A DNA stretch of 64,000 bases, from assembly GCA_026692665.1 (NCBI GenBank), contig JAPLOF010000062.1:1-64000 (forward strand). The letters are read 5' to 3'. Both the position numbers and the translations under genes were made by a program. This DNA is from Planctomycetota bacterium. Lineage in GTDB: Bacteria; Planctomycetota; UBA1135; GCA-002686595. Every line of letters begins with the position of its first letter. Position 1 is the first letter of the stretch. Of the stretch, positions 1 to 64,000 are shown piece after piece. The notes below the pieces were generated by a model that was given only the letters and a program-made list of their open reading frames with translations, was not told the origin of the DNA and did no database searches.

Positions 1-555
1 GGCATCGGTGTTGCAGATCGTGACCGTCACCGTGGCCGTGTCGCAGCAGGGCGGCGTCTCGTTGTTGCAGATGGTGTAGGTGGCGGTGACCGTGCCCGAG
101 TTGGGCGTGCCCGTGTTCGAGTAGCGGATGCTGGTGCCCGTGATCGTGAAGCCCGCCGGCGGCGTCCCCACGAAGGCCAGCGAGGCGTTGTTCAGCGTGC
201 CGCAGGTGGTCGTGTCGTTCGCGAGCACGGGGATCGTCACCGACGAGCCGGCGCAGACCCGCCCCGTGTCGTTCACGGCATCGGTGTTGCACACCGTGAC
301 GGTGACGGTCGCGGTGTCGCAGCAGGGCGGGTTCTGGTTGTTGCAGACCTGGTAGGTCGCGACGTAGACGCCGGCCGCGATGCCCGTGGCGTTGAAGACG
401 ATGTTCGTGCCCGAGATCGTGAAGCCCGCCGGCGGCGTCCCCACGAAGGCCAGCGAGGCCGTGTTCAGCGCACCGCAGGTCGTCGAGTCGTTCGTGAGGA
501 CCGGGATCGTCCGCGAGTTCCCGACGCACACACGCGCCGTGTCGTCCTGGGCCAC
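1..555. repeat. Tandem coding repeat, unit about 276 bp
   Basis: Two consecutive units (about 1-276 and 277-555) are very similar at DNA level. Both begin, on the plus strand, with GGCATCGGTGTTGCA and share the CAGCAGGGCGG and CCCGCCGGCGGCGTCCCCAC blocks. They encode the two Ig-like repeats of the minus-strand protein. High DNA identity suggests recent duplication or gene conversion. Confidence 0.75.
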
Positions 556-1278
556 GACCTGGCAGACGCAGGAACGGTAGGTGACCGTGGCGCTCAGCAA
601 TCCGACGGTGTTCAACGCCGAAGCGACGTTGCCCGGGCCGCTCACGACGCTGCTGTCGATCGAGGCGTGGTCGAAGAGCAGGAAGTTGGAACCGCCGCCC
701 GCGATGAACCCGGCCAGCAGGGTCGGATCCGTGATGCGGAAGCAGCGCGTGTTGGTGACCACGGGGGTCGTGTCGGTACGCCCGGACGCACCGCCGAAGT
801 CGATGGTCCCGTCGAACGCGGGCAGGACGAAGGAGCGGTTCGTGTTGTTCGGAATGATGAACGAGGTGAGGCCGGGCACATTGAGCGGAAAGACCCGGCC
901 CTCCAGGTTGACTGCCACCTGGATGGGCTGCTGCTTGTTGTCGAGGTTCTCGACCCGGATCACCGTCTGGGTCTGGTAGGTGATCGTCAGCTCGGCCTGG
1001 ATGAGCGACCCGCACACGCCGGCTCCCAGGGTGAACTTCGGCAGCCGCAGCTGGCGGTAACCCGTGGACGTGGCCGACCAGGTCCCGTCCTGCGTCCCGA
1101 ACGGACAACCGAAGCACGTGTCGGTCGTCGGCGGGTTGCCGAACACCGTGTCCACCTGGTTGCCCTGCGTGCAGGTGACCGGCGGATTCGTCGCGCAGTC
1201 CTGCGCGAGCGCGCTTTCAGGGAAGAGGAAGCCGCTGACGAGTGCAGCGACGGCGAGGAGACGGCTCAGGGTGCGCAT
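1..1278 (-). CDS. Secreted repeat protein, N-terminal part (runs off the left edge)
   Basis: The open frame from an ATG at 1278 reads to base 1 without a stop, giving 426 residues of a larger protein. Residues 1-26 form a signal peptide (MRTLSRLLAVAALVSG, cleavage after ALAQ). A Cys-containing domain of about 240 residues follows, then two Ig/cadherin-like repeats of about 92 residues. The repeats share DTxxVCxGxSxTIPVLxND at the start, SLAFVGTPPAGF in the middle and NPPCCDTATVTVT at the end. Such repeats are typical of bacterial surface or secreted proteins, and the Cys pairs suggest disulphides. No enzyme motif is visible. More repeats presumably lie beyond the edge. Function is unknown; adhesion or a structural role is only a guess. 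Confidence 0.8.
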   Translation of the reverse strand, partial: MRTLSRLLAVAALVSGFLFPESALAQDCATNPPVTCTQGNQVDTVFGNPPTTDTCFGCPFGTQDGTWSATSTGYRQLRLPKFTLGAGVCGSLIQAELTITYQTQTVIRVENLDNKQQPIQVAVNLEGRVFPLNVPGLTSFIIPNNTNRSFVLPAFDGTIDFGGASGRTDTTPVVTNTRCFRITDPTLLAGFIAGGGSNFLLFDHASIDSSVVSGPGNVASALNTVGLLSATVTYRSCVCQVVAQDDTARVCVGNSRTIPVLTNDSTTCGALNTASLAFVGTPPAGFTISGTNIVFNATGIAAGVYVATYQVCNNQNPPCCDTATVTVTVCNTDAVNDTGRVCAGSSVTIPVLANDTTTCGTLNNASLAFVGTPPAGFTITGTSIRYSNTGTPNSGTVTATYTICNNETPPCCDTATVTVTICNTDA

Positions 1279-1604
1279 CGGGTTGCCAGGCGGGAGGAAA
1301 CCGTTGGGAGGGGAAGCGACGGATCCCGAGGGCACGTACGGCGTGAGACCCTGGCGCCACGTGCAACCGTCCCGGCGCGCGGGAGAGCGGAACGTGGGTG
1401 CGCGCGCGACGCAGGAACCACTCCACGCGGGAGGGCTTGTCGGGATCGGCGCGGCGGGCTCGGCGAGGCACGATGCGAATCAGGTCGTCGAGTGGAAACC
1501 TCGCAACCGCCTCGACGCGGTTCAATTCACCACAATGCACGTTCCCAGAATCACAAGCTGTTCCGGAACAAATCGAGCGTGGGAAAAATCGGGTGAGAGC
1601 GCGC
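1279..1604. other. Intergenic, 326 bp, no gene
   Basis: This lies between the stop of the acyl-CoA ligase and the start of the secreted repeat protein, both on the minus strand. Around 1515-1595 it is clearly richer in A and T than its surroundings and is the likeliest place for the repeat-protein promoter. No convincing -35/-10 pair or terminator hairpin was found. Confidence 0.4.
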
Positions 1605-3170
1605 TCACGCCCCGTCCAGGCCGGAGCGCGGAGCCCGGAGGAGTCTCTTCGCGATCTTGCCGCTCCCCGTCCGCGGCAGTTCCGCCAGGAAATCGACGCC
1701 CTTGGGCGCCTTGTAGTGCGTCAATCGCGCGCGGCAAAAGGCCAGGATCTCCCCCACGTCGAGCTGCGTTCCCGGCCGCAGCACGAGCGCGGCGCGGACC
1801 GTCTCGCCCCACACCGGATCGGGCGCGCCGTACACGGCGGCCTCCAAGACTGCGGGGTGGGCGTAGAGCACGTTCTCCACCTCGGTCGAGTACACCTTCT
1901 CCCCGCCCGTGATGATCATGTCCTTCGCGCGGTCCACGATCGTCACGTAGCCCTCGGAGTCGATCACGGCCAGGTCCCCGGTCTTCAGCCAGCCGTCCTG
2001 GAAGGCCGCGGCCGTCTCCTCGGGGCGATTCCAGTAGCCCGGGGTCACGGTCTCGCCGCGCACGCGGATCTCGCCGACCGTGCGCTCGTCGGGCGGGACT
2101 TCGCGGCCGTCCTCCCCGACGACGCGCAGGTCGATCGTCGCGAACGGGCGGCCCGTCTTGGCGCGGTAGCGCATCTGCTCCTCGCGCGGGAGGGCCTTCA
2201 GGTGCTCCTTGAGCAGCGAGAGCGTGAGGTACGGGCTCGTCTCGGTCATGCCGTAGGTCTGCACGTACTCGCAGCCGAACGTGTCCACGATCCGGCGCAC
2301 CACGTCCGGCGCGATCGGCGCGCCGCCCGACAGGATCAGGCGCAGGGCGCTCCAGTCGCGCGCGCCGGCCGTGTCGTCCTTGACCATGAGGTTCAGCATG
2401 GTCGGGATCAGGTTCGTGAGCGTGACCCGCTCGCGCTCGAGGACGTCGAGCGCGGCCCGCGCCTCGAAGCGCTCCAAATGCGCGTGCCGCCCGCCGGCCC
2501 ACGTGATCGCGAACGTCGCCCAGGCGTCGGCCAGGTGGAAGAGCGGCGCGATGTGGGCCCACGTGTCGCGTTCGGAGAGCCCGAGTTCCGCCAGGGTCCC
2601 GAGCGCGTGCGTCACGACGTTTCGGTGCGTCAGGATCACGCCCTTCGGCCGGCCCGTCGTGCCGCTCGTGTAGTAGAGGTGCGCGGGCGCGTCGCCGGCC
2701 GGCTCGGCCGCGGTGAATCCGTCCGTCGACGAGCGCAGCGCCTCTTCGTACGCGACGCTCGGGACGGAGACGTTGGCCGCGCCGGCGATCCACGTGACGC
2801 CCTCGATCGGCGCGCCGAGCGACAGCATCTCCGCCACGAGCGGCGCGAAGTGGGCCTGCGCCAGGAGGTGCCGCGAACCGCAATCGCGCAGGACTCCGAC
2901 CTGCTCCGCCGCCGAAAGGCGCACGTTCAACGGGTTCACGACGAGCCCGGCGAAGGCGCCCGCGAAGTAGGCCTCGAGGAACTCGGGCCGGTTCCAGCAC
3001 AGGACCGAGACGCGATCGCCGGGCGCGAGGCCGACGGAGCGCAGGTACGCGGCGAGACGCGCCGCTCGGTCGTGGAATCCGGCGTAGTCCAGGACGACGC
3101 CGCGATCGACGATCGCCGCGTTCGACGGATGGAGGCGCGCCGCGCGGGCGAGCAGGCTGCCGATGTGCAT
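1605..3170 (-). CDS. Acyl-CoA ligase (AMP-forming), FadD-like
   Basis: This 521-residue member of the ANL superfamily activates a carboxylic acid to acyl-AMP and then to acyl-CoA. The phosphate-binding loop YTSGTTGRPKGV is at residues 167-178, the adenine-side motif QTYGMTE at 304-310, the ATP-ribose Asp in TGD at 397-399, and the C-terminal catalytic lysine in GSGKIAKR at about 505. Length is normal for medium/long-chain ligases, and no signal peptide or membrane segment is seen. Substrate chain length cannot be read from the sequence. It lies 26 bp downstream of acs on the same strand, so the two acyl-activating enzymes may be co-transcribed. Confidence 0.9.
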   Translation of the reverse strand: MHIGSLLARAARLHPSNAAIVDRGVVLDYAGFHDRAARLAAYLRSVGLAPGDRVSVLCWNRPEFLEAYFAGAFAGLVVNPLNVRLSAAEQVGVLRDCGSRHLLAQAHFAPLVAEMLSLGAPIEGVTWIAGAANVSVPSVAYEEALRSSTDGFTAAEPAGDAPAHLYYTSGTTGRPKGVILTHRNVVTHALGTLAELGLSERDTWAHIAPLFHLADAWATFAITWAGGRHAHLERFEARAALDVLERERVTLTNLIPTMLNLMVKDDTAGARDWSALRLILSGGAPIAPDVVRRIVDTFGCEYVQTYGMTETSPYLTLSLLKEHLKALPREEQMRYRAKTGRPFATIDLRVVGEDGREVPPDERTVGEIRVRGETVTPGYWNRPEETAAAFQDGWLKTGDLAVIDSEGYVTIVDRAKDMIITGGEKVYSTEVENVLYAHPAVLEAAVYGAPDPVWGETVRAALVLRPGTQLDVGEILAFCRARLTHYKAPKGVDFLAELPRTGSGKIAKRLLRAPRSGLDGA

Positions 3171-3196
3171 GGGGGTCGAAACGTGCGCCCGCGCGC

Positions 3197-5146
3197 CTAT
3201 TCCTCGTCGCCGCGCAACTTGGCGAGCAGGGCGAAGTCCTCGATCGTGCTCGTGTCGCCCGTCGTCTCGACGCCCGCCGCGATGTCGCGCAGGAGCCGAC
3301 GCATGATCTTCCCGCTGCGCGTCTTGGGCAGGGCGTCGCTGAAGCGGATCTCGGCCGGACGCGCCAACTTGCCGATCTCGTGCGCCACGTGTTCCTTCAG
3401 GGCCTCGCGCAGCGCGTCGTCCGGGACGACGCCCTTCACGACGGACACGAACGCCACGATGGCCTGCCCCATCACCTCGTCGGGACGGCCGACGATGGCC
3501 GCCTCGGCCACCTTCTCGTGGCTGACGAGCGCGCTCTCGATCTCCATCGTGGACAGTCGGTGGCCGGCGACGTTGAGCACGTCGTCGACACGCCCGAGGA
3601 TCCAGAAGTACCCCTTCTCGTCGCGCCGGGCGCCGTCGCCGGCGAAGTACATGTTCCCGTACTTGCCCCAGTAGCCTTCTCGATAGCGATCGGGATTGCC
3701 CCAGATGCCGCGCAGCATGGACGGCCAGGGCTTCTTGATGACGAGGTATCCGCCCTGGTCCGCGGGCAAGTCATGCCCCTTGTCGTCCACGACGGCCGCG
3801 TCGATGCCGAAGAACGGGCGCGTCGCGGAGCCCGGCTGCGTGACCGTGACGCCCGGCAGCGGCGTGATCGCGATCGAGCCCGTCTCCGTCTGCCACCAAG
3901 TGTCCACGATCGGGCAGCGCTGGCGGCCGATCTCGCGGTGGTACCACATCCACGCCTCGGGATTGATCGGTTCGCCGACCGAGCCGAGGAGGCGCAGGGA
4001 GGAGAGGTCGTACTTCCGCGGCACGTCGTCGCCGAGGCGCATGAACGTCCGGATGGCCGTGGGCGCGGTGTAGAAGATCGTGACCTTGTGCCGGTCGATG
4101 ATGTCCCAGAAACGCCCGGCATCGGGCGTCGTCGGCGCCCCCTCGTACATGAGGATCGTCGCGCCGTTCGACAGCGGACCGTAGACGATGTAGCTGTGGC
4201 CCGTGACCCAGCCGACGTCCGCGGTGCACCAGAAGAGATCGCCCTCGCGCAGGTCGAAGACGAACTGGGTCGAGAGGTAGGCCCCGACCAGATAGCCGCC
4301 GGTCGTGTGCACGATGCCCTTCGGCTTGCCCGTCGAGCCCGACGTGTACAGCAGGAACAGGAGGTCCTCGCTGTCCATCGGTTCCGGAGCGCACTCGGTC
4401 GAAACGTCGGCGACCATCTCGTGGTACCAGGCGTCGCGACGGTCCCGCCACTCGACGCGATTGCCGGCGCGCTTGACGACGAGGACCGTGTGGACCTCGT
4501 GCAGGCCCTCTACAGCCTCGTCGACCTGCGGCTTGAGCGGCAGGACCTGGCCGCGGCGCCAGCCGCCGTCGGCCGTGATGACGGCCGTGCAGCCGCCGTC
4601 GACGATCCGTTCGCGCAGGGCGTGCGCGCTGAACCCGCCGAACACGACCGAGTGCGCCGCGCCGATGCGCGCGCAGGCGAGCATCGCCACCGCCGCCTCG
4701 GGGATCATCGGCATGTAGATCGCGACGCGGTCGCCTTTCTTGACCCCGCGCGCCTTCAGCACGTTCGCGAAGCGGCAGACCTCGAGGTGGAGCTCGGCGT
4801 AGGTCAGGGTGCGCGTCTCGCCCGGCTCGCCCTCCCACACGATCGCGCGCTGGTCCGCGCGGCGGCCGAGGGCGTGCTGGTCGAGGCACACCGCCGACGC
4901 GTTGATCCGGCCACCCGTGAACCACTGCGCGAAAGGCGCGCCGCTCCAGTCGAGGACCTTCTCGAAGGGCTGCATCCAGGGCAGCTCGCGCGCGATCCGC
5001 CCCCAAAACCGCTCCGGATGGTCGATCGATTCGCGGTACATCCGCTGGTACGCCTCCTCGGTCGAGAGGCGCGCGCGCGACTGGAACTCGCGCGCGGGCG
5101 GGAAGTGGCGGTTCTCGTGGAGGACGTTGTCGATCTGCTGGCTCAT
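3197..5146 (-). CDS. acs: Acetyl-CoA synthetase
   Basis: This 649-residue protein, full length for the family, makes acetyl-CoA from acetate, ATP and CoA in the cytoplasm. It carries the acetyl-CoA synthetase N-terminal cap, the ATP loop [20 protein letters not shown], the WWQTETGS motif that shapes the small acetate pocket, and [14 protein letters not shown] near the C-terminus. The lysine in that last motif is the conserved site that protein acetyltransferases modify in Acs enzymes. The ATG at 5146 is preceded by a GGAG-type ribosome site. The acyl-CoA ligase follows 26 bp downstream. Confidence 0.95.
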
Positions 5147-5236
5147 GGCGACTCCGGTGCGAGTCGCGCGAGCGTAGCGGCGCGGCGCTCCCGACGGAAC
5201 CGCGGTCCGGCCGAAGCCGGCCCTCCCGGGCCGGGT

Positions 5237-6661
5237 TCAGCCGCGCGAGCGGAACAGGGTGAAGTAGCGCGCCACCTTGCCGGCGAAGCGCGCCGGGCTG
5301 CGCAGCTCGCGGACGATCCGCTTGGGCCGACGGTAGAACCGGCGGTACCCCTGCTTGATCTTCTCCTGGATCTCCGCCGCGGTCATGTGCTCGTTTCCCT
5401 CGAGCGCGTGGACCCCGGTCATCGTGGCATAGTCGAACTCGCGCGTGCCACGCAGGATCTGGTAGAGCGGCGTGCCGGGGTACGCGGTCACGGCGCAGAA
5501 CTGCACCTGGTCCGGGTCGAGCCGCTCCACGAGGGCGAACGTCTCCTCGGCCATCTGCGGCGTCTCCTCCGGGAAGCCCACCATGCAGAACGCGCGCGAC
5601 TCGACGCCGTAGTCGCGGCAGGCGTCGAACACCTCCACGCACCGCGCCACGTCGAGCTTCTTCTCGCCGTCGAGGAGCTTGGACCCGCAGTGCTTGCGCT
5701 GGATCTCGGCGTTGCCGCTCTCGACGCCGACCGACAGGTGGCGCAGTCCGGCCTTGGCCATCGCCTGGATGAGCTCGCGGTCGAGGACCTTGATCGCCGT
5801 CTCGCACTGCCACTCCAGGTCGAGGTTCTCGCGCCGGATCCCCTCGCAGATCGCCAGGACGCGATCCTTGCGCGTGGTGAAGATCGGATCGCGGAACACG
5901 ACGTGCCGGAGCCCGTGATTCCGGTGCAGGTCGACGAGCTCCGACAGGACGTGCTCCGGGCTGCGGAAACGGAACCGCAGTCCCTGCGCCAGCGTGTAGC
6001 CGCAGAAGGAGCAGTTCAGCGGACAACCGCGCGAGCTCTTGACCGTCGTGATCGGCCCCGCGATGCCCGGGAAACGGTAGGCCTGGTTGTCGAGCAGGTG
6101 CCGGGCCGGGATCGGCAGGTCGTCGAGCTTCGCGATCTTCTCGCGCTCGGGCTCGTGCACCACCTGGCCGTCCGGCGCGCGCCAGCTCGTGCCCGCGACG
6201 CCGCGCAAGTCGCGGCCGGCGGCGACGCGTTCCGCGATCTCGCGCACCGTGAGCTCGGGCTCGCCGCGCACGACCGCGTCCACGTTGTCGCGCTCGAAGA
6301 TCTCGCCCGGCGTGTACGTGACCTGGGATCCGAGGATCGCCACCGGGATGCCGAGCTCGGCGCGCAGCGCGCGGCACAGCGCGAGATCCTGGTCGAGGCT
6401 CGTCGAACTCGAATCGACCAGCACGAGCTTCGGCTGGAAAGCGGCGATGGCCTTCTTCGCGCCCTCGACGTCGACGCCCGCGGCGTCCGAGTCGTGGATC
6501 GCCACCTCGTGGCCGGCCGCCTCGAGGACGCTGGCGACGTGCGCCAGCTCGATCGGCGGGTAGAGCAGCCCGGGATTGACGGCCATGCCGAAGCCCCCCA
6601 TCAGCCCGCGGCTGACGCGGAACTCGGGGGGGCTGGGCGGGTTGACGAGGACGATCTTCAA
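5237..6661 (-). CDS. B12-binding radical SAM protein
   Basis: The 474-residue protein has an N-terminal cobalamin-binding Rossmann domain (about 1-145, starting KIVLVNPPSPPEF) and then a radical-SAM core. The [4Fe-4S] cysteines are in RGCPLNCSFC at C213, C217 and C220. The C-terminal tail is rich in basic residues. This architecture (BchE/HpnJ/MTR family) typically performs methylations or other difficult radical chemistry. The length resembles the hopanoid-associated HpnJ group, but the sequence does not settle that and no hopanoid genes are nearby. It stands alone between pheT and acs. Substrate unknown. Confidence 0.85.
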   Translation of the reverse strand: MKIVLVNPPSPPEFRVSRGLMGGFGMAVNPGLLYPPIELAHVASVLEAAGHEVAIHDSDAAGVDVEGAKKAIAAFQPKLVLVDSSSTSLDQDLALCRALRAELGIPVAILGSQVTYTPGEIFERDNVDAVVRGEPELTVREIAERVAAGRDLRGVAGTSWRAPDGQVVHEPEREKIAKLDDLPIPARHLLDNQAYRFPGIAGPITTVKSSRGCPLNCSFCGYTLAQGLRFRFRSPEHVLSELVDLHRNHGLRHVVFRDPIFTTRKDRVLAICEGIRRENLDLEWQCETAIKVLDRELIQAMAKAGLRHLSVGVESGNAEIQRKHCGSKLLDGEKKLDVARCVEVFDACRDYGVESRAFCMVGFPEETPQMAEETFALVERLDPDQVQFCAVTAYPGTPLYQILRGTREFDYATMTGVHALEGNEHMTAAEIQEKIKQGYRRFYRRPKRIVRELRSPARFAGKVARYFTLFRSRG

Positions 6662-6724
6662 GGTCGGGTGCCGGAGACGCTCCTAGTATCGTACTTCGTC
6701 CGCCCCAGGCCCCAGCGGCCGCGT

Positions 6725-9157
6725 TCAGGCCTTGCGGACGGCTCCGCCCAGCTCGCCCACGGCGCGTTCGACGCGCGACAGGTACTTCTGGACGTCCTCT
6801 TCGGTCAGGGTGCGGTCCGCGGCCAGGAGTCGCACGTGGAAGGCCAGGCTCTTCTTGCCGGCCTCGACCGAGCCGCCGGCGTAGAGGTCGAAGAGCTCGA
6901 CGCCCTCGACGAGGCCCTTGCCCGACTTCTCCAGCGCCGCGGCGAGGTCGCCCGAGCGCACCGTCGCCGGCACGAGAACGGCCACGTCGACCTTGACGCC
7001 CGGGAACTTCGGCAGGGAACGGAACGCGGCGGGCTTGCGCTCGGCGTTGAGCAGCGCGTCCAGCGAAATCAGCGCGGCCGCGGCGTCGCTGTCGACGTCG
7101 CCGACGAGTCCCAGAGCGCGGCGCAGGCGCGGTTCGAGCTCCGCCACGAAGCCGACCCGCGCATCGCCCACGTGCAGGGTCACTCCGCGCACCGGATGCG
7201 CCCAGCGCGGGGCGTCTTCGGCCGTCAAAGGCCGCTCGACCACCTGCGCGAAGCCGGCCGCGCGAACCGCGTCGAGCGCACTCGCGCGCAGGCGTGCGAG
7301 CGAGGTCGCATCGAAACGCGCGTCCTTCGTCGCGGCGGCCGCGAGCACGATCCCGAGCTCGTGCACTTCCGCGGGTTCGCCCTTCGGCGACGAGCACTCG
7401 GGCACGTACCCCTTGCCGACCTCGAACAGCGCGACGGTGTCGCGGCGGCGGCGGTTGGGCTCCAGCAGGCCGAGCAGCGACGGCATCACGGAGCGCCGGA
7501 TGCGCGACGCACCCTCCACGCCGGAGTTGATCACGCGCACGTGCGGCTCGTTCTCGTCCCCGAGCTTCGCCAGCAGATCGTCGGCGACGAACGAGTACGA
7601 GATCGTCTCGCGGAAACGCGCGCCGCCCGCCAGTCGATCCTGCAGGGCGCGCGCCAGCATGCGCCGGTTCCAGCCCTCGTCGCGCTTCGGGGGCGCGATA
7701 TCGGCGACCAGCGCGCGCTCGGGGATGCGCGCGTAGCCGCGGGTGCGGCCGACCTCCTCCACCAGGTCCTGCTCGATCGTGACGTCCTTCGTCGCGCGCG
7801 CGCTCGGCACGCGGACCGCGAGCACCGTGCCCTGCTTCTCGACGCCGAAGCCGAGGCGCGTGAGGATTCCGGCCACCTCGTCGTCGGGGACGTCGTCGCC
7901 GAGCAGCTGACGCACGCGCTCGGGCCGCACTTGGAGTGTGCGCGCCGGATCGCGCCACGGACCGACGTCGGTCGGCGGGCAGGGCAGCGTCGCGCCAGGC
8001 TCGATCTCGCGCAGGAGCCGCACGAAGTGCCCGGCCGCCTGCATGGGCAGCGTCGGATCCAGGTTCTTCTCGAAACGCGCCGACGAATCCGTGCGCAGCG
8101 CGAGCCGCTGCGACGTGCGGCGCACGACCGCGGGTTGGAACGTGGCCACCTCGAGCAGCAGGGAGCGCGTCCCTTCCGCGACCTTGGAGCCCTCGCCGCC
8201 CATCACGCCCGCCAGCGCGACCGGCGCGTCGCCCGAGCAGATGAGCATGTCGCTCGGGACCAGCGCGCGCTCGACGCCGTCGAGCGTCTTCATGCGCTCG
8301 CCGGGGCGGGCGTCGCGAACGACGATCCCGTCCTTCGACAACGCGTTGCGGTCGAACACGTGGTTCGGTTGCCCGATGTCGAGCATCACGAAGTTCGAGA
8401 GGTCGACGAGGAGGTCGATCGGCCGCTGGCCGACCGCGAAGAGAAGCGCGCGCAGCCAGTCGGGCGACCGGCGCGGCGACACGCCGTCGATCGGCAGCGC
8501 GACGTAGCGCGAGCACGACGCGCTCTCGATCCTCACCGGGAACACGGGGCCGCTCGCGTTGGCGGGCAGAGAGGTGTCGAGACGCTTGAGCTCGCGCCCG
8601 AAGAGCGCCGCGACCTCGATCCCGACACCACGGTGGCCCCACAGGTCGGGCCGGTGCGTGAGCGACTTGTTGTCGATCTCGATGACCCAGTCGTCGAGGC
8701 CCAACACCAGGGCGACGGGCTTCCCGATCGCGACGCTCTCGGGGAGGACCCAGATCCCGGCGTGCTCGTCGCCGAGTCCGAGTTCGCGCTCGGAGCAGAT
8801 CATCCCCTGGCTCTCGACGCCGCGGATCTTGCTGACCTTGATCTTGAAGTCGCCCGGCAGCTCGACGCCCGGCAGCGCGACGGCGACGCGCTGTCCGCCC
8901 GCGACGTTGGCCGCGCCGCACACGATCTGACGGGTCGTGCCGTCGCCGACGTCGACCTGGCACACGCCCAGCTTGTCCGCGTCGGGGTGCTTTTCGCGCG
9001 AGAGCACGTGCCCGACCACGACCTTGCCGAGGTGCGGCAGGAACGGTTCGAGGCCCTCGACCTCGGCCGTGTGGATGGTCAGCGCCTCGGCGATCTGCTT
9101 GGGCGAGATGCCGGTCAGGTCGACGTGCCTTCCGAGCCAGCGCGTGGAGATCTTCAT
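6725..9157 (-). CDS. pheT: Phenylalanine-tRNA ligase, beta subunit
   Basis: This 810-residue subunit of the alpha2-beta2 enzyme that charges tRNA-Phe has the usual order. An EMAP/OB-type tRNA-binding domain is near residues 40-150 (VGHVLSREKHPDADKL), followed by the B3/B4 editing domain, the B5 DNA-binding-like fold, the catalytic-like core and a C-terminal ferredoxin-like anticodon-binding domain. It starts at 9157, 21 bp after pheS, as in most bacterial pheST operons. No frameshift or missing domain is seen. Confidence 0.95.
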   Translation of the reverse strand: MKISTRWLGRHVDLTGISPKQIAEALTIHTAEVEGLEPFLPHLGKVVVGHVLSREKHPDADKLGVCQVDVGDGTTRQIVCGAANVAGGQRVAVALPGVELPGDFKIKVSKIRGVESQGMICSERELGLGDEHAGIWVLPESVAIGKPVALVLGLDDWVIEIDNKSLTHRPDLWGHRGVGIEVAALFGRELKRLDTSLPANASGPVFPVRIESASCSRYVALPIDGVSPRRSPDWLRALLFAVGQRPIDLLVDLSNFVMLDIGQPNHVFDRNALSKDGIVVRDARPGERMKTLDGVERALVPSDMLICSGDAPVALAGVMGGEGSKVAEGTRSLLLEVATFQPAVVRRTSQRLALRTDSSARFEKNLDPTLPMQAAGHFVRLLREIEPGATLPCPPTDVGPWRDPARTLQVRPERVRQLLGDDVPDDEVAGILTRLGFGVEKQGTVLAVRVPSARATKDVTIEQDLVEEVGRTRGYARIPERALVADIAPPKRDEGWNRRMLARALQDRLAGGARFRETISYSFVADDLLAKLGDENEPHVRVINSGVEGASRIRRSVMPSLLGLLEPNRRRRDTVALFEVGKGYVPECSSPKGEPAEVHELGIVLAAAATKDARFDATSLARLRASALDAVRAAGFAQVVERPLTAEDAPRWAHPVRGVTLHVGDARVGFVAELEPRLRRALGLVGDVDSDAAAALISLDALLNAERKPAAFRSLPKFPGVKVDVAVLVPATVRSGDLAAALEKSGKGLVEGVELFDLYAGGSVEAGKKSLAFHVRLLAADRTLTEEDVQKYLSRVERAVGELGGAVRKA

Positions 9158-9178
9158 GGGGTCGGTCCTTCGCTGCTC

Positions 9179-10207
9179 TCAGAACTGCTCGAGGAAACGC
9201 AGGTCGCCCGACAGGAGGTGCCGTACGTCGTCGATGCCGTAGCGCAGCATCACGAGGCGCGACAGCCCCAGACCGAAGGCGAAGCCGGTCCACTGCTCGG
9301 GGTCGATGCCGCCCGACTTCAGGACGTTCGGGTGGACCATGCCGCACGGCAGGAGCTCGATCCAGGTCGACTGCTTGCACACACGGCAACCCGTGGAGCA
9401 GAACGGACAGCGCGCATCGAGCTCGAAGCCCGGCTCGACGAACGGGAAGTACCCCGGCCGCAGACGGATCTCGATGTCCTTCCCGAAGACGCCGCGCAAG
9501 AGCGTCTTCATCGCGCCGATGAGGTGTCCCACCGACACGTCCTTCCCGACGACGAGCCCCTCCATCTGGTGGAACGTGTGCTCGTGGCTCGCGTCCACGG
9601 CCTCGTTGCGAAACACCTTGCCCGGCACGATCGCGCGGAACGGCGGCTTCATGCGCTCCATCGCGCGGATCTGAACCGGCGACGTGTGCGTGCGCAGGAC
9701 CACCCGGCCCTCCGGGTCGCAGTAGAACGTGTCCTGCGCGTCGCGCGCCGGGTGATCCTTCGGGATGTTCAGCGCCTCGAAGTTGTACCAGTCGAGCTCG
9801 ACCTCGGGCCCGTCGAGGATCGTGTAGCCCATCGAGGTGAAGAGGTCCTCGAGGTCGCGCACGACGCGCGTGACCGGGTGCAATCCGCCGCGCTCGAGCG
9901 GCGCCGGCGGCAGCGTGGCGTCGAAGTCGCCTCCCGTGCGCTCCGCCGCGAGCGCGACGTCTTCCAGCTCGCGCTTGCGCGCCGAGAGCGCCTCCTCGAG
10001 CGCGCGCTTGATCTCGTTGGCGCGCGCGCCGGCGCTCTTGCGCTCCTCGGGCGGCAGCGTCGGGATCGACGCCAGGATCTGGCCCGCCGGGCCGCTCTTG
10101 CCCAAGAGGTCGCGCTCGAGCGCCTTCAGGGCTTCGAGGTCGGCGGCGCCGCGCAGCTGCGCCAGCGCCAGGCTGAGGGGAGAGTTCGGGTCGGTGCTCG
10201 TGGTCAC
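9179..10207 (-). CDS. pheS: Phenylalanine-tRNA ligase, alpha subunit
   Basis: This 342-residue catalytic subunit has an N-terminal coiled coil (about 20-90), class-II motif 2 in FRNEAVDASHEHTFHQMEG, and motif 3 near GLGLSRLVMLRYGIDDVR. A CPFCSTGCRVC cluster of four cysteines precedes motif 3, as in several bacterial PheS proteins, and could hold a metal. The gene follows rplT after a strong hairpin, so pheST may be transcribed both by read-through and from its own start. Confidence 0.95.
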   Translation of the reverse strand: MTTSTDPNSPLSLALAQLRGAADLEALKALERDLLGKSGPAGQILASIPTLPPEERKSAGARANEIKRALEEALSARKRELEDVALAAERTGGDFDATLPPAPLERGGLHPVTRVVRDLEDLFTSMGYTILDGPEVELDWYNFEALNIPKDHPARDAQDTFYCDPEGRVVLRTHTSPVQIRAMERMKPPFRAIVPGKVFRNEAVDASHEHTFHQMEGLVVGKDVSVGHLIGAMKTLLRGVFGKDIEIRLRPGYFPFVEPGFELDARCPFCSTGCRVCKQSTWIELLPCGMVHPNVLKSGGIDPEQWTGFAFGLGLSRLVMLRYGIDDVRHLLSGDLRFLEQF

Positions 10208-10230
10208 GGATGCAGAGCCTAGAAACGCGA

Positions 10231-10253
10231 CCGCCCCGGGGGAACCGGGGCGG
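10231..10253 (-). terminator. Hairpin between rplT and pheS
   Basis: A perfect 9-bp stem (CCGCCCCGG / CCGGGGCGG) with a 5-nt loop lies in the 80-bp rplT-pheS gap. In the minus direction it is followed within a few bases by GTTTCT. It could be a partial terminator or attenuator controlling pheST; pheST attenuation is known in other bacteria. No Phe-rich leader peptide was found. Confidence 0.5.
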
Positions 10254-10287
10254 CGCGAGGAGTCCGGTCACCCGGACGGGTTCGCGG

Positions 10288-10644
10288 TCACTTGCGCGCC
10301 GAGGCGGCTTCCTTGACCAGCGCGTCGAAGGCCGCCGGATCGTGGATGGCGATCTCGGACAGTTGCTTGCGGTCGAGCAGCACGTTGGCCTTCTTCAGGC
10401 CGTCGATGAACTGCGAGTAGCTCATGCCGCGCGCGCGGGCCGCCGCGTTGACGCGGGTGATCCACAGGCGGCGGAACGTGCGCTTCTTGGCGCGGCGGTC
10501 GCGCTGGGAGAAGGCCCAGGCGCGCAGCAAGGTCTCGCGAACGGTCCGCCACAGGGTCGAACGACCGCCGCGGAAGCCCTTGGCCTGCTTGAAGTACCGG
10601 TTCTTCTTCTGGCGCCGGGGGGCGCCCATCGTGACGCGCACCAT
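10288..10644 (-). CDS. rplT: 50S ribosomal protein L20
   Basis: This 118-residue protein matches L20 throughout, with a basic N-terminus, the [23 protein letters not shown] core and the [11 protein letters not shown] helix. L20 is an early 23S rRNA-binding assembly protein and, in other bacteria, represses its own operon by binding the mRNA leader. It starts 3 bp after the rpmI stop, so the two genes are translationally close. Confidence 0.97.
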
Positions 10645-10647
10645 GGA

Positions 10648-10842
10648 TCAGGGCTCCATCATCCGGCCGATGAGGATCGACCAGGTCTTGTTGAGCACCA
10701 TGCGCCGGCGCAGCTTGCGGCCGGTCTCGCCGTTGTACGGCGCGTGCATGTGGCCTCGGCCGGGCTTCGAGCAGATGGCCTTGCCATTCTTGCTCATGCG
10801 GAAGCGTTTCTTGACCGCTCCCTTCGACTTCATCTTGGGCAT
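10648..10842 (-). CDS. rpmI: 50S ribosomal protein L35
   Basis: This 64-residue protein has the L35 signature (PKMKSKGAVKKRFRMSKNGK near the start, RRMVLNKTW later). It is the first gene of rpmI-rplT-pheS-pheT. infC, normally immediately upstream, is instead about 5.3 kb away, with ahpD directly upstream here. Confidence 0.95.
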   Translation of the reverse strand: MPKMKSKGAVKKRFRMSKNGKAICSKPGRGHMHAPYNGETGRKLRRRMVLNKTWSILIGRMMEP

Positions 10843-10985
10843 CGGACGTCCTCGTGGCTGGTTTCACGACTCCCCGGTCACTGGCATGCCTGTGCCGCTC
10901 GCGGGGGCCTGGGTGCAGCGCGCGCGGCGCCGCCCCGGGCTTGGGGAGGAAGAAGGATAACGGGGCGCCCGCCCGGTGCAAGACG

Positions 10986-11019
10986 GCGCCCGGAACCTCC
11001 TGTCGGAGATCCCGGGCGC
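10986..11019 (-). promoter_or_regulatory. Structured leader or terminator hairpin upstream of rpmI
   Basis: Arms GCGCCCGG (10986-10993) and CCGGGCGC (11012-11019) pair perfectly and enclose a second small hairpin (CTCC/GGAG). It lies between the ahpD stop (11058) and the rpmI start (10842). There is no T-run on the minus strand after it, so it may be an RNA leader structure (L20 autoregulation is known upstream of rpmI in other phyla) rather than a standard terminator. Confidence 0.4.
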
Positions 11020-11057
11020 GGGGGGGAGGCCGATCGACGAAACGGCCTGGGAGGGCC

Positions 11058-11603
11058 TCAGGGCGACTCGGTCGCCGAGCCCTGCGGTTCCAGCTCGAGG
11101 CCGATGGCGCCGGAGTAGACGACCGCCCCGATCCGGACGGCGTCGAAGACCTGGGCCTCGCTGGCGCCCAGCTCCATCAGGGAGTGCTCGTGGCTCCGCA
11201 CGCACATCTCGCAGCCGTGGATGGCCGAGACCGCGATGCACATGAGCTCGAAGTCGAGCTTCGACGTCTGCGGCTGCGACAGGCGCTGCATGCGGAGCCG
11301 CGCCGGCATCGAGCTGTAGGCCGGCTTCCCGATCATGTGCCGGAAGCGGTAGAAGACGTTGTTCATCGCCATCAGCGCGGCGGCGGCCTTGGCGTCCTCG
11401 GTCCACGCCGGGGCGAGCTTCGCGGCGTCTTGCAGGAGCGCCTCGAGGAGCCGGGGGTTGCGCGACACGTACGCGCAGGCCAGCGCGATGCCGAGGCGCT
11501 GCTCCTCGGAGAGGCTGCCGTCGCCGAGCACGTTCTGCAGGTTGAGGCGGATGTCCTTCGCGGCGTCGGGGATCGAGGACGCGAGGTTCTTCACGTGGTC
11601 CAT
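11058..11603 (-). CDS. ahpD: AhpD-type alkylhydroperoxidase
   Basis: This 181-residue protein of the AhpD/carboxymuconolactone decarboxylase fold carries the thiol-redox motif HGCEMCVRSHEH. The CxxC pair and following His match the AhpD catalytic centre, which passes electrons to AhpC in peroxide reduction. It is all-helical with no signal peptide. It lies downstream of ahpC on the same strand (190-bp gap), the classic ahpCD order known from actinobacteria, opposite oxyR. Confidence 0.9.
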   Translation of the reverse strand: MDHVKNLASSIPDAAKDIRLNLQNVLGDGSLSEEQRLGIALACAYVSRNPRLLEALLQDAAKLAPAWTEDAKAAAALMAMNNVFYRFRHMIGKPAYSSMPARLRMQRLSQPQTSKLDFELMCIAVSAIHGCEMCVRSHEHSLMELGASEAQVFDAVRIGAVVYSGAIGLELEPQGSATESP

Positions 11604-11793
11604 GGCGGGATCTCGGAGGTGTCGGCGGTCGGGTGTGCGTGTCAGGTGCGCGGAGGGTCCGTGGGCGAGCGCGCGGTTCGCGGCGCATCCCTGGCGTCTT
11701 GCGCTCGTCGGTCTCTCGTCGGACAGGAAACAGCCGCGGACGCCCCGGAGAGAGTGTCGGGACGCCCGCGGCCTCGAGAACCGCAGGCGGCGA

Positions 11794-12330
11794 TCAGGCC
11801 GTCTGCAGCGTCTTCTCGCCCGGCTTCCAGTTGCACGGGCACAGCTCGTCCGTCTGGAGGGCGTCGAGCGTGCGCAGGACCTCGTCCACGTTGCGGCCGA
11901 CGGACAGGTCGTTGACCGACACGAAGCGGATCACGCCCTCGGGGTCGACGAGGAACGTGGCGCGCAGGGCGACCTGGGCCTTGCCGTGCAGGATGCCGAG
12001 TTCTTTGGCGAACTTGGGGCTCACGTGGACCATCGGGATCTTGAGGCCCTTCAGGTCCTTGTGGTCGTTGCGCCACGCGAGGTGGCTGAACTCGTTGTCC
12101 GTGCTGCCGCCGATCACGACCGCGTCGCGCTCGCCGAACTTCGGCGACGCCTTGTCGAACTCGGCGATCTCGGTCGGGCACACGAACGTGAAGTCCTTGG
12201 GCCAGAAGAACAGGACGAGCCACTTGCCCTTGTTCGTCTGGTTGGTGATCTGCTTGAACTCCTTGCCCTTCTCGAGGCTGACGCAGGCGGTCAGGTCGAA
12301 CTGGGGCAGCTTGTCTCCGACGGTCAACAT
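11794..12330 (-). CDS. ahpC: Peroxiredoxin AhpC
   Basis: The 178-residue 2-Cys peroxiredoxin reduces peroxides. The peroxidatic Cys is in DFTFVCPTEIAEF and the resolving Cys region is ELCPCNWKPG near the C-terminus. The ATG at 12330 was chosen because it opens the conserved MLTVGDKLPQFDL sequence with an AAGGA site 8 bases upstream; a longer open frame upstream lacks similarity. The partner is ahpD downstream. oxyR is divergent, so OxyR control from the shared intergenic region is likely. Confidence 0.95.
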   Translation of the reverse strand: MLTVGDKLPQFDLTACVSLEKGKEFKQITNQTNKGKWLVLFFWPKDFTFVCPTEIAEFDKASPKFGERDAVVIGGSTDNEFSHLAWRNDHKDLKGLKIPMVHVSPKFAKELGILHGKAQVALRATFLVDPEGVIRFVSVNDLSVGRNVDEVLRTLDALQTDELCPCNWKPGEKTLQTA

Positions 12331-12509
12331 GGGATCGATCCTTCTCCTCCCGCGCTGGGGAGGACGGTGGTTTTCGTAGCGGTGTTCGAGGGTGATGCCG
12401 CGGCCCGCTCCCGGCGCCCACACGGGCGCCTCCCGTTCCTGGAGGGGCCACGGCACGGGAGAAGCATCGGTCGGTTCGGCCTCGACTACGAATCGGATGC
12501 GCGCATCGG

Positions 12510-12532
12510 GACGATCGAGCGCGTCGATCGTC
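12510..12532. promoter_or_regulatory. Inverted repeat in the ahpC-oxyR intergenic region
   Basis: GACGATCGA and TCGATCGTC form a perfect 9-bp inverted repeat with a 5-base centre. It lies 64 bp upstream of the oxyR GTG and 180 bp upstream of ahpC. LysR-type regulators bind such dyads in divergent control regions, so this is the best candidate operator. It does not match the E. coli OxyR consensus closely. Confidence 0.45.
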
Positions 12533-12595
12533 GGGAAGGCCCTGGACCGGTCTGGGTGCTTGCACTCCGCCGCGGGCGTGCTTGGATGGCGCCCC

Positions 12596-13555
12596 GTGGC
12601 CCCCGTCGACGTCACCGCGATCACCCTGGCCGAGCTGCGCTACGTCGTGGCCCTGGCCGAGCACCGGCATTTCGGTCGCGCGGCGGCCTCGTGCCACATC
12701 ACGCAACCCACCCTGTCGGCCGCGTTGAAGAAGGTCGAGACCACGCTGCGGGTGAAGCTCTTCGAGCGATCGCCGAAGGGCGTCGCCCCCACGGCGACCG
12801 GGGCGGAGGTGGCCGAGGCGGCACGCGCGGTCCTCGACGCGATGCAGCGCATCGTCGACCTCGCCGGGCGCGGCCGCGAGCCGCTGTCCGGAACGCTGCG
12901 TTTGGGCATGATCCCGACGCTCGGTCCCTACCTGCTGCCGCGCGTCGCGCCCCTCCTTGCGCGCGAGTTCCCGAAGCTCTCGCTCGTGTTCCGCGAGCTG
13001 AAGACCTCCGACATGGTGGACGAGATCGCGCACCACCAGCTCGACGCCGGCATCCTGGCGCTGCCCGTGCCGCCCGGACCGTTCGCCGTCGCTCCGATCT
13101 TCGAGGAGCCGTTCCTGCTGGTTGCGCCGGCGCAGCACCCGCTCGCGGCGCGCAAGTCCGTGACCGAGGCGGAACTCGAAGGCGAGCGCGTGCTGCTCCT
13201 CGACGAAGGTCACTGCCTTCGCGATCAGGCGCTCTCGATCTGCCGCGCCTCGGGGGCCGCGCCGAGCGAAGGCGTGGACTTCCGCGCCACGAGCATCGAG
13301 ACCCTGCGGCACATGGTCGCGGCCGGCATGGGCGTCACCTTGCTGCCGCGGCTCGCCCTCGCCGACGACGAGGAGGCGCGTTCCCGCGTCGTGGTCCGGC
13401 CCTTCGCCGGACGGGCGCCGGGGCGGCGCATGGCGATCGTCTGGCGCAAGACCCACCCGCGCGGGGCCGACCACGAGCGGCTGGCGGCCTTTCTGCGGGC
13501 GCACCTGCCGGTCGGCGTCTCGCCCTTGGGAAAAACCCCGTCCAGCCGGCCCTGA
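12596..13555 (+). CDS. oxyR: Hydrogen-peroxide-sensing LysR regulator OxyR
   Basis: The protein has 319 residues from a GTG at 12596, with an N-terminal winged helix (LAELRYVVALAEHRHFGRAA ... QPTLSAALKKVE) and a LysR sensor domain. The OxyR hallmark is present: GHCLRDQALSICR, with two cysteines eight residues apart that form the redox switch in OxyR proteins. The GTG was preferred because it places the helix-turn-helix about 8 residues in, as in other OxyR proteins; the upstream extension is not conserved-looking. It is divergent from ahpC-ahpD, which it probably activates. Confidence 0.92.
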   Translation: MAPVDVTAITLAELRYVVALAEHRHFGRAAASCHITQPTLSAALKKVETTLRVKLFERSPKGVAPTATGAEVAEAARAVLDAMQRIVDLAGRGREPLSGTLRLGMIPTLGPYLLPRVAPLLAREFPKLSLVFRELKTSDMVDEIAHHQLDAGILALPVPPGPFAVAPIFEEPFLLVAPAQHPLAARKSVTEAELEGERVLLLDEGHCLRDQALSICRASGAAPSEGVDFRATSIETLRHMVAAGMGVTLLPRLALADDEEARSRVVVRPFAGRAPGRRMAIVWRKTHPRGADHERLAAFLRAHLPVGVSPLGKTPSSRP

Positions 13556-13612
13556 ACGGGCCCTGGGCGTTCGGTCCACCCCCTCCCGGATCTCGGGGGC
13601 CCAGAAGTCGGA

Positions 13613-13642
13613 TTGCCGGGTCCCTTGGGGACGACGTATTCT
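13613..13642 (+). promoter_or_regulatory. Candidate sigma70-type promoter
   Basis: TTGCCG (13613-13618), an 18-base spacer and TATTCT (13637-13642) lie 133 bp upstream of the secreted helical protein at 13775. The match is moderate. Confidence 0.35.
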
Positions 13643-13774
13643 GCGCCCTCCCCCCGGGCGACCCGGTCTCGAATGCGGCGCGCGCGCATTCGACCCCGAC
13701 CGTCCTTGTCCCGTTCCCGCAAGCCCGCATCCCCCGTTCCACGCCGCCCCTGGACCGGAGACGAAACGAAACCC

Positions 13775-14641
13775 ATGAAGATCCAGTTCGCCCTGCTCGC
13801 TCTCCTCCCCGTGTGCGTCGCCCCGGCCGTCTCGGCCACGCCGACGCAGGTCGCGGCGCCCGCCCCGACCGCGGTCCCGACCCTGCGTCCGCGCTTCAAC
13901 GCGGCCGTCGACGCCCTGCGCGTCAAGGCCGAGGCCCGCAACGCGACGCGCGCCGACTACCAGAAGGTCGTCGACGAGATGAAGGCCGCGGCCGCCGCGT
14001 ACGAAGTCCCGGCTCCGACCGTGTTCACGGGCGAGCGCATCCTCTCGCGCATCGCCGAGCTCGAGATCCTGGCCCAGACGAAGATGTACGAGCTCCTGGA
14101 GCTCGACCTCCTCAAGGACGCCGCGATCGACGCCGAGCTCGAGTACACGATCGCGCGCCTCAAGTCGAACATCAAGGCGCGCCAGCCCAGCCGGACGGAC
14201 TGGGACGCGATCTTCGCCACCCTGACCGCCCGCGCCGACGCGGCCAAGTCCTGGAACCCCGAGATCGACGCGATCGTTCCGCGCCTGCGCGCCGAGATCG
14301 ACGCGCTCATGGTCAAGGCCAAGGCCGGCCCGCTCGTCGAGAAGGACTTCCAGACGGCGACCGACATCGCGACCGAAGTGCGCGTGTCGAACGTCCTGAC
14401 CCGCCTCGAGAAGCGCGGCCTGGAGAAGAAGGCGATCGAAGCCGACTTCGCCGACGTGGCCGACATCGCCAAGCACGTCCCGGTTCCGGCCACGGAATCG
14501 GCCGACCTGGTCAAGAAGGTCAACATGCAGCTGGACGAGATCCGCGCCGCCATCAAGGCCGGCACGATCGCGCGTGAGAAGTTCGTCGTCCTGCGCGACA
14601 TGCTCATGGTCCGCGCCCGCGCGGCGGCCTCGCCGAAGTGA
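13775..14641 (+). CDS. Secreted helical protein, paralog 1
   Basis: This is a 288-residue protein of unknown function. Residues 1-21 are a signal peptide (MKIQFALLALLPVCVAPAVSA). The rest is charged, Ala/Glu/Lys/Arg-rich and predicted almost wholly helical, with repeated LRxRFNAAVDALRxKAxARxATRxDYQKVVDE-like segments about every 90 residues. It ends LRDMLMVRARAAASPK. The neighbour at 15017 is a clear paralog. A promoter-like element lies upstream and a strong terminator directly downstream, so it is probably monocistronic. A periplasmic or coiled-coil structural role is possible but not shown. Confidence 0.75.
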   Translation: MKIQFALLALLPVCVAPAVSATPTQVAAPAPTAVPTLRPRFNAAVDALRVKAEARNATRADYQKVVDEMKAAAAAYEVPAPTVFTGERILSRIAELEILAQTKMYELLELDLLKDAAIDAELEYTIARLKSNIKARQPSRTDWDAIFATLTARADAAKSWNPEIDAIVPRLRAEIDALMVKAKAGPLVEKDFQTATDIATEVRVSNVLTRLEKRGLEKKAIEADFADVADIAKHVPVPATESADLVKKVNMQLDEIRAAIKAGTIAREKFVVLRDMLMVRARAAASPK

Positions 14642-14675
14642 TCGCTGGGTCGGGGCCGAGCCGCCCCGACTCCCC

Positions 14676-14716
14676 CGCCGCCCGGTCGGTCCTCGGACCG
14701 GCCGGGCGGCGGCGTT
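14676..14716 (+). terminator. Intrinsic terminator after paralog 1
   Basis: A 17-bp stem with one G-U pair (left arm 14676-14692, right arm 14695-14711) begins 34 bp after the stop codon and is followed by GTTCT. Confidence 0.75.
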
Positions 14717-15016
14717 CTGGGGCCGGAGCCCCGCAGCCAGCGGGGATCCCCCTCCGGGGGTCACGGACGCGTCCTATTCCGGGGACGGTCGGCCCCGAAG
14801 CGCGCCCCCGGCGTTCGCTTCGGATCGGCACGGGTCTCGCTCTCCGCGTGTGGGTTTGCGGAGACCAGCCGGTCTCCCTACCCTTTCCTGACACCGGAGC
14901 GGCCCGCGGACTTGCGAGCGATGCGATCCACTCCGGCCACCCATCCCACGATTCCTCACGCCGCGCGGACGATCCCCGCTCGCACCCCGGATCCAAGCCC
15001 GCGTACCCATTTCTCC
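14717..15016. other. Intergenic between the two paralogs
   Basis: This 300-bp stretch has no gene. It holds a 7-bp hairpin (GGAGACC / GGTCTCC, 14860-14877) followed by a pyrimidine run, and presumably the promoter of paralog 2. No good -35/-10 pair was recognised. Confidence 0.4.
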
Positions 15017-15886
15017 ATGAAGCTCACCACCGCATCCCTGACTCTGTTGGCCGCCCTGGCCGCCCTCCCCGCCACGGCTACGACCGTGGTCGCCGCTCCC
15101 GCCCGCGCCACCACGGCCGGCGAGCAGACCCCGAACCTGCGCGCGCGCTTCAACGCGGCGATCGAGGAACTCCAGAAGAAGGCCGTCGCCCGTGGCGCGA
15201 CGCGTGAGGACTACCAGCGCGTGGTCGACCAGCTCACGGCCGCCGCCAAGGAGCACGAGACGGCCGTCCCGAGCCTCGCCCCGCTGCGCCAGCGCGCCGC
15301 CGCCCGCATCGAGGACATCGAGACCCGCGCCCGCGCCGGCGCCGTGGACGCCGTCGAGTTCGATGCCCTGCGCGACAGCCTGGTCGACATGGACCTCGAG
15401 ATCGCGCTCGGCCGCCTGAAGACGGCCGCGCTGGCCGGCAAGTACACCCGCGCCGAGTACCAGGGCTTCCTCGACGCCTGGACGGCCCGCGCCGCCTCGG
15501 CCAAGGACGGCAACCCGGAACTCGACGCGATCACGGCGCGCGCCAAGGCCGCCCTCGAAGCGATCGAGAAGCGCGCCAAGGAAGCCACGGCCCTCAAGGA
15601 CGCGGACGTGTCGCCGCTCGGGGACTGCGTCGCCGAGTACCGCACGGTGTTCGCCGTCCGCGCGCTCGAGAAGAAGGCCATGGCCAAGAAGGCCACGAAG
15701 GTCGACTACGACGACATCACCTCGGCCGTCCGCTCCACGAGCGGCGAAGAGATGGCCAAGAAGGTCGCCGAGCGCCTCGAGCAACTCAAGACGGCGGTCG
15801 ACGGCGGGCGCATCACGCCCGAGCAGTTCGCCGAGCTGCGCACGATGCTGATGACGCGCGCGCGCGCGGCGGCTTCGGGCAAGTGA
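15017..15886 (+). CDS. Secreted helical protein, paralog 2
   Basis: This 289-residue paralog of the protein at 13775 has a signal peptide at about 1-27 (MKLTTASLTLLAALAALPATA) and the same closing segment (FAELRTMLMTRARAAASGK). RARFNAAIEELQKKAVARGATREDYQRVVD corresponds to the matching segment of paralog 1 in fragments such as RFNAA and DYQ. It is helical, Lys/Glu/Ala-rich and of unknown function. The start ATG at 15017 opens the signal peptide; the upstream in-frame codons look non-coding. Strong hairpins separate it from both neighbours. Confidence 0.75.
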   Translation: MKLTTASLTLLAALAALPATATTVVAAPARATTAGEQTPNLRARFNAAIEELQKKAVARGATREDYQRVVDQLTAAAKEHETAVPSLAPLRQRAAARIEDIETRARAGAVDAVEFDALRDSLVDMDLEIALGRLKTAALAGKYTRAEYQGFLDAWTARAASAKDGNPELDAITARAKAALEAIEKRAKEATALKDADVSPLGDCVAEYRTVFAVRALEKKAMAKKATKVDYDDITSAVRSTSGEEMAKKVAERLEQLKTAVDGGRITPEQFAELRTMLMTRARAAASGK

Positions 15887-15923
15887 TCGCGGGCCTGGCG
15901 CCCTGGCGCCAAGCAAGGACGGG

Positions 15924-15959
15924 CGCGGCCCGCGGAACCGAGAGGTTCCGCGGGCCGCG
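15924..15959. terminator. Strong bidirectional terminator hairpin
   Basis: A perfect 16-bp stem (15924-15939 with 15944-15959) has a GAGA tetraloop. It is followed on the plus strand by TCGATTT and begins 38 bp after the paralog 2 stop. Confidence 0.85.
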
Positions 15960-16023
15960 TCGATTTCCAGCGGGGCGGGGGGGGCCCTGTCCGCGTCTCG
16001 GTCGACCGCGCGCAGCCCAGCGT

Positions 16024-16049
16024 CCTGCACCCGGACGTCCGGGTGCAGG
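16024..16049 (-). terminator. infC terminator
   Basis: A perfect 12-bp inverted repeat (CCTGCACCCGGA / TCCGGGTGCAGG) with a 2-base centre lies 44 bp downstream of the infC stop on the minus strand. Together with the hairpin at 15924-15959 it should end infC transcription before it can reach rpmI. Confidence 0.75.
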
Positions 16050-16092
16050 TCGACGAGCGGCCGAACTGCCCGAGCGGCGTCCGTCCGCGGAG

Positions 16093-16596
16093 CTACTTGT
16101 GCGCGAGCAACATGGTCATCCGTCGGCCCATGAGCTTGGCCGGCGATTCCACCTTGCTGATGTCGCCCAGCGTGTTCGCGACCTTGCGCATGACCTCGTA
16201 GCCGTGCTCGGGGTGCGCCATCTGGCGCCCCCGGAAGATGCAGACGACCTGGACCTTGTGGCCGTCCTCGAGGAACTTGCGGCCCTGGTCGAGGCGGTAC
16301 GACAGATCGTGCTCGTCGATGGCCGGCCGCACGCGCAGCTCCTTGAGGAGGCTCGCCTTGGCGTGCGTGCCGCGCTCCTTCTTCCGCTGCGCATACTTGA
16401 ACTTGCCGTAGTCCATGATGCGGCACACGGGCGGGCGCTCGTTGGGCGACACCTCGACGAGGTCGAGGCCGACCTCCTCCGCGCGGCGCATGGCGTCGAG
16501 CGTCGGCACGACGCCGATCTGAGCGCCGGTTTGATCGATCAGTCGGACCTCGGGGATCCGGATCTGGCGGTTGAAACGATAGTCGGCTTGGGTCAC
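16093..16596 (-). CDS. infC: Translation initiation factor IF-3
   Basis: This 167-residue IF-3 has the N-domain (FNRQIRIPEVRLIDQTGAQIG), the linker through CRIMDYGKFKYAQRKKE and the C-domain (VQVVCIFRGRQMAHPEHGYEVM). IF-3 binds the 30S subunit and checks start-codon pairing. It starts at GTG with AGGAG 5 bases upstream; rare starts are usual for infC because IF-3 represses its own rare-start mRNA in E. coli. Unlike the common infC-rpmI-rplT operon, here it is followed by terminators and unrelated genes. It is 220 bp downstream of aspS. Confidence 0.96.
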   Translation of the reverse strand: MTQADYRFNRQIRIPEVRLIDQTGAQIGVVPTLDAMRRAEEVGLDLVEVSPNERPPVCRIMDYGKFKYAQRKKERGTHAKASLLKELRVRPAIDEHDLSYRLDQGRKFLEDGHKVQVVCIFRGRQMAHPEHGYEVMRKVANTLGDISKVESPAKLMGRRMTMLLAHK

Positions 16597-16762
16597 TCGG
16601 CTCCTGGTCGGTCTGAGAACGGAATCGTCGGGAATCGACGGTAGAAGTTGTGGGACGCGAACCCGTCGGCCGGCGTGCCGAGACGAGGTTCCATCCCCTG
16701 GGAAGATAGGAGAGGCGCGCCGAACGCGCCAGTTCGGACGCCCCCGACCGGGGCGGATCCGT

Positions 16763-16779
16763 CCCCGCCCGCGGCGGGG
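16763..16779 (-). terminator. Candidate aspS terminator
   Basis: The 7-bp GC stem CCCCGCC / GGCGGGG with a 3-base loop lies 38 bp after the aspS stop. It is plausible as a terminator but has no clear T-run. Confidence 0.4.
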
Positions 16780-16816
16780 CCGCTCGGATTGCCCTGGTCG
16801 ATGCGGACCGCGACCG

Positions 16817-18697
16817 TCAAGGTTGCTTCGGCGGGGCGGCCGGGGCAGCGGTGGCGGGCGCCTTCGCGGCCGGCAGCGTCGTGCGGATGTGGACTTCCGC
16901 CAGCTGAGCCGGGTCCACGATGGACGGTGCGTCGCACATGAGGTCGGTCGCCGAAGCGGTCTTCGGGAAGGCGATCATGTCCCGGATGTTGTCCAGGCCC
17001 ATGGAGAGCGCGGTCAACCGGTCGAGGCCGATCGCGAACCCGGCGTGCGGCGGCGCGCCGTAGGACAGCGCCTCGAGCAGGCCCCCGAACTTGCGCTCCT
17101 GCTCCTCGGGGCCGATCCCGAGGATCGTGAAGATGCGCTGCTGGACGTCGCTCTTGTGGATGCGGACCGAGCCCGAGCCGAGTTCCCAGCCGTTCATCAC
17201 GAGGTCGTAGGCGCGGGAGAAGAGGTCGCCGAGCTTGGGGCTCGACGCGTCCACGTCCGCCCCGCCCAGGTCCCACTCGACCGGCGCCGTGAAGGGATGG
17301 TGCGCCGAGAACCAACGCTTCGAATCCGCGTCCCACTCGAACATCGGGAACTGCGTGACCCAGGTGAAGCTCCACGTGCCGGGCTTCACCAGGCCGAAGC
17401 GCTTCCCGAGGTGGTTCCGGATCTCGCCCAGCACCTTCCACACGGTGTTGCGGGCGCCGGCGGCGAAGAGGCACATGTCACCTTCGTTCGCCCCGATCGC
17501 CGTCATCAGGGCCGCCGCCGCCTCTCCCTTGCAGAAGCGCGCGAGCGGACCGACGCCACCTTCCTTGCCGGCCTTCCACCAGGCGAGTCCGCCGGCACCG
17601 GCCGACTTGGCGATCCCCGTCAGTCCGTCCTCGACGTCCTTGCGCGAGAGCTCGTGGCTCGGCGGCACGACGAGAGCCTTCACGCGTCCGCCGTTCGCGA
17701 TCGCGTCGCGGAACAGTCCGAACTCGCAGGTCTTCGCCCACGCGCCCGCGTCGCGCAGTTCCAGCCCGAAGCGCACGTCGGGCTTGTCCACGCCGTAGCG
17801 TTCCATCGCGTCCAGCCAGCTCATCCGCGGGAACGGGATCGCGACCTCGACGCCCATCGCGTCGCGGAACGTCTCGTGGAGCACCTGCTCCCACGTGCGG
17901 AAGATGTCGTCCTCCTCGACGAAGGACATCTCCATGTCGAGCTGTGTGAACTCGGGCTGGCGGTCGGCGCGCAGGTCCTCGTCGCGGAAGCAGCGCGCGA
18001 CCTGGAAGTAGCGGTCGAGTCCCGCGACCATGAGGATCTGCTTGAAGATCTGCGGCGACTGCGGGAGTGCGTAGAACTCGCCCGGATGCACGCGGCTCGG
18101 GACGAGGTAGTCGCGCGCTCCCTCCGGAGTCGCCTTGGTGAGGATCGGCGTCTCGACCTCGACGAAGTTCTGCCGCAGGAACGCGGAACGCATCGCGTGG
18201 ATGAAGCGCGAGCGGTGCACCAGGTTCCCGCGCATCCCCGCGCGGCGCAGGTCGAGGTACCGGTACTTGAGGCGCGTCTCGAGCGAGACCTCCTCCTCTC
18301 CGTCGATCGGGAAGGGCGGCGTCTTCGAGCGCGACAGGATCTCGAGGCGGTCGGCGACCACTTCGACGGCGCCCGTCGGACGGTCCGGATTCACGTTCGC
18401 GGCGTCCCGCGCGATGACCTTGCCCCGGACGGAGATCGTGAACTCGGGGCCGAGCTTCACCGCGTCGGCGAGTTCGGTGCCGAGGACGACCTGGGTGATC
18501 CCGTAGCGGTCGCGCAGGTCGACGAAGTAGATCCCGCCGTGGTCGCGCCGCGCGGCGACCCAGCCGTTCAGTGTCACGGTGGAACCGACGTGCGACGCGC
18601 GCAAGTCACCACAGGTGTGGGTACGGCGCCAGTCGGTGGTGGCTTGGACGGCGGAAGCGTGCAGGGCGGAACTCACGAGGCGTGCTGTGGGTGTCAT
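16817..18697 (-). CDS. aspS: Aspartate-tRNA ligase (bacterial type)
   Basis: This 626-residue class-II synthetase has an N-terminal OB-fold anticodon domain (VTLNGWVAARRDHGGIYFVDLRDRYG), the catalytic core with motif 2 (ARCFRDEDLRADRQPEFTQLDME), a GAD insertion domain and motif 3 (GFAIGLDRLTAL). It is about 30 residues longer than usual owing to a short N-terminal extension and an Ala/Pro/Lys tail, so the real start may be some codons later. Whether it charges only tRNA-Asp or also tRNA-Asn cannot be told from the sequence alone. Confidence 0.95.
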   Translation of the reverse strand: MTPTARLVSSALHASAVQATTDWRRTHTCGDLRASHVGSTVTLNGWVAARRDHGGIYFVDLRDRYGITQVVLGTELADAVKLGPEFTISVRGKVIARDAANVNPDRPTGAVEVVADRLEILSRSKTPPFPIDGEEEVSLETRLKYRYLDLRRAGMRGNLVHRSRFIHAMRSAFLRQNFVEVETPILTKATPEGARDYLVPSRVHPGEFYALPQSPQIFKQILMVAGLDRYFQVARCFRDEDLRADRQPEFTQLDMEMSFVEEDDIFRTWEQVLHETFRDAMGVEVAIPFPRMSWLDAMERYGVDKPDVRFGLELRDAGAWAKTCEFGLFRDAIANGGRVKALVVPPSHELSRKDVEDGLTGIAKSAGAGGLAWWKAGKEGGVGPLARFCKGEAAAALMTAIGANEGDMCLFAAGARNTVWKVLGEIRNHLGKRFGLVKPGTWSFTWVTQFPMFEWDADSKRWFSAHHPFTAPVEWDLGGADVDASSPKLGDLFSRAYDLVMNGWELGSGSVRIHKSDVQQRIFTILGIGPEEQERKFGGLLEALSYGAPPHAGFAIGLDRLTALSMGLDNIRDMIAFPKTASATDLMCDAPSIVDPAQLAEVHIRTTLPAAKAPATAAPAAPPKQP

Positions 18698-18733
18698 CCC
18701 CGGAGGGATCGGCAGGAAGGTGCCCCGGGCTTG

Positions 18734-18755
18734 GGCCCTCCGACGGAGGAGGGCC
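18734..18755 (-). terminator. Hairpin between atpC and aspS
   Basis: An 8-bp stem (GGCCCTCC / GGAGGGCC) with a 6-base loop lies in the gap between the atpC stop and the aspS start. It may end the atp operon transcript; no T-run follows. Confidence 0.45.
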
Positions 18756-18820
18756 GGCTCGAGCGCGCGAACGCGCCCGCGGGGTTCGGGCCGCGGCGCC
18801 AGAGCGCCCCGGGGGCGGGA

Positions 18821-19243
18821 TCAACCGCCGGCAGCGTAGCCCTTCGCCTGCAGCCGGAGAAGCGCGCGACGGAGGCTCGCTTCGGCGCGCACGATGTCGA
18901 CCGGGGCCGTTCCCGGCGCGCGCGCCTCGTCGATTCGCGCGCGGGCACGCTTCTCGGACGCCCGTGCGCGAGCCTCGTCGATCTGACCGGGGGTCTCGGA
19001 GGCCTGGGTGACGACTCGCAGGGTCTCGCCGTGGACCTCGGCGAAGCCGCCCGCGCAGAAGAGGACCTGCTCCACCCCGGCGGACCGGTAGCGCAGGAGC
19101 CCCGCGTCGAGGGCCGCGACCATCGGCGCATGCCGCGGCAGCACGCCCAGGGAGCCGTCGAGAGCCTCCAGGCGCACCGCGTCGACCTGCTGGTCGAGCG
19201 CGATGCGGGCCGGGGTGATGACGCGCAGGGTGAGCGTCGCCAT
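18821..19243 (-). CDS. atpC: ATP synthase epsilon subunit
   Basis: The 140-residue protein has the N-terminal beta-sandwich (LRVITPARIALDQQVDAVRLEALDGSLGVLPRHAPMVAAL split over its first 45 residues) and a C-terminal helical hairpin rich in Ala and Arg. It belongs to the central stalk and regulates rotation. It starts 3 bp after the atpD stop and is the last gene of the operon. Confidence 0.93.
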   Translation of the reverse strand: MATLTLRVITPARIALDQQVDAVRLEALDGSLGVLPRHAPMVAALDAGLLRYRSAGVEQVLFCAGGFAEVHGETLRVVTQASETPGQIDEARARASEKRARARIDEARAPGTAPVDIVRAEASLRRALLRLQAKGYAAGG

Positions 19244-19246
19244 GGA

Positions 19247-20872
<1,626 letters not shown>

Positions 20873-21748
20873 TCAGCGCAGCGCCTCGGCGCCGCCGACG
20901 ATGTCGAGCAGTTCCTTGGTGATGCTCTCTTGGCGCTTCCGGTTGTAGATCTTGCGCAGCGCGTTCCCCATCGTGCGGGCCGCGTCGGTCGCGTTCTTCA
21001 TGGAGATGCGCCGGCTGGCGTACTCGCTCGTGATCGACTCGAGCAGCGCGTTGAAGATCCGCGTCTCGAGGTAGCGCGGCACGATGGCGTCGAAGATCGT
21101 CTGCGCGTCGGGCACCAGGATCAGGTCGCCGCCCGCGCCTTGACCCTCGCCCGGCGCCGGAGCCACCGACTGGATCGGCAGGAAGTCCATGCGCGTCGGG
21201 ACGTGCTTCACGGCCGACTCGAAGGCCGTGTAGAAACCCACGACCCGCTCGTACTTCCCGGACTGGAAGGCCTCGACCAGGATCGCGGACGTGCGTGCCG
21301 CGGCGCGGTAGTCGACCTTTTCCAGCGGGGGGTCGGAGAGGTACGAGACGATGCTCCGCCCGCGGCGCGTCAAGTACTGGAAGCCCTTCCGACCGATGAC
21401 GAAGTAGTCCACATCGCGGTTGGGATTCGCGCGCAGCCAGATCTCGAGCGCCTTGAAGACGTTCGCGTTGTAGGGCCCGCACAGGCCGCCGTCCGAGCTG
21501 ACGAGCAGCACCGCGATCCGCGTTCCGGCGCCCGCGTTGAACAGCGGTCGCCCCTGCGTCTCCTCGCCCAGCAGACCGGCCATGCGTGCCAGGAGGCCGG
21601 TGATCTCGCGCGAGTACGGCCGTGACGCGACGGCCTTGTCCTGGAAGCGACGCAGCTTCGTCGTCGCGACCATCTCCATGGCGCGGGTGATCTGCCGGAT
21701 GTTGTTGATCGACTTGATCCGGCCCCGGAGCTCGCGAATGGTTGCCAT
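20873..21748 (-). CDS. atpG: ATP synthase gamma subunit
   Basis: The 291-residue rotor shaft subunit has conserved N-terminal (LRGRIKSINNIRQITRAMEMV) and C-terminal (MKNATDAARTMGNALRKIYNRKRQ) helices that form the coiled-coil axle. It starts 18 bp after the atpA stop. Confidence 0.95.
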   Translation of the reverse strand: MATIRELRGRIKSINNIRQITRAMEMVATTKLRRFQDKAVASRPYSREITGLLARMAGLLGEETQGRPLFNAGAGTRIAVLLVSSDGGLCGPYNANVFKALEIWLRANPNRDVDYFVIGRKGFQYLTRRGRSIVSYLSDPPLEKVDYRAAARTSAILVEAFQSGKYERVVGFYTAFESAVKHVPTRMDFLPIQSVAPAPGEGQGAGGDLILVPDAQTIFDAIVPRYLETRIFNALLESITSEYASRRISMKNATDAARTMGNALRKIYNRKRQESITKELLDIVGGAEALR

Positions 21749-21766
21749 GGCGGGTCCTGCGACCGA

Positions 21767-23362
21767 TCAGGCCTTGGCCGCGGTCTTCGAAGGAGTCGTG
21801 TTCAGTTGGATCTTCACCGCGGCGATGACCTTGTCCATCGCGGCGCGGCCGGCGTCGGAGACGTTCTTCGTCTTCTTGATCTCCTCGGCCACCTCGGGGT
21901 GCTGCTCGCCCATCGCGCGCAGGTAGGCCTTCTCGACCTCGGGAACGCGCCGCGCGGGCACGTCATCGAGACGGCCGGCGTTGGCGACGTAGATGATCAG
22001 GATCTGCTGCTCGACCGGCATCGGGACGTACTGCCCCTGCTTCAGGATCTCCGTGAGGCGCTCGCCCCGCGTGAGCTCCTGCTGGGTCGCCTTGTCGAGG
22101 TCGGAACCGAACTGCGCGAAGGCCGCCAGAGCACGGTAGCTCGCGAGGCCCAGGCGCAGGCCGCCGGCGATCTTCTTCATGGCCGAGATCTGCGCCGAGC
22201 CGCCGACGCGCGACACCGAGATGCCGGCGTTGACGGCCGGTCGGATGCCGGCGTTGAAGAGGGCCGACTCGAGGAAGATCTGGCCGTCCGTGATCGAGAT
22301 CACGTTCGTCGGGATGTACGCGGCGACGTCGCCTTCCTGCGTCTCGACGATCGGCAGCGCGGTGATCGATCCGCCGCCCTTCTTGTAGCGCGGGTTGATC
22401 TTCGGGGCGTCCCGCGAGATCTTCGCCGCGCGCTCGAGCAGACGGCTGTGCAGGTTGAACACGTCGCCCGGGAAGGCCTCGCGGCCCGGCGGACGGCGCA
22501 GGAGCAGCATGACCTGGCGGTAGGCGAGCGCCTGCTTGTAGAGGTCGTCGTAGAAGATGACGACGTGACGGCCCTCGTCGCGGAAGCGCTCGCCCATCGC
22601 GACGCCGGCGTAGCACGCCAGGTACTGCAGGGAGGCTTCGTCGTTCGCGGACGCGGCCACGATGATCGTGTAGGGCATCGCGCCGGCCTTCTCGAGGCGG
22701 CGCTGCACGTCGACGATCGTGGACTGCTTCTGGCCGACGGCGACGTAGATGCAGATCACCTGCTCGGGGTCCTTCGGATCCCCGCCGGCCGTCGTCTTCT
22801 GGTTGATGATCGTGTCGATGCAGAGGGCGGTCTTGCCCGTCTGACGGTCGCCGATGATGAGCTCGCGCTGACCGCGACCGATCGGGATCATGGCGTCGAT
22901 GGCCTTGATGCCCGTCTGGAGCGGCTCCTTGACCGGCTCGCGCTCGACGACGGACGGGGCGGGCGATTCGATCGGCCGCAGGTCGGATTCCGTCGTGCCG
23001 AGCGTGCCCTTGCCGTCGATCGGGTCGCCCAGTCCGTTCACGACGCGCCCGAGGAGCTTGTCGCCCGTGGGCACCGAGATGACGCGGCCCGTCGAGCGCA
23101 CCGTGTCGCCCTCCTTGACCTTCGTCGCGTCCCCGAGGAGCACGCAGCCCACGTTGTCCTCTTCGAGGTTCAGCGCGACGCCGCGGACCCCGTTCGGGAA
23201 CTCGAGCAGCTCGTTCATGACGCAGTCGTCGAGGCCGTAGACGCGTGCCACGCCGTCGCCGACGGACAGCACGGTGCCGATGCTCTGCATCGACGTCTCG
23301 CCCTTGTACTTCTCGATTTCCTTCTCGAGGATCGAGGTCACTTCGGCGGGTCGCAGTTCCAT
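21767..23362 (-). CDS. atpA: ATP synthase alpha subunit
   Basis: This 531-residue non-catalytic nucleotide-binding F1 subunit has Walker [16 protein letters not shown], the [14 protein letters not shown] segment before it, and the Arg-finger region SRVGGSAQ. The N-terminus ([18 protein letters not shown]) binds the delta subunit. Length and order (H-A-G) are normal. Confidence 0.97.
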
Positions 23363-23425
23363 CTCGTTGTTTCCGTTCGGATTCGGTGGGTATCGGAGGG
23401 TTCGGGCGGCGTCGGGACGGACGCG

Positions 23426-23971
23426 TCAGCCCGGCAGCTGGACTTCTTGCAGGCGGCGGCGCAGCCCTTCGAGGCGTCCCGAGACGCTCCCGTCGAGCAT
23501 GCGGTTCCCCGCGATGACGCGTGCGCCGCCGATGAGTTCGGGGACGACGCGGTTCTTCAGGATCAACTTCTGCCCGAGCAGGCGGCCGAAGTCGGAGGCG
23601 ACCCGAGCCAGGTCGGCCGGGTCGATGGGACGCGCGGTCTCCACGAACCCCTCGACCTGCCCCGCATCGAGGAGGATCCGCCGGCGGAACGCGGCCGAGA
23701 GGCCCACGAGCACCTCTTCGCGCCCGCGATCGAGCGCGAGACCGACGAAGTTCTGCGTCAGGACGTGCGCGCCGCGCAGACAGGCCGCGACCGCTCCGCG
23801 ACGCGTCGCGGCGTCGATGCGCGGGTTCTGCAGCACGCGGCGGACTTCGGGTCGCGCGAACTCGACGCCGAGACGTTCGACGTCCGCGACGACGGTCGAC
23901 AGAACGCCCTGCTTGGCCGCGAGGCCGTACAGAGCGCCCGCCCAGCGCGCGGTGACGGCGTCGACGATCAC
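23426..23971 (-). CDS. atpH: ATP synthase delta subunit
   Basis: The 181-residue delta (OSCP-like) subunit has an all-helical N-domain (ARWAGALYGLAAKQGVLS) and a C-terminal RVVPELIGGARVIAGNRMLDGSVSGRLEGL tail that joins F1 to the b stalk, visible as VVPELIGG and LDGSVSGRL. Its start overlaps the atpF stop by 4 bp (ATGA), indicating translational coupling. Confidence 0.93.
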   Translation of the reverse strand: MIVDAVTARWAGALYGLAAKQGVLSTVVADVERLGVEFARPEVRRVLQNPRIDAATRRGAVAACLRGAHVLTQNFVGLALDRGREEVLVGLSAAFRRRILLDAGQVEGFVETARPIDPADLARVASDFGRLLGQKLILKNRVVPELIGGARVIAGNRMLDGSVSGRLEGLRRRLQEVQLPG

Positions 23972-24528
23972 GACGTCCGGCCCTTCGGGGCAGTGCCGCT
24001 GGACGCGCCAGCGACCATCTCCTCGACGAGGCGCCGATCGTCCGCGGAATCGACGCGCCGCTTGAGCACCTGGCTCGCGGCGTTCATCGAGACCTCGACG
24101 ACCTGCGTGCGGATCGCGGCCAGTGCCTTGTCCTGCTCGGCCTTGATCTCCGACTTCGCGCGCGTGAGGAGGGCCTGGGCCTCGCGGCCCGCGGTCTCCT
24201 TGAGCTCGCGCTCGACGACCTCGGCGCGCCCGCGGGCGGCGTCGAGGATCTTCGAGGCCTCGACCTGGGCGTCGCGCAGCTTGGACTCGACCGCCGCGCG
24301 GGCGTTCTGAGCTTCTTCGCTGGCCTTCTGTGCCGCGGCGAGCCCGGCGGCCGCCGCTTCGTCGCGGGCTTCGAGCGCGCGCGTGACCGGGCCCATCACC
24401 AGCTTCCAGATCGGCAGGAGCGCGATCGCGAAGATGACGAGGGTCCAGAACGTGCCGCCGATGCCGTTCAGGTCGAGCGGATTGAATCCGCCGCCTTCGG
24501 ACGCGAGCAGGATCGGGAGGTGGAACAT
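23968..24528 (-). CDS. atpF: ATP synthase b subunit
   Basis: The 186-residue peripheral-stalk subunit has one N-terminal membrane helix (about residues 22-48, GGTFWTLVIFAIALLPIWKL) followed by a long charged Ala/Glu/Lys coiled coil. Only one b-type gene is present, so the stalk is probably a homodimer. Confidence 0.92.
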   Translation of the reverse strand: MFHLPILLASEGGGFNPLDLNGIGGTFWTLVIFAIALLPIWKLVMGPVTRALEARDEAAAAGLAAAQKASEEAQNARAAVESKLRDAQVEASKILDAARGRAEVVERELKETAGREAQALLTRAKSEIKAEQDKALAAIRTQVVEVSMNAASQVLKRRVDSADDRRLVEEMVAGASSGTAPKGRTS

Positions 24529-24600
24529 GGAGCAGTGGCCTTCGTCCGGGATCGGACGCAGAGCCGGCGCGCCTGCGCCGGCCGCTGCGCCCGGCCTGGA

Positions 24601-24834
24601 TCAGAGGATCATGATCAGGAGCGTGATGACGATCGCGAAGAGGGCCACGCCTTCGATGAGCGCGGCCATGATGATCGAGTTGCCCTTGATGGCGTCGGCC
24701 GCTTCCGGCTGACGAGCGATGGCTTCGGCGCCCGAGCCACCGATGCGGCCGATGCCGAGGCCGGCACCGAGGACGGCGAGACCGGCACCGAGACCGGCAC
24801 CGAGGCGAGCGATTTCTTGTCCTTCAGCGATCAT
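24601..24834 (-). CDS. atpE: ATP synthase c subunit
   Basis: This 77-residue proteolipid of the membrane ring is two hydrophobic helices joined by a polar loop (AEAIARQPEAADAIKG). The ion-binding Glu is in ALIEGVALFAIV. The polar residues that mark Na+-binding c rings (ET or ES after the Glu) are absent, so proton coupling is expected. Confidence 0.95.
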   Translation of the reverse strand: MIAEGQEIARLGAGLGAGLAVLGAGLGIGRIGGSGAEAIARQPEAADAIKGNSIIMAALIEGVALFAIVITLLIMIL

Positions 24835-24978
24835 GAGAAGAGTCCGTTTCTAGTGGGGAGACGGGCTGTTGCCCGAGGGGTTCTGGGGAGAGTGCGACGT
24901 TCGGGGGGAGCCCCGGGAGCGTCGGTCGAGTCGGTCTTGTTGCTGGTGGTCCGCGGCGCAGGCGCCGCGGACTGGGGA

Positions 24979-25932
24979 CTAGTGTTCGGGGTGGATCGAA
25001 GCCTGGATGAACAGGATCGAGAGCATCGTGAAGACGTACGCCTGGAGCAGCGCGACGAACGACTCGATGATCATGATGAAGACGCCGAAGCCCACGAGGA
25101 GGGGGCTCGTGGCGTAGGCGCCGATGGCGCCCAGGAGCTCCGGTCGCGCGGCCACGAAGATCAGGCCCATGAAGGACAGGACCACCATGTGCCCGCCGGT
25201 CATGTTCGCGAAGAGGCGGATCATGAGCGCGAACGGCTTCACGAGGATCCCGACGAACTCCACCACGAACATGATGGGCCAGATCAGGACCGGCACGTGG
25301 GGAACGAGGTTCTTCCAGTAGGCGACCGGACCCTGCGCGGCCATGCCGCCGAAGAACATGACGAGGAACGTCAGGATCGCGAGGCCCGCGGTCACGAACA
25401 CGCTCGCCGTCGCCGTCGCGGCGCCCGGCACGAGGCCGAGCAGGTTCATGAACAGGATGAAGAAGAACAGCGTGAGCAGGTACGGCAGGAACTTGCGCCC
25501 CACTTCCTTGCCCATGACCGGGTAGACCATCTCGTCGCGCACCCACAGGGCGAAGCCCGCGAAGATGCGCGAGGTGACGTCGCCGTTCCCGTTGCGGAGG
25601 TGGCCCGGCACGCCCGAGAACGCGATCACGAGGATCAGCACGGACAGCAGCTGGAACACCTGCAGGTTCGAGAGCGCGATCTGCGTCCCGGCCTTGTACG
25701 GGTCTCCGTCGCCGGCGGCGAACAGCCACGGCGCGTCGAACGAGAAGAGTGCCTGCATCGCGCCCGCGCCATGTTCCGCGCCGTGCGCGCCGACGGCGAG
25801 CGTGTGCGGAACGAGGTGCCCGAACAGGGTGATGAACTCGTTCCCGCCGGCTTCGTGCGGCGTGTAGGCGCCGACGAAGAAGATGGCCCCCACGATCAGG
25901 GCCAGGATGACGATCGGACGAGCGAGGTTCAC
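24979..25932 (-). CDS. atpB: ATP synthase a subunit
   Basis: This 317-residue membrane stator subunit has the essential Arg in ALMIRLFANMTGGH (R239) and the C-terminal LLQAYVFTMLSILFIQ helix. It has at least five hydrophobic helices, a longer N-terminal region and a His/Gly/Ala-rich loop near residues 40-60. The GTG at 25932 is chosen because it overlaps the atpI stop (GTGA) and opens the first membrane helix. A much longer open frame upstream overlaps atpI out of frame and is not coding. Confidence 0.93.
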   Translation of the reverse strand: MNLARPIVILALIVGAIFFVGAYTPHEAGGNEFITLFGHLVPHTLAVGAHGAEHGAGAMQALFSFDAPWLFAAGDGDPYKAGTQIALSNLQVFQLLSVLILVIAFSGVPGHLRNGNGDVTSRIFAGFALWVRDEMVYPVMGKEVGRKFLPYLLTLFFFILFMNLLGLVPGAATATASVFVTAGLAILTFLVMFFGGMAAQGPVAYWKNLVPHVPVLIWPIMFVVEFVGILVKPFALMIRLFANMTGGHMVVLSFMGLIFVAARPELLGAIGAYATSPLLVGFGVFIMIIESFVALLQAYVFTMLSILFIQASIHPEH

Positions 25933-26339
25933 GAGGGACGAGCCTCCCCCACGGTCGCGCCGGACGGCTTCCGGCGCGAGTCGAAGGTGCGCAGTGTCTC
26001 GAGGGTGGCCGGCGCGAGCACGAGCAACGTCGCGCCGGCGAAGCCGAACAGGAAAGCCGGCGCGTCGGCGATCTCCGCCAGGGGCGCGACGTAGCGCACC
26101 ACGAGCGTGAGGGTCAGCATCGCGAAGGCCTTGATCAGGAAGCTCGCCAGGACGCTGGCGGCGAGCAGTTCGGGGCGCGCGACGATGAGGCGCCGTTGCA
26201 CGAGGAGCGCCAGGCCCGCCACGAACGCGCCGGCCAGATACCCCGCGATCGCGCCGGTGCCCACGCGGCCACCGAGCGACCAGGCGACCGCGCACGACAC
26301 GGCCAGACCCAGCAGGGTCGTGATCGAGGTGAGCGTCAT
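25929..26339 (-). CDS. atpI: ATP synthase accessory membrane protein, AtpI-like
   Basis: The 136-residue hydrophobic protein has four predicted membrane helices and sits directly before atpB, where AtpI is found in many bacteria. AtpI helps c-ring assembly or ion uptake in other species. Sequence conservation in this family is weak, so the name rests on position, size and topology. It overlaps atpZ by 4 bp and atpB by 4 bp. Confidence 0.75.
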   Translation of the reverse strand: MTLTSITTLLGLAVSCAVAWSLGGRVGTGAIAGYLAGAFVAGLALLVQRRLIVARPELLAASVLASFLIKAFAMLTLTLVVRYVAPLAEIADAPAFLFGFAGATLLVLAPATLETLRTFDSRRKPSGATVGEARPS

Positions 26340-26668
26340 TCAGCACGCTCCTTCTTCGAGGCGGGCGGGCGCGACGACGATTCCGGCTCGGCCCAGGGAT
26401 CGATCTCCGGCACCTCGTCCGGGAGCGGCGGGTGCTTGGGAGTGAACGAGGACTTGCCCGGCACGGCCTTCACGATCCGCACGAATCCGCCCAGCGCCCC
26501 GACGAGCACGCCCGTCACGAGCAGCCACGGCAGCGTCCCGAACCTGCGATCCAGCCACCAGCCCAGCGCGCCCAGGACCGCCATGGTCAGGGCGAACTGC
26601 AAGCCGAGCCCCGCGTAGCGGCCCAGATCGCCGAGTTCCTGCGGTCCACGCGAGCTCGAGCCCGGCAT
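26336..26668 (-). CDS. atpZ: AtpZ/AtpI family membrane protein
   Basis: This 110-residue protein opens the operon. It has two membrane helices (about residues 17-38 and 46-68) around the WWLDRRFGTLPWLL turn typical of the AtpZ/ATPase_gene1 family, then a Pro/Glu-rich cytoplasmic tail. AtpZ proteins have been linked to ion entry and c-ring assembly. Confidence 0.8.
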   Translation of the reverse strand: MPGSSSRGPQELGDLGRYAGLGLQFALTMAVLGALGWWLDRRFGTLPWLLVTGVLVGALGGFVRIVKAVPGKSSFTPKHPPLPDEVPEIDPWAEPESSSRPPASKKERAE

Positions 26669-26825
26669 CGGAAGCAGTCCTTCGGCTGGTGGGGCGCTCC
26701 GCCAGGGCCGGGAGCGGGCCGCAGGCTGCGGCGGGGATCCGGGCTTCTCGCATCGCGTCGGGGAGGGGGGTCTCCAGAGGGGGCGGCCTGGAGAGCCACC
26801 GCGCAGCCGGAGTTCGAGGGCGAAG

Positions 26826-26853
26826 AATGTAGGAATCGGCCTCCGGGAGTCAA
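26826..26853 (-). promoter_or_regulatory. Promoter of the atp operon
   Basis: On the minus strand TTGACT (-35) and TACATT (-10) are separated by 16 bases, 158 bp upstream of the atpZ start. This is the best sigma70-type match seen in the window. The rest of the 312-bp atpZ-ndk gap holds a 7-bp hairpin (CGCCTCC/GGAGGCG, 26889-26906) and a weak TATCCT (26922-26927) that may serve ndk. Confidence 0.6.
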
Positions 26854-26980
26854 CGATTCGGCGGCAGAAAGTGGCGCGCTGCGCGGGCCGCCTCCGTCTG
26901 GAGGCGACCGCGTGCGACCGCTATCCTGATGGGCCTTTTTTCGCTGTCCAAGACCCGCATCGCCCCACGAGAAGACCCCC

Positions 26981-27454
26981 ATGCTCGAACGGACCCTCGT
27001 CCTCCTGAAGCCCGATTGCGTCCAGCGCGGACTCGTCGGCGAAGTCCTGCGCCGCTTCGAGGCGAAGGGCCTGCAGATCGCCGGGCTGAAGATGCGGCAG
27101 TTCCCGCGCGCCACGCTGGAGAAGCACTATGAGGTGCACAAGGAGCGCCCGTTCTACGGCAACCTCGTCAAGTTCATGGCGAGCGGACCGGTCGTGGCCA
27201 TCGCGCTCGAGGGCAAGGACGCGATCGAGGTCGTGCGCAACCTGATGGGCAAGACGAACTCGCGCCAGGCCGCCCCCGGGACGATCCGCGGCGACCTGGG
27301 CATGAGCTTCTCGAACAACCTCGTGCACGGCTCGGACGGGCCCGAGTCGGCGGCCAAGGAACTGGCGCTCTTCTTCGGGGAACCGGGCGAGCTCGTGAAC
27401 TGGACGCCGGTGACCCAGCCCTGGGTCTACAGCGTCGAGGAAGAGCTGCGCTGA
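26981..27454 (+). CDS. ndk: Nucleoside diphosphate kinase
   Basis: This 157-residue enzyme transfers the terminal phosphate between nucleoside triphosphates and diphosphates. The phosphorylated His is in NNLVHGSDGPESA and the nucleotide-binding N-terminus is ERTLVLLKPDCVQRGLVGE. Length is within family range. The coding end abuts or overlaps rqcH. Confidence 0.95.
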   Translation: MLERTLVLLKPDCVQRGLVGEVLRRFEAKGLQIAGLKMRQFPRATLEKHYEVHKERPFYGNLVKFMASGPVVAIALEGKDAIEVVRNLMGKTNSRQAAPGTIRGDLGMSFSNNLVHGSDGPESAAKELALFFGEPGELVNWTPVTQPWVYSVEEELR

Positions 27455-29001
27455 GCACCGCCCTGCGCCTCGGAGCCACGCACGTCGGGGAACTCGTCCG
27501 CGAGCTCGGTCCCCTCGTCCGCGGGCTCCGCGTGCGCGAAGTGCTGGGTGCCCCGCCGCGCGACGTCCTGCTCGTCCTCGGCCGGAGCAGCGAAGGTCCG
27601 CCCGACTGGAGACTGCGCGTGTCGGCCAGCGGCGACGCGCCGCGGATCCACGCGGAGCGGCGACGGTTCGAGCGGCACGAGGGCCCGCTCGGTCCGTTCT
27701 TCCGGCTGCTCGAGCGCGAGCTCGTCGGCGCGGAACTGCGCGAGATGACGCAGGTCTCGGGCGATCGCATCGTGGCGATCGCGCTGCGGACGGACGCCGG
27801 CGAGTCACGCACGCTGGTGGCGGAACTCGTCGGCCGTCACGCGAACTTGTGCCTGCTCGGGAACTCCGACAAGGTCCTCGCGGTGCTCGTCCCGGCGCCC
27901 GCGGACAAGACCGACGCACGCCTCCGGGTCGGACAGCCCTACGTTCCGCCTCCGGGCCGGCCGGCCGGGACGCTCGAGGCGAGCCTGCGCGAGGTGCTGC
28001 CCGCGCCGGCCGAGGAACCTCACCTGCCGCGCGGGCTCGCCGCCGATCCGGCACCGCTCTCGTGGATCGTCGAGGTCGCGCTGGGCGGTCAGGCCGCGGA
28101 GGCGCGGCAGCAGGATCTCGCGCGTCACCTGCTCGAACGCGTCGAGCGCAAGTTGAAGAACGCGCGTTCGCTGTTCGCGGGCCTCGTGAAGCGCCGCGAG
28201 GCCGCGAACGAGGCCGAGCGCGTGCAGCAGGACGGCGAGCTGGTGAAGGCCAACCTGGGCCGCATCCCGCGCGGCGCGAAGACGCTCGTCACCGAGGACC
28301 TCTACGACCCGGAGATGAAGCCGCGCACGATCGCGCTCGACCCGAAGCTCAGCCCGCGCGAGAACCTCGAGCGGATCTTCGACAAGGCCAAGAAGCTCGA
28401 GCGCAGCCGCGCCGCCGTCGAGGGAGAGATCGCGCTCGTGACGGCGCGCATCGCCGACCTGGAAGCGCTCCTCGCCGAGGCGCGCGCGCCGGACGCCGAC
28501 ATCGCCGCGCTCGAGGCGGACGCGATCGCGCGCGAGCTCGTCGAAGCTCCGCAGTCCACGGTCGAGGGCCGCAAGGAGGCACCCGCGCCGCGCCTGCCCT
28601 ACAAGAGCTACGCCGCGTTCGCCGGGACCGAGATCCGCGTCGGACGCAACGCGCGCGACAACGACGACCTCACGTTCCACCACGCGCGCGGCAACGACGT
28701 CTGGCTGCACACGGCCGACGCGCCCGGCAGCCACGTGGTCCTGGTCGTGGAGAAGGGCGCCGAGCCGCACCCCGAGGAACTCCTCGACGCGGCCCACCTG
28801 GCCGTCCAGTTCTCCCCGCTGGCCGGGGCCACGAAGGCGCGCGTGCACGTCGCCCGGCGCAAGGAGGTCCACAAGCCGCGCGGCGCGAAGCCGGGACTCG
28901 TCACCCTCTCGGGCGGCAAGATCCTGGACCTGCGCCTGCAACCGGACCGCCTGCAGCGTCTATTGCGCACGCACCGCCCCCCTCCGGGATCCCCCGGCTG
29001 A
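27451..29001 (+). CDS. rqcH: NFACT-family ribosome quality control protein RqcH
   Basis: This RqcH/Rqc2/FbpA homolog binds stalled 50S-peptidyl-tRNA and directs C-terminal Ala tailing. The C-terminal NFACT-R domain shows GRNARDNDDLTFHHARG and NDVWLHTADAPGSHVVL; a coiled coil spans about residues 220-340. The obvious GTG at 27532 would remove an N-terminal helix that reads in frame upstream (TALRLGATHVGELVREL). The only initiator-like codon there is CTG at 27451, in a CTGA overlap with the ndk stop, 5 bases after GAGGAAGAG. I therefore prefer 27451, but 27532 remains possible. Confidence 0.85.
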   Translation: MSTALRLGATHVGELVRELGPLVRGLRVREVLGAPPRDVLLVLGRSSEGPPDWRLRVSASGDAPRIHAERRRFERHEGPLGPFFRLLERELVGAELREMTQVSGDRIVAIALRTDAGESRTLVAELVGRHANLCLLGNSDKVLAVLVPAPADKTDARLRVGQPYVPPPGRPAGTLEASLREVLPAPAEEPHLPRGLAADPAPLSWIVEVALGGQAAEARQQDLARHLLERVERKLKNARSLFAGLVKRREAANEAERVQQDGELVKANLGRIPRGAKTLVTEDLYDPEMKPRTIALDPKLSPRENLERIFDKAKKLERSRAAVEGEIALVTARIADLEALLAEARAPDADIAALEADAIARELVEAPQSTVEGRKEAPAPRLPYKSYAAFAGTEIRVGRNARDNDDLTFHHARGNDVWLHTADAPGSHVVLVVEKGAEPHPEELLDAAHLAVQFSPLAGATKARVHVARRKEVHKPRGAKPGLVTLSGGKILDLRLQPDRLQRLLRTHRPPPGSPG

Positions 29002-29051
29002 AGTACGCTGTCCGCCCTGTCCCGCGCGCGCCCTCCGGAACCAGAGACCGC

Positions 29052-30065
29052 ATGAACTCCCGCACGAAGACCCCGCTGCCGCAGCGGATCCTGACGCCCC
29101 TGCTCCTCGCCGCCACGCTCATCACGGGGAGCGGCTGCCAGACCGAAGAGGCCGAGCGCGAGCAGAACCTGCTCGAGATCTACACGAACACCGCCGAGTC
29201 CTACTACCAGCTCGGCGACCACGACCGCGCGATCGCGCAGGCGATCAAGGCGCTCGAGATCGACCCCGACAGCCTGAAGCTCAAGCTGATCCTGGGCTGG
29301 AGCCTGCAGCGCCGCGGCAAGACCCAGGACGTGCTGCACGCCGAGAAGATCTTCCGCAGCGTGATCGACGAGCCGGACTTCCGCGCGCCCCTCGGCTTGG
29401 CGAGCTCGCTCGAGCGGCAGGGTGTCGCCTACACCGAAGCCGCGGACGCGGTGGAGGGCGGTCACCGCATCACCGACGCGCCGGACCCGAAGAAGCGCGC
29501 CGAGGAGCTGCGGCAGCGCAGCCTGGAGCTCTGGACCGAATCGGCGACCTGGTACGAGAAGACGCTCGCGCTCCAGAAATCGAACACGGAGGCCTTGAAC
29601 GGCCTGCAACGGGTCGAAGCCATGCTCGGCCACCGCGAGGCGAGCCTGGCCCGTTCCGCGCAGTTGCTCGAGGCGCTCTTGACCGACCGCGGGTTCTGGG
29701 AGTCCCAGCTCACGAAGGCGCAGATCGGGGACAGCCAGGAGCGCGAGGTGCGGCGCATGATCAACCAGTTCAAGGATCTCGAGGTCGCCACGCGTCAGCA
29801 CGCCGCGCGCATGGAGTACGAGCTCGGGCACAACGATGCCGCGATGAAGCAGCTCGACGCGGCCATCGAGCTGAACCCCGAACGCGCCGATCTGCACGGC
29901 CTGCGCGCGGTCGTCCAGCGCGACCTCGGCAACTGGGACCAGGCGATCGCCGACGCCGAGCGCTTCATCGCCCTCTCGCCGCAGGGCGCGGACGGGCCGG
30001 ACGTGAAGCAGGCTTTCGACCTGATCGGCGCATGCGAGGCCAAGCGGGCGCGCGCCAAGCCCTGA
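29052..30065 (+). CDS. TPR-repeat lipoprotein
   Basis: The 337-residue protein has a lipoprotein signal (residues 1-28, ending LITGSGC, a loose lipobox) and tetratricopeptide repeats at both ends (ESYYQLGDHDRAIAQAIKAL near the N-terminus; DAAMKQLDAAIELNPERADLH and WDQAIADAERFIALSPQ near the C-terminus). TPR arrays mediate protein-protein contacts, here probably at an outer or cytoplasmic membrane face. It starts 50 bp after rqcH on the same strand. Partners unknown. Confidence 0.8.
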   Translation: MNSRTKTPLPQRILTPLLLAATLITGSGCQTEEAEREQNLLEIYTNTAESYYQLGDHDRAIAQAIKALEIDPDSLKLKLILGWSLQRRGKTQDVLHAEKIFRSVIDEPDFRAPLGLASSLERQGVAYTEAADAVEGGHRITDAPDPKKRAEELRQRSLELWTESATWYEKTLALQKSNTEALNGLQRVEAMLGHREASLARSAQLLEALLTDRGFWESQLTKAQIGDSQEREVRRMINQFKDLEVATRQHAARMEYELGHNDAAMKQLDAAIELNPERADLHGLRAVVQRDLGNWDQAIADAERFIALSPQGADGPDVKQAFDLIGACEAKRARAKP

Positions 30066-30088
30066 CCGCGCGCGCGGAAGGCGGACGA

Positions 30089-30124
30089 ACGAGGGCTGCC
30101 GGTCGCGGGACCGGCAGCCCTCGT
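30089..30124. terminator. Bidirectional terminator
   Basis: A perfect 16-bp stem (30089-30104 with 30109-30124) with a GCGG loop lies between the convergent TPR-lipoprotein and PDZ-protein genes, 24 and 32 bp from their stops. Confidence 0.85.
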
Positions 30125-30155
30125 CTTCGGAGCCCGTGCGACGGCGCTCAGATCC

Positions 30156-31292
30156 TCACGATTCGTTCCAGGTCAGCGTGTGCCGCCGGCCCTTCGCGTC
30201 CACGACCTCGAGCTTCACCGGCTCGCCCGACTTGCGGTCGCGCAGCGCGCCGACCACGTCCTCGCGGTCCTTCAGCGCGCGGCCATTCAGGGCGACGAGG
30301 ACGTCCCCCGCCTCGACCCCCAGCGCGGCCGCGATCGTTCCCGGTTCCGTGCGCTCGACTTCGAGGCCGACGCCGTCCTCGAGCTTGCGTCGCTCGCGCA
30401 CCTCGGCGGCGGGCTTCGTGTAGAGGACGCCCAGGATGTCCGTGCGCGTCTTCCCCGGAGTGCTCGGCGAGAGCAGCGGCTTCGCGGGACCGCTCCAACG
30501 GTCGTCCTCGTCCTGGTCGAACAGGTTCTTCGGATCGGGGCCCGTGCCGAACGGCGAGCGGAAGCCGAAGCCGCGTGCGCCACCCTGCCCGCCGAAGAGG
30601 AACTGGTGACCGTCGACGGCGCCGACCTTGTCCTTCAGCTCGGGGTTCGCTTCGAGGATGTCCTCGAGGGACTTGCCCGTGTAGGTCCGGGTCGACTTCT
30701 CGCCGTTCACGTCCTCGTCGACATCGATCTTCACGCCGTCCGGACCGACCTGCATGCGGAAGGACTGCGACTCGGAGCGCGAAGTTCCGTGCGGAGACAC
30801 ACCCGGTGCGGGCGCGCCCCCCTGCGGACCCTGTCCCGGGAACATCCGGTCGAGGTCACGTTGCAGGTCGCCGAACATCGAGTCGAGGCCGCCGAAGCGC
30901 TTCTCGAGCTCGTCGAAGCGGCCGCGCAGGTCGTCCATGGCGCCACCGCCGAAGTTCTTCAGCGCACGCAGGTGCGTTCCGGGCCGGCGTTCGACCTCGC
31001 GCAGCGCGAGCCGCGCGGTCCAAGCCAGGTCCGGACGCGCGGAGTCGGTCGACCAGGCGCGCACGGCTTCCCGCGCGGCATCGTCCTGCACGGCGAGGTC
31101 CACGAGCGCCGCATAGGCGCGCTCGCGCTCGTCGAGATCCCGCGCGGCGAGCTTCGACTCCCACGCGCGCTGGTCGAAGTCCGACTTCTGCGCGCCGACG
31201 CGCTCGAGGTGCGACGACTGGAAGACCGGTGCGGCGACGGTCACGGCGTTCACCGACGGCAGGGACGAGAGCAGGATCCAAGCGACGTTCAT
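30156..31292 (-). CDS. Secreted PDZ-domain protein
   Basis: The 378-residue protein has an N-terminal signal-like segment (MNVAWILLSSLPSVNAVTVAA) and a helical middle. A Gly/Phe-rich stretch (FGGQGGARGFGFRSPFG) near residue 240 is followed by a C-terminal PDZ domain at about 300-375 (LGVEAGDVLVALNGRALKDR). No protease domain is present, so it is a binding or scaffold protein rather than a DegP-type enzyme. It lies downstream of the ECF sigma/anti-sigma pair on the same strand, 270 bp away; that gap holds no gene. Confidence 0.75.
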   Translation of the reverse strand: MNVAWILLSSLPSVNAVTVAAPVFQSSHLERVGAQKSDFDQRAWESKLAARDLDERERAYAALVDLAVQDDAAREAVRAWSTDSARPDLAWTARLALREVERRPGTHLRALKNFGGGAMDDLRGRFDELEKRFGGLDSMFGDLQRDLDRMFPGQGPQGGAPAPGVSPHGTSRSESQSFRMQVGPDGVKIDVDEDVNGEKSTRTYTGKSLEDILEANPELKDKVGAVDGHQFLFGGQGGARGFGFRSPFGTGPDPKNLFDQDEDDRWSGPAKPLLSPSTPGKTRTDILGVLYTKPAAEVRERRKLEDGVGLEVERTEPGTIAAALGVEAGDVLVALNGRALKDREDVVGALRDRKSGEPVKLEVVDAKGRRHTLTWNES

Positions 31293-31562
31293 GACAGGAT
31301 TCCTCGCGCAGGAGCGGACAGGCTTCGCAGTTCGGGGCGCACGGGGCAGACCGTGCACACCACCATCACGGGGTACTCTACGTCGCAGAGCCGCACGCGT
31401 TGGGGCCCGTTCGACGCCCTGCGCCCGACTCACGCAGTCCTTGCGAAACGGGTCGGTCGCCCGCGGCGGCAGACGCCGCCGTGGCGACCGAGGGATCGAC
31501 CCGACCGACGACCCGCCCGACAGGTCGCCCCGCCGACAGGCCCGTTCGGGACCGGAGAGCGA

Positions 31563-32261
31563 TCACCAGCGCGGCGCGTTCGGCCCGACCCGCTGCAAGC
31601 CGACCGGCTGCATCGCTCCGCCAGCCGGTTGCGCGCCGTAGAGGTAGGCGCGGTCGTTCAGGATCAGCGGAGCCGAGTCGTGGAGTTGCCGCTCGCCGGG
31701 GTTGAGGCGCCGCAGGCCGCCCGCTTCCGAGGCGGGAACGACCGCGACGTCGGTGGCGACTTCCGCAGTCGAGAGCGGCTCGGTCACCGGCGTGATCGGG
31801 ATGCGCGGTTCGGCGCCGCGCGGGTGGAGACTCCGCGAATCCAGGGCGATCGCGGGCGCCTCGGCATGGCGCGGCGCGGACTCGCCCGTCCCGCCCCAGC
31901 GTGAGCCGATCCAGAAGCCCAGCACGACCGCGGCGGCGGCCGCGGCGAGACCCCACGAGCGGCGCCAGGTGCGCGCGTGGACCGGGGACGCGCGCGGAGC
32001 GACGTCGGAACGCAGGACGCCCTCCTCGGACAGCGCCGCGCGCACGCCCGCCCACAGGTCGGGACCCGGGCGCGATTCCATCCGCAGCGCCGCGACCAGC
32101 TCACGGCGGGCGGCGCGGGCGGCCAGCGCGCGCTCGGCGCAGCGCGGGCAATCCGCGATGTGCAGCCGCACTTCGGACAGCGCCTTCGTCTCCAGGTCGC
32201 CACCCACGTAGAGCGGCAGCGTGCTGTCGATCTCCGCGCAGAAGTTCTCGTCGTGCTTCAT
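31563..32261 (-). CDS. Zinc-finger anti-sigma factor, membrane-anchored
   Basis: The 232-residue protein has an N-terminal ZAS motif (HIADCPRCAERAL, with an upstream Cys), one membrane helix at about residues 103-121 and a C-terminal extracytoplasmic domain of about 110 residues. It overlaps the upstream ECF sigma gene by 4 bp (ATGA), the usual arrangement for a sigma factor and its inhibitor. The signal it senses is unknown. Confidence 0.85.
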   Translation of the reverse strand: MKHDENFCAEIDSTLPLYVGGDLETKALSEVRLHIADCPRCAERALAARAARRELVAALRMESRPGPDLWAGVRAALSEEGVLRSDVAPRASPVHARTWRRSWGLAAAAAAVVLGFWIGSRWGGTGESAPRHAEAPAIALDSRSLHPRGAEPRIPITPVTEPLSTAEVATDVAVVPASEAGGLRRLNPGERQLHDSAPLILNDRAYLYGAQPAGGAMQPVGLQRVGPNAPRW

Positions 32262-32980
32262 CGTTCACGTCCTCCGCGCGGATCTACGTCGCGCGCGTCG
32301 GGAAGTTGGCCCCGGGGGCCCTGGGTTCCACGGCGCGACTCGTTCAGCCGCGCGCGGCGCTCCCATTCCTCCTGGAAGAGTTTTCGCCCGCGGTGCAGGC
32401 GCCAGCGCACGGTGACGTGCGTCGCGCCGACGATCTTCGCGATCTCGGTGCAGGGCAGGCCCTCGAGCTCGCGCAACACGAGCACCGACTGGAAGTGCGG
32501 CGCGAGCGAAGCGAGCACGTCGCGCACCTCGGTCGCGACCTCGCCCTGCTCGAGTGCGTCGGAAGGCGCCGGCGCGCCAGCGTCCGCGAGGTCCCAGTCG
32601 CCGTCTTCGCCGTCGAGCGCCGCGGTGCTGGTCGCGGGGCGGCGGCGCCGCAGGTGGTCGATCGCGAGGTTCGTGACGATCCGGTACAGCCACGTCGTGA
32701 AAGGATATTGGAAGTCGAACGTCGCGAGGTTCTTGAAGACGCGCACGAACGCTTCCTGAGCCAGGTCCTGCGCGTCGTCGTCGGACGGCACGAGGTTCCG
32801 CGCCACGCGCCACGCGCGCTGCTCGTGGCGGCGCACCAGGAGCGCGAAGGCCTGTTCCTCGCCCGCCTGCGCCCGGCGCACGAGCTCGTGGTCCTCGCGC
32901 GGGTCGCCGGCATCGGCGGCCGGGAGGCCCTCGGGATCGGGAACGTCGGGCTGCTCCGGTTCCTCGGGTCCGTCGGACAT
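32258..32980 (-). CDS. ECF sigma factor
   Basis: This is a 240-residue group-IV sigma factor. Region 2 is VRRAQAGEEQAFALLVRRHE ... AQDLAQEAFVRVFKNL, region 2.3/2.4 is PFTTWLYRIVTNLAIDHLRR, and region 4 is LPCTEIAKIVGATHVTVRWR. An acidic Pro-rich N-terminal extension of about 30 residues precedes it. The ATG at 32980 has a GGGGGAAG site upstream; an ATG at 33043 is an alternative. It is coupled to its anti-sigma partner. Confidence 0.9.
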   Translation of the reverse strand: MSDGPEEPEQPDVPDPEGLPAADAGDPREDHELVRRAQAGEEQAFALLVRRHEQRAWRVARNLVPSDDDAQDLAQEAFVRVFKNLATFDFQYPFTTWLYRIVTNLAIDHLRRRRPATSTAALDGEDGDWDLADAGAPAPSDALEQGEVATEVRDVLASLAPHFQSVLVLRELEGLPCTEIAKIVGATHVTVRWRLHRGRKLFQEEWERRARLNESRRGTQGPRGQLPDARDVDPRGGRER

Positions 32981-33197
32981 GCGCTTCCCCCGCCGCGAGG
33001 CTTCGGAATCCCCCGACGCGGCGTCCTCGGGGCGGCGCTTCATGCCGTCCTCGTCGGATGCGCGCAGGGCTCGGCTTCGTTGCATCCCGGAGATCTCCGG
33101 GCCCGCGTACGTCCCCGGTACGGAGGGTGTTGGCGCCCAGGAAGCGAATTCGCGACGCGGGAATCCCGGACCGGACGCCCCCGGGCCCCGGGCCCGC

Positions 33198-34199
33198 TCA
33201 GGTCACCACCGGGAACCGACCGGGGATCTCGCCGATGCGCCGGAACTTGACGCGCCGCTCCTCGACGAGCTGGCCGACCGGGAGCTTCTCGAGCTCGTCC
33301 AGGGCCTCCAGGATCTGCCGCCGCACCTGCGCCATCGCCACGAGCGGCGCGCGGTGCGCCCCGCCCAGCGGCTCGGGGATCACGCCGTCGACGATGCCGA
33401 GGTCCAGGAGGTCCGGGGCCGTGAGCTTCAGCGCGTCGGCCGCGTCGGGCGTCTTCTCGCCGTCCTTCCACAGGATCGCGGCGCACCCCTCGGGGCTGAT
33501 CACGGAGTAGTAGGCGTGCTCCATCATGTACACGCGGTCGCCGATGCCGATGCCGAGCGCTCCGCCGGAGCCGCCCTCGCCGATCACGACGACGACGATC
33601 GGCACGCGGATCGAGAACATCTGCAGGATGTTCTCGGCGATCGCGGCCGCTTGACCGCGCTCCTCGGCGCCGATCCCGGGGTACGCGCCGGGCGTGTTGA
33701 TCAGGCACACGATCGGCAGGCGCATCTTCTCGGCGAGGCGCATCTTGCGCAGGGCCTTGCGGTAGACCTCCGGGTGCGCGCAGACGAAGTTGAAGGCCAT
33801 GCGCTCCTTCGTGGTCCGGCCCTTGCGGTGCGCGACCAGCAGGAACCGGCGCTCGCCCGAGCGGGCCAGGCCCGTCACGATCGCCTTGTCGTCGCCGAAG
33901 ACCTTGTCGCCGTGCAGTTCGACGAACTCGTCCAGCATCTTCTCGATGAAGTCGAGCGCGGTCGGGCGCTTGTCGTGACGCGCGACGCAGACCCGCTGCC
34001 AAGGCGACAGGCCCTTGTAGGTCGTCTCGATCGTCTCCGAGAGCTTGCGGCGCAGCGCCTCGACCTCGGACGCGAGGTCCATGTTCGTGCGCAAGGAGAT
34101 CGACTCCAGCTCGGCCAGTTTGTCCTCGAGCTCCTGGATCGGCCGCTCGAAGGACATGCCCGGGCTGGTGCTGTCGCCGCGTCGCTTGGTTTCCGCCAT
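33198..34199 (-). CDS. accA: Acetyl-CoA carboxylase carboxyltransferase alpha subunit
   Basis: This 333-residue subunit carries the crotonase-fold carboxyltransferase alpha half, which with AccD moves CO2 from biotin to acetyl-CoA to start fatty-acid synthesis. GRTTKERMAFNFVCAHPEGY-like and NTPGAYPGIGAEERGQ segments are visible, as is the GEGGSGGALGIGIGDRVYM oxyanion region. The ATG at 34199 follows GACGAGGG and opens MAETKRRGD; upstream codons look non-coding. accD is not in the window. Confidence 0.94.
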   Translation of the reverse strand: MAETKRRGDSTSPGMSFERPIQELEDKLAELESISLRTNMDLASEVEALRRKLSETIETTYKGLSPWQRVCVARHDKRPTALDFIEKMLDEFVELHGDKVFGDDKAIVTGLARSGERRFLLVAHRKGRTTKERMAFNFVCAHPEVYRKALRKMRLAEKMRLPIVCLINTPGAYPGIGAEERGQAAAIAENILQMFSIRVPIVVVVIGEGGSGGALGIGIGDRVYMMEHAYYSVISPEGCAAILWKDGEKTPDAADALKLTAPDLLDLGIVDGVIPEPLGGAHRAPLVAMAQVRRQILEALDELEKLPVGQLVEERRVKFRRIGEIPGRFPVVT

Positions 34200-34447
34200 C
34201 CCTCGTCGTCTCCCGGGACCGTCACCGGCTCCACCTGCGTGGACCCCGGCCATTTCCGGCCGCACGTTCCCGCCTAGGACTCTAACAGGCTCGCGCGCCA
34301 CCCGAGAAGAGGCCGCCGCGGACTGCTAGCATCCGCCCCCTGGAGGGGCGCTGGACGCGTGCGGGGAGCCGAGTGCCGGCGACGCGCGGCGTGCGAGCCC
34401 CGCATTCCGCCGGACCCGCTCGACGCGCACGAGACCGACACCCGCCC

Positions 34448-37414
34448 ATGAAGAGCACCCAGACTCCGAGCGCCCCGGCGCAGAGCTTCGCGCCCGACGC
34501 CTGGCGCATCGAGGTCGTGCGCCGTGCCGGGATCGACGACCCCGCCGCGGGGCCGGCCCTCACCGCGCTCTGCGACGCCGGCATCCGCGGCGTAGAGAGG
34601 CTGGGCACGGTGCGCGGGTACCTCCTGCCCGCGAGCCTCTCCCGCGAGGCGGTCGACCGCGCGGTGCGCGAGGTCCTCTGCGATCCGGTGCTCGACGAGG
34701 CGCGCGTCGTCGCGCCGAAAGTCGCGCCCGCGCAGAAGCTCGGCGTGCAGCGCGTGCTCGTCGCGCGCAAGGCGGGCGTCATGGATCCGGTAGCGCTCAC
34801 CATCGGTCGCGCGCTGACGCGCACCGGCATCGTGCGCGGTGACGACCACGGCGGCCCGTTCACGGCGACTTTCCGCGGCTTCGAGCTCGAGACGGGCCGT
34901 TCCCCCATCGATGCCAGGCTGCTCGCGATGGCGGCCGGCCGCGGCCTCGCGAACGAGGTCATCGAGGACGTGCTGGTGGACGACGAGCGCCTGCGCTTCG
35001 GGCCCCCGCCGCCGAGTCCGCGCCACCAGCTCGTGCGCGTGCCGCTGTGCGAGGCCGACGAGCAGCGCCTGGCCGAGATCTCGCGCGAGGGCCACCTGTC
35101 GCTCTCGCTGGCCGAGATGCGCGCCATCCAGGCGCACTACCGCACGGCCTTGCGCGAACCGACGGCCTGCGAGCTCGAGACGATCGCGCAGACGTGGAGC
35201 GAGCACTGCAAGCACAAGACCTTCACCGGCATCGTCGACTTCGACGGCGAGGTGATCGACAACCTGCTCAAGCGCACGATCAAGGCCGCGACGCTGGAAC
35301 TCGACCGGCCGTGGTGCGTCAGCGTCTTCCACGACAACGCGGGCATCGTCGAGTTCGACCAGGGCTTCGACGTCGCGATCAAGGTCGAGACGCACAACCA
35401 CCCGAGCGCGCTCGATCCGTACGGCGGCGCGGGCACGGGCGTCGGCGGCGTGGTGCGCGACATCCTGGGCGTCGGCCTCGGCGCGCGCCCCATCGCGAAC
35501 ACCGACGCGTTCTTCGTCGGCCCGCTCGACCTCCCCGCGGGCGACCTGCCCAAGGGCACGATGCACCCCACGCGGATCCTGTCGGGCGTCGTTGCCGGCG
35601 TGCGCGACTACGGCAATCGGATGGGCATCCCGACGGTGTCGGGCGGCGTGTGGTCGCACCCGGGCTACGTCGCGAACCCGCTCGTCTTCGCCGGCACGAT
35701 CGGCATCCTGCCGCGCTGGGCCGCGACGAAATCCGTCGCTCCGGGCGACCTGGTCGTCGTGGTGGGCGGACGCACGGGCCGCGACGGGATCCACGGCGCG
35801 ACGTTCTCCTCGGCGGAGCTGCACGAGGAATCCGAGGTCGTCTCGAGCGCGGCCGTGCAGATCGGCGACGCGATCGAGGAGAAGCGCGTGCTCGACGGGC
35901 TGCTCGTCGCGCGCGACGAGCGCCTGTACCGCGCGGTCACCGACTGCGGCGCGGGTGGGCTCTCGTCCGCGGTCGGCGAGATGTCGGCCGAGTGCGGCGC
36001 GGAGGTCGACCTCGAGACCGTGCCGCTCAAGTACCCGGGCCTGCGTCCGGAGGAGATCTGGATCAGCGAGGCCCAGGAACGCATGGTCCTCGCCGTTCCG
36101 CCGACCTCGATCGAGCGCCTGCGCGCGGTGTTCGAGGCCGAGGACGTCGAGGCCACCGTGATCGGTCGCTTCACCGCGACCGGCCGGCTCGTCCTGCGCT
36201 ACCACGGCGAGACCGTCGGCGACCTCGACCTCGAGTTCCTGCACGAGGGCACGCCGCGTCCCGTGCGCAAGGCGACCTGGTCGCCGCCGCGCCACGTGGA
36301 GCCGGGTGCTCCCGCCGCCCGCGACCACGAGAGCGTCCTCCTGCGCCTCCTCGCGATGCCCGACGTCGCCAGCAAGGAGTGGATCCTGCGCCAGTACGAC
36401 CACGAGGTGCAGGGCCGCTCGGTCCTGAAGCCGCTCGTCGGCGTGCGCATGGACGGGCCGGGGGACGCGGCGGTCCTGCAGCCGCTGCCCAGCTCCCAGA
36501 AGGGCATCGCGCTCTCCTGCGGAGCCAGCCCGCGCTTCGGCGAACTCGACCCGGGAGCCATGGCGGAGGCCGTCATCGACGAAGCGCTGCGCAACGTCGT
36601 GGCCGTCGGCGGGGATCCCGATCGGACCGCGATCCTGGACAACTTCTCGTGGGGCAACTGCGAGAAGCCCGACCGGTTGGGTGCGCTCGTCCTGGCCTCG
36701 CGCGGCTGCTACCGCGCCGCGATGGCCTACGGGACCCCGTTCGTGTCGGGCAAGGACTCGTTGAACAACGAGTACCGCGTCGGGGACCGCTCGATCGCGA
36801 TCCCGCCGACCCTGCTCGTGACGGCCCTGTCGATCTGCCCGGACGTGGCGCGCTCGACCAGCATGGACCTGAAGCGGGCGGGCTCCCGCCTCTACCTCCT
36901 GGGCCTGACCCGGCCGGAGATGGGCGGATCGCACTACCTGGCGCTCGGCGGCCACAGCGGCGGGACGCCGCCACGGCCCGACCTCTCCGTGGCGCCGCGG
37001 CTCTTCCGCGCGCTCCACCGCGCCATCCAGGCCGGGGTCGTTCTGTCCGCGCACGATCTGGCCGAGGGCGGGCTCGCGACGGCGGCGGCCGAGATGGCCT
37101 TCGCCGGCGATCTGGGCTGCCGGCTGCGGCTCGCGCAGGTCCCCTGCGCCGAGCTCCCGACCGGCTTCGATCCCGACGCGACCCGCTTGTATTCGGAGTC
37201 GTGTTCCCGTTTCCTGGTCGAGGTCGGGGGCGGCCGCGCGGCCGAATTCGAGGCCTTCCTCGCCGGGTTGCCGTGGGCGCACGTCGGAGATGTCGACGCC
37301 ACGCGGCGGCTCGCGATCGAAGGCGTGCGCGGCGGGCTCGTGCTCGACACGCACGTCGACTCCCTGCGATCCGCCCACACGAACGGCTTCCACACGAGCG
37401 GCTACAGCGCCTGA
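34448..37414 (+). CDS. purL: FGAM synthase, large subunit with two fused PurS-like domains
   Basis: The 988-residue enzyme converts FGAR, ATP and ammonia to FGAM in purine synthesis. The synthetase core starts at about residue 190 and shows WSEHCKHKTFTG (250-261), VETHNHPSALDPYGGAGTG and GDPDRTAILDNFSWGN. Before it are two successive PurS-like segments, about 19-88 (RIEVVRRAGIDDPAAGPALTAL) and 100-182 (VLVARKAGVMDPVALTIGRAL). Small PurL proteins (about 720-750) use a separate PurS, which is not seen here. The glutaminase is supplied by purQ, 11 bp downstream. Confidence 0.93.
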   Translation: MKSTQTPSAPAQSFAPDAWRIEVVRRAGIDDPAAGPALTALCDAGIRGVERLGTVRGYLLPASLSREAVDRAVREVLCDPVLDEARVVAPKVAPAQKLGVQRVLVARKAGVMDPVALTIGRALTRTGIVRGDDHGGPFTATFRGFELETGRSPIDARLLAMAAGRGLANEVIEDVLVDDERLRFGPPPPSPRHQLVRVPLCEADEQRLAEISREGHLSLSLAEMRAIQAHYRTALREPTACELETIAQTWSEHCKHKTFTGIVDFDGEVIDNLLKRTIKAATLELDRPWCVSVFHDNAGIVEFDQGFDVAIKVETHNHPSALDPYGGAGTGVGGVVRDILGVGLGARPIANTDAFFVGPLDLPAGDLPKGTMHPTRILSGVVAGVRDYGNRMGIPTVSGGVWSHPGYVANPLVFAGTIGILPRWAATKSVAPGDLVVVVGGRTGRDGIHGATFSSAELHEESEVVSSAAVQIGDAIEEKRVLDGLLVARDERLYRAVTDCGAGGLSSAVGEMSAECGAEVDLETVPLKYPGLRPEEIWISEAQERMVLAVPPTSIERLRAVFEAEDVEATVIGRFTATGRLVLRYHGETVGDLDLEFLHEGTPRPVRKATWSPPRHVEPGAPAARDHESVLLRLLAMPDVASKEWILRQYDHEVQGRSVLKPLVGVRMDGPGDAAVLQPLPSSQKGIALSCGASPRFGELDPGAMAEAVIDEALRNVVAVGGDPDRTAILDNFSWGNCEKPDRLGALVLASRGCYRAAMAYGTPFVSGKDSLNNEYRVGDRSIAIPPTLLVTALSICPDVARSTSMDLKRAGSRLYLLGLTRPEMGGSHYLALGGHSGGTPPRPDLSVAPRLFRALHRAIQAGVVLSAHDLAEGGLATAAAEMAFAGDLGCRLRLAQVPCAELPTGFDPDATRLYSESCSRFLVEVGGGRAAEFEAFLAGLPWAHVGDVDATRRLAIEGVRGGLVLDTHVDSLRSAHTNGFHTSGYSA

Positions 37415-37425
37415 TTCCGATCCCG

Positions 37426-38259
37426 ATGAACACCGCACGCGCACTCGTACTCCGCACCGCAGGCACCAACTGCGACGGAGAGACCGTGCGCGCGCTGGAA
37501 CTGGCCGGAGCCCGCGTGGAACTCGTCCACCTGCGTCGCGTGCTCGCGGAACCGTCGCGTCTCGAGGACGTCGAGCTCGTCGTCTTCCCCGGCGGTTTCA
37601 GCTACGGCGACGACGTGGCGGCCGGACGCATCTTCGGGCTCGAGCTGCGCCACGGGATCCTGCGCGAGCTGTGCGAGTTCGTGGATCGCGGCGGACACGT
37701 CCTGGGCATCTGCAACGGTTTCCAGGTCCTGGTGGAGTCCGGTCTCTTCGAGCGCGAGACCGGCGCGGCGGTGCTCCCCGAGCGCCAGATCGCGCTGCAC
37801 CAGAACGCTTCGAACCGCTTCGAATGCCGCTGGATCACGTTGCGCGCCGAGCGTTGCGCGGCGACGTGGCTCGAGCCCGGCATGCTCCTGCCCTGCCCGT
37901 CCGCGCACGGCGAGGGGCGCTTCGTGGTGCGCGACGAGGCCGTCCTCCGCCGCCTGCAGCAGAAAGGCCAGATCGCGCTGCGCTATGCGCGCGCCGACGG
38001 CACGGTGGCGACGGACTACCCGGACAATCCGAACGGATCCGTGCAGGCGATCGCCGGCATCTGCGATCCGACGGGCCGCGTGCTCGGGCTCATGCCGCAC
38101 CCGGAGCGCAACGTCGATCCCTGGCACCATCCGCATTGGACGCGCCTCGCCGCCGGCGGCGCGCGCACCGAAGGCGAGGGCCTGCCGTTCTACCGCCGAC
38201 TCGTCGCCGCGGCCGCGGGCGCGCCCGCGGGGCGCCGTCCGACGGCGAACGCGACCTGA
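37426..38259 (+). CDS. purQ: FGAM synthase, glutaminase subunit
   Basis: This 277-residue class-I glutamine amidotransferase supplies ammonia to PurL. The nucleophile is C96 in LGICNGFQVL; the His-Glu pair is in LMPHPERN near residue 225. It is a little longer than typical small PurQ (about 225), with a C-terminal Ala/Gly-rich tail. It directly follows purL, so the two are co-transcribed. Confidence 0.94.
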   Translation: MNTARALVLRTAGTNCDGETVRALELAGARVELVHLRRVLAEPSRLEDVELVVFPGGFSYGDDVAAGRIFGLELRHGILRELCEFVDRGGHVLGICNGFQVLVESGLFERETGAAVLPERQIALHQNASNRFECRWITLRAERCAATWLEPGMLLPCPSAHGEGRFVVRDEAVLRRLQQKGQIALRYARADGTVATDYPDNPNGSVQAIAGICDPTGRVLGLMPHPERNVDPWHHPHWTRLAAGGARTEGEGLPFYRRLVAAAAGAPAGRRPTANAT

Positions 38260-38393
38260 GCCACCCGCGCGTCCACCGCGCGACGTCTCCACAACTCGAT
38301 TCCCCGGACTCTCCCGAGTCCGGACACACCGAACGATCCTCATCGTCCATGCACCCCCGCGCGAACTCTGGCCGCGGAACCTCACCTCTCAAC

Positions 38394-38810
38394 ATGCGCA
38401 ACTCGAACTTCGCTTCGCTCCTCCTGACCTCCCTCCTCCTCGTCCCCGTCGCGAGCTCCTGCGCGGCCGTCGTCGCGGTCGGCGCCGGCGTCCTCGTCGG
38501 CCAGCAAGTCCTCGACGACAACGTCTACGTCGGCCAGCTCAGCACGGACGCCAGCCGCAGCTGGGCGCAGACGAAGACCACCCTGTCGCACATGAGCACG
38601 AAGCCCATCGACGCGAACAACGAGCTGCGGCGCGCGATCGCCGAAGTGGACGGCGCCAAGTGCACGGTCGTGGTCGAGACCTACGACCTGAACCGCAGCC
38701 AGATCCGCGTGTCGGCCACGAAGTACGGCTTCTCGGCCAGCGAGACGGCGCGCGTCGTGTTCGAGCGCATCACGCAGGACCTCGACCGCAGCACGAACAC
38801 CAAGCCCTGA
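38394..38810 (+). CDS. Small DUF3568-like lipoprotein
   Basis: The 138-residue protein has a lipoprotein signal (LLLTSLLLVPVASSC, Cys at about 23) and a hydrophobic glycine-rich stretch after it. A mixed alpha/beta domain follows (VYVGQLSTDASRSWAQTKTT ... SQIRVSATKYGFSASE) resembling the DUF3568 family. Function unknown. It follows purQ after 134 bp and may have its own promoter. An in-frame ATG at 38349 is less likely because it would bury the signal peptide. Confidence 0.7.
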   Translation: MRNSNFASLLLTSLLLVPVASSCAAVVAVGAGVLVGQQVLDDNVYVGQLSTDASRSWAQTKTTLSHMSTKPIDANNELRRAIAEVDGAKCTVVVETYDLNRSQIRVSATKYGFSASETARVVFERITQDLDRSTNTKP

Positions 38811-38883
38811 GATCGGGACGGCCCTCGACCGGGCGGGCGCCGCGATCGGACCGATCCGGCGCTCCACCAGGCCCTGAGTTCCC

Positions 38884-38919
38884 CCCCGCTAGCGGATTGA
38901 GCCGTGCGCGCTAGCGGGG
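38884..38919. terminator. Bidirectional terminator overlapping the end of the fur-like gene
   Basis: CCCCGCTAGCG (38884-38894) and CGCTAGCGGGG (38909-38919) pair perfectly over 11 bp with a 14-base loop. The right arm contains the TAG stop codon of the fur-like gene, so the hairpin serves both convergent genes. Confidence 0.65.
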
Positions 38920-39456
38920 CGAGCCCGCCCGGCGCGCGCGGTCCGCCGGCGCCCGCTTGGCCACGCCGGACCCGCCGGTCTTCTCGACCGACTTCGCCGC
39001 GACCTCTCCGCGCGCTCGTTTCGCGGCGCAGGTCCGGCAGTATCCGCGCAACCGCAGGTCGTGGCTCACGAGCACGAAGCCCTTCCGCGCCGCGGCCTCC
39101 TCCTGCAGCGCTTCGATGCGCTCGTCGTGGAACTCCTCGATGCGGCCGCAACCGAGGCACAAGAGGTGGTCGTGGTGGGCGTGTCCGAGGACGTGCTCGT
39201 ACACGAGTTCGCCGCGACCCGCGTCGAGCCCCTCCACGAAGCGGCCCTCCTGCAGGAGCGCGAGCGTCCTGTAGACCGTCGCACGCGAGACGCGCGGACC
39301 GGGCTCGGTCTTCATCCAGGCGTACAGGTCGTCCGCGCTGAAGTGCTCGTGCGTCGCGAACGCGCGGTCCAGGATGCGCCGGCGCTGGGCGGTCAGCTTC
39401 AGGCCGTGCGAGCGCAGGAAGACCTCGAAGCGCTGGACGATCTGTTCCGGTTTCAC
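38911..39456 (-). CDS. Fur-family metal-responsive regulator
   Basis: The 181-residue protein has the Fur winged helix (LKLTAQRRRILDRAF ... SRATVYRTLALLQEG) and the metal domain with HAHHDHLLCLGCG. Two CxxC pairs (C100/C103 and C140/C143) are expected to hold structural zinc. A basic Ala/Lys/Arg tail of about 35 residues is unusual. The GTG at 39456 gives the normal Fur N-terminus. It is 11 bp downstream of purD, so probably co-transcribed with it. Whether it senses Fe, Zn, Mn or peroxide (PerR) cannot be decided. Confidence 0.88.
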   Translation of the reverse strand: MKPEQIVQRFEVFLRSHGLKLTAQRRRILDRAFATHEHFSADDLYAWMKTEPGPRVSRATVYRTLALLQEGRFVEGLDAGRGELVYEHVLGHAHHDHLLCLGCGRIEEFHDERIEALQEEAAARKGFVLVSHDLRLRGYCRTCAAKRARGEVAAKSVEKTGGSGVAKRAPADRARRAGSPR

Positions 39457-39467
39457 GCGCGCGCTCT

Positions 39468-40856
39468 CTAGGGCTGCGTGCGCCGCGGCCCCACGCCGCC
39501 CGGACGCGTCGGCCGGCGCGGCGCGTCGTCCGGTCCGGATTCCTGGGGCGGAGGCAGGGGCTCCGGCGTGCGCTCGCGGCGCGCCGTCTCGCGCTTGCCA
39601 ATGTCGCGACGGCAGAACTTGCCCTGCCATTGCACCCGGTCGTACGCCTCGTACGCGCGTTGACGGGCCTCGTCGATGTCCTTGCCCATCGCGGTGATGC
39701 ACAGCACGCGGCCGCCGGCGGTGACGATGTCCCCCTTCGGCGTGCGCTGCGTCGCGGCATGGAAGACCACGACCTCGGGGACCTGCTCGGCGGCCTCGAG
39801 ACCGTCGATCGGATCGCCGGTGCGCACGACGCCCGGGTAGCCCTCGGCCGCGGCGACGACGCCGACGCAGACGCGTTCGTCCCACTCGACGGCCTCGGTC
39901 TCGCCCAGCTTGCCGTCGGCCGCCGCGATGAGCACCGGCAGGAGATCGCTCTTCAGGCGGCGCACGAAGGCCTGCGTCTCGGGATCGCCGAAGCGCGTGT
40001 TGAACTCGAGCACGCGCGGACCGGCCTCGGTCATCATCAGCCCCGCGTACAGCACGCCGCGGAACGGGATCTCCTCGCGCCGCAGCGCGTGGACGCTCGG
40101 CACGACGACGCGCTGCTCGACCTGCTTCTGGATGCGTTTCGTGAGCGAGGGGACGGGCGAGAACACGCCCATTCCGCCGGTGTTCGGGCCCGTGTCCCCC
40201 TCGCCGACCTGCTTGTGGTCCATGACCGGCTCGAGGATCAGGATCGTCTCGCCGTCCGTGATCGAGAGGCACGAGGCCTCCTCGCCCACCAGGCATTCCT
40301 CGACGACGATGCGCAGGCCGGCCGCGCCGAGCGTGCGCTTCTCCATCACCGCGTCGACCGCCGCGCAGGCTTCCTTCGCGTCGTGGACGATGAAGACGCC
40401 CTTGCCCGAGGCGAGGCCTTCGGCCTTCACGACCTGCGGCCACTGCGTGCACGACTCGAGGTAGCTCTTCGCGACCCCCGAGCGGTCGAACTTGCGCCAG
40501 GCCGCGGTCGGGATGCGGTGGCGGTCGAGCACTTCCTTGGCGTAGACCTTCGAGCCCTCGAGGCGCGCGCCGGCCGCGCCTGGACCGAAGACGCGGATGT
40601 TCGCCGCGCGCAGCTTGTCGGCGAGACCCAGGACGAGCGGGTCCTCGGGCCCGATGACGACGAGGTCGAACTTCTCCTTCTGCGCCAGCGCGAGGAGCCC
40701 GTCGATGTCGGTCGCCTTCACGGCCACGTTGCGGGCGACCTGCGCGGTGCCGACGTTGCCGGGCGCGCACACGACCTCCGGAGCCAGCGGGGAGCGGGCG
40801 ATCTTCCAGGCCAGCGCGTGTTCGCGCCCGCCGCTCCCCACCACGAGAACCTTCAT
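39468..40856 (-). CDS. purD: Phosphoribosylamine-glycine ligase
   Basis: This 462-residue ATP-grasp enzyme forms GAR from phosphoribosylamine and glycine. It begins MKVLVVGSGGREHALAWK and shows VVKAEGLASGKGVFIV, GPNTGGMGVFSP and LEFNTRFGDPETQ. It is about 30 residues longer than typical because of a Pro/Arg-rich C-terminal tail. It lies near purL-purQ but on the opposite strand. Confidence 0.95.
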   Translation of the reverse strand: MKVLVVGSGGREHALAWKIARSPLAPEVVCAPGNVGTAQVARNVAVKATDIDGLLALAQKEKFDLVVIGPEDPLVLGLADKLRAANIRVFGPGAAGARLEGSKVYAKEVLDRHRIPTAAWRKFDRSGVAKSYLESCTQWPQVVKAEGLASGKGVFIVHDAKEACAAVDAVMEKRTLGAAGLRIVVEECLVGEEASCLSITDGETILILEPVMDHKQVGEGDTGPNTGGMGVFSPVPSLTKRIQKQVEQRVVVPSVHALRREEIPFRGVLYAGLMMTEAGPRVLEFNTRFGDPETQAFVRRLKSDLLPVLIAAADGKLGETEAVEWDERVCVGVVAAAEGYPGVVRTGDPIDGLEAAEQVPEVVVFHAATQRTPKGDIVTAGGRVLCITAMGKDIDEARQRAYEAYDRVQWQGKFCRRDIGKRETARRERTPEPLPPPQESGPDDAPRRPTRPGGVGPRRTQP

Positions 40857-41075
40857 CGGAACCCTTCCGCGCCGCGCACCGCGCTGCGCCGCCCGCTATC
40901 GCCTGCCGACCCGTCCCCGGACGCGCCGCGCGCGCACCTTGGCCCCACAGGCTACTGCCCGGAGGGCGTGAGCGGAAATAGCCGAACGGAGTGGCGTGCG
41001 GGATGCGGCACAGACTGCGCCTTCCACCCCGCGAACTCCGGATCCGAGCACCACAGCGCCGTAGACTGCCACACG

Positions 41076-42581
41076 GTGGCGCATCGATTCGGGGCGGAGG
41101 CGGGGCACGCGCGGGCGCCGAGCCCGTCCGCGACGCGCGGACGCTGGATCGGTCGCATCGCGGGACTCGCCGTGTTCGCGGGAGCGGCCGGCCTCGGCAC
41201 CCCGATCGCGCCGGCCGGGACGCCCGCCGCCTTCGCGCTCGCGACCGTGGCGCTCATGGTCGTCTGGTGGGCGACCGACGCCGTGCCGCACTGGGCGACC
41301 GCGCTCGTCCCGCTCGTCCTGTTCCCCGTCGTCGGGGTGTACCGCGGCGGAGCGCTGGAACGCGCCGCGGCCACGGCCAGCCCGTACTTCGAAGCCTACG
41401 TGCTGCTCTTCCTGGGCGGGATGGCGATCGCGGCGGCGCTGCAACAGACCGGCCTCCACCGGCGGCTGTCGCTCTGGATCCTCGCGCGGACGCGTTCGTC
41501 CCCGTTGCGCCTGCTGGTCGGAGTCTTCGCCGCGACGGCCACCGTGTCGCTGTGGATCTCGAACACCGCTGCCGCGGCGCTCGTGCTGCCGATCGCGCTG
41601 GCGCTCCTGGCCGAGATCGCCGCGCGCGCCGGCGACAGGCCCAGGTTCGGCGCGGCACTCGTGCTCGCGGTCGCCTGGGGCGCCAACGTCGGCGGGATCG
41701 GCACGAAGATCGGCACGGCGACGAACATGCAGCTCGCGGGCTTCCTCACCGGGCGCGGCATCGAGGTCTCGTTCGTCGAGTTCTCCCTCATCGGACTCGG
41801 CTTCGTCGCGCTGCTCGGTCCGTGCGCGATCGCGATCCTGTGGCGCTTCGCGCGCGCCGACGCGCCGCCACCGCAAGCCCTGCGCCTCGGAATCCCCGAC
41901 GCCTTGGACGTCCCGGCGCGCTGGACCTCGGGCGAGCGCGCCGTCGGCATCGTCTTCGCGCTGACCGCGGCCACCTGGATCGCGGCGCAGCCCCTGGCGC
42001 AGGTCCTGGCCAGCACGTTCCCCGACCTCGGCGTGCGATCGAGGCACGTGGAGGCCGGCGCGGCGCTGCTCGCCGCGCTCGTGCTCGCCGCATGGCGACC
42101 CGGCGGACGCGCGCTGCTCTCGGGCGCCGCGCTGCGCTCCATGCCCTGGTCCGCGCTGCTCCTGATCGGCGGCAGCTTCGCGCTGGCGAGCGGGATCGAG
42201 CACAGCGGCCTTTCGGACTCGATCGCGCCCGCGTTCGAGCGTCTGAGCACGCTGCCGCCGCTCGCGCAGAGCCTCTCGGTCGCGGGCCTCGCCGTGCTGG
42301 CGTCCGCGTTCGCGTCGAACACGGCGACGATCGCGATCCTCCTGCCGCTGATCGCCGCGGCCGCTCCGGCCGGCCGCGAGACGACGCTCCTCTTCGCGGC
42401 CACGATCGGCAGCTCGTGCGACTTCGCCTTGCCGGCCGGAACGCCGCCGAACGCGATCGCGCTGGCTTCCGGACGCGTTCCGTTCCTCGTCATGGTGCGC
42501 GCCGGGATCGCGCTCGACGTGGTCGCCGCGGTCCTGTGCGCCTTATGGTGCGAGCTCGTCGTCCGGCACGTCGTCGGCTGA
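41076..42581 (+). CDS. SLC13/DASS-family anion symporter
   Basis: The 501-residue membrane protein has about 11-12 hydrophobic helices and the paired helix-break motifs that define the family: ISNTAAAALVLP (SNT at 162-164) and ASNTATIAILLP near residue 410. These bind Na+ and the carboxylate or sulphate substrate. The GTG at 41076 precedes a short basic N-terminus. Likely substrates are dicarboxylates or sulphate. It is divergent from purD and stands just upstream of the tRNA cluster. Confidence 0.85.
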   Translation: MAHRFGAEAGHARAPSPSATRGRWIGRIAGLAVFAGAAGLGTPIAPAGTPAAFALATVALMVVWWATDAVPHWATALVPLVLFPVVGVYRGGALERAAATASPYFEAYVLLFLGGMAIAAALQQTGLHRRLSLWILARTRSSPLRLLVGVFAATATVSLWISNTAAAALVLPIALALLAEIAARAGDRPRFGAALVLAVAWGANVGGIGTKIGTATNMQLAGFLTGRGIEVSFVEFSLIGLGFVALLGPCAIAILWRFARADAPPPQALRLGIPDALDVPARWTSGERAVGIVFALTAATWIAAQPLAQVLASTFPDLGVRSRHVEAGAALLAALVLAAWRPGGRALLSGAALRSMPWSALLLIGGSFALASGIEHSGLSDSIAPAFERLSTLPPLAQSLSVAGLAVLASAFASNTATIAILLPLIAAAAPAGRETTLLFAATIGSSCDFALPAGTPPNAIALASGRVPFLVMVRAGIALDVVAAVLCALWCELVVRHVVG

Positions 42582-42653
42582 GCGCCCCTGGGATTCCCCG
42601 CCGCGCCGGTGGAGGGTTCCGGGCGGGCCGGGTACCCTCGGCGCGGCACGGTT

Positions 42654-42729
42654 CGGGGAGTACCTCAGTTGGTAGAGGCGAAGCTTTGGGTGCTTCGAGT
42701 CGTGGGTTCGAGTCCCATCTCCCCGACCA
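42654..42729 (+). tRNA. tRNA-Pro (anticodon UGG)
   Basis: A full cloverleaf is visible: acceptor CGGGGAG/CTCCCCG, D-stem CCTC/GAGG, anticodon stem GAAGC/GCTTC with loop TTTGGGT (anticodon TGG), T-stem GTGGG/CCCAT, discriminator A and an encoded CCA. It lies 14 bp before the broken tRNA-Arg gene, so both were a tandem tRNA locus before integration. Confidence 0.95.
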
Positions 42730-42743
42730 GCCTCTGTGTCCGA

Positions 42744-42782
42744 GCGCCCGTAGCTCAGCTGGATAGAGCATCGGATTTCTAA
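42744..42782 (+). pseudogene. 5' half of a disrupted tRNA-Arg(UCU) gene (attL side)
   Basis: The 39 bases hold acceptor 5' strand GCGCCCG, D-arm GCTC/GAGC, the 5' anticodon stem TCGGA and the whole loop TTTCTAA, then stop matching a tRNA exactly after AA. The missing 3' half is at 55846-55883, beyond the element. Following element sequence does not rebuild the anticodon stem, T-arm or acceptor. Confidence 0.93.
42773..42782 (+). repeat. attL core
   Basis: GGATTTCTAA spans the end of the anticodon stem and the loop of the tRNA-Arg. It is identical to the core at 55836-55845, and identity ends at both sides, which fixes the crossover within these 10 bp. Confidence 0.9.
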
Positions 42783-42884
42783 AGAGATCGCGCACGTACC
42801 GAAGCGGTCCTCGCTTCTCGCTAACCCGTTGCGCCGTATGGTTCCGATAGAGAACCGGGTCCCGAAGGGGTCCCGTGCTTTTCT

Positions 42885-42902
42885 CCCTACGGACCTTACG
42901 GA
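42885..42902 (+). repeat. Candidate integrase arm-type sites (attL side)
   Basis: Two adjoining 9-mers, CCCTACGGA and CCTTACGGA, lie 24-41 bp before the integrase start. The second recurs exactly near the other end (55758-55766). Tandem short repeats flanking the core are typical arm sites for tyrosine integrases that have an N-terminal arm-binding domain, as this one does. Confidence 0.5.
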
Positions 42903-42925
42903 CGCCTTTGCGGCGGAGCGCAACG

Positions 42926-44236
42926 ATGACGAGCAACAGGATCAAGCTGACGCGTGCAACGATCGAGCGAGACTGTCTTCCGCCCGCGCCGGGCGAAGTC
43001 AACGCGAACGGGAAGCGCGTGCTGGAGCGCTTCTACTGGGACGATGAAGTGCGCGGCTTCGGCATCGTCGTGCGCGAGAAGAGTCGATCGTTCATCGTGC
43101 AGAAGGACGTCAAGGGTCGCTCGGTGCGCGTCACGATCGGGCGCTTCCCCGACTGGACCTCAGAGCAGGCGCGCAAGCGTGCGCGCGAACTCGTCGTGGA
43201 GATGGACAAGGGCGGCAACCCGAACCGACGCGAGCGCGAAGAGGCCGCGCGAGGCGTGACGCTCGCCGAGGCGATCGAGTGGCACAAGGAAGCGATGCGC
43301 GCAAGGGAGTGCGCCGAGCGTTCGATCGCGAGCGTGAGCTACGAGATCGGTCTGCACCTCGGCGACTGGCTCAAGCGTCCGCTCGCTGAGATCACGCCGA
43401 ACGAGTGCGCCACGCGACACCGACGCATCAAGGGCAAGTACGCAGCCAACCGGGTCATGCGCCTCCTCCGCGCCTGCTACAACACGGCGGAGAAGCGCCA
43501 AGGCGATCTCCCGAAGTGCCCGATCAAGGGAGTCACGTTCAACAAGCAACGGCGCAGGCAGGAGCCGATCTTGTGGAGCCAGCTTGCTGCGTGGGGCGCG
43601 AAAGTGGATGCGATCGGCAACCCGATCCGTCGCGACCTCCAACTGTTCGTGCTCTTCACCGGGCTCCGCAGCACGGACGCGCGAACCGTCCGCTGGGAGC
43701 ACGTCAACTTGGGCACCGAGCCGACGGTCCTGGGCCGCGTCGAGATTCCGCCGGGGTGCATGCATCGTCCGAAGCCCAAGGGAGGCGAGGATTGCGCGTT
43801 CACCGTGCCGCTCTCCGCGTTCGTCCTCGACATCCTCCGCCGTCGGCGCGCAGAGAACTCGCAGCTGTACCCCGACGACGGCGGCTGGGTGTTCCCAACG
43901 CGCGACATGCAAGGCGCGATCACGTACGTCCAGGAGATGAAGGAGCAAGTCGTCGGCCCCGACGGCAAAAAGGTTGGCAAGCTCCAATCTCCGCACCGGC
44001 TCCGCGACACGTTCGCGACCGCCGCGAGGGAGGCCAGCGTCGAGAAGCTCGCGCTCAAGGTCCTGATGAACCACAAGTTGCCCAAGGACGGCGACGGCGA
44101 CGTGACCGACGGCTACATCCGGAACTCGGTCGAGCACCTTCGCGTGTCCGTCGAGCGGGTCTCCGCGTTCCTCCAGGAACGGCTCTGGCCGAAGGGGCAC
44201 GTGCTCCACGCGGTTCCGCGCGCCGAGGCCGGATAG
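42926..44236 (+). CDS. int: Tyrosine-recombinase integrase
   Basis: This 436-residue integrase catalyses insertion and excision of the element. It has an N-terminal arm-DNA-binding domain (about 40-105, VRGFGIVVREKSRSFIVQK), a core-binding domain (about 112-200) and a complete catalytic set: R248 (TGLRSTDA), H357 and R360 (HRLRD), H383 (MNHK) and nucleophile Y397 (DGYIRN). The ATG at 42926 follows GGAG by about 7 bases; an upstream in-frame start at 42875 would run through the putative arm sites. It reads away from attL, and the element tRNA-Arg follows 52 bp later. Confidence 0.95.
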   Translation: MTSNRIKLTRATIERDCLPPAPGEVNANGKRVLERFYWDDEVRGFGIVVREKSRSFIVQKDVKGRSVRVTIGRFPDWTSEQARKRARELVVEMDKGGNPNRREREEAARGVTLAEAIEWHKEAMRARECAERSIASVSYEIGLHLGDWLKRPLAEITPNECATRHRRIKGKYAANRVMRLLRACYNTAEKRQGDLPKCPIKGVTFNKQRRRQEPILWSQLAAWGAKVDAIGNPIRRDLQLFVLFTGLRSTDARTVRWEHVNLGTEPTVLGRVEIPPGCMHRPKPKGGEDCAFTVPLSAFVLDILRRRRAENSQLYPDDGGWVFPTRDMQGAITYVQEMKEQVVGPDGKKVGKLQSPHRLRDTFATAAREASVEKLALKVLMNHKLPKDGDGDVTDGYIRNSVEHLRVSVERVSAFLQERLWPKGHVLHAVPRAEAG

Positions 44237-44288
44237 ACCCGGCTCTCCTTGGAGCGGCATCCTCCCGGGCGGTAGCCTAGGCGTGCAA

Positions 44289-44365
44289 GCGCCCGTAGCT
44301 CAGTTGGATAGAGCAGCTGCCTTCTAAGCAGCAGGTCCCTGGTTCGATTCCAGGCGGGCGCGCCA
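44289..44365 (+). tRNA. tRNA-Arg (anticodon UCU), element-borne intact copy
   Basis: The cloverleaf is perfect: acceptor GCGCCCG/CGGGCGC, D-stem GCTC/GAGC, anticodon stem GCTGC/GCAGC around CTTCTAA (anticodon TCT), T-stem CCTGG/CCAGG, discriminator G, encoded CCA. It reads the same codons as the broken host gene. Its 5' half is nearly identical to the host gene but its anticodon stem and T-arm differ, so it is not a simple duplicate. It keeps only TTCTAA of the 10-bp integration core, which could protect it from the element integrase. Confidence 0.96.
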
Positions 44366-44371
44366 CCTCAG

Positions 44372-44398
44372 CCGTGCCAAACGGGGCGACCGGCACGG
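44372..44398 (+). terminator. Candidate terminator after the element tRNA
   Basis: CCGTGCC (44372-44378) and GGCACGG (44392-44398) form a 7-bp stem starting 7 bp after the tRNA. The loop is 13 bases and no long T-run follows. Confidence 0.4.
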
Positions 44399-44513
44399 TG
44401 TTCGCACGAGATCGGTCTGCCTGCCGTTGCCGGTGCAGTTTCAGGAAGTGTAGCCTCGTCCCGGGAGGCGACGCTGTCACGCCCAAACATCTCAGCCGTT
44501 GAGGGAACCCGCA

Positions 44514-44885
44514 GTGCTCGTTGAACCTCCGCCCCCTCGAATCACTGCACTGCTAGATGACCTCGGCATCGACCCCGAGCAAGTCACCGTCTTGCGGAAG
44601 TCCGCGCTGAAGGTGAACGACACGCTTCCAACCATCTGGATCGTGGGAACCGTGGATCAGATTCTCCTGTGCTGCACCCATCGAACCCGAGGGCTATGGC
44701 ATCGACTCGCGAGGGCAGAGATCAACGAGGCACGTTCCGAAGCGACGGCCACGGGGCGGTTCCTGCTTCGGCTGATTCTGAACGCGGATCAGGACGACAT
44801 CGTGATTCCCTTTCCGGCGGGCCTCTCGATGACCGAGGCGAAGCTGATAGCCGCAACGCTGCCTACCGCAAGCAAGCGGACGTAG
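44514..44885 (+). CDS. Hypothetical protein, possibly PH-domain-like
   Basis: The protein has 123 residues from a GTG at 44514 (GAGGG about 9 bases upstream); a TTG at 44499 is an alternative. A beta-rich middle (TIWIVGTVDQILLCCTHRTRG ... FLLRLILNADQDDIVIPF in pieces) followed by a C-terminal helix recalls small bacterial PH domains, but the match is by eye and weak. It has no signal peptide or membrane segment. It lies between the element tRNA and the restriction gene. Confidence 0.5.
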   Translation: MLVEPPPPRITALLDDLGIDPEQVTVLRKSALKVNDTLPTIWIVGTVDQILLCCTHRTRGLWHRLARAEINEARSEATATGRFLLRLILNADQDDIVIPFPAGLSMTEAKLIAATLPTASKRT

Positions 44886-45028
44886 GCCCTCGGGTCGAAT
44901 CGGTTTCCCACCCACGATGCGCGTATCGGCGCTGATGTCCCCCGGCAATCGAGCGCCTGCCGGGATGCACGCGGGAGTTGGGGCCTCGGGCATGACAGCG
45001 CGGAGGCCACCCTGTAGCCTTCCTGGGC

Positions 45029-45778
45029 GTGTCAAACCTCGACCCGAAGCTGAAGGCCATCCTTGACGGCGTCAAGGGGAAGCGCGCCCGTACCGTCATC
45101 GACCACATTCTGAAGCACGGCTCGATCACCAACGAGGAGCTGAAGGACACCTACGGGTACAACCACCCGCCGCGCGCCATCCGAGACGTTAGGGAGAACG
45201 GCGTGCCCATCAAGACCGAGCGGATCCAGGACAGCACGGGCCGCAGCATCGCGCGGTACACGTTCGGTAGCCCGGATGAGATCGAGGATCACAAGCTCGG
45301 CGGCCGCCAAGTTTTCGCACGCGACCTCGTGGACAAGCTCTACGAGAAACAGGCCGGACGGTGCGCCCTGTCTGGTGTCCGGTACGAGCGGCGCTACCTT
45401 CAAGTTGACCACCGCATCCCGTACGAGGTCGCGGGAGAGGCGGACAGGGTAGCTGAGGGAAACGACACCGACGGCTTCATGCTCGTCAGCGGTGCAGCGA
45501 ACCGACAGAAGAGCTGGAGCTGCGAGCACTGCGCAAACCTGACCGGCGCGAAGGATGCCGAGGTCTGCTCTCGCTGCTACTGGGCGGCTCCGGAGAGCTA
45601 CAAACACATCGCCACGCGTGAGCTTCGCACGGTCAGCTTGACCTGGGAGGGGAAGGCCGTTTCCGAGCACGAGCGCTTGCTCAAGCAGGCCGAGGCGAGC
45701 GGGCTTACTCTGCCGGATTTCATCCAGCTGGTGCTTCGCAGATCACGCGGACTTGCCGAGGAGCGTGGCTTGCGATGA
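45029..45778 (+). CDS. HNH restriction endonuclease
   Basis: The 249-residue protein has an N-terminal winged helix (about 18-80, RTVIDHILKHGSITNEELKD). A beta-beta-alpha-metal HNH nuclease core follows: C112, QVDHRIP with D127-H128, and N158 in GAANRQKSW. A zinc ribbon (C165, C168, C180, C183) adjoins the core. Its 3' end overlaps the convergent adenine methylase by 36 bp, the arrangement expected for a type II restriction-modification pair. It starts at GTG 45029. The recognition sequence cannot be read off. Confidence 0.85.
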   Translation: MSNLDPKLKAILDGVKGKRARTVIDHILKHGSITNEELKDTYGYNHPPRAIRDVRENGVPIKTERIQDSTGRSIARYTFGSPDEIEDHKLGGRQVFARDLVDKLYEKQAGRCALSGVRYERRYLQVDHRIPYEVAGEADRVAEGNDTDGFMLVSGAANRQKSWSCEHCANLTGAKDAEVCSRCYWAAPESYKHIATRELRTVSLTWEGKAVSEHERLLKQAEASGLTLPDFIQLVLRRSRGLAEERGLR

Positions 45779-46555
45779 CTGGCCGGCAAAGACCTCGTAG
45801 CGTGTCAGCCCGAGGTGCGACGGAAGCTCCTCGCCGTAGGTCTTGTCCCCGGTTCGCCCGTCGTAGCTGATGATGTACGGAACGTGCCTCGCGTTCAGGT
45901 CTTCGAGCGCGCCGACGAACTCCGCATGGTCGAGCCCACGGATGTAGCGATGGTCGCGCGTGTTCGAAACCCCCTGGTAAGGCGGGTCCATGTACACGAG
46001 GTCGGCGGGTCCGGCTTGGGAGAGTACATCGCGGTAGTCGGCCTCGATTGCCTTCGCGCGTTCGGCCAGGAGCGAGGAAACCGCCAGGATGTTTGCCCTC
46101 ATCGTGGCCGGGCGCATTCCTCGCCGACGGTGGTCGGGGCTGTTGTTGAACTCCCCGCGCACGTTGTAGCGAACGGCTGCCTTGACGCAGCGGGCGAGGA
46201 TGTAGAGCAGGTCGGCCGGGCGCTGGTGCTGGTTGAACCTGAGGCGCACCTCGCTGTAGAAGTCCGGCTCTCGCCCTTCCTGAGAGGTCCACAGGCGCTC
46301 GTACTCATCGCAGAGGTCTTCGGGCTTCTCCAGGATCGACTTCCACAAGGAGACGAGCGGACCGTTGAGGTCGGCGAGCACGAAAGAGTCAGCACGCGCG
46401 TCCAAGGCGGCGGCGATGGTCAGCGCCCCCGATCCGGCGAAGGGCTCGTAGAGGACCCCAACCCGCTCCGGCATCCTAGCGAGGATGTCAGCGGCGAGCC
46501 GACGCTTGCTGCCCTGGTACGGGAACGGGTGCGGTATGGACTTGGGGCTATTCAC
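45743..46555 (-). CDS. D12-class (Dam-like) DNA N6-adenine methyltransferase
   Basis: The 270-residue protein has motif X FPYQGSKRRLA (11-21), SAM-binding motif I YEPFAGSGAL (36-45), YNVRGEFN (130-137) and catalytic motif IV DPPYQGV (190-196). It methylates adenine in a specific site and should protect the element host from the adjoining HNH nuclease. Start is GTG 46555, with no clear ribosome site, which may keep expression low. It is divergent from the HARE-HTH gene; the shared 54 bp contain a palindrome. Confidence 0.92.
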   Translation of the reverse strand: MNSPKSIPHPFPYQGSKRRLAADILARMPERVGVLYEPFAGSGALTIAAALDARADSFVLADLNGPLVSLWKSILEKPEDLCDEYERLWTSQEGREPDFYSEVRLRFNQHQRPADLLYILARCVKAAVRYNVRGEFNNSPDHRRRGMRPATMRANILAVSSLLAERAKAIEADYRDVLSQAGPADLVYMDPPYQGVSNTRDHRYIRGLDHAEFVGALEDLNARHVPYIISYDGRTGDKTYGEELPSHLGLTRYEVFAGQSSQATLLGKSA

Positions 46556-46588
46556 GGTTGATCAGGAGGTTGAATCGCACTCGCCGTT

Positions 46589-46606
46589 GGCATGCTGTAG
46601 CATGCC
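46589..46606. promoter_or_regulatory. Palindrome between methylase and HARE-HTH genes
   Basis: GGCATGC-TGTA-GCATGCC is a perfect 7-bp inverted repeat ending 3 bases before the HARE-HTH start codon and 33 bp from the methylase start. It is well placed as an operator controlling both genes, comparable to the C-boxes of restriction-modification controller proteins. Confidence 0.55.
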
Positions 46607-46609
46607 GGA

Positions 46610-46912
46610 ATGCCTGACGAGAAACAAGAGACGGCTCGATCATGGGCCGACGCGGCTGAACTCGTGTTGCGGAGATCGAACCGTCCGCTCCACGCCTACG
46701 AGATTTCCGAGCGTGCGATCGCATCGGGGCTTGTACCTTCCGGAGGAAAGACCCCGCACAAGAACGTGCAGGCAGCAATCTGGAAGGACCTCAACAAGCG
46801 CCGGGGCGGAGACTCGCCGTTCAGGATGATCGGTGAGGGGCGCGCGGGTAGGTACTATTGGCTCAAGGGGAGAGCGCTCCCCTCGGGCTGGTCTGCCCGC
46901 CCTCGACCCTGA
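46610..46912 (+). CDS. HARE-HTH domain protein
   Basis: The 100-residue protein is almost entirely one HARE-HTH winged-helix domain (SWADAAELVLRRSNRPLHAY, then GKTPHKNVQAAIWKDL and SPFRMIGEGRAGRYYWL). In known families HARE-HTH is fused to restriction enzymes, methylases or chromatin proteins and is proposed to sense DNA modification; a stand-alone copy beside a restriction-modification pair is notable. It may be the controller of the module, binding the palindrome over its own start. That role is inferred from position. Confidence 0.75.
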   Translation: MPDEKQETARSWADAAELVLRRSNRPLHAYEISERAIASGLVPSGGKTPHKNVQAAIWKDLNKRRGGDSPFRMIGEGRAGRYYWLKGRALPSGWSARPRP

Positions 46913-46923
46913 CCGACGACGCC

Positions 46924-47130
46924 CTACTTCTTCTGCCGGTTGTACGGACTCTGGTTCGTCGGCTTGAGCGACACGCTCTCCTCGTGCGCTTGCGATCGGA
47001 CCGACGCCTCCGTGCGGCCGAGCTTGAGGCCCATGACGCGGGTCGGCGTGTTCTCGTTCGCGAGCTTCCGGAGCTGCGCGTTCTCGGGCGGAGTCCAGGG
47101 CTTGCCGTGGTTCTTCGGGGTCTTCGTCAT
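46924..47130 (-). CDS. Small Myb/SANT-like DNA-binding protein
   Basis: The 68-residue protein starts at ATG 47130 with AAGGAG 6 bases upstream. It has KPWTPPENAQLRKLANENTP and a helix-turn-helix GLKLGRTEASVRSQA typical of a widespread family of tiny bacterial Myb/SANT-like proteins ending in SLKPTNQSPY. Its target is unknown. It converges with the HARE-HTH gene (11 bp between stops), so it may be part of element regulation. Confidence 0.7.
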   Translation of the reverse strand: MTKTPKNHGKPWTPPENAQLRKLANENTPTRVMGLKLGRTEASVRSQAHEESVSLKPTNQSPYNRQKK

Positions 47131-47536
47131 GTCGGGCTCCTTGTCGGTTCGGCGGCACGAGGCGCACCCTAACGGATAGCGAACAGCGTTTCTAGTCCGC
47201 ATCGAGCGAAAGCCGTGCGATTCCCGCATCCGGGACTCCAGCCACGCGACACTGGACCGTCGGAGTCGGGAGCCGACGGCGGGCCGCCCGAAGTCGTGGC
47301 GGGGCTGGCGGTCCCGGGTCCTGGGGTCGCCCAAGGAAGGGGCGGCAAAGGTCGGGATGCGCCCGGCGCTGGCGGACGCCGAGCCAGCCTCCGGGTGCTC
47401 CCCCGGTGCCAGCCCTGCGAGCGGCGGTCGCGACCCGACCTCGACTGCACCGAACCGGCCGAACGTATCAGGCGCGCCACGGGAGAGCGTCGCTCGCGCC
47501 TTGCCCTGGCCCCTTCGGACCGGAAGAATCCGGTCG
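47131..47536. other. Intergenic, 406 bp, no supported gene
   Basis: This lies between the divergent Myb-like and protease genes and must hold both promoters. Open frames here continue into the neighbouring genes from upstream but show no recognisable protein. No clear promoter consensus or hairpin was identified. Confidence 0.4.
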
Positions 47537-48754
47537 ATGGCCACCGACCCGAAGTACCTGCAACGTGCAAAGTTCTACGAGCAGATCGAGAAACGTCGGG
47601 GACGCCCGCTGATCGTCTACGCCACGAGCACTCGGCCAAACGTCGAGGGCATGATGGCGGGCGATGCTGTCCGAGAGTTCGTCGAGCAGATTCAGGCCAT
47701 CGGCAAGGCCGAAGCCGTTGACGTCCTGATCCACAGCTACGGCGGCGACCCGCTCGCGGCGTGGCGAATCATGTCAACGCTCCGAGAGACGTACTCGAAG
47801 GTCGGGGTCCTCGTACCGTTCGCCGCGTTCAGCGCGGCGACGGTTCTGTCCCTTGGCGCTGACGAGATCGTGATGCACCCGTTCGCGGCTCTCGGCCCGA
47901 TCGACCCGCAGATTCGTGCGCAGACCGCGCGAGGCGAGGTTCGATTCGCCTACGAGGACGTAGGTGCGTTCCTCAAGTTCATCAAGGAACAGGTCGGTGT
48001 CACGGAGCAGTCGTTCCTCACTCCGATCATGGACAAGCTGTTCGCGGTCGCGGAACCGTTGACGATCGGAGCGGCCCAACGCGCGAGCGATCTGTCGTCA
48101 GAGATGGGCGAGCGGATGCTGCGCATGCACATGACGAAGGGGAAGGACGCTGCACGATGCAAGGACATCGCGCAGAACCTGAACAAGAGCTTCTTCAGTC
48201 ACGGCGACGCTGTGTCTCGTGAGCGAGCGCGGACACTCGGCCTCCCCATCGCCAAACCCGACGAGGACTTGGAGCGCCTGATCTGGGGTGCGTTCTGCGG
48301 CTTGGAGGACTACATGGAACTCCAGTCAACGTTCCATCCCTTGACGGCCTTCATGAAGGACCCGCAAGCAGCCGGTACGTTGACGCCCGTTCCGCCGCTC
48401 GCGCTCCCGGCCGACACCCCTCCGGCCGTGCTCCAGCAGACCTGGAACCATGTGGTTCAGCAGGCACTCCAGCCCGGCAAGCCGAGTCCCGAGGTGCCCT
48501 ACGAAATCGTGAAGGTCGTGGTCGAGAGCCTGAGACGCTCGGCCGCAATCGTCGTCAAGGGGCGTGTTACGGCTGCGCGACTCGGGCAGGAGATCAAGGT
48601 CGGCGTCCTGGACGTTGGCGGCGGCTGGGAGGTCCTGCACGAGGCCAGGCAAGCCGGAAACGGGCTCCAGTCTCCCCGGCCTGGAACCGAAGAAGTAAGA
48701 TCGGGCGGAAGATCGCGCCGGGCTCGTTCGTCGAAGCCCGCCGAGCCCATGTGA
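47537..48754 (+). CDS. SDH-family ClpP-fold serine protease
   Basis: The 405-residue protein belongs to the serine dehydrogenase-proteinase (SppA/ClpP-fold) group. An N-terminal crotonase-like core of about 220 residues shows VDVLIHSYGGDPLAAW (oxyanion loop) and FAAFSAATVLSLGADEIVM, where the Ser in SAAT is the likely nucleophile; GPIDPQ follows. It has no signal peptide, so it is cytoplasmic. The second half is helical and unassigned. The stop overlaps the start of a 79-residue protein (GTGA), so the pair is co-translated. A defence or toxin-like role is possible but unproven. Confidence 0.8.
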   Translation: MATDPKYLQRAKFYEQIEKRRGRPLIVYATSTRPNVEGMMAGDAVREFVEQIQAIGKAEAVDVLIHSYGGDPLAAWRIMSTLRETYSKVGVLVPFAAFSAATVLSLGADEIVMHPFAALGPIDPQIRAQTARGEVRFAYEDVGAFLKFIKEQVGVTEQSFLTPIMDKLFAVAEPLTIGAAQRASDLSSEMGERMLRMHMTKGKDAARCKDIAQNLNKSFFSHGDAVSRERARTLGLPIAKPDEDLERLIWGAFCGLEDYMELQSTFHPLTAFMKDPQAAGTLTPVPPLALPADTPPAVLQQTWNHVVQQALQPGKPSPEVPYEIVKVVVESLRRSAAIVVKGRVTAARLGQEIKVGVLDVGGGWEVLHEARQAGNGLQSPRPGTEEVRSGGRSRRARSSKPAEPM

Positions 48755-48990
48755 TGGAAACCTCCAGCCACTTCCACTACAGCCCGTACCTCCTCGACTC
48801 CGCCTCGGAGACGAAGACGTGGGTTGCCACCGTGGGGAACGTCGTCAGCTACGGCATCTCCTCGACCTCGGACGAGGTTGAGATCCAACTTCCGTTCGAG
48901 TTGGTGGATGACGAGGCGAGCCCCGAGACGCCGATTCCGTGGTTGGGCCAGGCGGCGCGAATCCCGGAAATCGAGCTGACGCTCGGGTAG
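48751..48990 (+). CDS. 79-residue protein coupled to the SDH protease
   Basis: This small, acidic, soluble protein (DEVEIQLPFELVDDE, PIPWLGQAARIPEIELTLG) is predicted mainly beta. It starts at GTG 48751 (an ATG follows directly) in a 4-bp overlap with the protease stop, so it is very probably produced together with it. It could be a substrate, adaptor, inhibitor or antitoxin-like partner. No family was recognised. Confidence 0.65.
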   Translation: MMETSSHFHYSPYLLDSASETKTWVATVGNVVSYGISSTSDEVEIQLPFELVDDEASPETPIPWLGQAARIPEIELTLG

Positions 48991-49025
48991 TTCCGATAGC
49001 CCGGCCGACGTTCGCTGAGCGGCCC

Positions 49026-49703
49026 CTACTCGTCGAGCCCAGCAAGTCGGTAGCGGAGCTTCCGCATCGCGCGCTTCTCGATCTGGCGGATGCGTTCGCG
49101 CGTGCGGGAGAAGTGGCGTGCGACCTCTTCGAGGGTTCTCGGCCCGCCGCCATCGAGCCCGAAGCGTAAGCGCAGCACCTCCGCGTCACGTGGGCGCAGC
49201 GTCACGAGCGCCGACTCGATCCGCTCCCGGAGCAACGCGCGCTCCGCACCGTCCGCCGGGGCCTCCGCGTTGTCGTCGCCGAGCGTGCTCGCGAGCGAGG
49301 TTGAATCGTCATCGCGGCCGAGGGGCGCATCGAGCGAGACGGTCCTCGGACCCTCCCGATGCCCTTGCATCGTCGAGAACCTGGACCGCTTGCTTGCGAG
49401 GTCGCGTTGGATCGCGGCACGGGCCCACCAGAAGAACGCCGTGGCGAACGCTCCACGCGACGGATCCCAGCGTTCCGCAGCGGCAATGAGACCGAGGTAC
49501 GCGGTCGAGCGAAGCTCCTCGAACTCGCGGCCCGTGTACAGGTAGCGGTTCGCGATCCACGAGCACAAGCCGATGTGCTCTTCGATCAAGGCGTCTCGTC
49601 GTCGTCGCGCGAACGCGGCGCGTTGCCCAGCGAGCAGACGAGCACGCGCCTCCGGGTCGCTCCACTGGCGCAACGCCGAAGCGCGGAGCGTTGCGGGACT
49701 CAA
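49026..49703 (-). CDS. Sigma-70-family sigma factor carried by the element
   Basis: The protein has 225 residues from a TTG at 49703 that overlaps the upstream stop (TTGA). Region 2 is FEELRSTAYLGLIAAAERWDP ... AFATAFFWWARAAIQRDLA (in parts). Region 4 is LRPRDAEVLRLRFGLDGG plus RTLEEVARHFSRTRERIRQIEKRAMRKLR, close to group 1-3 sigma factors rather than ECF. Regions 1.1 and 3 are reduced. It ends the minus-strand arm and could switch on element genes; the cognate promoters are unknown. Confidence 0.85.
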   Translation of the reverse strand: MSPATLRASALRQWSDPEARARLLAGQRAAFARRRRDALIEEHIGLCSWIANRYLYTGREFEELRSTAYLGLIAAAERWDPSRGAFATAFFWWARAAIQRDLASKRSRFSTMQGHREGPRTVSLDAPLGRDDDSTSLASTLGDDNAEAPADGAERALLRERIESALVTLRPRDAEVLRLRFGLDGGGPRTLEEVARHFSRTRERIRQIEKRAMRKLRYRLAGLDE

Positions 49704-50047
49704 GCGGACAAGCGCTCGGCGTGCTCGCGGACTCCGGCCGTGTCGAGGCGTTGTCCCGCGAGGTTCACGATTCGGGCGCGCACGTCCTCGCGGCCTGCGA
49801 TCGCCCAAGCCATGTCCGCGTCGTGAAGCATGATGACCGCCTCCGGGTCGTCGAGTCGTGCGCACCACCCGTCGGCGCTCGGCGCTCGGCCGTGCGTGAC
49901 GACAAGAGCCGCGCCAAGGCTCGCACCGGGCTCGGCCCGTGCAAGTCGCTCCAACGCGGAGAAGCCCATCGGCCGACCGAACTGCCGGTTGTGGGCGTCG
50001 GCAGCAGCGATCACGCGGCGCGTCGCGATGGAGAGACGGTCCAGCAT
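49700..50047 (-). CDS. Hypothetical small protein upstream of the sigma gene
   Basis: This is a soluble protein of 115 residues. Its first 30 residues (LDRLSIATRRVIAAADAHNR) resemble the opening helix of ClpA/ClpC N-domains, but the rest does not clearly match. The start directly abuts the stop of the 50048 gene (TAG then ATG) and its end overlaps the sigma gene, so it is tightly coupled on both sides. An anti-sigma or adaptor role is conceivable from position only. Confidence 0.6.
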   Translation of the reverse strand: MLDRLSIATRRVIAAADAHNRQFGRPMGFSALERLARAEPGASLGAALVVTHGRAPSADGWCARLDDPEAVIMLHDADMAWAIAGREDVRARIVNLAGQRLDTAGVREHAERLSA

Positions 50048-50611
50048 CTAGAGACCCTGCGCGTAGGCGTAGGCGTTGCGCACGACGGGATCCTCCGTGA
50101 GCAGCCGTGCGACAGCCTTCTCGATCGACTCGCCCTCGCGTCGGCGGTGTCGCGCGCTCTCGACGATCAGGGGCCACACCTTGTCCTCGCGCTTCTCGAC
50201 GAGTTCGCGCTCCTCCGCTCGGTCGGCGCGTTCGCCTTCGTCGTACAGCTTCGCCATGCGCGGATCCTCGGCGAGGAGTCGCGAGAAGGTGACAGCGACG
50301 CTCTCGCCCTGGCGGGCCTCGCGCTTGGCGAGGTCGAACATCCCCTCCTCGGCTTGGGCCTTCGACATGCCGCCCGAAGCGCGCGCGCGATCCTGGACAC
50401 GCTGCGACGCGAAGTGCAACGCCTCGACCTTCGGGTTTCCAGCGTTCATCACGCGCGCGAGAGCGTGGCCGAGGTCCTCGCCGATCGCTTGCTCGTGACG
50501 CGCAACGTCCAAGATGGAGCCCTCGTACTCGGCGGCGGGGAATCTCGGCTCCTGTCCGTCATTCATCACGGCCATGGCGTCGCTTAGGATCTCTTCGTGT
50601 GTTGCGGTCAT
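50048..50611 (-). CDS. Hypothetical protein with repeated helical module
   Basis: The 187-residue, charged, helical protein holds at least three copies of a module of about 36 residues: about 30-60 (ARHEQAIGEDLGHALARVM), 95-130 (AKREARQGESVAVTFSRLLAEDP) and 148-187 (ARHRRREGESIEKAVARLLTEDP). The same module occurs in the neighbouring gene. Similar AFxRLxxxP-type helices occur in some phage proteins, but I cannot name a family. It overlaps the upstream gene by 4 bp. Confidence 0.6.
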   Translation of the reverse strand: MTATHEEILSDAMAVMNDGQEPRFPAAEYEGSILDVARHEQAIGEDLGHALARVMNAGNPKVEALHFASQRVQDRARASGGMSKAQAEEGMFDLAKREARQGESVAVTFSRLLAEDPRMAKLYDEGERADRAEERELVEKREDKVWPLIVESARHRRREGESIEKAVARLLTEDPVVRNAYAYAQGL

Positions 50612-51018
50612 TGTCGTTCCCCTTGAAGGATGAGCAGGTAGGCCGCAGCGGCGGCCGTGTTCTCGGTCAGTAGTCGGGTAAGTGCGGCGCGGAGGTCTTC
50701 GTCCGCGCGTTGTTCACGTTCCGCGAGGCGGAGGAGGTCTCGCCAAGCTCGGGCGCGCGTCTCCATCGGATCGCGGCTCAAAAGCTCGGACGGATCGCCA
50801 GCCCATGCGCGCGCGATCGAGGCGGCCTTGTAGAAGACGTTGAGCGCGGGGTCGCGGTCCGCGCAGAGGCGGACGAATGCATCCGTGTGCGTCTCGTTCG
50901 GGCGTACGTGTCGCGATACCCAGCGCGAAGCCTCGTCGAGGAAGTCCTCGGGCGAGTGCGCAGGCGGGCACAGGCCCTGTGCGACGGAGATCGCTTCGGA
51001 AGTCAGCGCGCTACTCAT
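50608..51018 (-). CDS. Hypothetical protein with the same helical module
   Basis: This 136-residue helical protein has module-like segments at about 35-70 (SRHVRPNETHTDAFVRLCADRDP) and 100-135 (EREQRADEDLRAALTRLLTEN). It is probably a distant paralog of the 50048 gene. The start overlaps the upstream gene by 8 bp and its stop overlaps the next start by 4 bp, indicating translational coupling throughout. Confidence 0.6.
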   Translation of the reverse strand: MSSALTSEAISVAQGLCPPAHSPEDFLDEASRWVSRHVRPNETHTDAFVRLCADRDPALNVFYKAASIARAWAGDPSELLSRDPMETRARAWRDLLRLAEREQRADEDLRAALTRLLTENTAAAAAYLLILQGERQ

Positions 51019-51568
51019 CCAACTCCGCGATGATGTCGGCCTCTTGGGATTCGAGGCTCCGACGATGCGTGACTGCGACGCGCCGGATGCCCAGGGCGGA
51101 GAAGACTCCCTGCGCCGCGTGCAATGCGGCTGCGCGTAGAGCTGCGTCCGCGCGACGCGCGAGCCGCGACTGGTCCTCGGTCGTGCCGCCGGGTTCGGTT
51201 GCCGCGTAGGTGTCGTAGGCTTTGCCGAGAGCGGCGAGAGCCTTGTCCACGGCGCGCGCGGCGGCGATGCGCTTCGCACGCTGGGCGTTCGCGGCCTTGT
51301 TCTGCTCGCGGATGCGCTCGGCCTCTTCGTTGTCGCCTTCGGTCTTCTGCCTGCGCTCCAGCTCCTGGATCGCGAAGCGGAGTTGCATCGCGCGATCGTC
51401 CGCGCGCTTCAGGTCCGCGACGGCGGCCGTCAGCGCGCGCTCGTCTCCATCGACAACGGCGGCACCTTGTCGAGTCTCCGCGTCGCGGAGGGCCGCGCGC
51501 GTCGCTTCGAGTTCCGTGCGAAGGTCGGCGATGCGGTCGGCCGTGGTCTTGGTCTTGAATCCCAGCAT
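51011..51568 (-). CDS. Coiled-coil protein of the element operon
   Basis: In this 185-residue protein, residues 8-110 are a predicted coiled coil (TADRIADLRTELEATRAALR through ELERRQKTEGDNEEAERIRE) followed by an Ala/Arg-rich helical part. The ATG at 51568 was chosen because the coiled coil starts directly after it. Size, composition and position after a terminase-like gene are compatible with a scaffold-type protein, but nothing proves this. Confidence 0.6.
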   Translation of the reverse strand: MLGFKTKTTADRIADLRTELEATRAALRDAETRQGAAVVDGDERALTAAVADLKRADDRAMQLRFAIQELERRQKTEGDNEEAERIREQNKAANAQRAKRIAAARAVDKALAALGKAYDTYAATEPGGTTEDQSRLARRADAALRAAALHAAQGVFSALGIRRVAVTHRRSLESQEADIIAELDE

Positions 51569-51605
51569 GTTGTTCTCGCTCGTCGGGTCGGTCGTGTTGG
51601 AAGTG

Positions 51606-51644
51606 GAGGAGCCCGCCAACCGGTGAACGGCGGACGGGCTCCTC
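51606..51644 (-). promoter_or_regulatory. Hairpin upstream of the coiled-coil gene
   Basis: GAGGAGCCCG and CGGGCTCCTC form a perfect 10-bp stem with a 19-base loop, ending 38 bp upstream of the 51568 start. The rest of the 264-bp gap to the terminase-like gene shows no gene. It may be a terminator or attenuator dividing the operon. Confidence 0.45.
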
Positions 51645-51832
51645 GCTCGACGGTCAACCGGTGGAGAAACCGGACCGAGGCGCTCGCGTCGTCGAGCCCG
51701 ACGAGGCAACGACAGAGAGCGTCGGATCTTGAGTCCCGCGCTCGAAGGGCAGCGGAACGTGTTCGTTGGTGGCGCGCGTGGCGATCGGCGCACGGGCGCT
51801 CGACCGTGAAGAAGGCGCGAGTAAGGTCGGCA

Positions 51833-52354
51833 TCACGATTTCGCCTCCGCGTCCCCCACCTCGTCAGCGTCCCGGCCCAGCTCTCGCTCCAGGATTCGGC
51901 GCAGATCGGCGCGCGATTCGGGGCTCAGCTCGTCGAGGCCGAGGCTCGGTCGAGTCTTGATCGTGGTGGTCTGTTCGATCTGCGCGACGGTGCGCGAGGC
52001 GTAGCGCTCGGGCATCATGCTCTGCGCTCGGAGCGCGAGCAGCTTGTCCGAGTACCGCTTGCGCGAGCCGATCTGCACACCATTGGTCCCGTACACGGGC
52101 TCGTCGATGCCCTCGACGGAGCGGCGATGCAGCTCCATTTCGACCTCGGCACGCGCGTGCTCCATCGCTTCCTCGACCTGCGCCGCGAACTCGGCCTCAC
52201 GGTCGCGGAGGTCACGGAACGAGTAGATTGCCCCGGTCTTCGAGTGCGGACTCGCGGCCCGAGCGGCACGCGCGAAGACGCCATGACGAGAGAGTTCCGC
52301 GAGGAACAACTCGCGCCGTTTCGCCGTCAGTGGAAGTCGTCGGGGCCCGTCCAT
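51833..52354 (-). CDS. Terminase-small-subunit-like DNA-binding protein
   Basis: The 173-residue protein has an N-terminal homeodomain-like helix-turn-helix (LTAKRRELFLAELSRHGVFARAARAA, residues about 8-35). It continues with HRRSVEGIDEPVYGTNGVQIGSRKRYSDKLL, a pattern seen in many phage terminase-small-subunit-like proteins, visible here as RRSVEGIDEPVYG and RYSDKLLALRAQ. No large terminase is present. In phage satellites such a protein can redirect the helper phage packaging motor. The ATG at 52354 is used; a TTG at 52384 would add 10 residues. Confidence 0.6.
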   Translation of the reverse strand: MDGPRRLPLTAKRRELFLAELSRHGVFARAARAASPHSKTGAIYSFRDLRDREAEFAAQVEEAMEHARAEVEMELHRRSVEGIDEPVYGTNGVQIGSRKRYSDKLLALRAQSMMPERYASRTVAQIEQTTTIKTRPSLGLDELSPESRADLRRILERELGRDADEVGDAEAKS

Positions 52355-52476
52355 TGTACATCTAATCGTAGTTGCAACTTCCAAACGGGGGCGAGACCCT
52401 AATGCGGAAAACGAGCTGATTCCTCGACGTTTTCGCGCGCAACCTCATGTTGTGAGATTGCCCAGCGAGAGGCTCC

Positions 52477-52747
52477 TTTCCTGGTTCGCCGTGTTGCCGT
52501 GCAACCAGGAGATGCGGAAGCCCAACGGGAGAGAGCTTCCGCTGGGACTTCTCCCGCTTCTCCTACTTCTCCTGGTTAGAGGTAGAAAGTAAGGGACGAG
52601 AGGACGGACACCCTCTCCTTGGGCAGTTCGCCGCACTCGCGCGATTGCTCGCGGGAACCCAGCGAAACGGGAGAACCAGGAGAAACCCCAGCCCGCGACA
52701 CCACGAGCTGGGATTTTCCATCTCCTGGTTCATCGACGACCAGGAGG
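52477..52747. repeat. Iteron-like cluster, candidate replication origin
   Basis: The 10-mer AACCAGGAGA or its complement TCTCCTGGTT occurs exactly at 52503-52512, 52568-52577, 52674-52683 and 52721-52730. Near copies are at 52477-52486 (one mismatch) and 52738-52747 (two mismatches), in alternating orientation. The whole 404-bp gap between the primase-helicase stop and the terminase-like gene has no supported gene. Such repeats beside a replication gene suggest an origin or a control site. Confidence 0.6.
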
Positions 52748-52758
52748 AACAGGGAGTC

Positions 52759-55176
52759 TCACCCAAGCACTTCGTTCTCCACCTCGCCGACCGGGCCCCA
52801 CTGCGCGTCCGCACCGCCTGGCCAGTCGCGGGGCCCATGCCGCTCGCACCAGGCCGCCCGCAGCTCCGGCAGCGGCGGGAACACGCGCGAGCGCCGCCCG
52901 CCCCGTTCCGGGCTCGTGATTCCCCAGTCGTCGAGGAACGCGCCCAAGGTCACGTCGCTTTCCTCCCGCAGCTGCGGCACCGTCTCGTCGGCGTGGGGGC
53001 GCAGGCCCCACGGATCGAGGCTCGACGGCGGACCCCACCACGCCCGGCGCGAGATTGCCTGAGGCTTCCCCTGGACCGACCGCGACACGTTGTTCGGCAA
53101 CTGGCCGTCGAGCAGCAGCGTCAGCAGCCACTGGTCTTTCGGCTCCAGATTCCGATGCACCTGATCTTGCAGCGCGGCCGTCCTCGGTGCGCGCCGGACG
53201 TTGAAGCCCGACAGGTCCATCGCCAGCAGCATCTTGAGCAGGGCACCGTAGCCGCCCGACAACATCTGCCGCTCGATCGCCTCGAAGTAGACGTGCTGCC
53301 CGCGCCGCGCGTCCGACACGTCGAGGACAAAGTAGCGGCGCTCGTCGCCGGTCGCCTTGACCACGCTGAGGTCGTTCGAGGCGAGGATCAGGTGGAGGAC
53401 GTTCTTGCGGTCCACCACGTCGATGCCCTTGCGCTCGACCTTCACCGTGTCCTCGGTCACCATCCCCTTGAGGATGGACTCGTGCCGCTTGTCGTTCGGC
53501 CGCGTCGCCTCGTCCAGGAAGACCACGCTGGCCGCTTCGATCAGCGAGTTGAACTTCGTCAGGTGGTCGGGGTTCGTGATCTGGACGAAGTGGCGGCCCC
53601 ACAGCCTCCCGAAGTGCCAGGCGAAGACGCCCTTGCCGGTGCCCTTGAGGCCGCGCAGCACGACGGCGACATGCCCGGGCTCGCCCGGCCGCTGGACCGC
53701 GTAGGCCATCCAGCGGATCAGGTAGTCGTAGTGCTCCTCGATGCCGCCGCAGATGACCTCTCGGACGTGCGCGAGGTAGAGCCCGCAGTCGCCGTCGTCG
53801 GATGGCGACACCGCGAGTCCCTGCCACAGGTTGTAGATCCCTTCGGGCAACTCGACGCCCGGGGCGTAGTTCACGTCCTCGTACGACCGGCGCAGCCGGT
53901 GCCGGAACCACCACTCCCCGGCAGGGACCTCCTCGACCTTGCCCTTGGCCACGGGGACCGCGACGCGGCGCGTGTTCCAGAAGTCCTTGAACGCCTCCTT
54001 GTGGAGGTACTCGACGGTACGGCGCTCGAACAGCGGGTCCCAGGACTCGCGCAGGACGCGGCTCGACCCGCCGACGATTACGCTCGCGTGCCGTGAGTTG
54101 ATCTCCGACAGCAGCGGATCGTCTTCGGCCTCGGCGTAGGCGCGATCCACCTGCCGCCGCGCGTAGCGCTCTGCCGCCGCCGCAGTCCGTGCATGACCCT
54201 TTGAGTCCACGCGGATCGCGTCGCTGATACCCCAGCAAGGGTCCAACAGGATCGAGTAGATGACCTCGGGCTTCACGCGTTGGCGTGCCATCTCGCACGT
54301 CGCCCAATACTGCCACTCCGACCGCGACCAGCCCGCGCGCTCCGGGTCGGTGTTCATCTCGTCGAGCCCGCAAGCGATGATGCGCTTGACGACCGGGGGC
54401 ACCGTCGGCGGCAATTCGGCGTCGAGGTCTTGCACGCGCTTCACGTCGGCGCTGATCTCGACGCCAGGCCCGCCGTCCGCCGCGACCTTGGGCGTGACGC
54501 CTTGGGCCTTCTCGAAACGCGCAATGTCGAAGGTGTCCTCAGAGAACTCGACCACGGCCGCCAGGGCCTCCACCCGGCCCTTCGAGCGCTTGCGCTTGTC
54601 GGGTCGGTTGATCGACCCCGGAAGGCGCATGATGCGATCGACGTTGTGGCAGTTGTCTCCGCCCAGCAGCAACTCGATCTGCTTGTTGTAGCGCTTCGCG
54701 TCCTCGAATGCTTCCTTGGTCCCGTCCAAGAGCACAGGCATCTTGAGCCGCCAGAAGCCCTGGTAGCCTCCGCCCGAGAACGTGATCACAGAGGGCTTGG
54801 GCAAGCCCTTCGCACTCGGGTCGCGGAGCAACGCGAGGATGCGCGTGCGCTCGGCATCGAGGTCTTCGCCCACCCGAGGATCGAGGTCCACGTGGAGCCA
54901 CGAGAGAGCCGAGATGTTCTCGCGGTCCGGCTTGCTCTTGACCGCGCGCGTGACGGGGTTGACCGTGAAGTAGATGTTGCGAGACTTGCCGTGGAGCGTG
55001 AGCCAGCCACGCATCCGGTCTTCCTCGGCCGCCGAGAACGTGTCCGTGTCGATCCCGCGCTTGTCCGGGTCGATGGCGGTCAGGACCCAGGGGCCTTGAG
55101 GGTTCCACTTGCGGAGGAAGTCGATCGAGGCTTGGTAGTCAGGTCGGGGCGAGCTGTCGGGCTTCGGTTCGCTCAT
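52759..55176 (-). CDS. Primase-helicase replication protein
   Basis: The 805-residue protein has an N-terminal archaeo-eukaryotic-type primase (PrimPol/RepB-like) with HVDLDP (95-100), FSGGGYQGFW (133-142) and RLPGSINRP (184-192). A linker and a superfamily-3-type helicase follow, with Walker A LRGLKGTGKG (507-516), Walker B VVFLDEA (551-557) and a LILASND sensor. This fusion replicates many plasmids, satellites and phages. It starts 4 bp inside the excisionase stop (ATGA) and ends next to the iteron cluster, which it may bind. It supports autonomous replication after excision. Confidence 0.9.
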   Translation of the reverse strand: MSEPKPDSSPRPDYQASIDFLRKWNPQGPWVLTAIDPDKRGIDTDTFSAAEEDRMRGWLTLHGKSRNIYFTVNPVTRAVKSKPDRENISALSWLHVDLDPRVGEDLDAERTRILALLRDPSAKGLPKPSVITFSGGGYQGFWRLKMPVLLDGTKEAFEDAKRYNKQIELLLGGDNCHNVDRIMRLPGSINRPDKRKRSKGRVEALAAVVEFSEDTFDIARFEKAQGVTPKVAADGGPGVEISADVKRVQDLDAELPPTVPPVVKRIIACGLDEMNTDPERAGWSRSEWQYWATCEMARQRVKPEVIYSILLDPCWGISDAIRVDSKGHARTAAAAERYARRQVDRAYAEAEDDPLLSEINSRHASVIVGGSSRVLRESWDPLFERRTVEYLHKEAFKDFWNTRRVAVPVAKGKVEEVPAGEWWFRHRLRRSYEDVNYAPGVELPEGIYNLWQGLAVSPSDDGDCGLYLAHVREVICGGIEEHYDYLIRWMAYAVQRPGEPGHVAVVLRGLKGTGKGVFAWHFGRLWGRHFVQITNPDHLTKFNSLIEAASVVFLDEATRPNDKRHESILKGMVTEDTVKVERKGIDVVDRKNVLHLILASNDLSVVKATGDERRYFVLDVSDARRGQHVYFEAIERQMLSGGYGALLKMLLAMDLSGFNVRRAPRTAALQDQVHRNLEPKDQWLLTLLLDGQLPNNVSRSVQGKPQAISRRAWWGPPSSLDPWGLRPHADETVPQLREESDVTLGAFLDDWGITSPERGGRRSRVFPPLPELRAAWCERHGPRDWPGGADAQWGPVGEVENEVLG

Positions 55177-55445
55177 CGCGCGGACGCCTCCTGCGCGGTG
55201 TTCGAGATGCGACGCGCGGACATCCATGCGTCGAGATCGACGCGCGAGTAGCGGACGTGGCGGCCGAGCCTGCTGTAGACCGGCCCGCAGCCCGAGGAGC
55301 GCCAATGCTCCAGTTGCTTGCGCGAGACGGACAGGTAGGCCGCAGCGGCCGGGGTGTCGAGGTAGGCGGGCTCGGGCAGTTCGCAGCGAGCTTGGGAAAC
55401 CGCCGCGTCGAGTGTCGCGCGGCGAGAGGTCTGATTCTGGTTCAA
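55173..55445 (-). CDS. xis: Excisionase-type HTH protein
   Basis: The 90-residue protein with a MerR/AlpA-like helix-turn-helix (YLDTPAAAAYLSVSRKQLEHW, then GPVYSRLGRHVRYSRVDLDAW) is typical of excisionases and AlpA-type regulators. It starts at TTG 55445 and overlaps the replication gene by 4 bp. Position at the attR end opposite the integrase fits a directionality factor that also starts the replication operon. Confidence 0.8.
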   Translation of the reverse strand: MNQNQTSRRATLDAAVSQARCELPEPAYLDTPAAAAYLSVSRKQLEHWRSSGCGPVYSRLGRHVRYSRVDLDAWMSARRISNTAQEASAR

Positions 55446-55835
55446 GCGGATGCATCCCTTGGGAGCACCGATCGGCGGACCGATCGAAGCCCCGCGTTGG
55501 GGTCGATGATCCGCACCTACTTGATCCAGTTCAGCGTCACCACGAGTAGGCCGTTTCGGGCCGGTCGTGGGAGCCTGTTTGGGCGCGTTGTTGAGGCCTC
55601 CCGGTCTGGCTGTTCCGGGAAGGACATCTAGATTCTAGCTCCGAACCGGCCCCTAGGAGATCGCATCTTGAGGAATCGTCGCGCGCGTGTCGCTCGCGCG
55701 TGCTCGACCGCTTCGGTGCTCGTCGGGAGCGTCCGCTTGATGCGTACCTTAGTATTGCCTTACGGAGAAAGTACGGGCTCGCGGATCGACGTGCTAACGT
55801 CCACGCGCGCCACAACTTCGCGATCCACCGCCGCA
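55446..55835. other. Right-end region of the element, no gene
   Basis: The 390 bp between xis and the attR core must contain the xis promoter on the minus strand and integrase/Xis sites. An unusually AT-rich patch lies at about 55743-55772, containing a CCTTACGGA copy. Open frames here are short and show no recognisable protein. Confidence 0.5.
55758..55766 (+). repeat. Candidate integrase arm-type site (attR side)
   Basis: CCTTACGGA is identical to 42894-42902 near the other end and lies 69 bp from the attR core. Confidence 0.45.
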
Positions 55836-55883
55836 GGATTTCTAATCCGACGGTCGCAGGTTCGAGTCCTGCCGGGCGTGCCA
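55836..55883 (+). pseudogene. 3' half of the disrupted tRNA-Arg(UCU) gene, with attR core
   Basis: Bases 55836-55845 are the core GGATTTCTAA. From 55846 follow the 3' anticodon stem TCCGA, variable CGGTC, T-arm GCAGG/CCTGC around TTCGAGT, acceptor CGGGCGT, discriminator G and CCA. Joined to 42744-42782 it gives 77 nt with all stems paired (G-U at the first acceptor pair). No D-arm or acceptor 5' strand lies upstream, so this half cannot form a tRNA alone. Confidence 0.93.
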
Positions 55884-55996
55884 CGGCCGGCACCAGCTCG
55901 GCACGGCCCCCGCTTTCGTCCAAGAGCCCGATGCGACCCCACGGGCCTGCGGGTGCCGGAGCCAGGTCGACGACGCGATTCTGCGTAACGATCACC

Positions 55997-56015
55997 GGCC
56001 CTCGCGCGGAGGGCC
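55997..56015. terminator. Hairpin downstream of the tRNA locus
   Basis: GGCCCTC and GAGGGCC (7 bp, 5-base loop) lie about 115 bp after the tRNA end and may end tRNA transcription. The rest of 55884-56129 shows no gene. Confidence 0.4.
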
Positions 56016-56129
56016 CCCTGGACAGCGGGGACGCGCCATGAAAAGGGCGCGCAGCCCCCCTTTCCCATTCCAAGCTGGGCGCGGATACTCCCGCGCACTT
56101 CCCCGACCACTCGAGTCCCCGAGGTCTGC

Positions 56130-58343
56130 ATGTCGCCCGCTCGTCGCACCTTCTGCGTATCCATCGCCATCGTCCCGCTGCTCGCGTCCGTCTCCCGCGC
56201 CCAGGTCGGTGACCTGCAGTACGCGCGCAACCCGGCCAATGGCCACTGGTATGGGTTCACCTCCGCTCCCACCTCGTGGCCCGAGGGCGCATCGGCCGCC
56301 GCGGCCGCAGGTGGATACCTCGCGTCGATCACCACGAGCGCCGAGCAGACCTGGGTCCAGGGCGCGTTCGGGCCCTACTCGACCTGGAAGTACTGGATCG
56401 GCCTCAACGACATCGCGACCGAGGGACAGTTCGTGTGGGCCAACGGTGAGCCGTTCAGCTACGCGAATTGGAACTCCGGTCAGCCCGACAATGCCGGCGG
56501 CGTCGACGATGCGGTCGAGCTGCAACCCGGATCCTCGTGGCGCTGGAACGACGCCAACCCGGCGACCGCCACCACGACGAAGCCGCTGGTCGAGGTCGAT
56601 GGCCTCCCCCGCGCGGGGTGGACGCTGCCCAACAACGTGTCCGTCGGCTCCGGTCCCTCGTACGTGGCGCGCGGCGACTTCAACGGCGACGGCCGCGACG
56701 ACCTGGTCGTGCCCAACTTCACCAGCAACACGGTCACGCTCCTCTTCGGCCAGGCGTCCGGGACGCTGGGCGCAGCCGCCACGTTCCCGGTCCCGAGCGG
56801 GCCCCGCTCGGCCGCGGTCGGCGACTTCGACGCCGACGGGAAGCTCGACTGGGCCGTCTCGTGCTACTCGGCGCAGCAGGTGTCCGTCCGCTACGGAGAC
56901 GGTCTGGGCGGTTTCGCGGCGCCGTTGGACATCAGCTCGAGCGGCAAGGGGCACGGCCTCGCCGCCCTCGATCTCGATCTCGACGGCCGCGTCGACCTCG
57001 CGCTCACGACCGTGGATTCGCTGGATCGCCTGCTGATCTTTCGCGCCCTGGCGGGTCGCACGTTCGCGGCTCCCGTGGCCTACGCCACGGGCGCCCGCCC
57101 CTACTTCGTGACGGCCGGCGACCTCGAGGGCGATGGCGACGTCGACCTCGTCGTGGCCAACGAGGCGTCGGACGACATCGGCGTGTACTGGAACCAGGGC
57201 TCGGGGACCTTCCTGAGCACGGCCCTCGTGGCGCGCGGCGATTCGCCGCGTCGGATCGCGCTGCTGGACATCGACCGCGACGGCCTCCTCGACATGGCCG
57301 TTCCCTGCGCGAACCAGAACCTGGTCCGCATCCTGTATGCAGCCGGCGCCGGCAACTTCGTCACCGGGCCGGCCATCGCCGGCGGCCAGGCCCCGAACTG
57401 GACGGCGGCGGTCGATACGAACGGCGACGGCATGCAGGACCTCGTGACCGCGGCTTTCGGATCGGAGGAAGTGTTGATCCAGGAGATCCTCGCCGACGGC
57501 ACCATCGTCTCGCAGGCGACGGCGCTGGTGGCGGGTTCGAACCTCTCCTCGGTGGTGGGCCTCGACCTGAACGGCGACGGACGAGCGGACCTCGTCGCCG
57601 CCGGCAACAACACGAGCCGTGTGGTCGCTTTCACCAAGCTCTCGCGCGACTGCAACACGAACGGGCGCGACGACGACCTCGACATCGTCCTGGCAGGCAG
57701 CACGGACTGCAACGGGAACCTCGAGCCCGACGAGTGCGACCTCGCGCTCGGCACCACGTTCGACTGCGACGCGAACGGACTGCTCGATGCGTGCGAGATC
57801 CTCGCGAATCCGACGCTCGACCTGGATGTCGACGGGCGGCTCGACGCGTGCGAGGTGGCGGGCACGCCCTTCTGCTTCGGCGACGGCACGGGGGCCGCGT
57901 GCCCGTGCGATCCGGGGCAGGCGGGCGCGCTCGGGGCCGGATGCATGAACTCGGTCGGGAACAGCGGCCGCCTCGTCGCGGTCGGGAACCCGTCGGTGGC
58001 GAACGACTCGGTCAGTCTGCGGGCCAGCGGGTTGCTCCCCACGGCGGTGGGGCTCTTCTTCCAAGGCAACCTGCAACAGAACGGCGGGCTGGGCGCGGCT
58101 TTCGGCGATGGACTGCTGTGCGTGACCCAGTTCGTGATCCGGCTCGAGATCCGCGCGGCGATCGGCGGCGCCATGGCCTTCGGGCGCGATCACCCCGGCG
58201 ATCCGCGCCTGTCCGTGGACGGAAGCGTTCCTGTCAGCGGGGCGACGCGCCACTACCAGGTCTGGTACCGCGACGCGGCGAACTACTGCACCCAGTCCAC
58301 CTACAACCTGACGAACGGGGTGCGCGTCGTGTGGGCTCCCTGA
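56130..58343 (+). CDS. Secreted C-type-lectin and FG-GAP repeat protein
   Basis: The 737-residue protein has a signal peptide at about 1-24 and a C-type-lectin-like domain at about 30-155 (WYGFTSAPTSWPEGASAAAA, WIGLNDIATEGQFVWANGEP). A long beta-propeller of FG-GAP/VCBS repeats at about 160-510 carries several Ca-binding-type DxNGDGxxD loops (DFNGDGRDD, DLNGDGRAD). A Cys/Asp-rich TSP3/dockerin-like stretch (DCNTNGRDDDLD, ECDLALGTTFDCDANGLLDAC) and a C-terminal domain (about 580-737, FCFGDGTGAACPCDPG ... NLTNGVRVVW) complete it. It is probably a surface or extracellular carbohydrate or protein binder; ligand unknown. Confidence 0.85.
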   Translation: MSPARRTFCVSIAIVPLLASVSRAQVGDLQYARNPANGHWYGFTSAPTSWPEGASAAAAAGGYLASITTSAEQTWVQGAFGPYSTWKYWIGLNDIATEGQFVWANGEPFSYANWNSGQPDNAGGVDDAVELQPGSSWRWNDANPATATTTKPLVEVDGLPRAGWTLPNNVSVGSGPSYVARGDFNGDGRDDLVVPNFTSNTVTLLFGQASGTLGAAATFPVPSGPRSAAVGDFDADGKLDWAVSCYSAQQVSVRYGDGLGGFAAPLDISSSGKGHGLAALDLDLDGRVDLALTTVDSLDRLLIFRALAGRTFAAPVAYATGARPYFVTAGDLEGDGDVDLVVANEASDDIGVYWNQGSGTFLSTALVARGDSPRRIALLDIDRDGLLDMAVPCANQNLVRILYAAGAGNFVTGPAIAGGQAPNWTAAVDTNGDGMQDLVTAAFGSEEVLIQEILADGTIVSQATALVAGSNLSSVVGLDLNGDGRADLVAAGNNTSRVVAFTKLSRDCNTNGRDDDLDIVLAGSTDCNGNLEPDECDLALGTTFDCDANGLLDACEILANPTLDLDVDGRLDACEVAGTPFCFGDGTGAACPCDPGQAGALGAGCMNSVGNSGRLVAVGNPSVANDSVSLRASGLLPTAVGLFFQGNLQQNGGLGAAFGDGLLCVTQFVIRLEIRAAIGGAMAFGRDHPGDPRLSVDGSVPVSGATRHYQVWYRDAANYCTQSTYNLTNGVRVVWAP

Positions 58344-58349
58344 AGAGCG

Positions 58350-58384
58350 CGCCGCGCCTGGACTCTCGGAGTCCAGGCGCGGCG
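58350..58384 (+). terminator. Intrinsic terminator after the lectin/FG-GAP gene
   Basis: A perfect 16-bp stem (58350-58365 with 58369-58384) and TCG loop lies 6 bp after the stop. It also faces the convergent gene at 58420. Confidence 0.8.
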
Positions 58385-58419
58385 TATGCGCTGCGATCGC
58401 TGCGCGCGGAGCGCGCCGA

Positions 58420-58659
58420 CTAGCGGCGGCCGGCCTTCTTCTTGCCGGCCTTGCGACGCGGCGCCTTCTTCGCGGCCTTCTTCCCCGACTTTTTCTTGGC
58501 GGCCTTCTTCTTCGCGGCGCCTTCGGCCTTGGAGGACTTGCGCAGGTCCGCGGCGTGCGCGCGGGCGTAGGACTGGATGTCCTTGAACGAACCGTCGGCG
58601 TTGCGGACGGCGTAGAGTTTCTTGCCCTTGGAACTGCGGAGCGTCGTGCGACGAGCCAT
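58420..58659 (-). CDS. Small histone-H1-like basic protein
   Basis: This 79-residue protein has an N-terminal segment (SSKGKKLYAVRNADGSFKDI ... YARAHAADLRK) that is recognisably folded. The C-terminal 35 residues are almost wholly Lys, Ala, Arg and Gly (KKKAAKKKSGKKAAKKAP), as in histone H1 tails and bacterial nucleoid proteins. A DNA-compacting role is likely but inferred from composition. It stands alone with the terminator of the preceding gene facing it. Confidence 0.75.
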   Translation of the reverse strand: MARRTTLRSSKGKKLYAVRNADGSFKDIQSYARAHAADLRKSSKAEGAAKKKAAKKKSGKKAAKKAPRRKAGKKKAGRR

Positions 58660-58766
58660 GGGGATCTCCTCTGGGTTTCGGATGAGCAGGACTGAGCCGC
58701 GGGCAGACTAGCCCTCCGCGCCCCGGCCCGCGAGGTCTCTCGCCCGGGAGTGCGTACACTGGCCGC

Positions 58767-59414
58767 GTGGCCTCCGCACCCGCGTACCGGATCGAGACCG
58801 AGCGCTGCGTCCTGCGCTGCTTCGAACTCACGGACGCCCGCGCGCTGCACGCGCTGGTGCACGCGAACCGCGCCCACCTCGCGCCGTGGCTGGCTTGGGC
58901 GCGCGAGGAGCCGCGATCGCTCGCCGAACACCTCGAGCTCGTGCGCGCCTTCCGACAGCGCTTCGACGGCGACTCCGACTACGCCTACGCGCTGCTCGAG
59001 CGCGAACGCGGCTTGCTCCTCGGCAGCGTGGCCCTGCATCCGATCCCGGACGAACCGCTCGCCGCGACGCTCGGCTACTGGATCGCCCACGAGCACGCTG
59101 GGCGCGGCCTCGCGACCGAGGCGGTCAGCGCGGTCGTCCGCTCCGCGTTCGAGGCGCACCGCCTGGCGCGCGTCGAGATCCACTGCGACGCCTCGAACGC
59201 GCGCAGCCGCGCCCTGGCCGACCGGCTCGGCTTCCACCTGGACGCCGAGCTCCGAGGGCGCGGCCATGCCCCGGGCGAAGCGCGCGCGGTGCATTCGCTG
59301 CTCGCCGCGGAGTACCCCGAGTCCCCCGCCGTGAGCCGCGTCGCCACGGCTCACGACGCACTCGGCGACGTCTTGTTCGAGCCGCCCGCGCCGCGCCGTT
59401 CAGGCTTTCGCTGA
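58767..59414 (+). CDS. GNAT N-acetyltransferase, RimJ/RimL type
   Basis: The 215-residue protein begins RIETERCVLRCFELTDA, has GSVALHPI and GYWIAHEHAGRGLATEAV (acetyl-CoA-binding loop) and CDASNARSRALADRLGF (motif B), as in ribosomal-protein and small-molecule acetyltransferases. The target is unknown. Start is GTG 58767. The C-terminal 30 residues extend beyond the domain, and the gene end overlaps the convergent pseudouridine-synthase gene by 15 bp. Confidence 0.85.
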   Translation: MASAPAYRIETERCVLRCFELTDARALHALVHANRAHLAPWLAWAREEPRSLAEHLELVRAFRQRFDGDSDYAYALLERERGLLLGSVALHPIPDEPLAATLGYWIAHEHAGRGLATEAVSAVVRSAFEAHRLARVEIHCDASNARSRALADRLGFHLDAELRGRGHAPGEARAVHSLLAAEYPESPAVSRVATAHDALGDVLFEPPAPRRSGFR

Positions 59415-60140
59415 ACGCGCGGCCGCCCGCAACGCGGTCACCTCGGCCGTCGTCAGCGCGCGCCACGCCCCCAGGGGCAGATCGCCGATCTCGAGCGGTC
59501 CGATGCGGTGTCGATGCAACTTGTCGACCTTCGCACCGACCGCGCGCACCATCCGGCGCACCTGCCGATTGCGCCCCTCCGTGATCGTGATGGAAAAGCG
59601 CGTGGAGCGGCCGCGATCGCCGAGCTTCTCCACCCGTGCGGGGCGCGTCAGCCCGTCCTCGAGCTCGACGCCGGCGGCCAGCCGCGCGAGCGCCTCCGCG
59701 TCGAGGCGCGGACGCGTCGTCACGACGTAGGTCTTCTCGACGTGGCTCGCGGGATTGGTCACCAGGTCGGCGAACCCGGTGTCGTTCGTGAACAGCAGCA
59801 GGCCGCTCGTGTCGCCGTCGAGGCGTCCGACCGGGACGACCCACGCGTCGAGGTTGGCCAGGAGCTCGTACACCGTGTGCCGGCCCTCGGGATCCTCACG
59901 GGTCGTCAAGTAGGCCCGCGGCTTGTGGAGCATCACGTAGACGCGCTCGTTTTCGCGGAGCCGCCGGCCGTCGACGCGCACCTCGTCGCGCTCGGGATCG
60001 CAGGGCTCCTCGGGGTCGCGCGCGACCCGCCCGTTCAGGTGGACGCGGCCCTCGCGCACGAGGTCGCGCGCCTGCGTACGCGAACACAGACCCGCCTTGG
60101 AGAGAGCACGTTCGAGCGCGTGCCGGCGTCCCGTGCTCAC
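59400..60140 (-). CDS. rRNA pseudouridine synthase, RsuA/RluB family
   Basis: The 246-residue protein has an N-terminal S4 RNA-binding domain (about 6-60) and a pseudouridine synthase domain with the catalytic Asp in VGRLDGDTSGLLLFTND (D108), plus KTYVV and EGRNRQVRRM. RsuA modifies 16S and RluB/RluE/RluF modify 23S; the exact target is not clear, though RluB-like is the commonest assignment. It lies 25 bp downstream of corA on the same strand. Confidence 0.9.
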   Translation of the reverse strand: MSTGRRHALERALSKAGLCSRTQARDLVREGRVHLNGRVARDPEEPCDPERDEVRVDGRRLRENERVYVMLHKPRAYLTTREDPEGRHTVYELLANLDAWVVPVGRLDGDTSGLLLFTNDTGFADLVTNPASHVEKTYVVTTRPRLDAEALARLAAGVELEDGLTRPARVEKLGDRGRSTRFSITITEGRNRQVRRMVRAVGAKVDKLHRHRIGPLEIGDLPLGAWRALTTAEVTALRAAARSAKA

Positions 60141-60165
60141 GGCCTCGAGCTCGAGGGCCGCGACT

Positions 60166-61296
60166 TCACGGCTTCGGATGGCGGCGCTCGCCGGGCTGGC
60201 CGCTGAAGATCCAGCCCTTGCGCCAGAACCAGGCCGTGAGCGAGATCCCGATCGCCGCCATGAAGACGAGGCAGGCCGCGTAGCCCCACGGCCAGCGCAG
60301 CTCCGGCATGGAGAGCGGACCGGCGTCCGGATGGAAGTTCATCCCGTACACGCCGGCCACGAACGTGAGCGGGATGAAGATCGTGGAGATGACGGTCAGG
60401 ACCTTCATCACCTCGTTCATCCGGTTGCTCATGCTCGACAGGTACACGTCGATGAGTCCGGACGCGATTTCCCGATAGTTCTCGACCAGGTCCATGATCT
60501 GGACCGTGTGGTCGTAGCAGTCGTTGAGGTAGATCCGCGTGTCGGCGGTGAACGCGGTGTCGCCGTCGCGCAAGAGGTGGTGCAGCGCCTCGCGCAGCGG
60601 CCAGACCGCGCGACGCAACGTCAGGAGCTCGCGTCGGACCTCGTGGATCTCCGCCAGGCTGGACGATGTCGGCGCCTCGATCAACTGGTCCTCGAGGGCG
60701 TCGATGCGCTCGCCCAACCGCTCGAGCACCGGGAAGTAGTGGTCGATGACCGCGTCGAGCAGCGCGTAGGTCAGGTAGCTCGGCCCGTGCGAGCGCAGGT
60801 TCCCCTTCCCGCCGCGGATGCGATCTCTCAGGGTGTCGAAGCAGTCTCCGTAGCGTTCCTGGAACGTGACCACGAAGCGCGGGCCGAGGAAGATGCTGAT
60901 CTGGTCGGTCTCGAGGACCGCGTCGCCCTCGAGCACGCGGACGACCAGGTAGCGGATATCGCCGTAGTTCTCGACCTTGGGACGCTGACGCGTGCTGAGG
61001 ACGTCCTCGAGCCACAGGCGGTGCAGGCCGAAGACCTCGCCCAGGCGCTCGATCAGGGCGGCGTCGCCGAGGCCCTGCACATCGAGCCACGTGACCTCGG
61101 ACTTCGGGAAGAACTCGCGCAGCTCGTGCGGATCGTGCAGATCGCGCTCCACGACGCCGTCGGGGCCGTAGGCGACGACGCGCAGCTTCGGCTGGAGGCC
61201 GTTCGGGTCCGCGATCAACGTGCCGGGCATCGAGCCCGGCGGCGCGGCGCGCATGCGCTTCCGCTGTCGGCTGCGGTGCTGGCGCGGCTTCTTCAT
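60166..61296 (-). CDS. corA: CorA-type magnesium/cobalt transporter
   Basis: The 376-residue protein has a long cytoplasmic funnel (helical, LGERIDALEDQLIEAP region), then two C-terminal membrane helices with the diagnostic GMN in VAGVYGMNF, and a basic tail. It forms a pentameric Mg2+ channel in known members. The basic N-terminus (KKPRQHRSRQRKRMR) is longer than usual. The ATG at 61296 overlaps the stop of the upstream glycosidase gene by 4 bp (ATGA). Confidence 0.9.
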   Translation of the reverse strand: MKKPRQHRSRQRKRMRAAPPGSMPGTLIADPNGLQPKLRVVAYGPDGVVERDLHDPHELREFFPKSEVTWLDVQGLGDAALIERLGEVFGLHRLWLEDVLSTRQRPKVENYGDIRYLVVRVLEGDAVLETDQISIFLGPRFVVTFQERYGDCFDTLRDRIRGGKGNLRSHGPSYLTYALLDAVIDHYFPVLERLGERIDALEDQLIEAPTSSSLAEIHEVRRELLTLRRAVWPLREALHHLLRDGDTAFTADTRIYLNDCYDHTVQIMDLVENYREIASGLIDVYLSSMSNRMNEVMKVLTVISTIFIPLTFVAGVYGMNFHPDAGPLSMPELRWPWGYAACLVFMAAIGISLTAWFWRKGWIFSGQPGERRHPKP

Positions 61297-62378
61297 CGCG
61301 GGCGCGGGCTCCCACTCGCGGCGGACCATACGCTCGCGATCACCCCTTGGAGCGCGGGCGCGCTCATCAGGAAGTTCTCGCGGTGCCTCCCGTTCGGGTT
61401 CCGCGAGGAGCCCACGAACCACTTCCACAGGATCGCGCCGCGCAGCCACGAGGACTCGGGCTCGATCACGCGCAGGGCCGTCTCGAGACAGCGCGTCTGG
61501 AGAGCTTCGGCACGCGCCTCCGCCTCGCCGTGCTCCTCTGCGTAGGCCCACGGCTCGCGCGCGGCGGCCAGCGAGCGGTTGTAGCCCAGCTCGGTGAAGA
61601 CCACGGGCTTGCCCGTGCGCTCGTGCAGTGCGCGCAGGTCGGCCAGGATCGGCGACCACGCGGCCTGAAGTTCGTCGGTCCCCGGATCCTCGGACGTCGA
61701 GAGCGGGAAGTAGGCCTGGATGCCGATGGCATCCAGCGCATCCCAGAAGCGCACGTCGTGGTAGCAGTTCCACGAGGCGGCCCACGTGAGCCGCGACGTC
61801 GTGACGGCGCGCACCGACGCGATGACGGCGCGCCAGCGATCCTCGTGCTTACACAGCCGGTCCAGCTCGCTGGCGACCGAGAGGCCGTCCGCGCCCGGCG
61901 TGCAGGCCGCGACCGACGAGATGAAGCGCGTGTAGTCGGCGAAGAACCGATCGGTCGCGGCGGCATCCGCGAAGTCGATCTCGCCACGGTACTTCCAGGG
62001 GCTGCCCCACTGCGCGATGTGCGTCACGACGAGGATCGACATGCCGCGCGCGTGCGCCTCGCGGATCGGCCGCGCGAGCCACTCCGGCGGATTGGCGGGG
62101 TCCATCTCGCGCCACTCCAGGGATCCATCGCCGCGGATCCCCGCGTACGGGTGGATGGCGACCCAGTTCACGCCCAGGTCGTGCAGGACCTCGAGCTCGC
62201 GCACGAATCCGTCCGTCCCCCACTCGCGGCCCCAGGTCTGGCACGAGATCGTCATGCCGCGCACGAGGGTCCCGTCGCGGACCGACTGCGGCTCCCCGGA
62301 CCGGACGACGACGGGCGCGGCGCCGAGCAGGAGGGCGCCGAGGTTCCACGGTCGTCGGGGTGAGCGTTCGAGCCACAT
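61293..62378 (-). CDS. GH113-like glycoside hydrolase
   Basis: The 361-residue protein is a TIM-barrel resembling GH113 beta-mannanases. Segments include GVNWVAIHPY, TWAASWNCYHDVRFWDALDAIGI and QAYFPL; the likely acid/base is E171 (SVASELDRL) and the nucleophile E263 (VVFTELGYN). A hydrophobic N-terminus (WNLGALLLGAAPVVV) may direct export. The ATG at 62378 was preferred to 62420 because it places this segment at the N-terminus. It is translationally coupled to corA. The substrate is inferred only from similarity. Confidence 0.75.
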   Translation of the reverse strand: MWLERSPRRPWNLGALLLGAAPVVVRSGEPQSVRDGTLVRGMTISCQTWGREWGTDGFVRELEVLHDLGVNWVAIHPYAGIRGDGSLEWREMDPANPPEWLARPIREAHARGMSILVVTHIAQWGSPWKYRGEIDFADAAATDRFFADYTRFISSVAACTPGADGLSVASELDRLCKHEDRWRAVIASVRAVTTSRLTWAASWNCYHDVRFWDALDAIGIQAYFPLSTSEDPGTDELQAAWSPILADLRALHERTGKPVVFTELGYNRSLAAAREPWAYAEEHGEAEARAEALQTRCLETALRVIEPESSWLRGAILWKWFVGSSRNPNGRHRENFLMSAPALQGVIASVWSAASGSPRPR

Positions 62379-62434
62379 GGCGGTCTTGTACGATAAGGCT
62401 CCGAGGCCCAGAGAACACACTCGGGCCGCTCCCC

Positions 62435-62749
62435 GTGGAGATCAACCGCGACCTCGTCCGTTGGCTCATCCTGATCGCGCTCCTGCCGATCGGCTGGCCC
62501 TTCGTGAAGGCCCTGTGGAAGGACTTCAACGGCGCCCTGCGCGAGGAAGGCGGCCTCTTCGGAGCCCCGCCGTCGGCGCGCGAGGTGGACCAGATCCGCG
62601 CCGAGAAGAAGCACGAGCCCGAGACCCTCGTCAGCGAGCCCTGGGTGCGGCCGGGCGAGGTGCGCAAGCCGCGCCTGCGCGGGCGCTCGGACCGACCCGC
62701 GCCGGGGACGGGGAACCGGCCTTCCGGCGGCCCGCGCCGGTTCCGCTGA
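62435..62749 (+). CDS. Small membrane protein
   Basis: This is a 104-residue protein from GTG 62435 with one N-terminal hydrophobic helix (VRWLILIALLPIGWPFVKAL) and a charged Pro/Arg-rich tail. No family was recognised. An in-frame ATG at 62360 would add 25 residues overlapping the divergent glycosidase start, so the GTG is preferred. It precedes the aminotransferase-like gene by 45 bp on the same strand. Confidence 0.6.
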   Translation: MEINRDLVRWLILIALLPIGWPFVKALWKDFNGALREEGGLFGAPPSAREVDQIRAEKKHEPETLVSEPWVRPGEVRKPRLRGRSDRPAPGTGNRPSGGPRRFR

Positions 62750-62794
62750 CCGCCCCTCCTTTCGCGGTGCCCCGGCGGATGCGAACGTGAGCGC

Positions 62795-64000
62795 ATGACC
62801 ACGCGCCGCGACTTCCTGGCCCTGGCCTCGACGACCGTGCCGCTCCTGCGTCCGGGCGCGGCCGCGCTCGCGGAGCCGTTCGCGCGCGACGACCGGGCGC
62901 CCGCGGCGATCGCGAGCGACGAGGACGCCTGGGTGGAGGTCCAGCGCGCCTACACGGTCGACCGCTCGATCCTGAACCTGAACAACGGCGGCGTGTGCCC
63001 GGCGCCGCGCATCGTGCAGGAGGCGCTGCGCCGCTACCAGGAGCACGCGCAGGAAGCGCCGGCGTACGTGCTGTGGCGCCTGCAGGATCCGGAGAAGGAG
63101 ACGGTGCGGGCGGGGCTCGCCGGGCTCTTCGGCCGCGACCCCGAGGAGATCGCGATCACGCGCAACGCCAGCGAGGCGCTCGAGAACGTGCAGCTCGGCC
63201 TCGCGCTCGAGCGCGGCGACGAGGTCGTCACGACCGACCAGGACTACCCGCGCATGCTGACGACCTGGCGCCAGCGCGAGCGGCGCGACGGCATCGTGCT
63301 GCGGCAAGTGGAGCTGCCCGTCCCGGTCGAGGACGACGCGGCGGTCGTGTCGGCCTTCGAGGCCGCGATCACGCCGCGCACGAAGGTCATTCACCTGTGC
63401 CACGTGATCAACCTCACGGGCCAGATCCTGCCCGTGAAGCGCGTCGTCGCCCTGGCCCGCCCGCGCGGCATCGACGTCGTGGTGGACGGCGCCCACGCAT
63501 TCGGGCACCTCGACTTCCGTCACGACGCCGTGGACTGCGATTTCTACGGCACATCGCTGCACAAGTTCCTGTCCGCGCCGCACGGGACGGGCATGCTCTT
63601 CGTGCGCAAGGAACGGCTGCGGGACGTCTGGCCGCTCATGGCCGCCGGCCCCGAGCTCGACGGCGACGTGCGCAAGTTCGAGGAGATCGGGACGCACTCC
63701 GTGGGTGTGCGCCTCGCGATCGCGGAGGCCATCGCGTTCCACCTCGGCATCGGCCCGGCGCGGAAGGAGGCGCGCCTGCGTTTCCTGCGCGATCGCTGGG
63801 CGAAGCGCGTGGCCGGCATGGCGAACATCCGTCTGTGGACGAGCCTCGCGCCCGGGCGCTCGACCGGCGTGGCGCTCGTCGAGGTCCTGGGGGTGCCAGC
63901 GGTCAAACTGCAGGAACACCTGTGGTTGAAGCACCGCATCTACACCGTGGCGATCGAACACGCGCGGTTCCGCGGCATCCGCGTCTCGCCGCATGTGTGC
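62795..64000 (+). CDS. Tat-exported class-V aminotransferase-like protein (cut by the right edge)
   Basis: The frame is open to the window end: 402 residues visible. The Tat signal is TTRRDFLALAST (residues 2-13). The fold-type-I PLP domain shows TRNASEALENVQLGL, VVVDGAHAFGH (D231, cofactor-binding) and the PLP lysine in GTSLHKFLSAPHGTGM (K257). It resembles isopenicillin-N-epimerase/cysteine-desulfurase-like proteins often found exported in planctomycetes and proteobacteria. The substrate is unknown. The C-terminus is beyond the window. Confidence 0.85.
   Translation, partial: MTTRRDFLALASTTVPLLRPGAAALAEPFARDDRAPAAIASDEDAWVEVQRAYTVDRSILNLNNGGVCPAPRIVQEALRRYQEHAQEAPAYVLWRLQDPEKETVRAGLAGLFGRDPEEIAITRNASEALENVQLGLALERGDEVVTTDQDYPRMLTTWRQRERRDGIVLRQVELPVPVEDDAAVVSAFEAAITPRTKVIHLCHVINLTGQILPVKRVVALARPRGIDVVVDGAHAFGHLDFRHDAVDCDFYGTSLHKFLSAPHGTGMLFVRKERLRDVWPLMAAGPELDGDVRKFEEIGTHSVGVRLAIAEAIAFHLGIGPARKEARLRFLRDRWAKRVAGMANIRLWTSLAPGRSTGVALVEVLGVPAVKLQEHLWLKHRIYTVAIEHARFRGIRVSPHVC

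Follow-up and report, generated by a model that had tools for sequence, protein, structure and literature searches.

In actinobacteriophages, tRNA-dependent lysogeny has been defined as a strategy with cores of about 10 bp in which the phage tRNA was shown to be required, and the authors asked how widespread such integration is (Guerrero-Bustamante and Hatfull 2024, PMC10865867). In phage-related sequences of Sinorhizobium meliloti, an inactivated host tRNA is replaced by an element tRNA that is nearer to those of other taxa. The tRNA-Leu(UAG) of this kind is 80.6% identical to the inactivated host tRNA and 97.6% identical to tRNAs of other taxa (PMC11476347). The Lj965 prophage of Lactobacillus johnsonii, as cited in PMC10865867, leaves its host tRNA unrebuilt and carries a cognate tRNA.

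The window analysed here is a stretch of 64,000 nucleotides from a Planctomycetota bacterium, and in it a host tRNA-Arg(UCU) gene is interrupted within its anticodon loop by a 13.06-kb element. The element follows an established strategy, tRNA-dependent lysogeny, in an island that resembles a phage satellite. Positions 44289-44365 appear to encode a functional replacement tRNA-Arg(UCU), the odd anticodon stem of which is probably explained by ancestry from, or resemblance to, another lineage.

The split host gene and its replacement

The target gene, the two junctions and the element tRNA are arranged as follows.

42654-42729, plus strand: host tRNA-Pro(TGG), the upstream neighbour of the target gene (ARAGORN); the order matches the empty site of genome G001
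42744-42782, plus strand: attL, the 5' half of host tRNA-Arg(TCT) with the core at its end; 100% identical over 39 nt to the intact G001 gene
42773-42782, plus strand: left core copy, 10 bp, GGATTTCTAA; the overlap at the empty site is exactly 10 nt
44248-44280 (approximate), plus strand: promoter-like TTGGAG-N18-TAGCCT upstream of the element tRNA, a putative assignment
44289-44365, plus strand: complete replacement tRNA-Arg(TCT) with encoded CCA and anticodon stem GCTGC/GCAGC (ARAGORN; Rfam tRNA, 72.2 bits)
55836-55845, plus strand: right core copy, 10 bp, GGATTTCTAA, by sequence comparison
55836-55883, plus strand: attR, the orphan 3' half of host tRNA-Arg(TCT), GGATTTCTAATCCGACGGTCGCAGGTTCGAGTCCTGCCGGGCGTGCCA; identical over 47 nt to the intact G001 gene

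The left half, GCGCCCGTAGCTCAGCTGGATAGAGCATCGGATTTCTAA, represents the first 39 nt of host tRNA-Arg(TCT). It starts 14 bases past tRNA-Pro and continues into non-tRNA sequence, and the span from core to core is 13,063 bp. When the two host halves are rejoined, they are identical at 76 of 76 positions to the intact tRNA-Arg(TCT) of G001, a genome of the same genus that lacks the integrase and has an intact tRNA-Pro/tRNA-Arg pair. At this empty site (L053, 2428-2437) the two flanks of the window overlap by exactly 10 nt. Neither ARAGORN nor Rfam called a tRNA at either junction, and neither end rebuilds the gene. Integration destroyed the host tRNA-Arg(UCU) gene, and two useless halves remain.

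The locus combines a tyrosine integrase and an attB inside a host tRNA gene with a common core of about 10 bp and no tRNA reconstruction at either junction. A tRNA-Arg(TCT) of the target's isoacceptor lies inside the element, and the same layout is found in four relatives. The element tRNA is the sole tRNA-Arg(UCU) that searches recovered from the assembly, which is about 90% complete and could be missing another UCU tRNA; the remaining Arg tRNA genes found have the anticodons CCT, CCG and ACG. The proposal that the element brings a replacement for the tRNA it destroys is supported by the split gene, the empty site and this single UCU tRNA. Weak Rfam matches to YrlA and Plastid-ycf2 over the tRNA sequence scored below the gathering thresholds and were discarded.

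In the proposed mechanism, the tyrosine integrase would recombine attP with the anticodon loop of host tRNA-Arg(UCU). As attP and attB would share only 10 bp of sequence, integration would leave two useless gene halves. The AGA and AGG codons would then be read by the element's own tRNA, presumably expressed from its own promoter, and integration without this tRNA would probably be lethal. The -10 sequence of the candidate promoter resembles a TANCCT box upstream of the replacement tRNAs of related elements.

A satellite-like island and its relatives

Apart from the tRNA, the element carries the following genes.

42875-44236, plus strand: tyrosine integrase with Arm-DNA-bind_3 and Phage_integrase domains (Pfam; PHROG phrog_1)
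45029-45778, plus strand: restriction-endonuclease-like protein with a winged HTH (PADLOC REase_II, E=8e-41; Pfam HTH_39)
47357-48754, plus strand: ClpP-like serine protease of the SDH type (Pfam SDH_protease), weakly similar to head maturation proteases
49026-50177, minus strand: sigma-70-like factor (Pfam; phrog_351)
51833-52384, minus strand: terminase small subunit-like protein, kept in related elements (phrog_4044, E=4.9e-26)
52759-55455, minus strand: P4-type primase/helicase (DUF5906), kept in related elements (Pfam; phrog_1829; TIGR01613 below cut-off)

The terminase small subunit-like gene adjoins the P4-type primase, and this pairing is conserved in related islands. Among the scanned ORFs of the element, phage-type matches are limited to the primase, the sigma factor, the small terminase-like protein and the ClpP-like protein; Pfam and PHROG revealed no capsid, tail, portal or large terminase. 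An integrase, a primase and a small terminase within about 10-17 kb, free of a structural module, are the makeup of a PICI-like phage satellite. Judged by its genes, the element looks like a Planctomycetota phage satellite that carries defence cargo, and its mobility would depend on a helper.

A split target together with a replacement of the same isoacceptor occurs in five elements with related integrases, three from Planctomycetota, one from Myxococcota and one from Rickettsiales. The anticodon, the two stems and the state of the core in the replacement tRNA are given for each.

Window: TCT; host TCGGA/TCCGA, element GCTGC/GCAGC; core broken, 6 of 10
Pla86: TCT; host CCCGA/TCGGA, element CCGCA/TGCGA; core whole, 7 bp
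G306: CCT; host CCGGT/ACCGG, element AGCGC/GCGCT; core whole, 7 bp
Myxococcota MAG: CCT; host GGTCT/AGACC, element GTCGG/CCGAC; core whole, 7 bp
Rickettsiales MAG: CCT; host TCAGA/TCTGA, element CCAGA/TCTGG; core whole, 9 bp

One integrase family uses tRNA-dependent integration in three phyla, in satellite-like islands and with two arginine isoacceptors. Pla86 (CP036296, titled 'complete genome') has the split gene and a related integrase, and the element TCT gene was recovered there beside CCG, CCT and ACG Arg genes. Among the Arg genes recovered, the target is unique in Pla86 and in the window assembly (90% complete), and it is not unique in the Myxococcota relative, where another CCT gene is present. 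Four of the five replacement tRNAs are preceded by a TANCCT-like -10 box, and the sequence around this box is similar among them. Most of the related islands share the primase, the integrase and the small-terminase gene, and they also bear methyltransferases or a GmrSD-type nuclease. The cargo differs from island to island, being of the restriction/modification kind or GmrSD/HEC-05-like (window 45029-45778; L048 4374-8378; L116 11647-13317; L145 1566-3266). A search of IMG/VR with the integrase found no relative.

Many phages carry a tRNA-Arg, and the element tRNA could be a passenger that supplements codons in the manner of phages or protects against tRNA-cutting defences, its match to the split gene being coincidental. 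This explanation is highly improbable, since the isoacceptor agrees with the split gene in all five elements, for UCU and CCU alike, these elements yielded no further tRNA gene, and searches of the assembly recovered no UCU tRNA besides the one in the element.

The target tRNA is rebuilt in two relatives. In G255 the target is a tRNA-Val, and a 50-nt 3' fragment lies at the far end; in G003 the element supplies the 5' half of the target. The integrases of G003 (G003:C414; L046, L047) and Pla86 (L048) are 91% identical, but the outcomes are opposite, the target being rebuilt in the former and split with an unrelated replacement in the latter. This pair represents a recent switch of strategy and offers a natural pair for studying how such a switch evolves.

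Several other loci bear on the history of the family. The Myxococcota genome has one more orphan 5' half of tRNA-Arg(CCT), which lies on the other strand some 1.4 kb beyond the island (L145 9234-9274; G425:C415:93233-93273, minus) and looks like the trace of a second element that once interrupted another copy. In G306:C36 (L113 16193 onward, joined L113+L114), an orphan 5' half of a tRNA with a CAT anticodon is followed, about 0.7 kb further downstream, by a second integrase of the family, and the contig stops before the other junction. Truncated integrase copies, of which about 310 aa align, occur 2-5 kb from an intact tRNA-Arg(CCT) in G017, G021 and G010 (L050, L051, L052), and in G017 the interval between the integrase copy and tRNA-Arg(CCT) contains short repeats of the 5' end of the tRNA; these three loci are possibly decayed islands. 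Near a distant integrase in Amylibacter kogurei there are two orphan 3' halves that resemble tRNA-Thr(TGT) and are separated by about 6 kb (L069 5284-5324, 11387-11430), and an intact tRNA was not found within the 16 kb examined.

Origin of the anticodon stem

The first-pass annotation proposed that the stem of the element tRNA had been recoded to stop the integrase from using it. Direct comparison confirmed the letters on which this was built: the stem is GCTGC/GCAGC against TCGGA/TCCGA in the host, which changes three of the five pairs, the match to the core is limited to TTCTAA (6 of 10), and the first 26 nt carry a single mismatch to the host gene. The loop of the element was also read correctly as CTTCTAA, but it is not kept from the host, where the loop is TTTCTAA and differs at position 32. 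In total, 15 of 77 positions differ between the two tRNAs. The 17-nt anticodon arm accounts for 7 of these, the T-arm and variable loop together account for 6, and the other 2 lie elsewhere. The differences extend into the T-arm, as expected of a tRNA from another lineage.

Native genes provide the counterpart. The arm GCTGC-CTTCTAA-GCAGC occurs exactly in the native tRNA-Arg(TCT) of seven Planctomycetota genomes from other families (G312, G291, G256, G082, G161, G286 and G199). No integrase match was found in these seven; they include no positive control, yet the same query did match relatives. At the level of the arm, the sequence of the element tRNA is therefore a host sequence in genomes that lack the integrase, which is a case that the first-pass annotation had named as refuting, and recoding against the integrase is not supported. 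In family f30, tRNA-Arg(TCT) lies beside conserved neighbours across genera, and its stem is GCTGC or TCCGC depending on the genome; the gene is therefore native, and its stem drifts. Native stems also vary inside genera g54 and g60, and the replacement stem of Pla86, CCGCA/TGCGA, is native in G008 of the same family.

A complete listing of the TCT genes of the order gives 100 native genes. The full 10-bp core is present in 41 and absent in 59, and in 39 of the 100 the core match is no better than TTCTAA, as in the element tRNA. At least three stem pairs differ from the host in 20 of the 100, and the genus-weighted probability of at least three changed pairs is 0.12 in the order and 0.05 in the family. 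In the host's own family, two or more inner-pair changes are found in one genus only.

The element tRNA is 81% identical to the host gene and 94% identical to the G312 gene. The donor or look-alike would be a lineage whose native tRNA-Arg(UCU) bears the GCTGC/GCAGC stem. Capture from the same host lineage, with the stem differences arising by drift after capture, would account for the near match of the first 26 nt and is consistent with the drift of native stems within genera. However, the element tRNA resembles genes of another family more closely than it does the host gene, which makes such a capture quite unlikely.

The changed arm would plausibly make a poor substrate for the integrase. 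It is a separate matter whether the replacement tRNA was selected for an anticodon stem unlike attB, so that the integrase cannot self-insert, insert in tandem or delete there. Such selection is consistent with the window, where three of five pairs are changed and the core is broken, and with three other elements, in which at least two inner pairs are changed too. Over the five elements, 9 of 15 inner pairs (29-31 with 39-41) are changed, which exceeds the native expectation (p ~0.015, against a small and biased null of loci picked by similarity with only 16 CCT genes). For the window's own case, this null was replaced by the complete TCT gene listing of the order. Each of the five mycobacteriophage tRNAs examined also has at least one inner pair changed when compared with the host stem, as deduced from phages that restore it, and Hatfull's group speculated that a plasmid-borne phage tRNA might function as an additional attB (PMC10865867).

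The cores of the replacement tRNAs point the other way. The whole core is kept in four of the five, so that the comparison of related elements reveals no consistent disruption: the Rickettsiales tRNA retains the whole 9-bp core, with one of five stem pairs changed, and those of Pla86, G306 and Myxococcota retain the whole 7-bp core. Of the 10 positions that the inferred host gene has in common with the attP of phage Moostard, the Moostard tRNA retains 9, and each published phage that was examined has a replacement tRNA with at least the 7-nt loop preserved. Considering also that the arm of the window tRNA and the Pla86 stem are native elsewhere and that stems drift even within one genus, selection of the window tRNA for avoidance is unlikely. 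As a general rule for tRNA-splitting elements, the retention by selection of replacement tRNAs with a stem unlike their own attB is likewise doubtful. If true, a selected stem difference would prevent tandem or self-insertion and would parallel, in nature, the rescue genes that are recoded to resist cutting in engineered gene drives.

Ancestry is a sufficient explanation and a simpler one than selection for avoidance. Poor reuse of the element tRNA as an integration site would then be a by-product of descent from, or likeness to, another lineage, and the locus suggests that a host's essential tRNA can be exchanged for that of another lineage.

Comparison with known systems

The closest systems are the actinobacteriophages Fionnbharth, LeBron, Gaia and BrutonGaster (PMC10865867), which share with the window element an arm-binding tyrosine integrase, an attB in the anticodon loop, a core of about 10 bp, an unrebuilt host tRNA, an element tRNA of the same isotype and related integrases that rebuild. 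They are complete temperate phages that use tRNA-Lys, tRNA-Ile2 or tRNA-Leu, whereas the elements described here are satellite-like islands of 10-17 kb, known from sequence, that use tRNA-Arg(UCU or CCU) in Planctomycetota, Myxococcota and Rickettsiales hosts. The S. meliloti case is alike in that the element tRNA is about 81% identical to the replaced host tRNA and closer to other taxa; it differs in involving alphaproteobacterial phage-related sequences and other isotypes. Lj965, so far as it is described in the citing study, shares the unrebuilt tRNA and the cognate replacement and differs as a Firmicute prophage. The literature searched contained no report of such integration in Planctomycetota or in satellites, which is not proof of absence.

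Rebuilding tRNA islands (Islander database, PMC4383910) are similar in their tyrosine integrase, tRNA target and terminal direct repeats. In contrast to these islands, the window element restores nothing at either end, while its relatives G255 and G003 are of the rebuilding type. Ordinary phage satellites of the PICI and P4 kinds rebuild their target. The window element resembles them as a small island with an integrase, a P4-type primase, a small terminase-like gene and restriction cargo.
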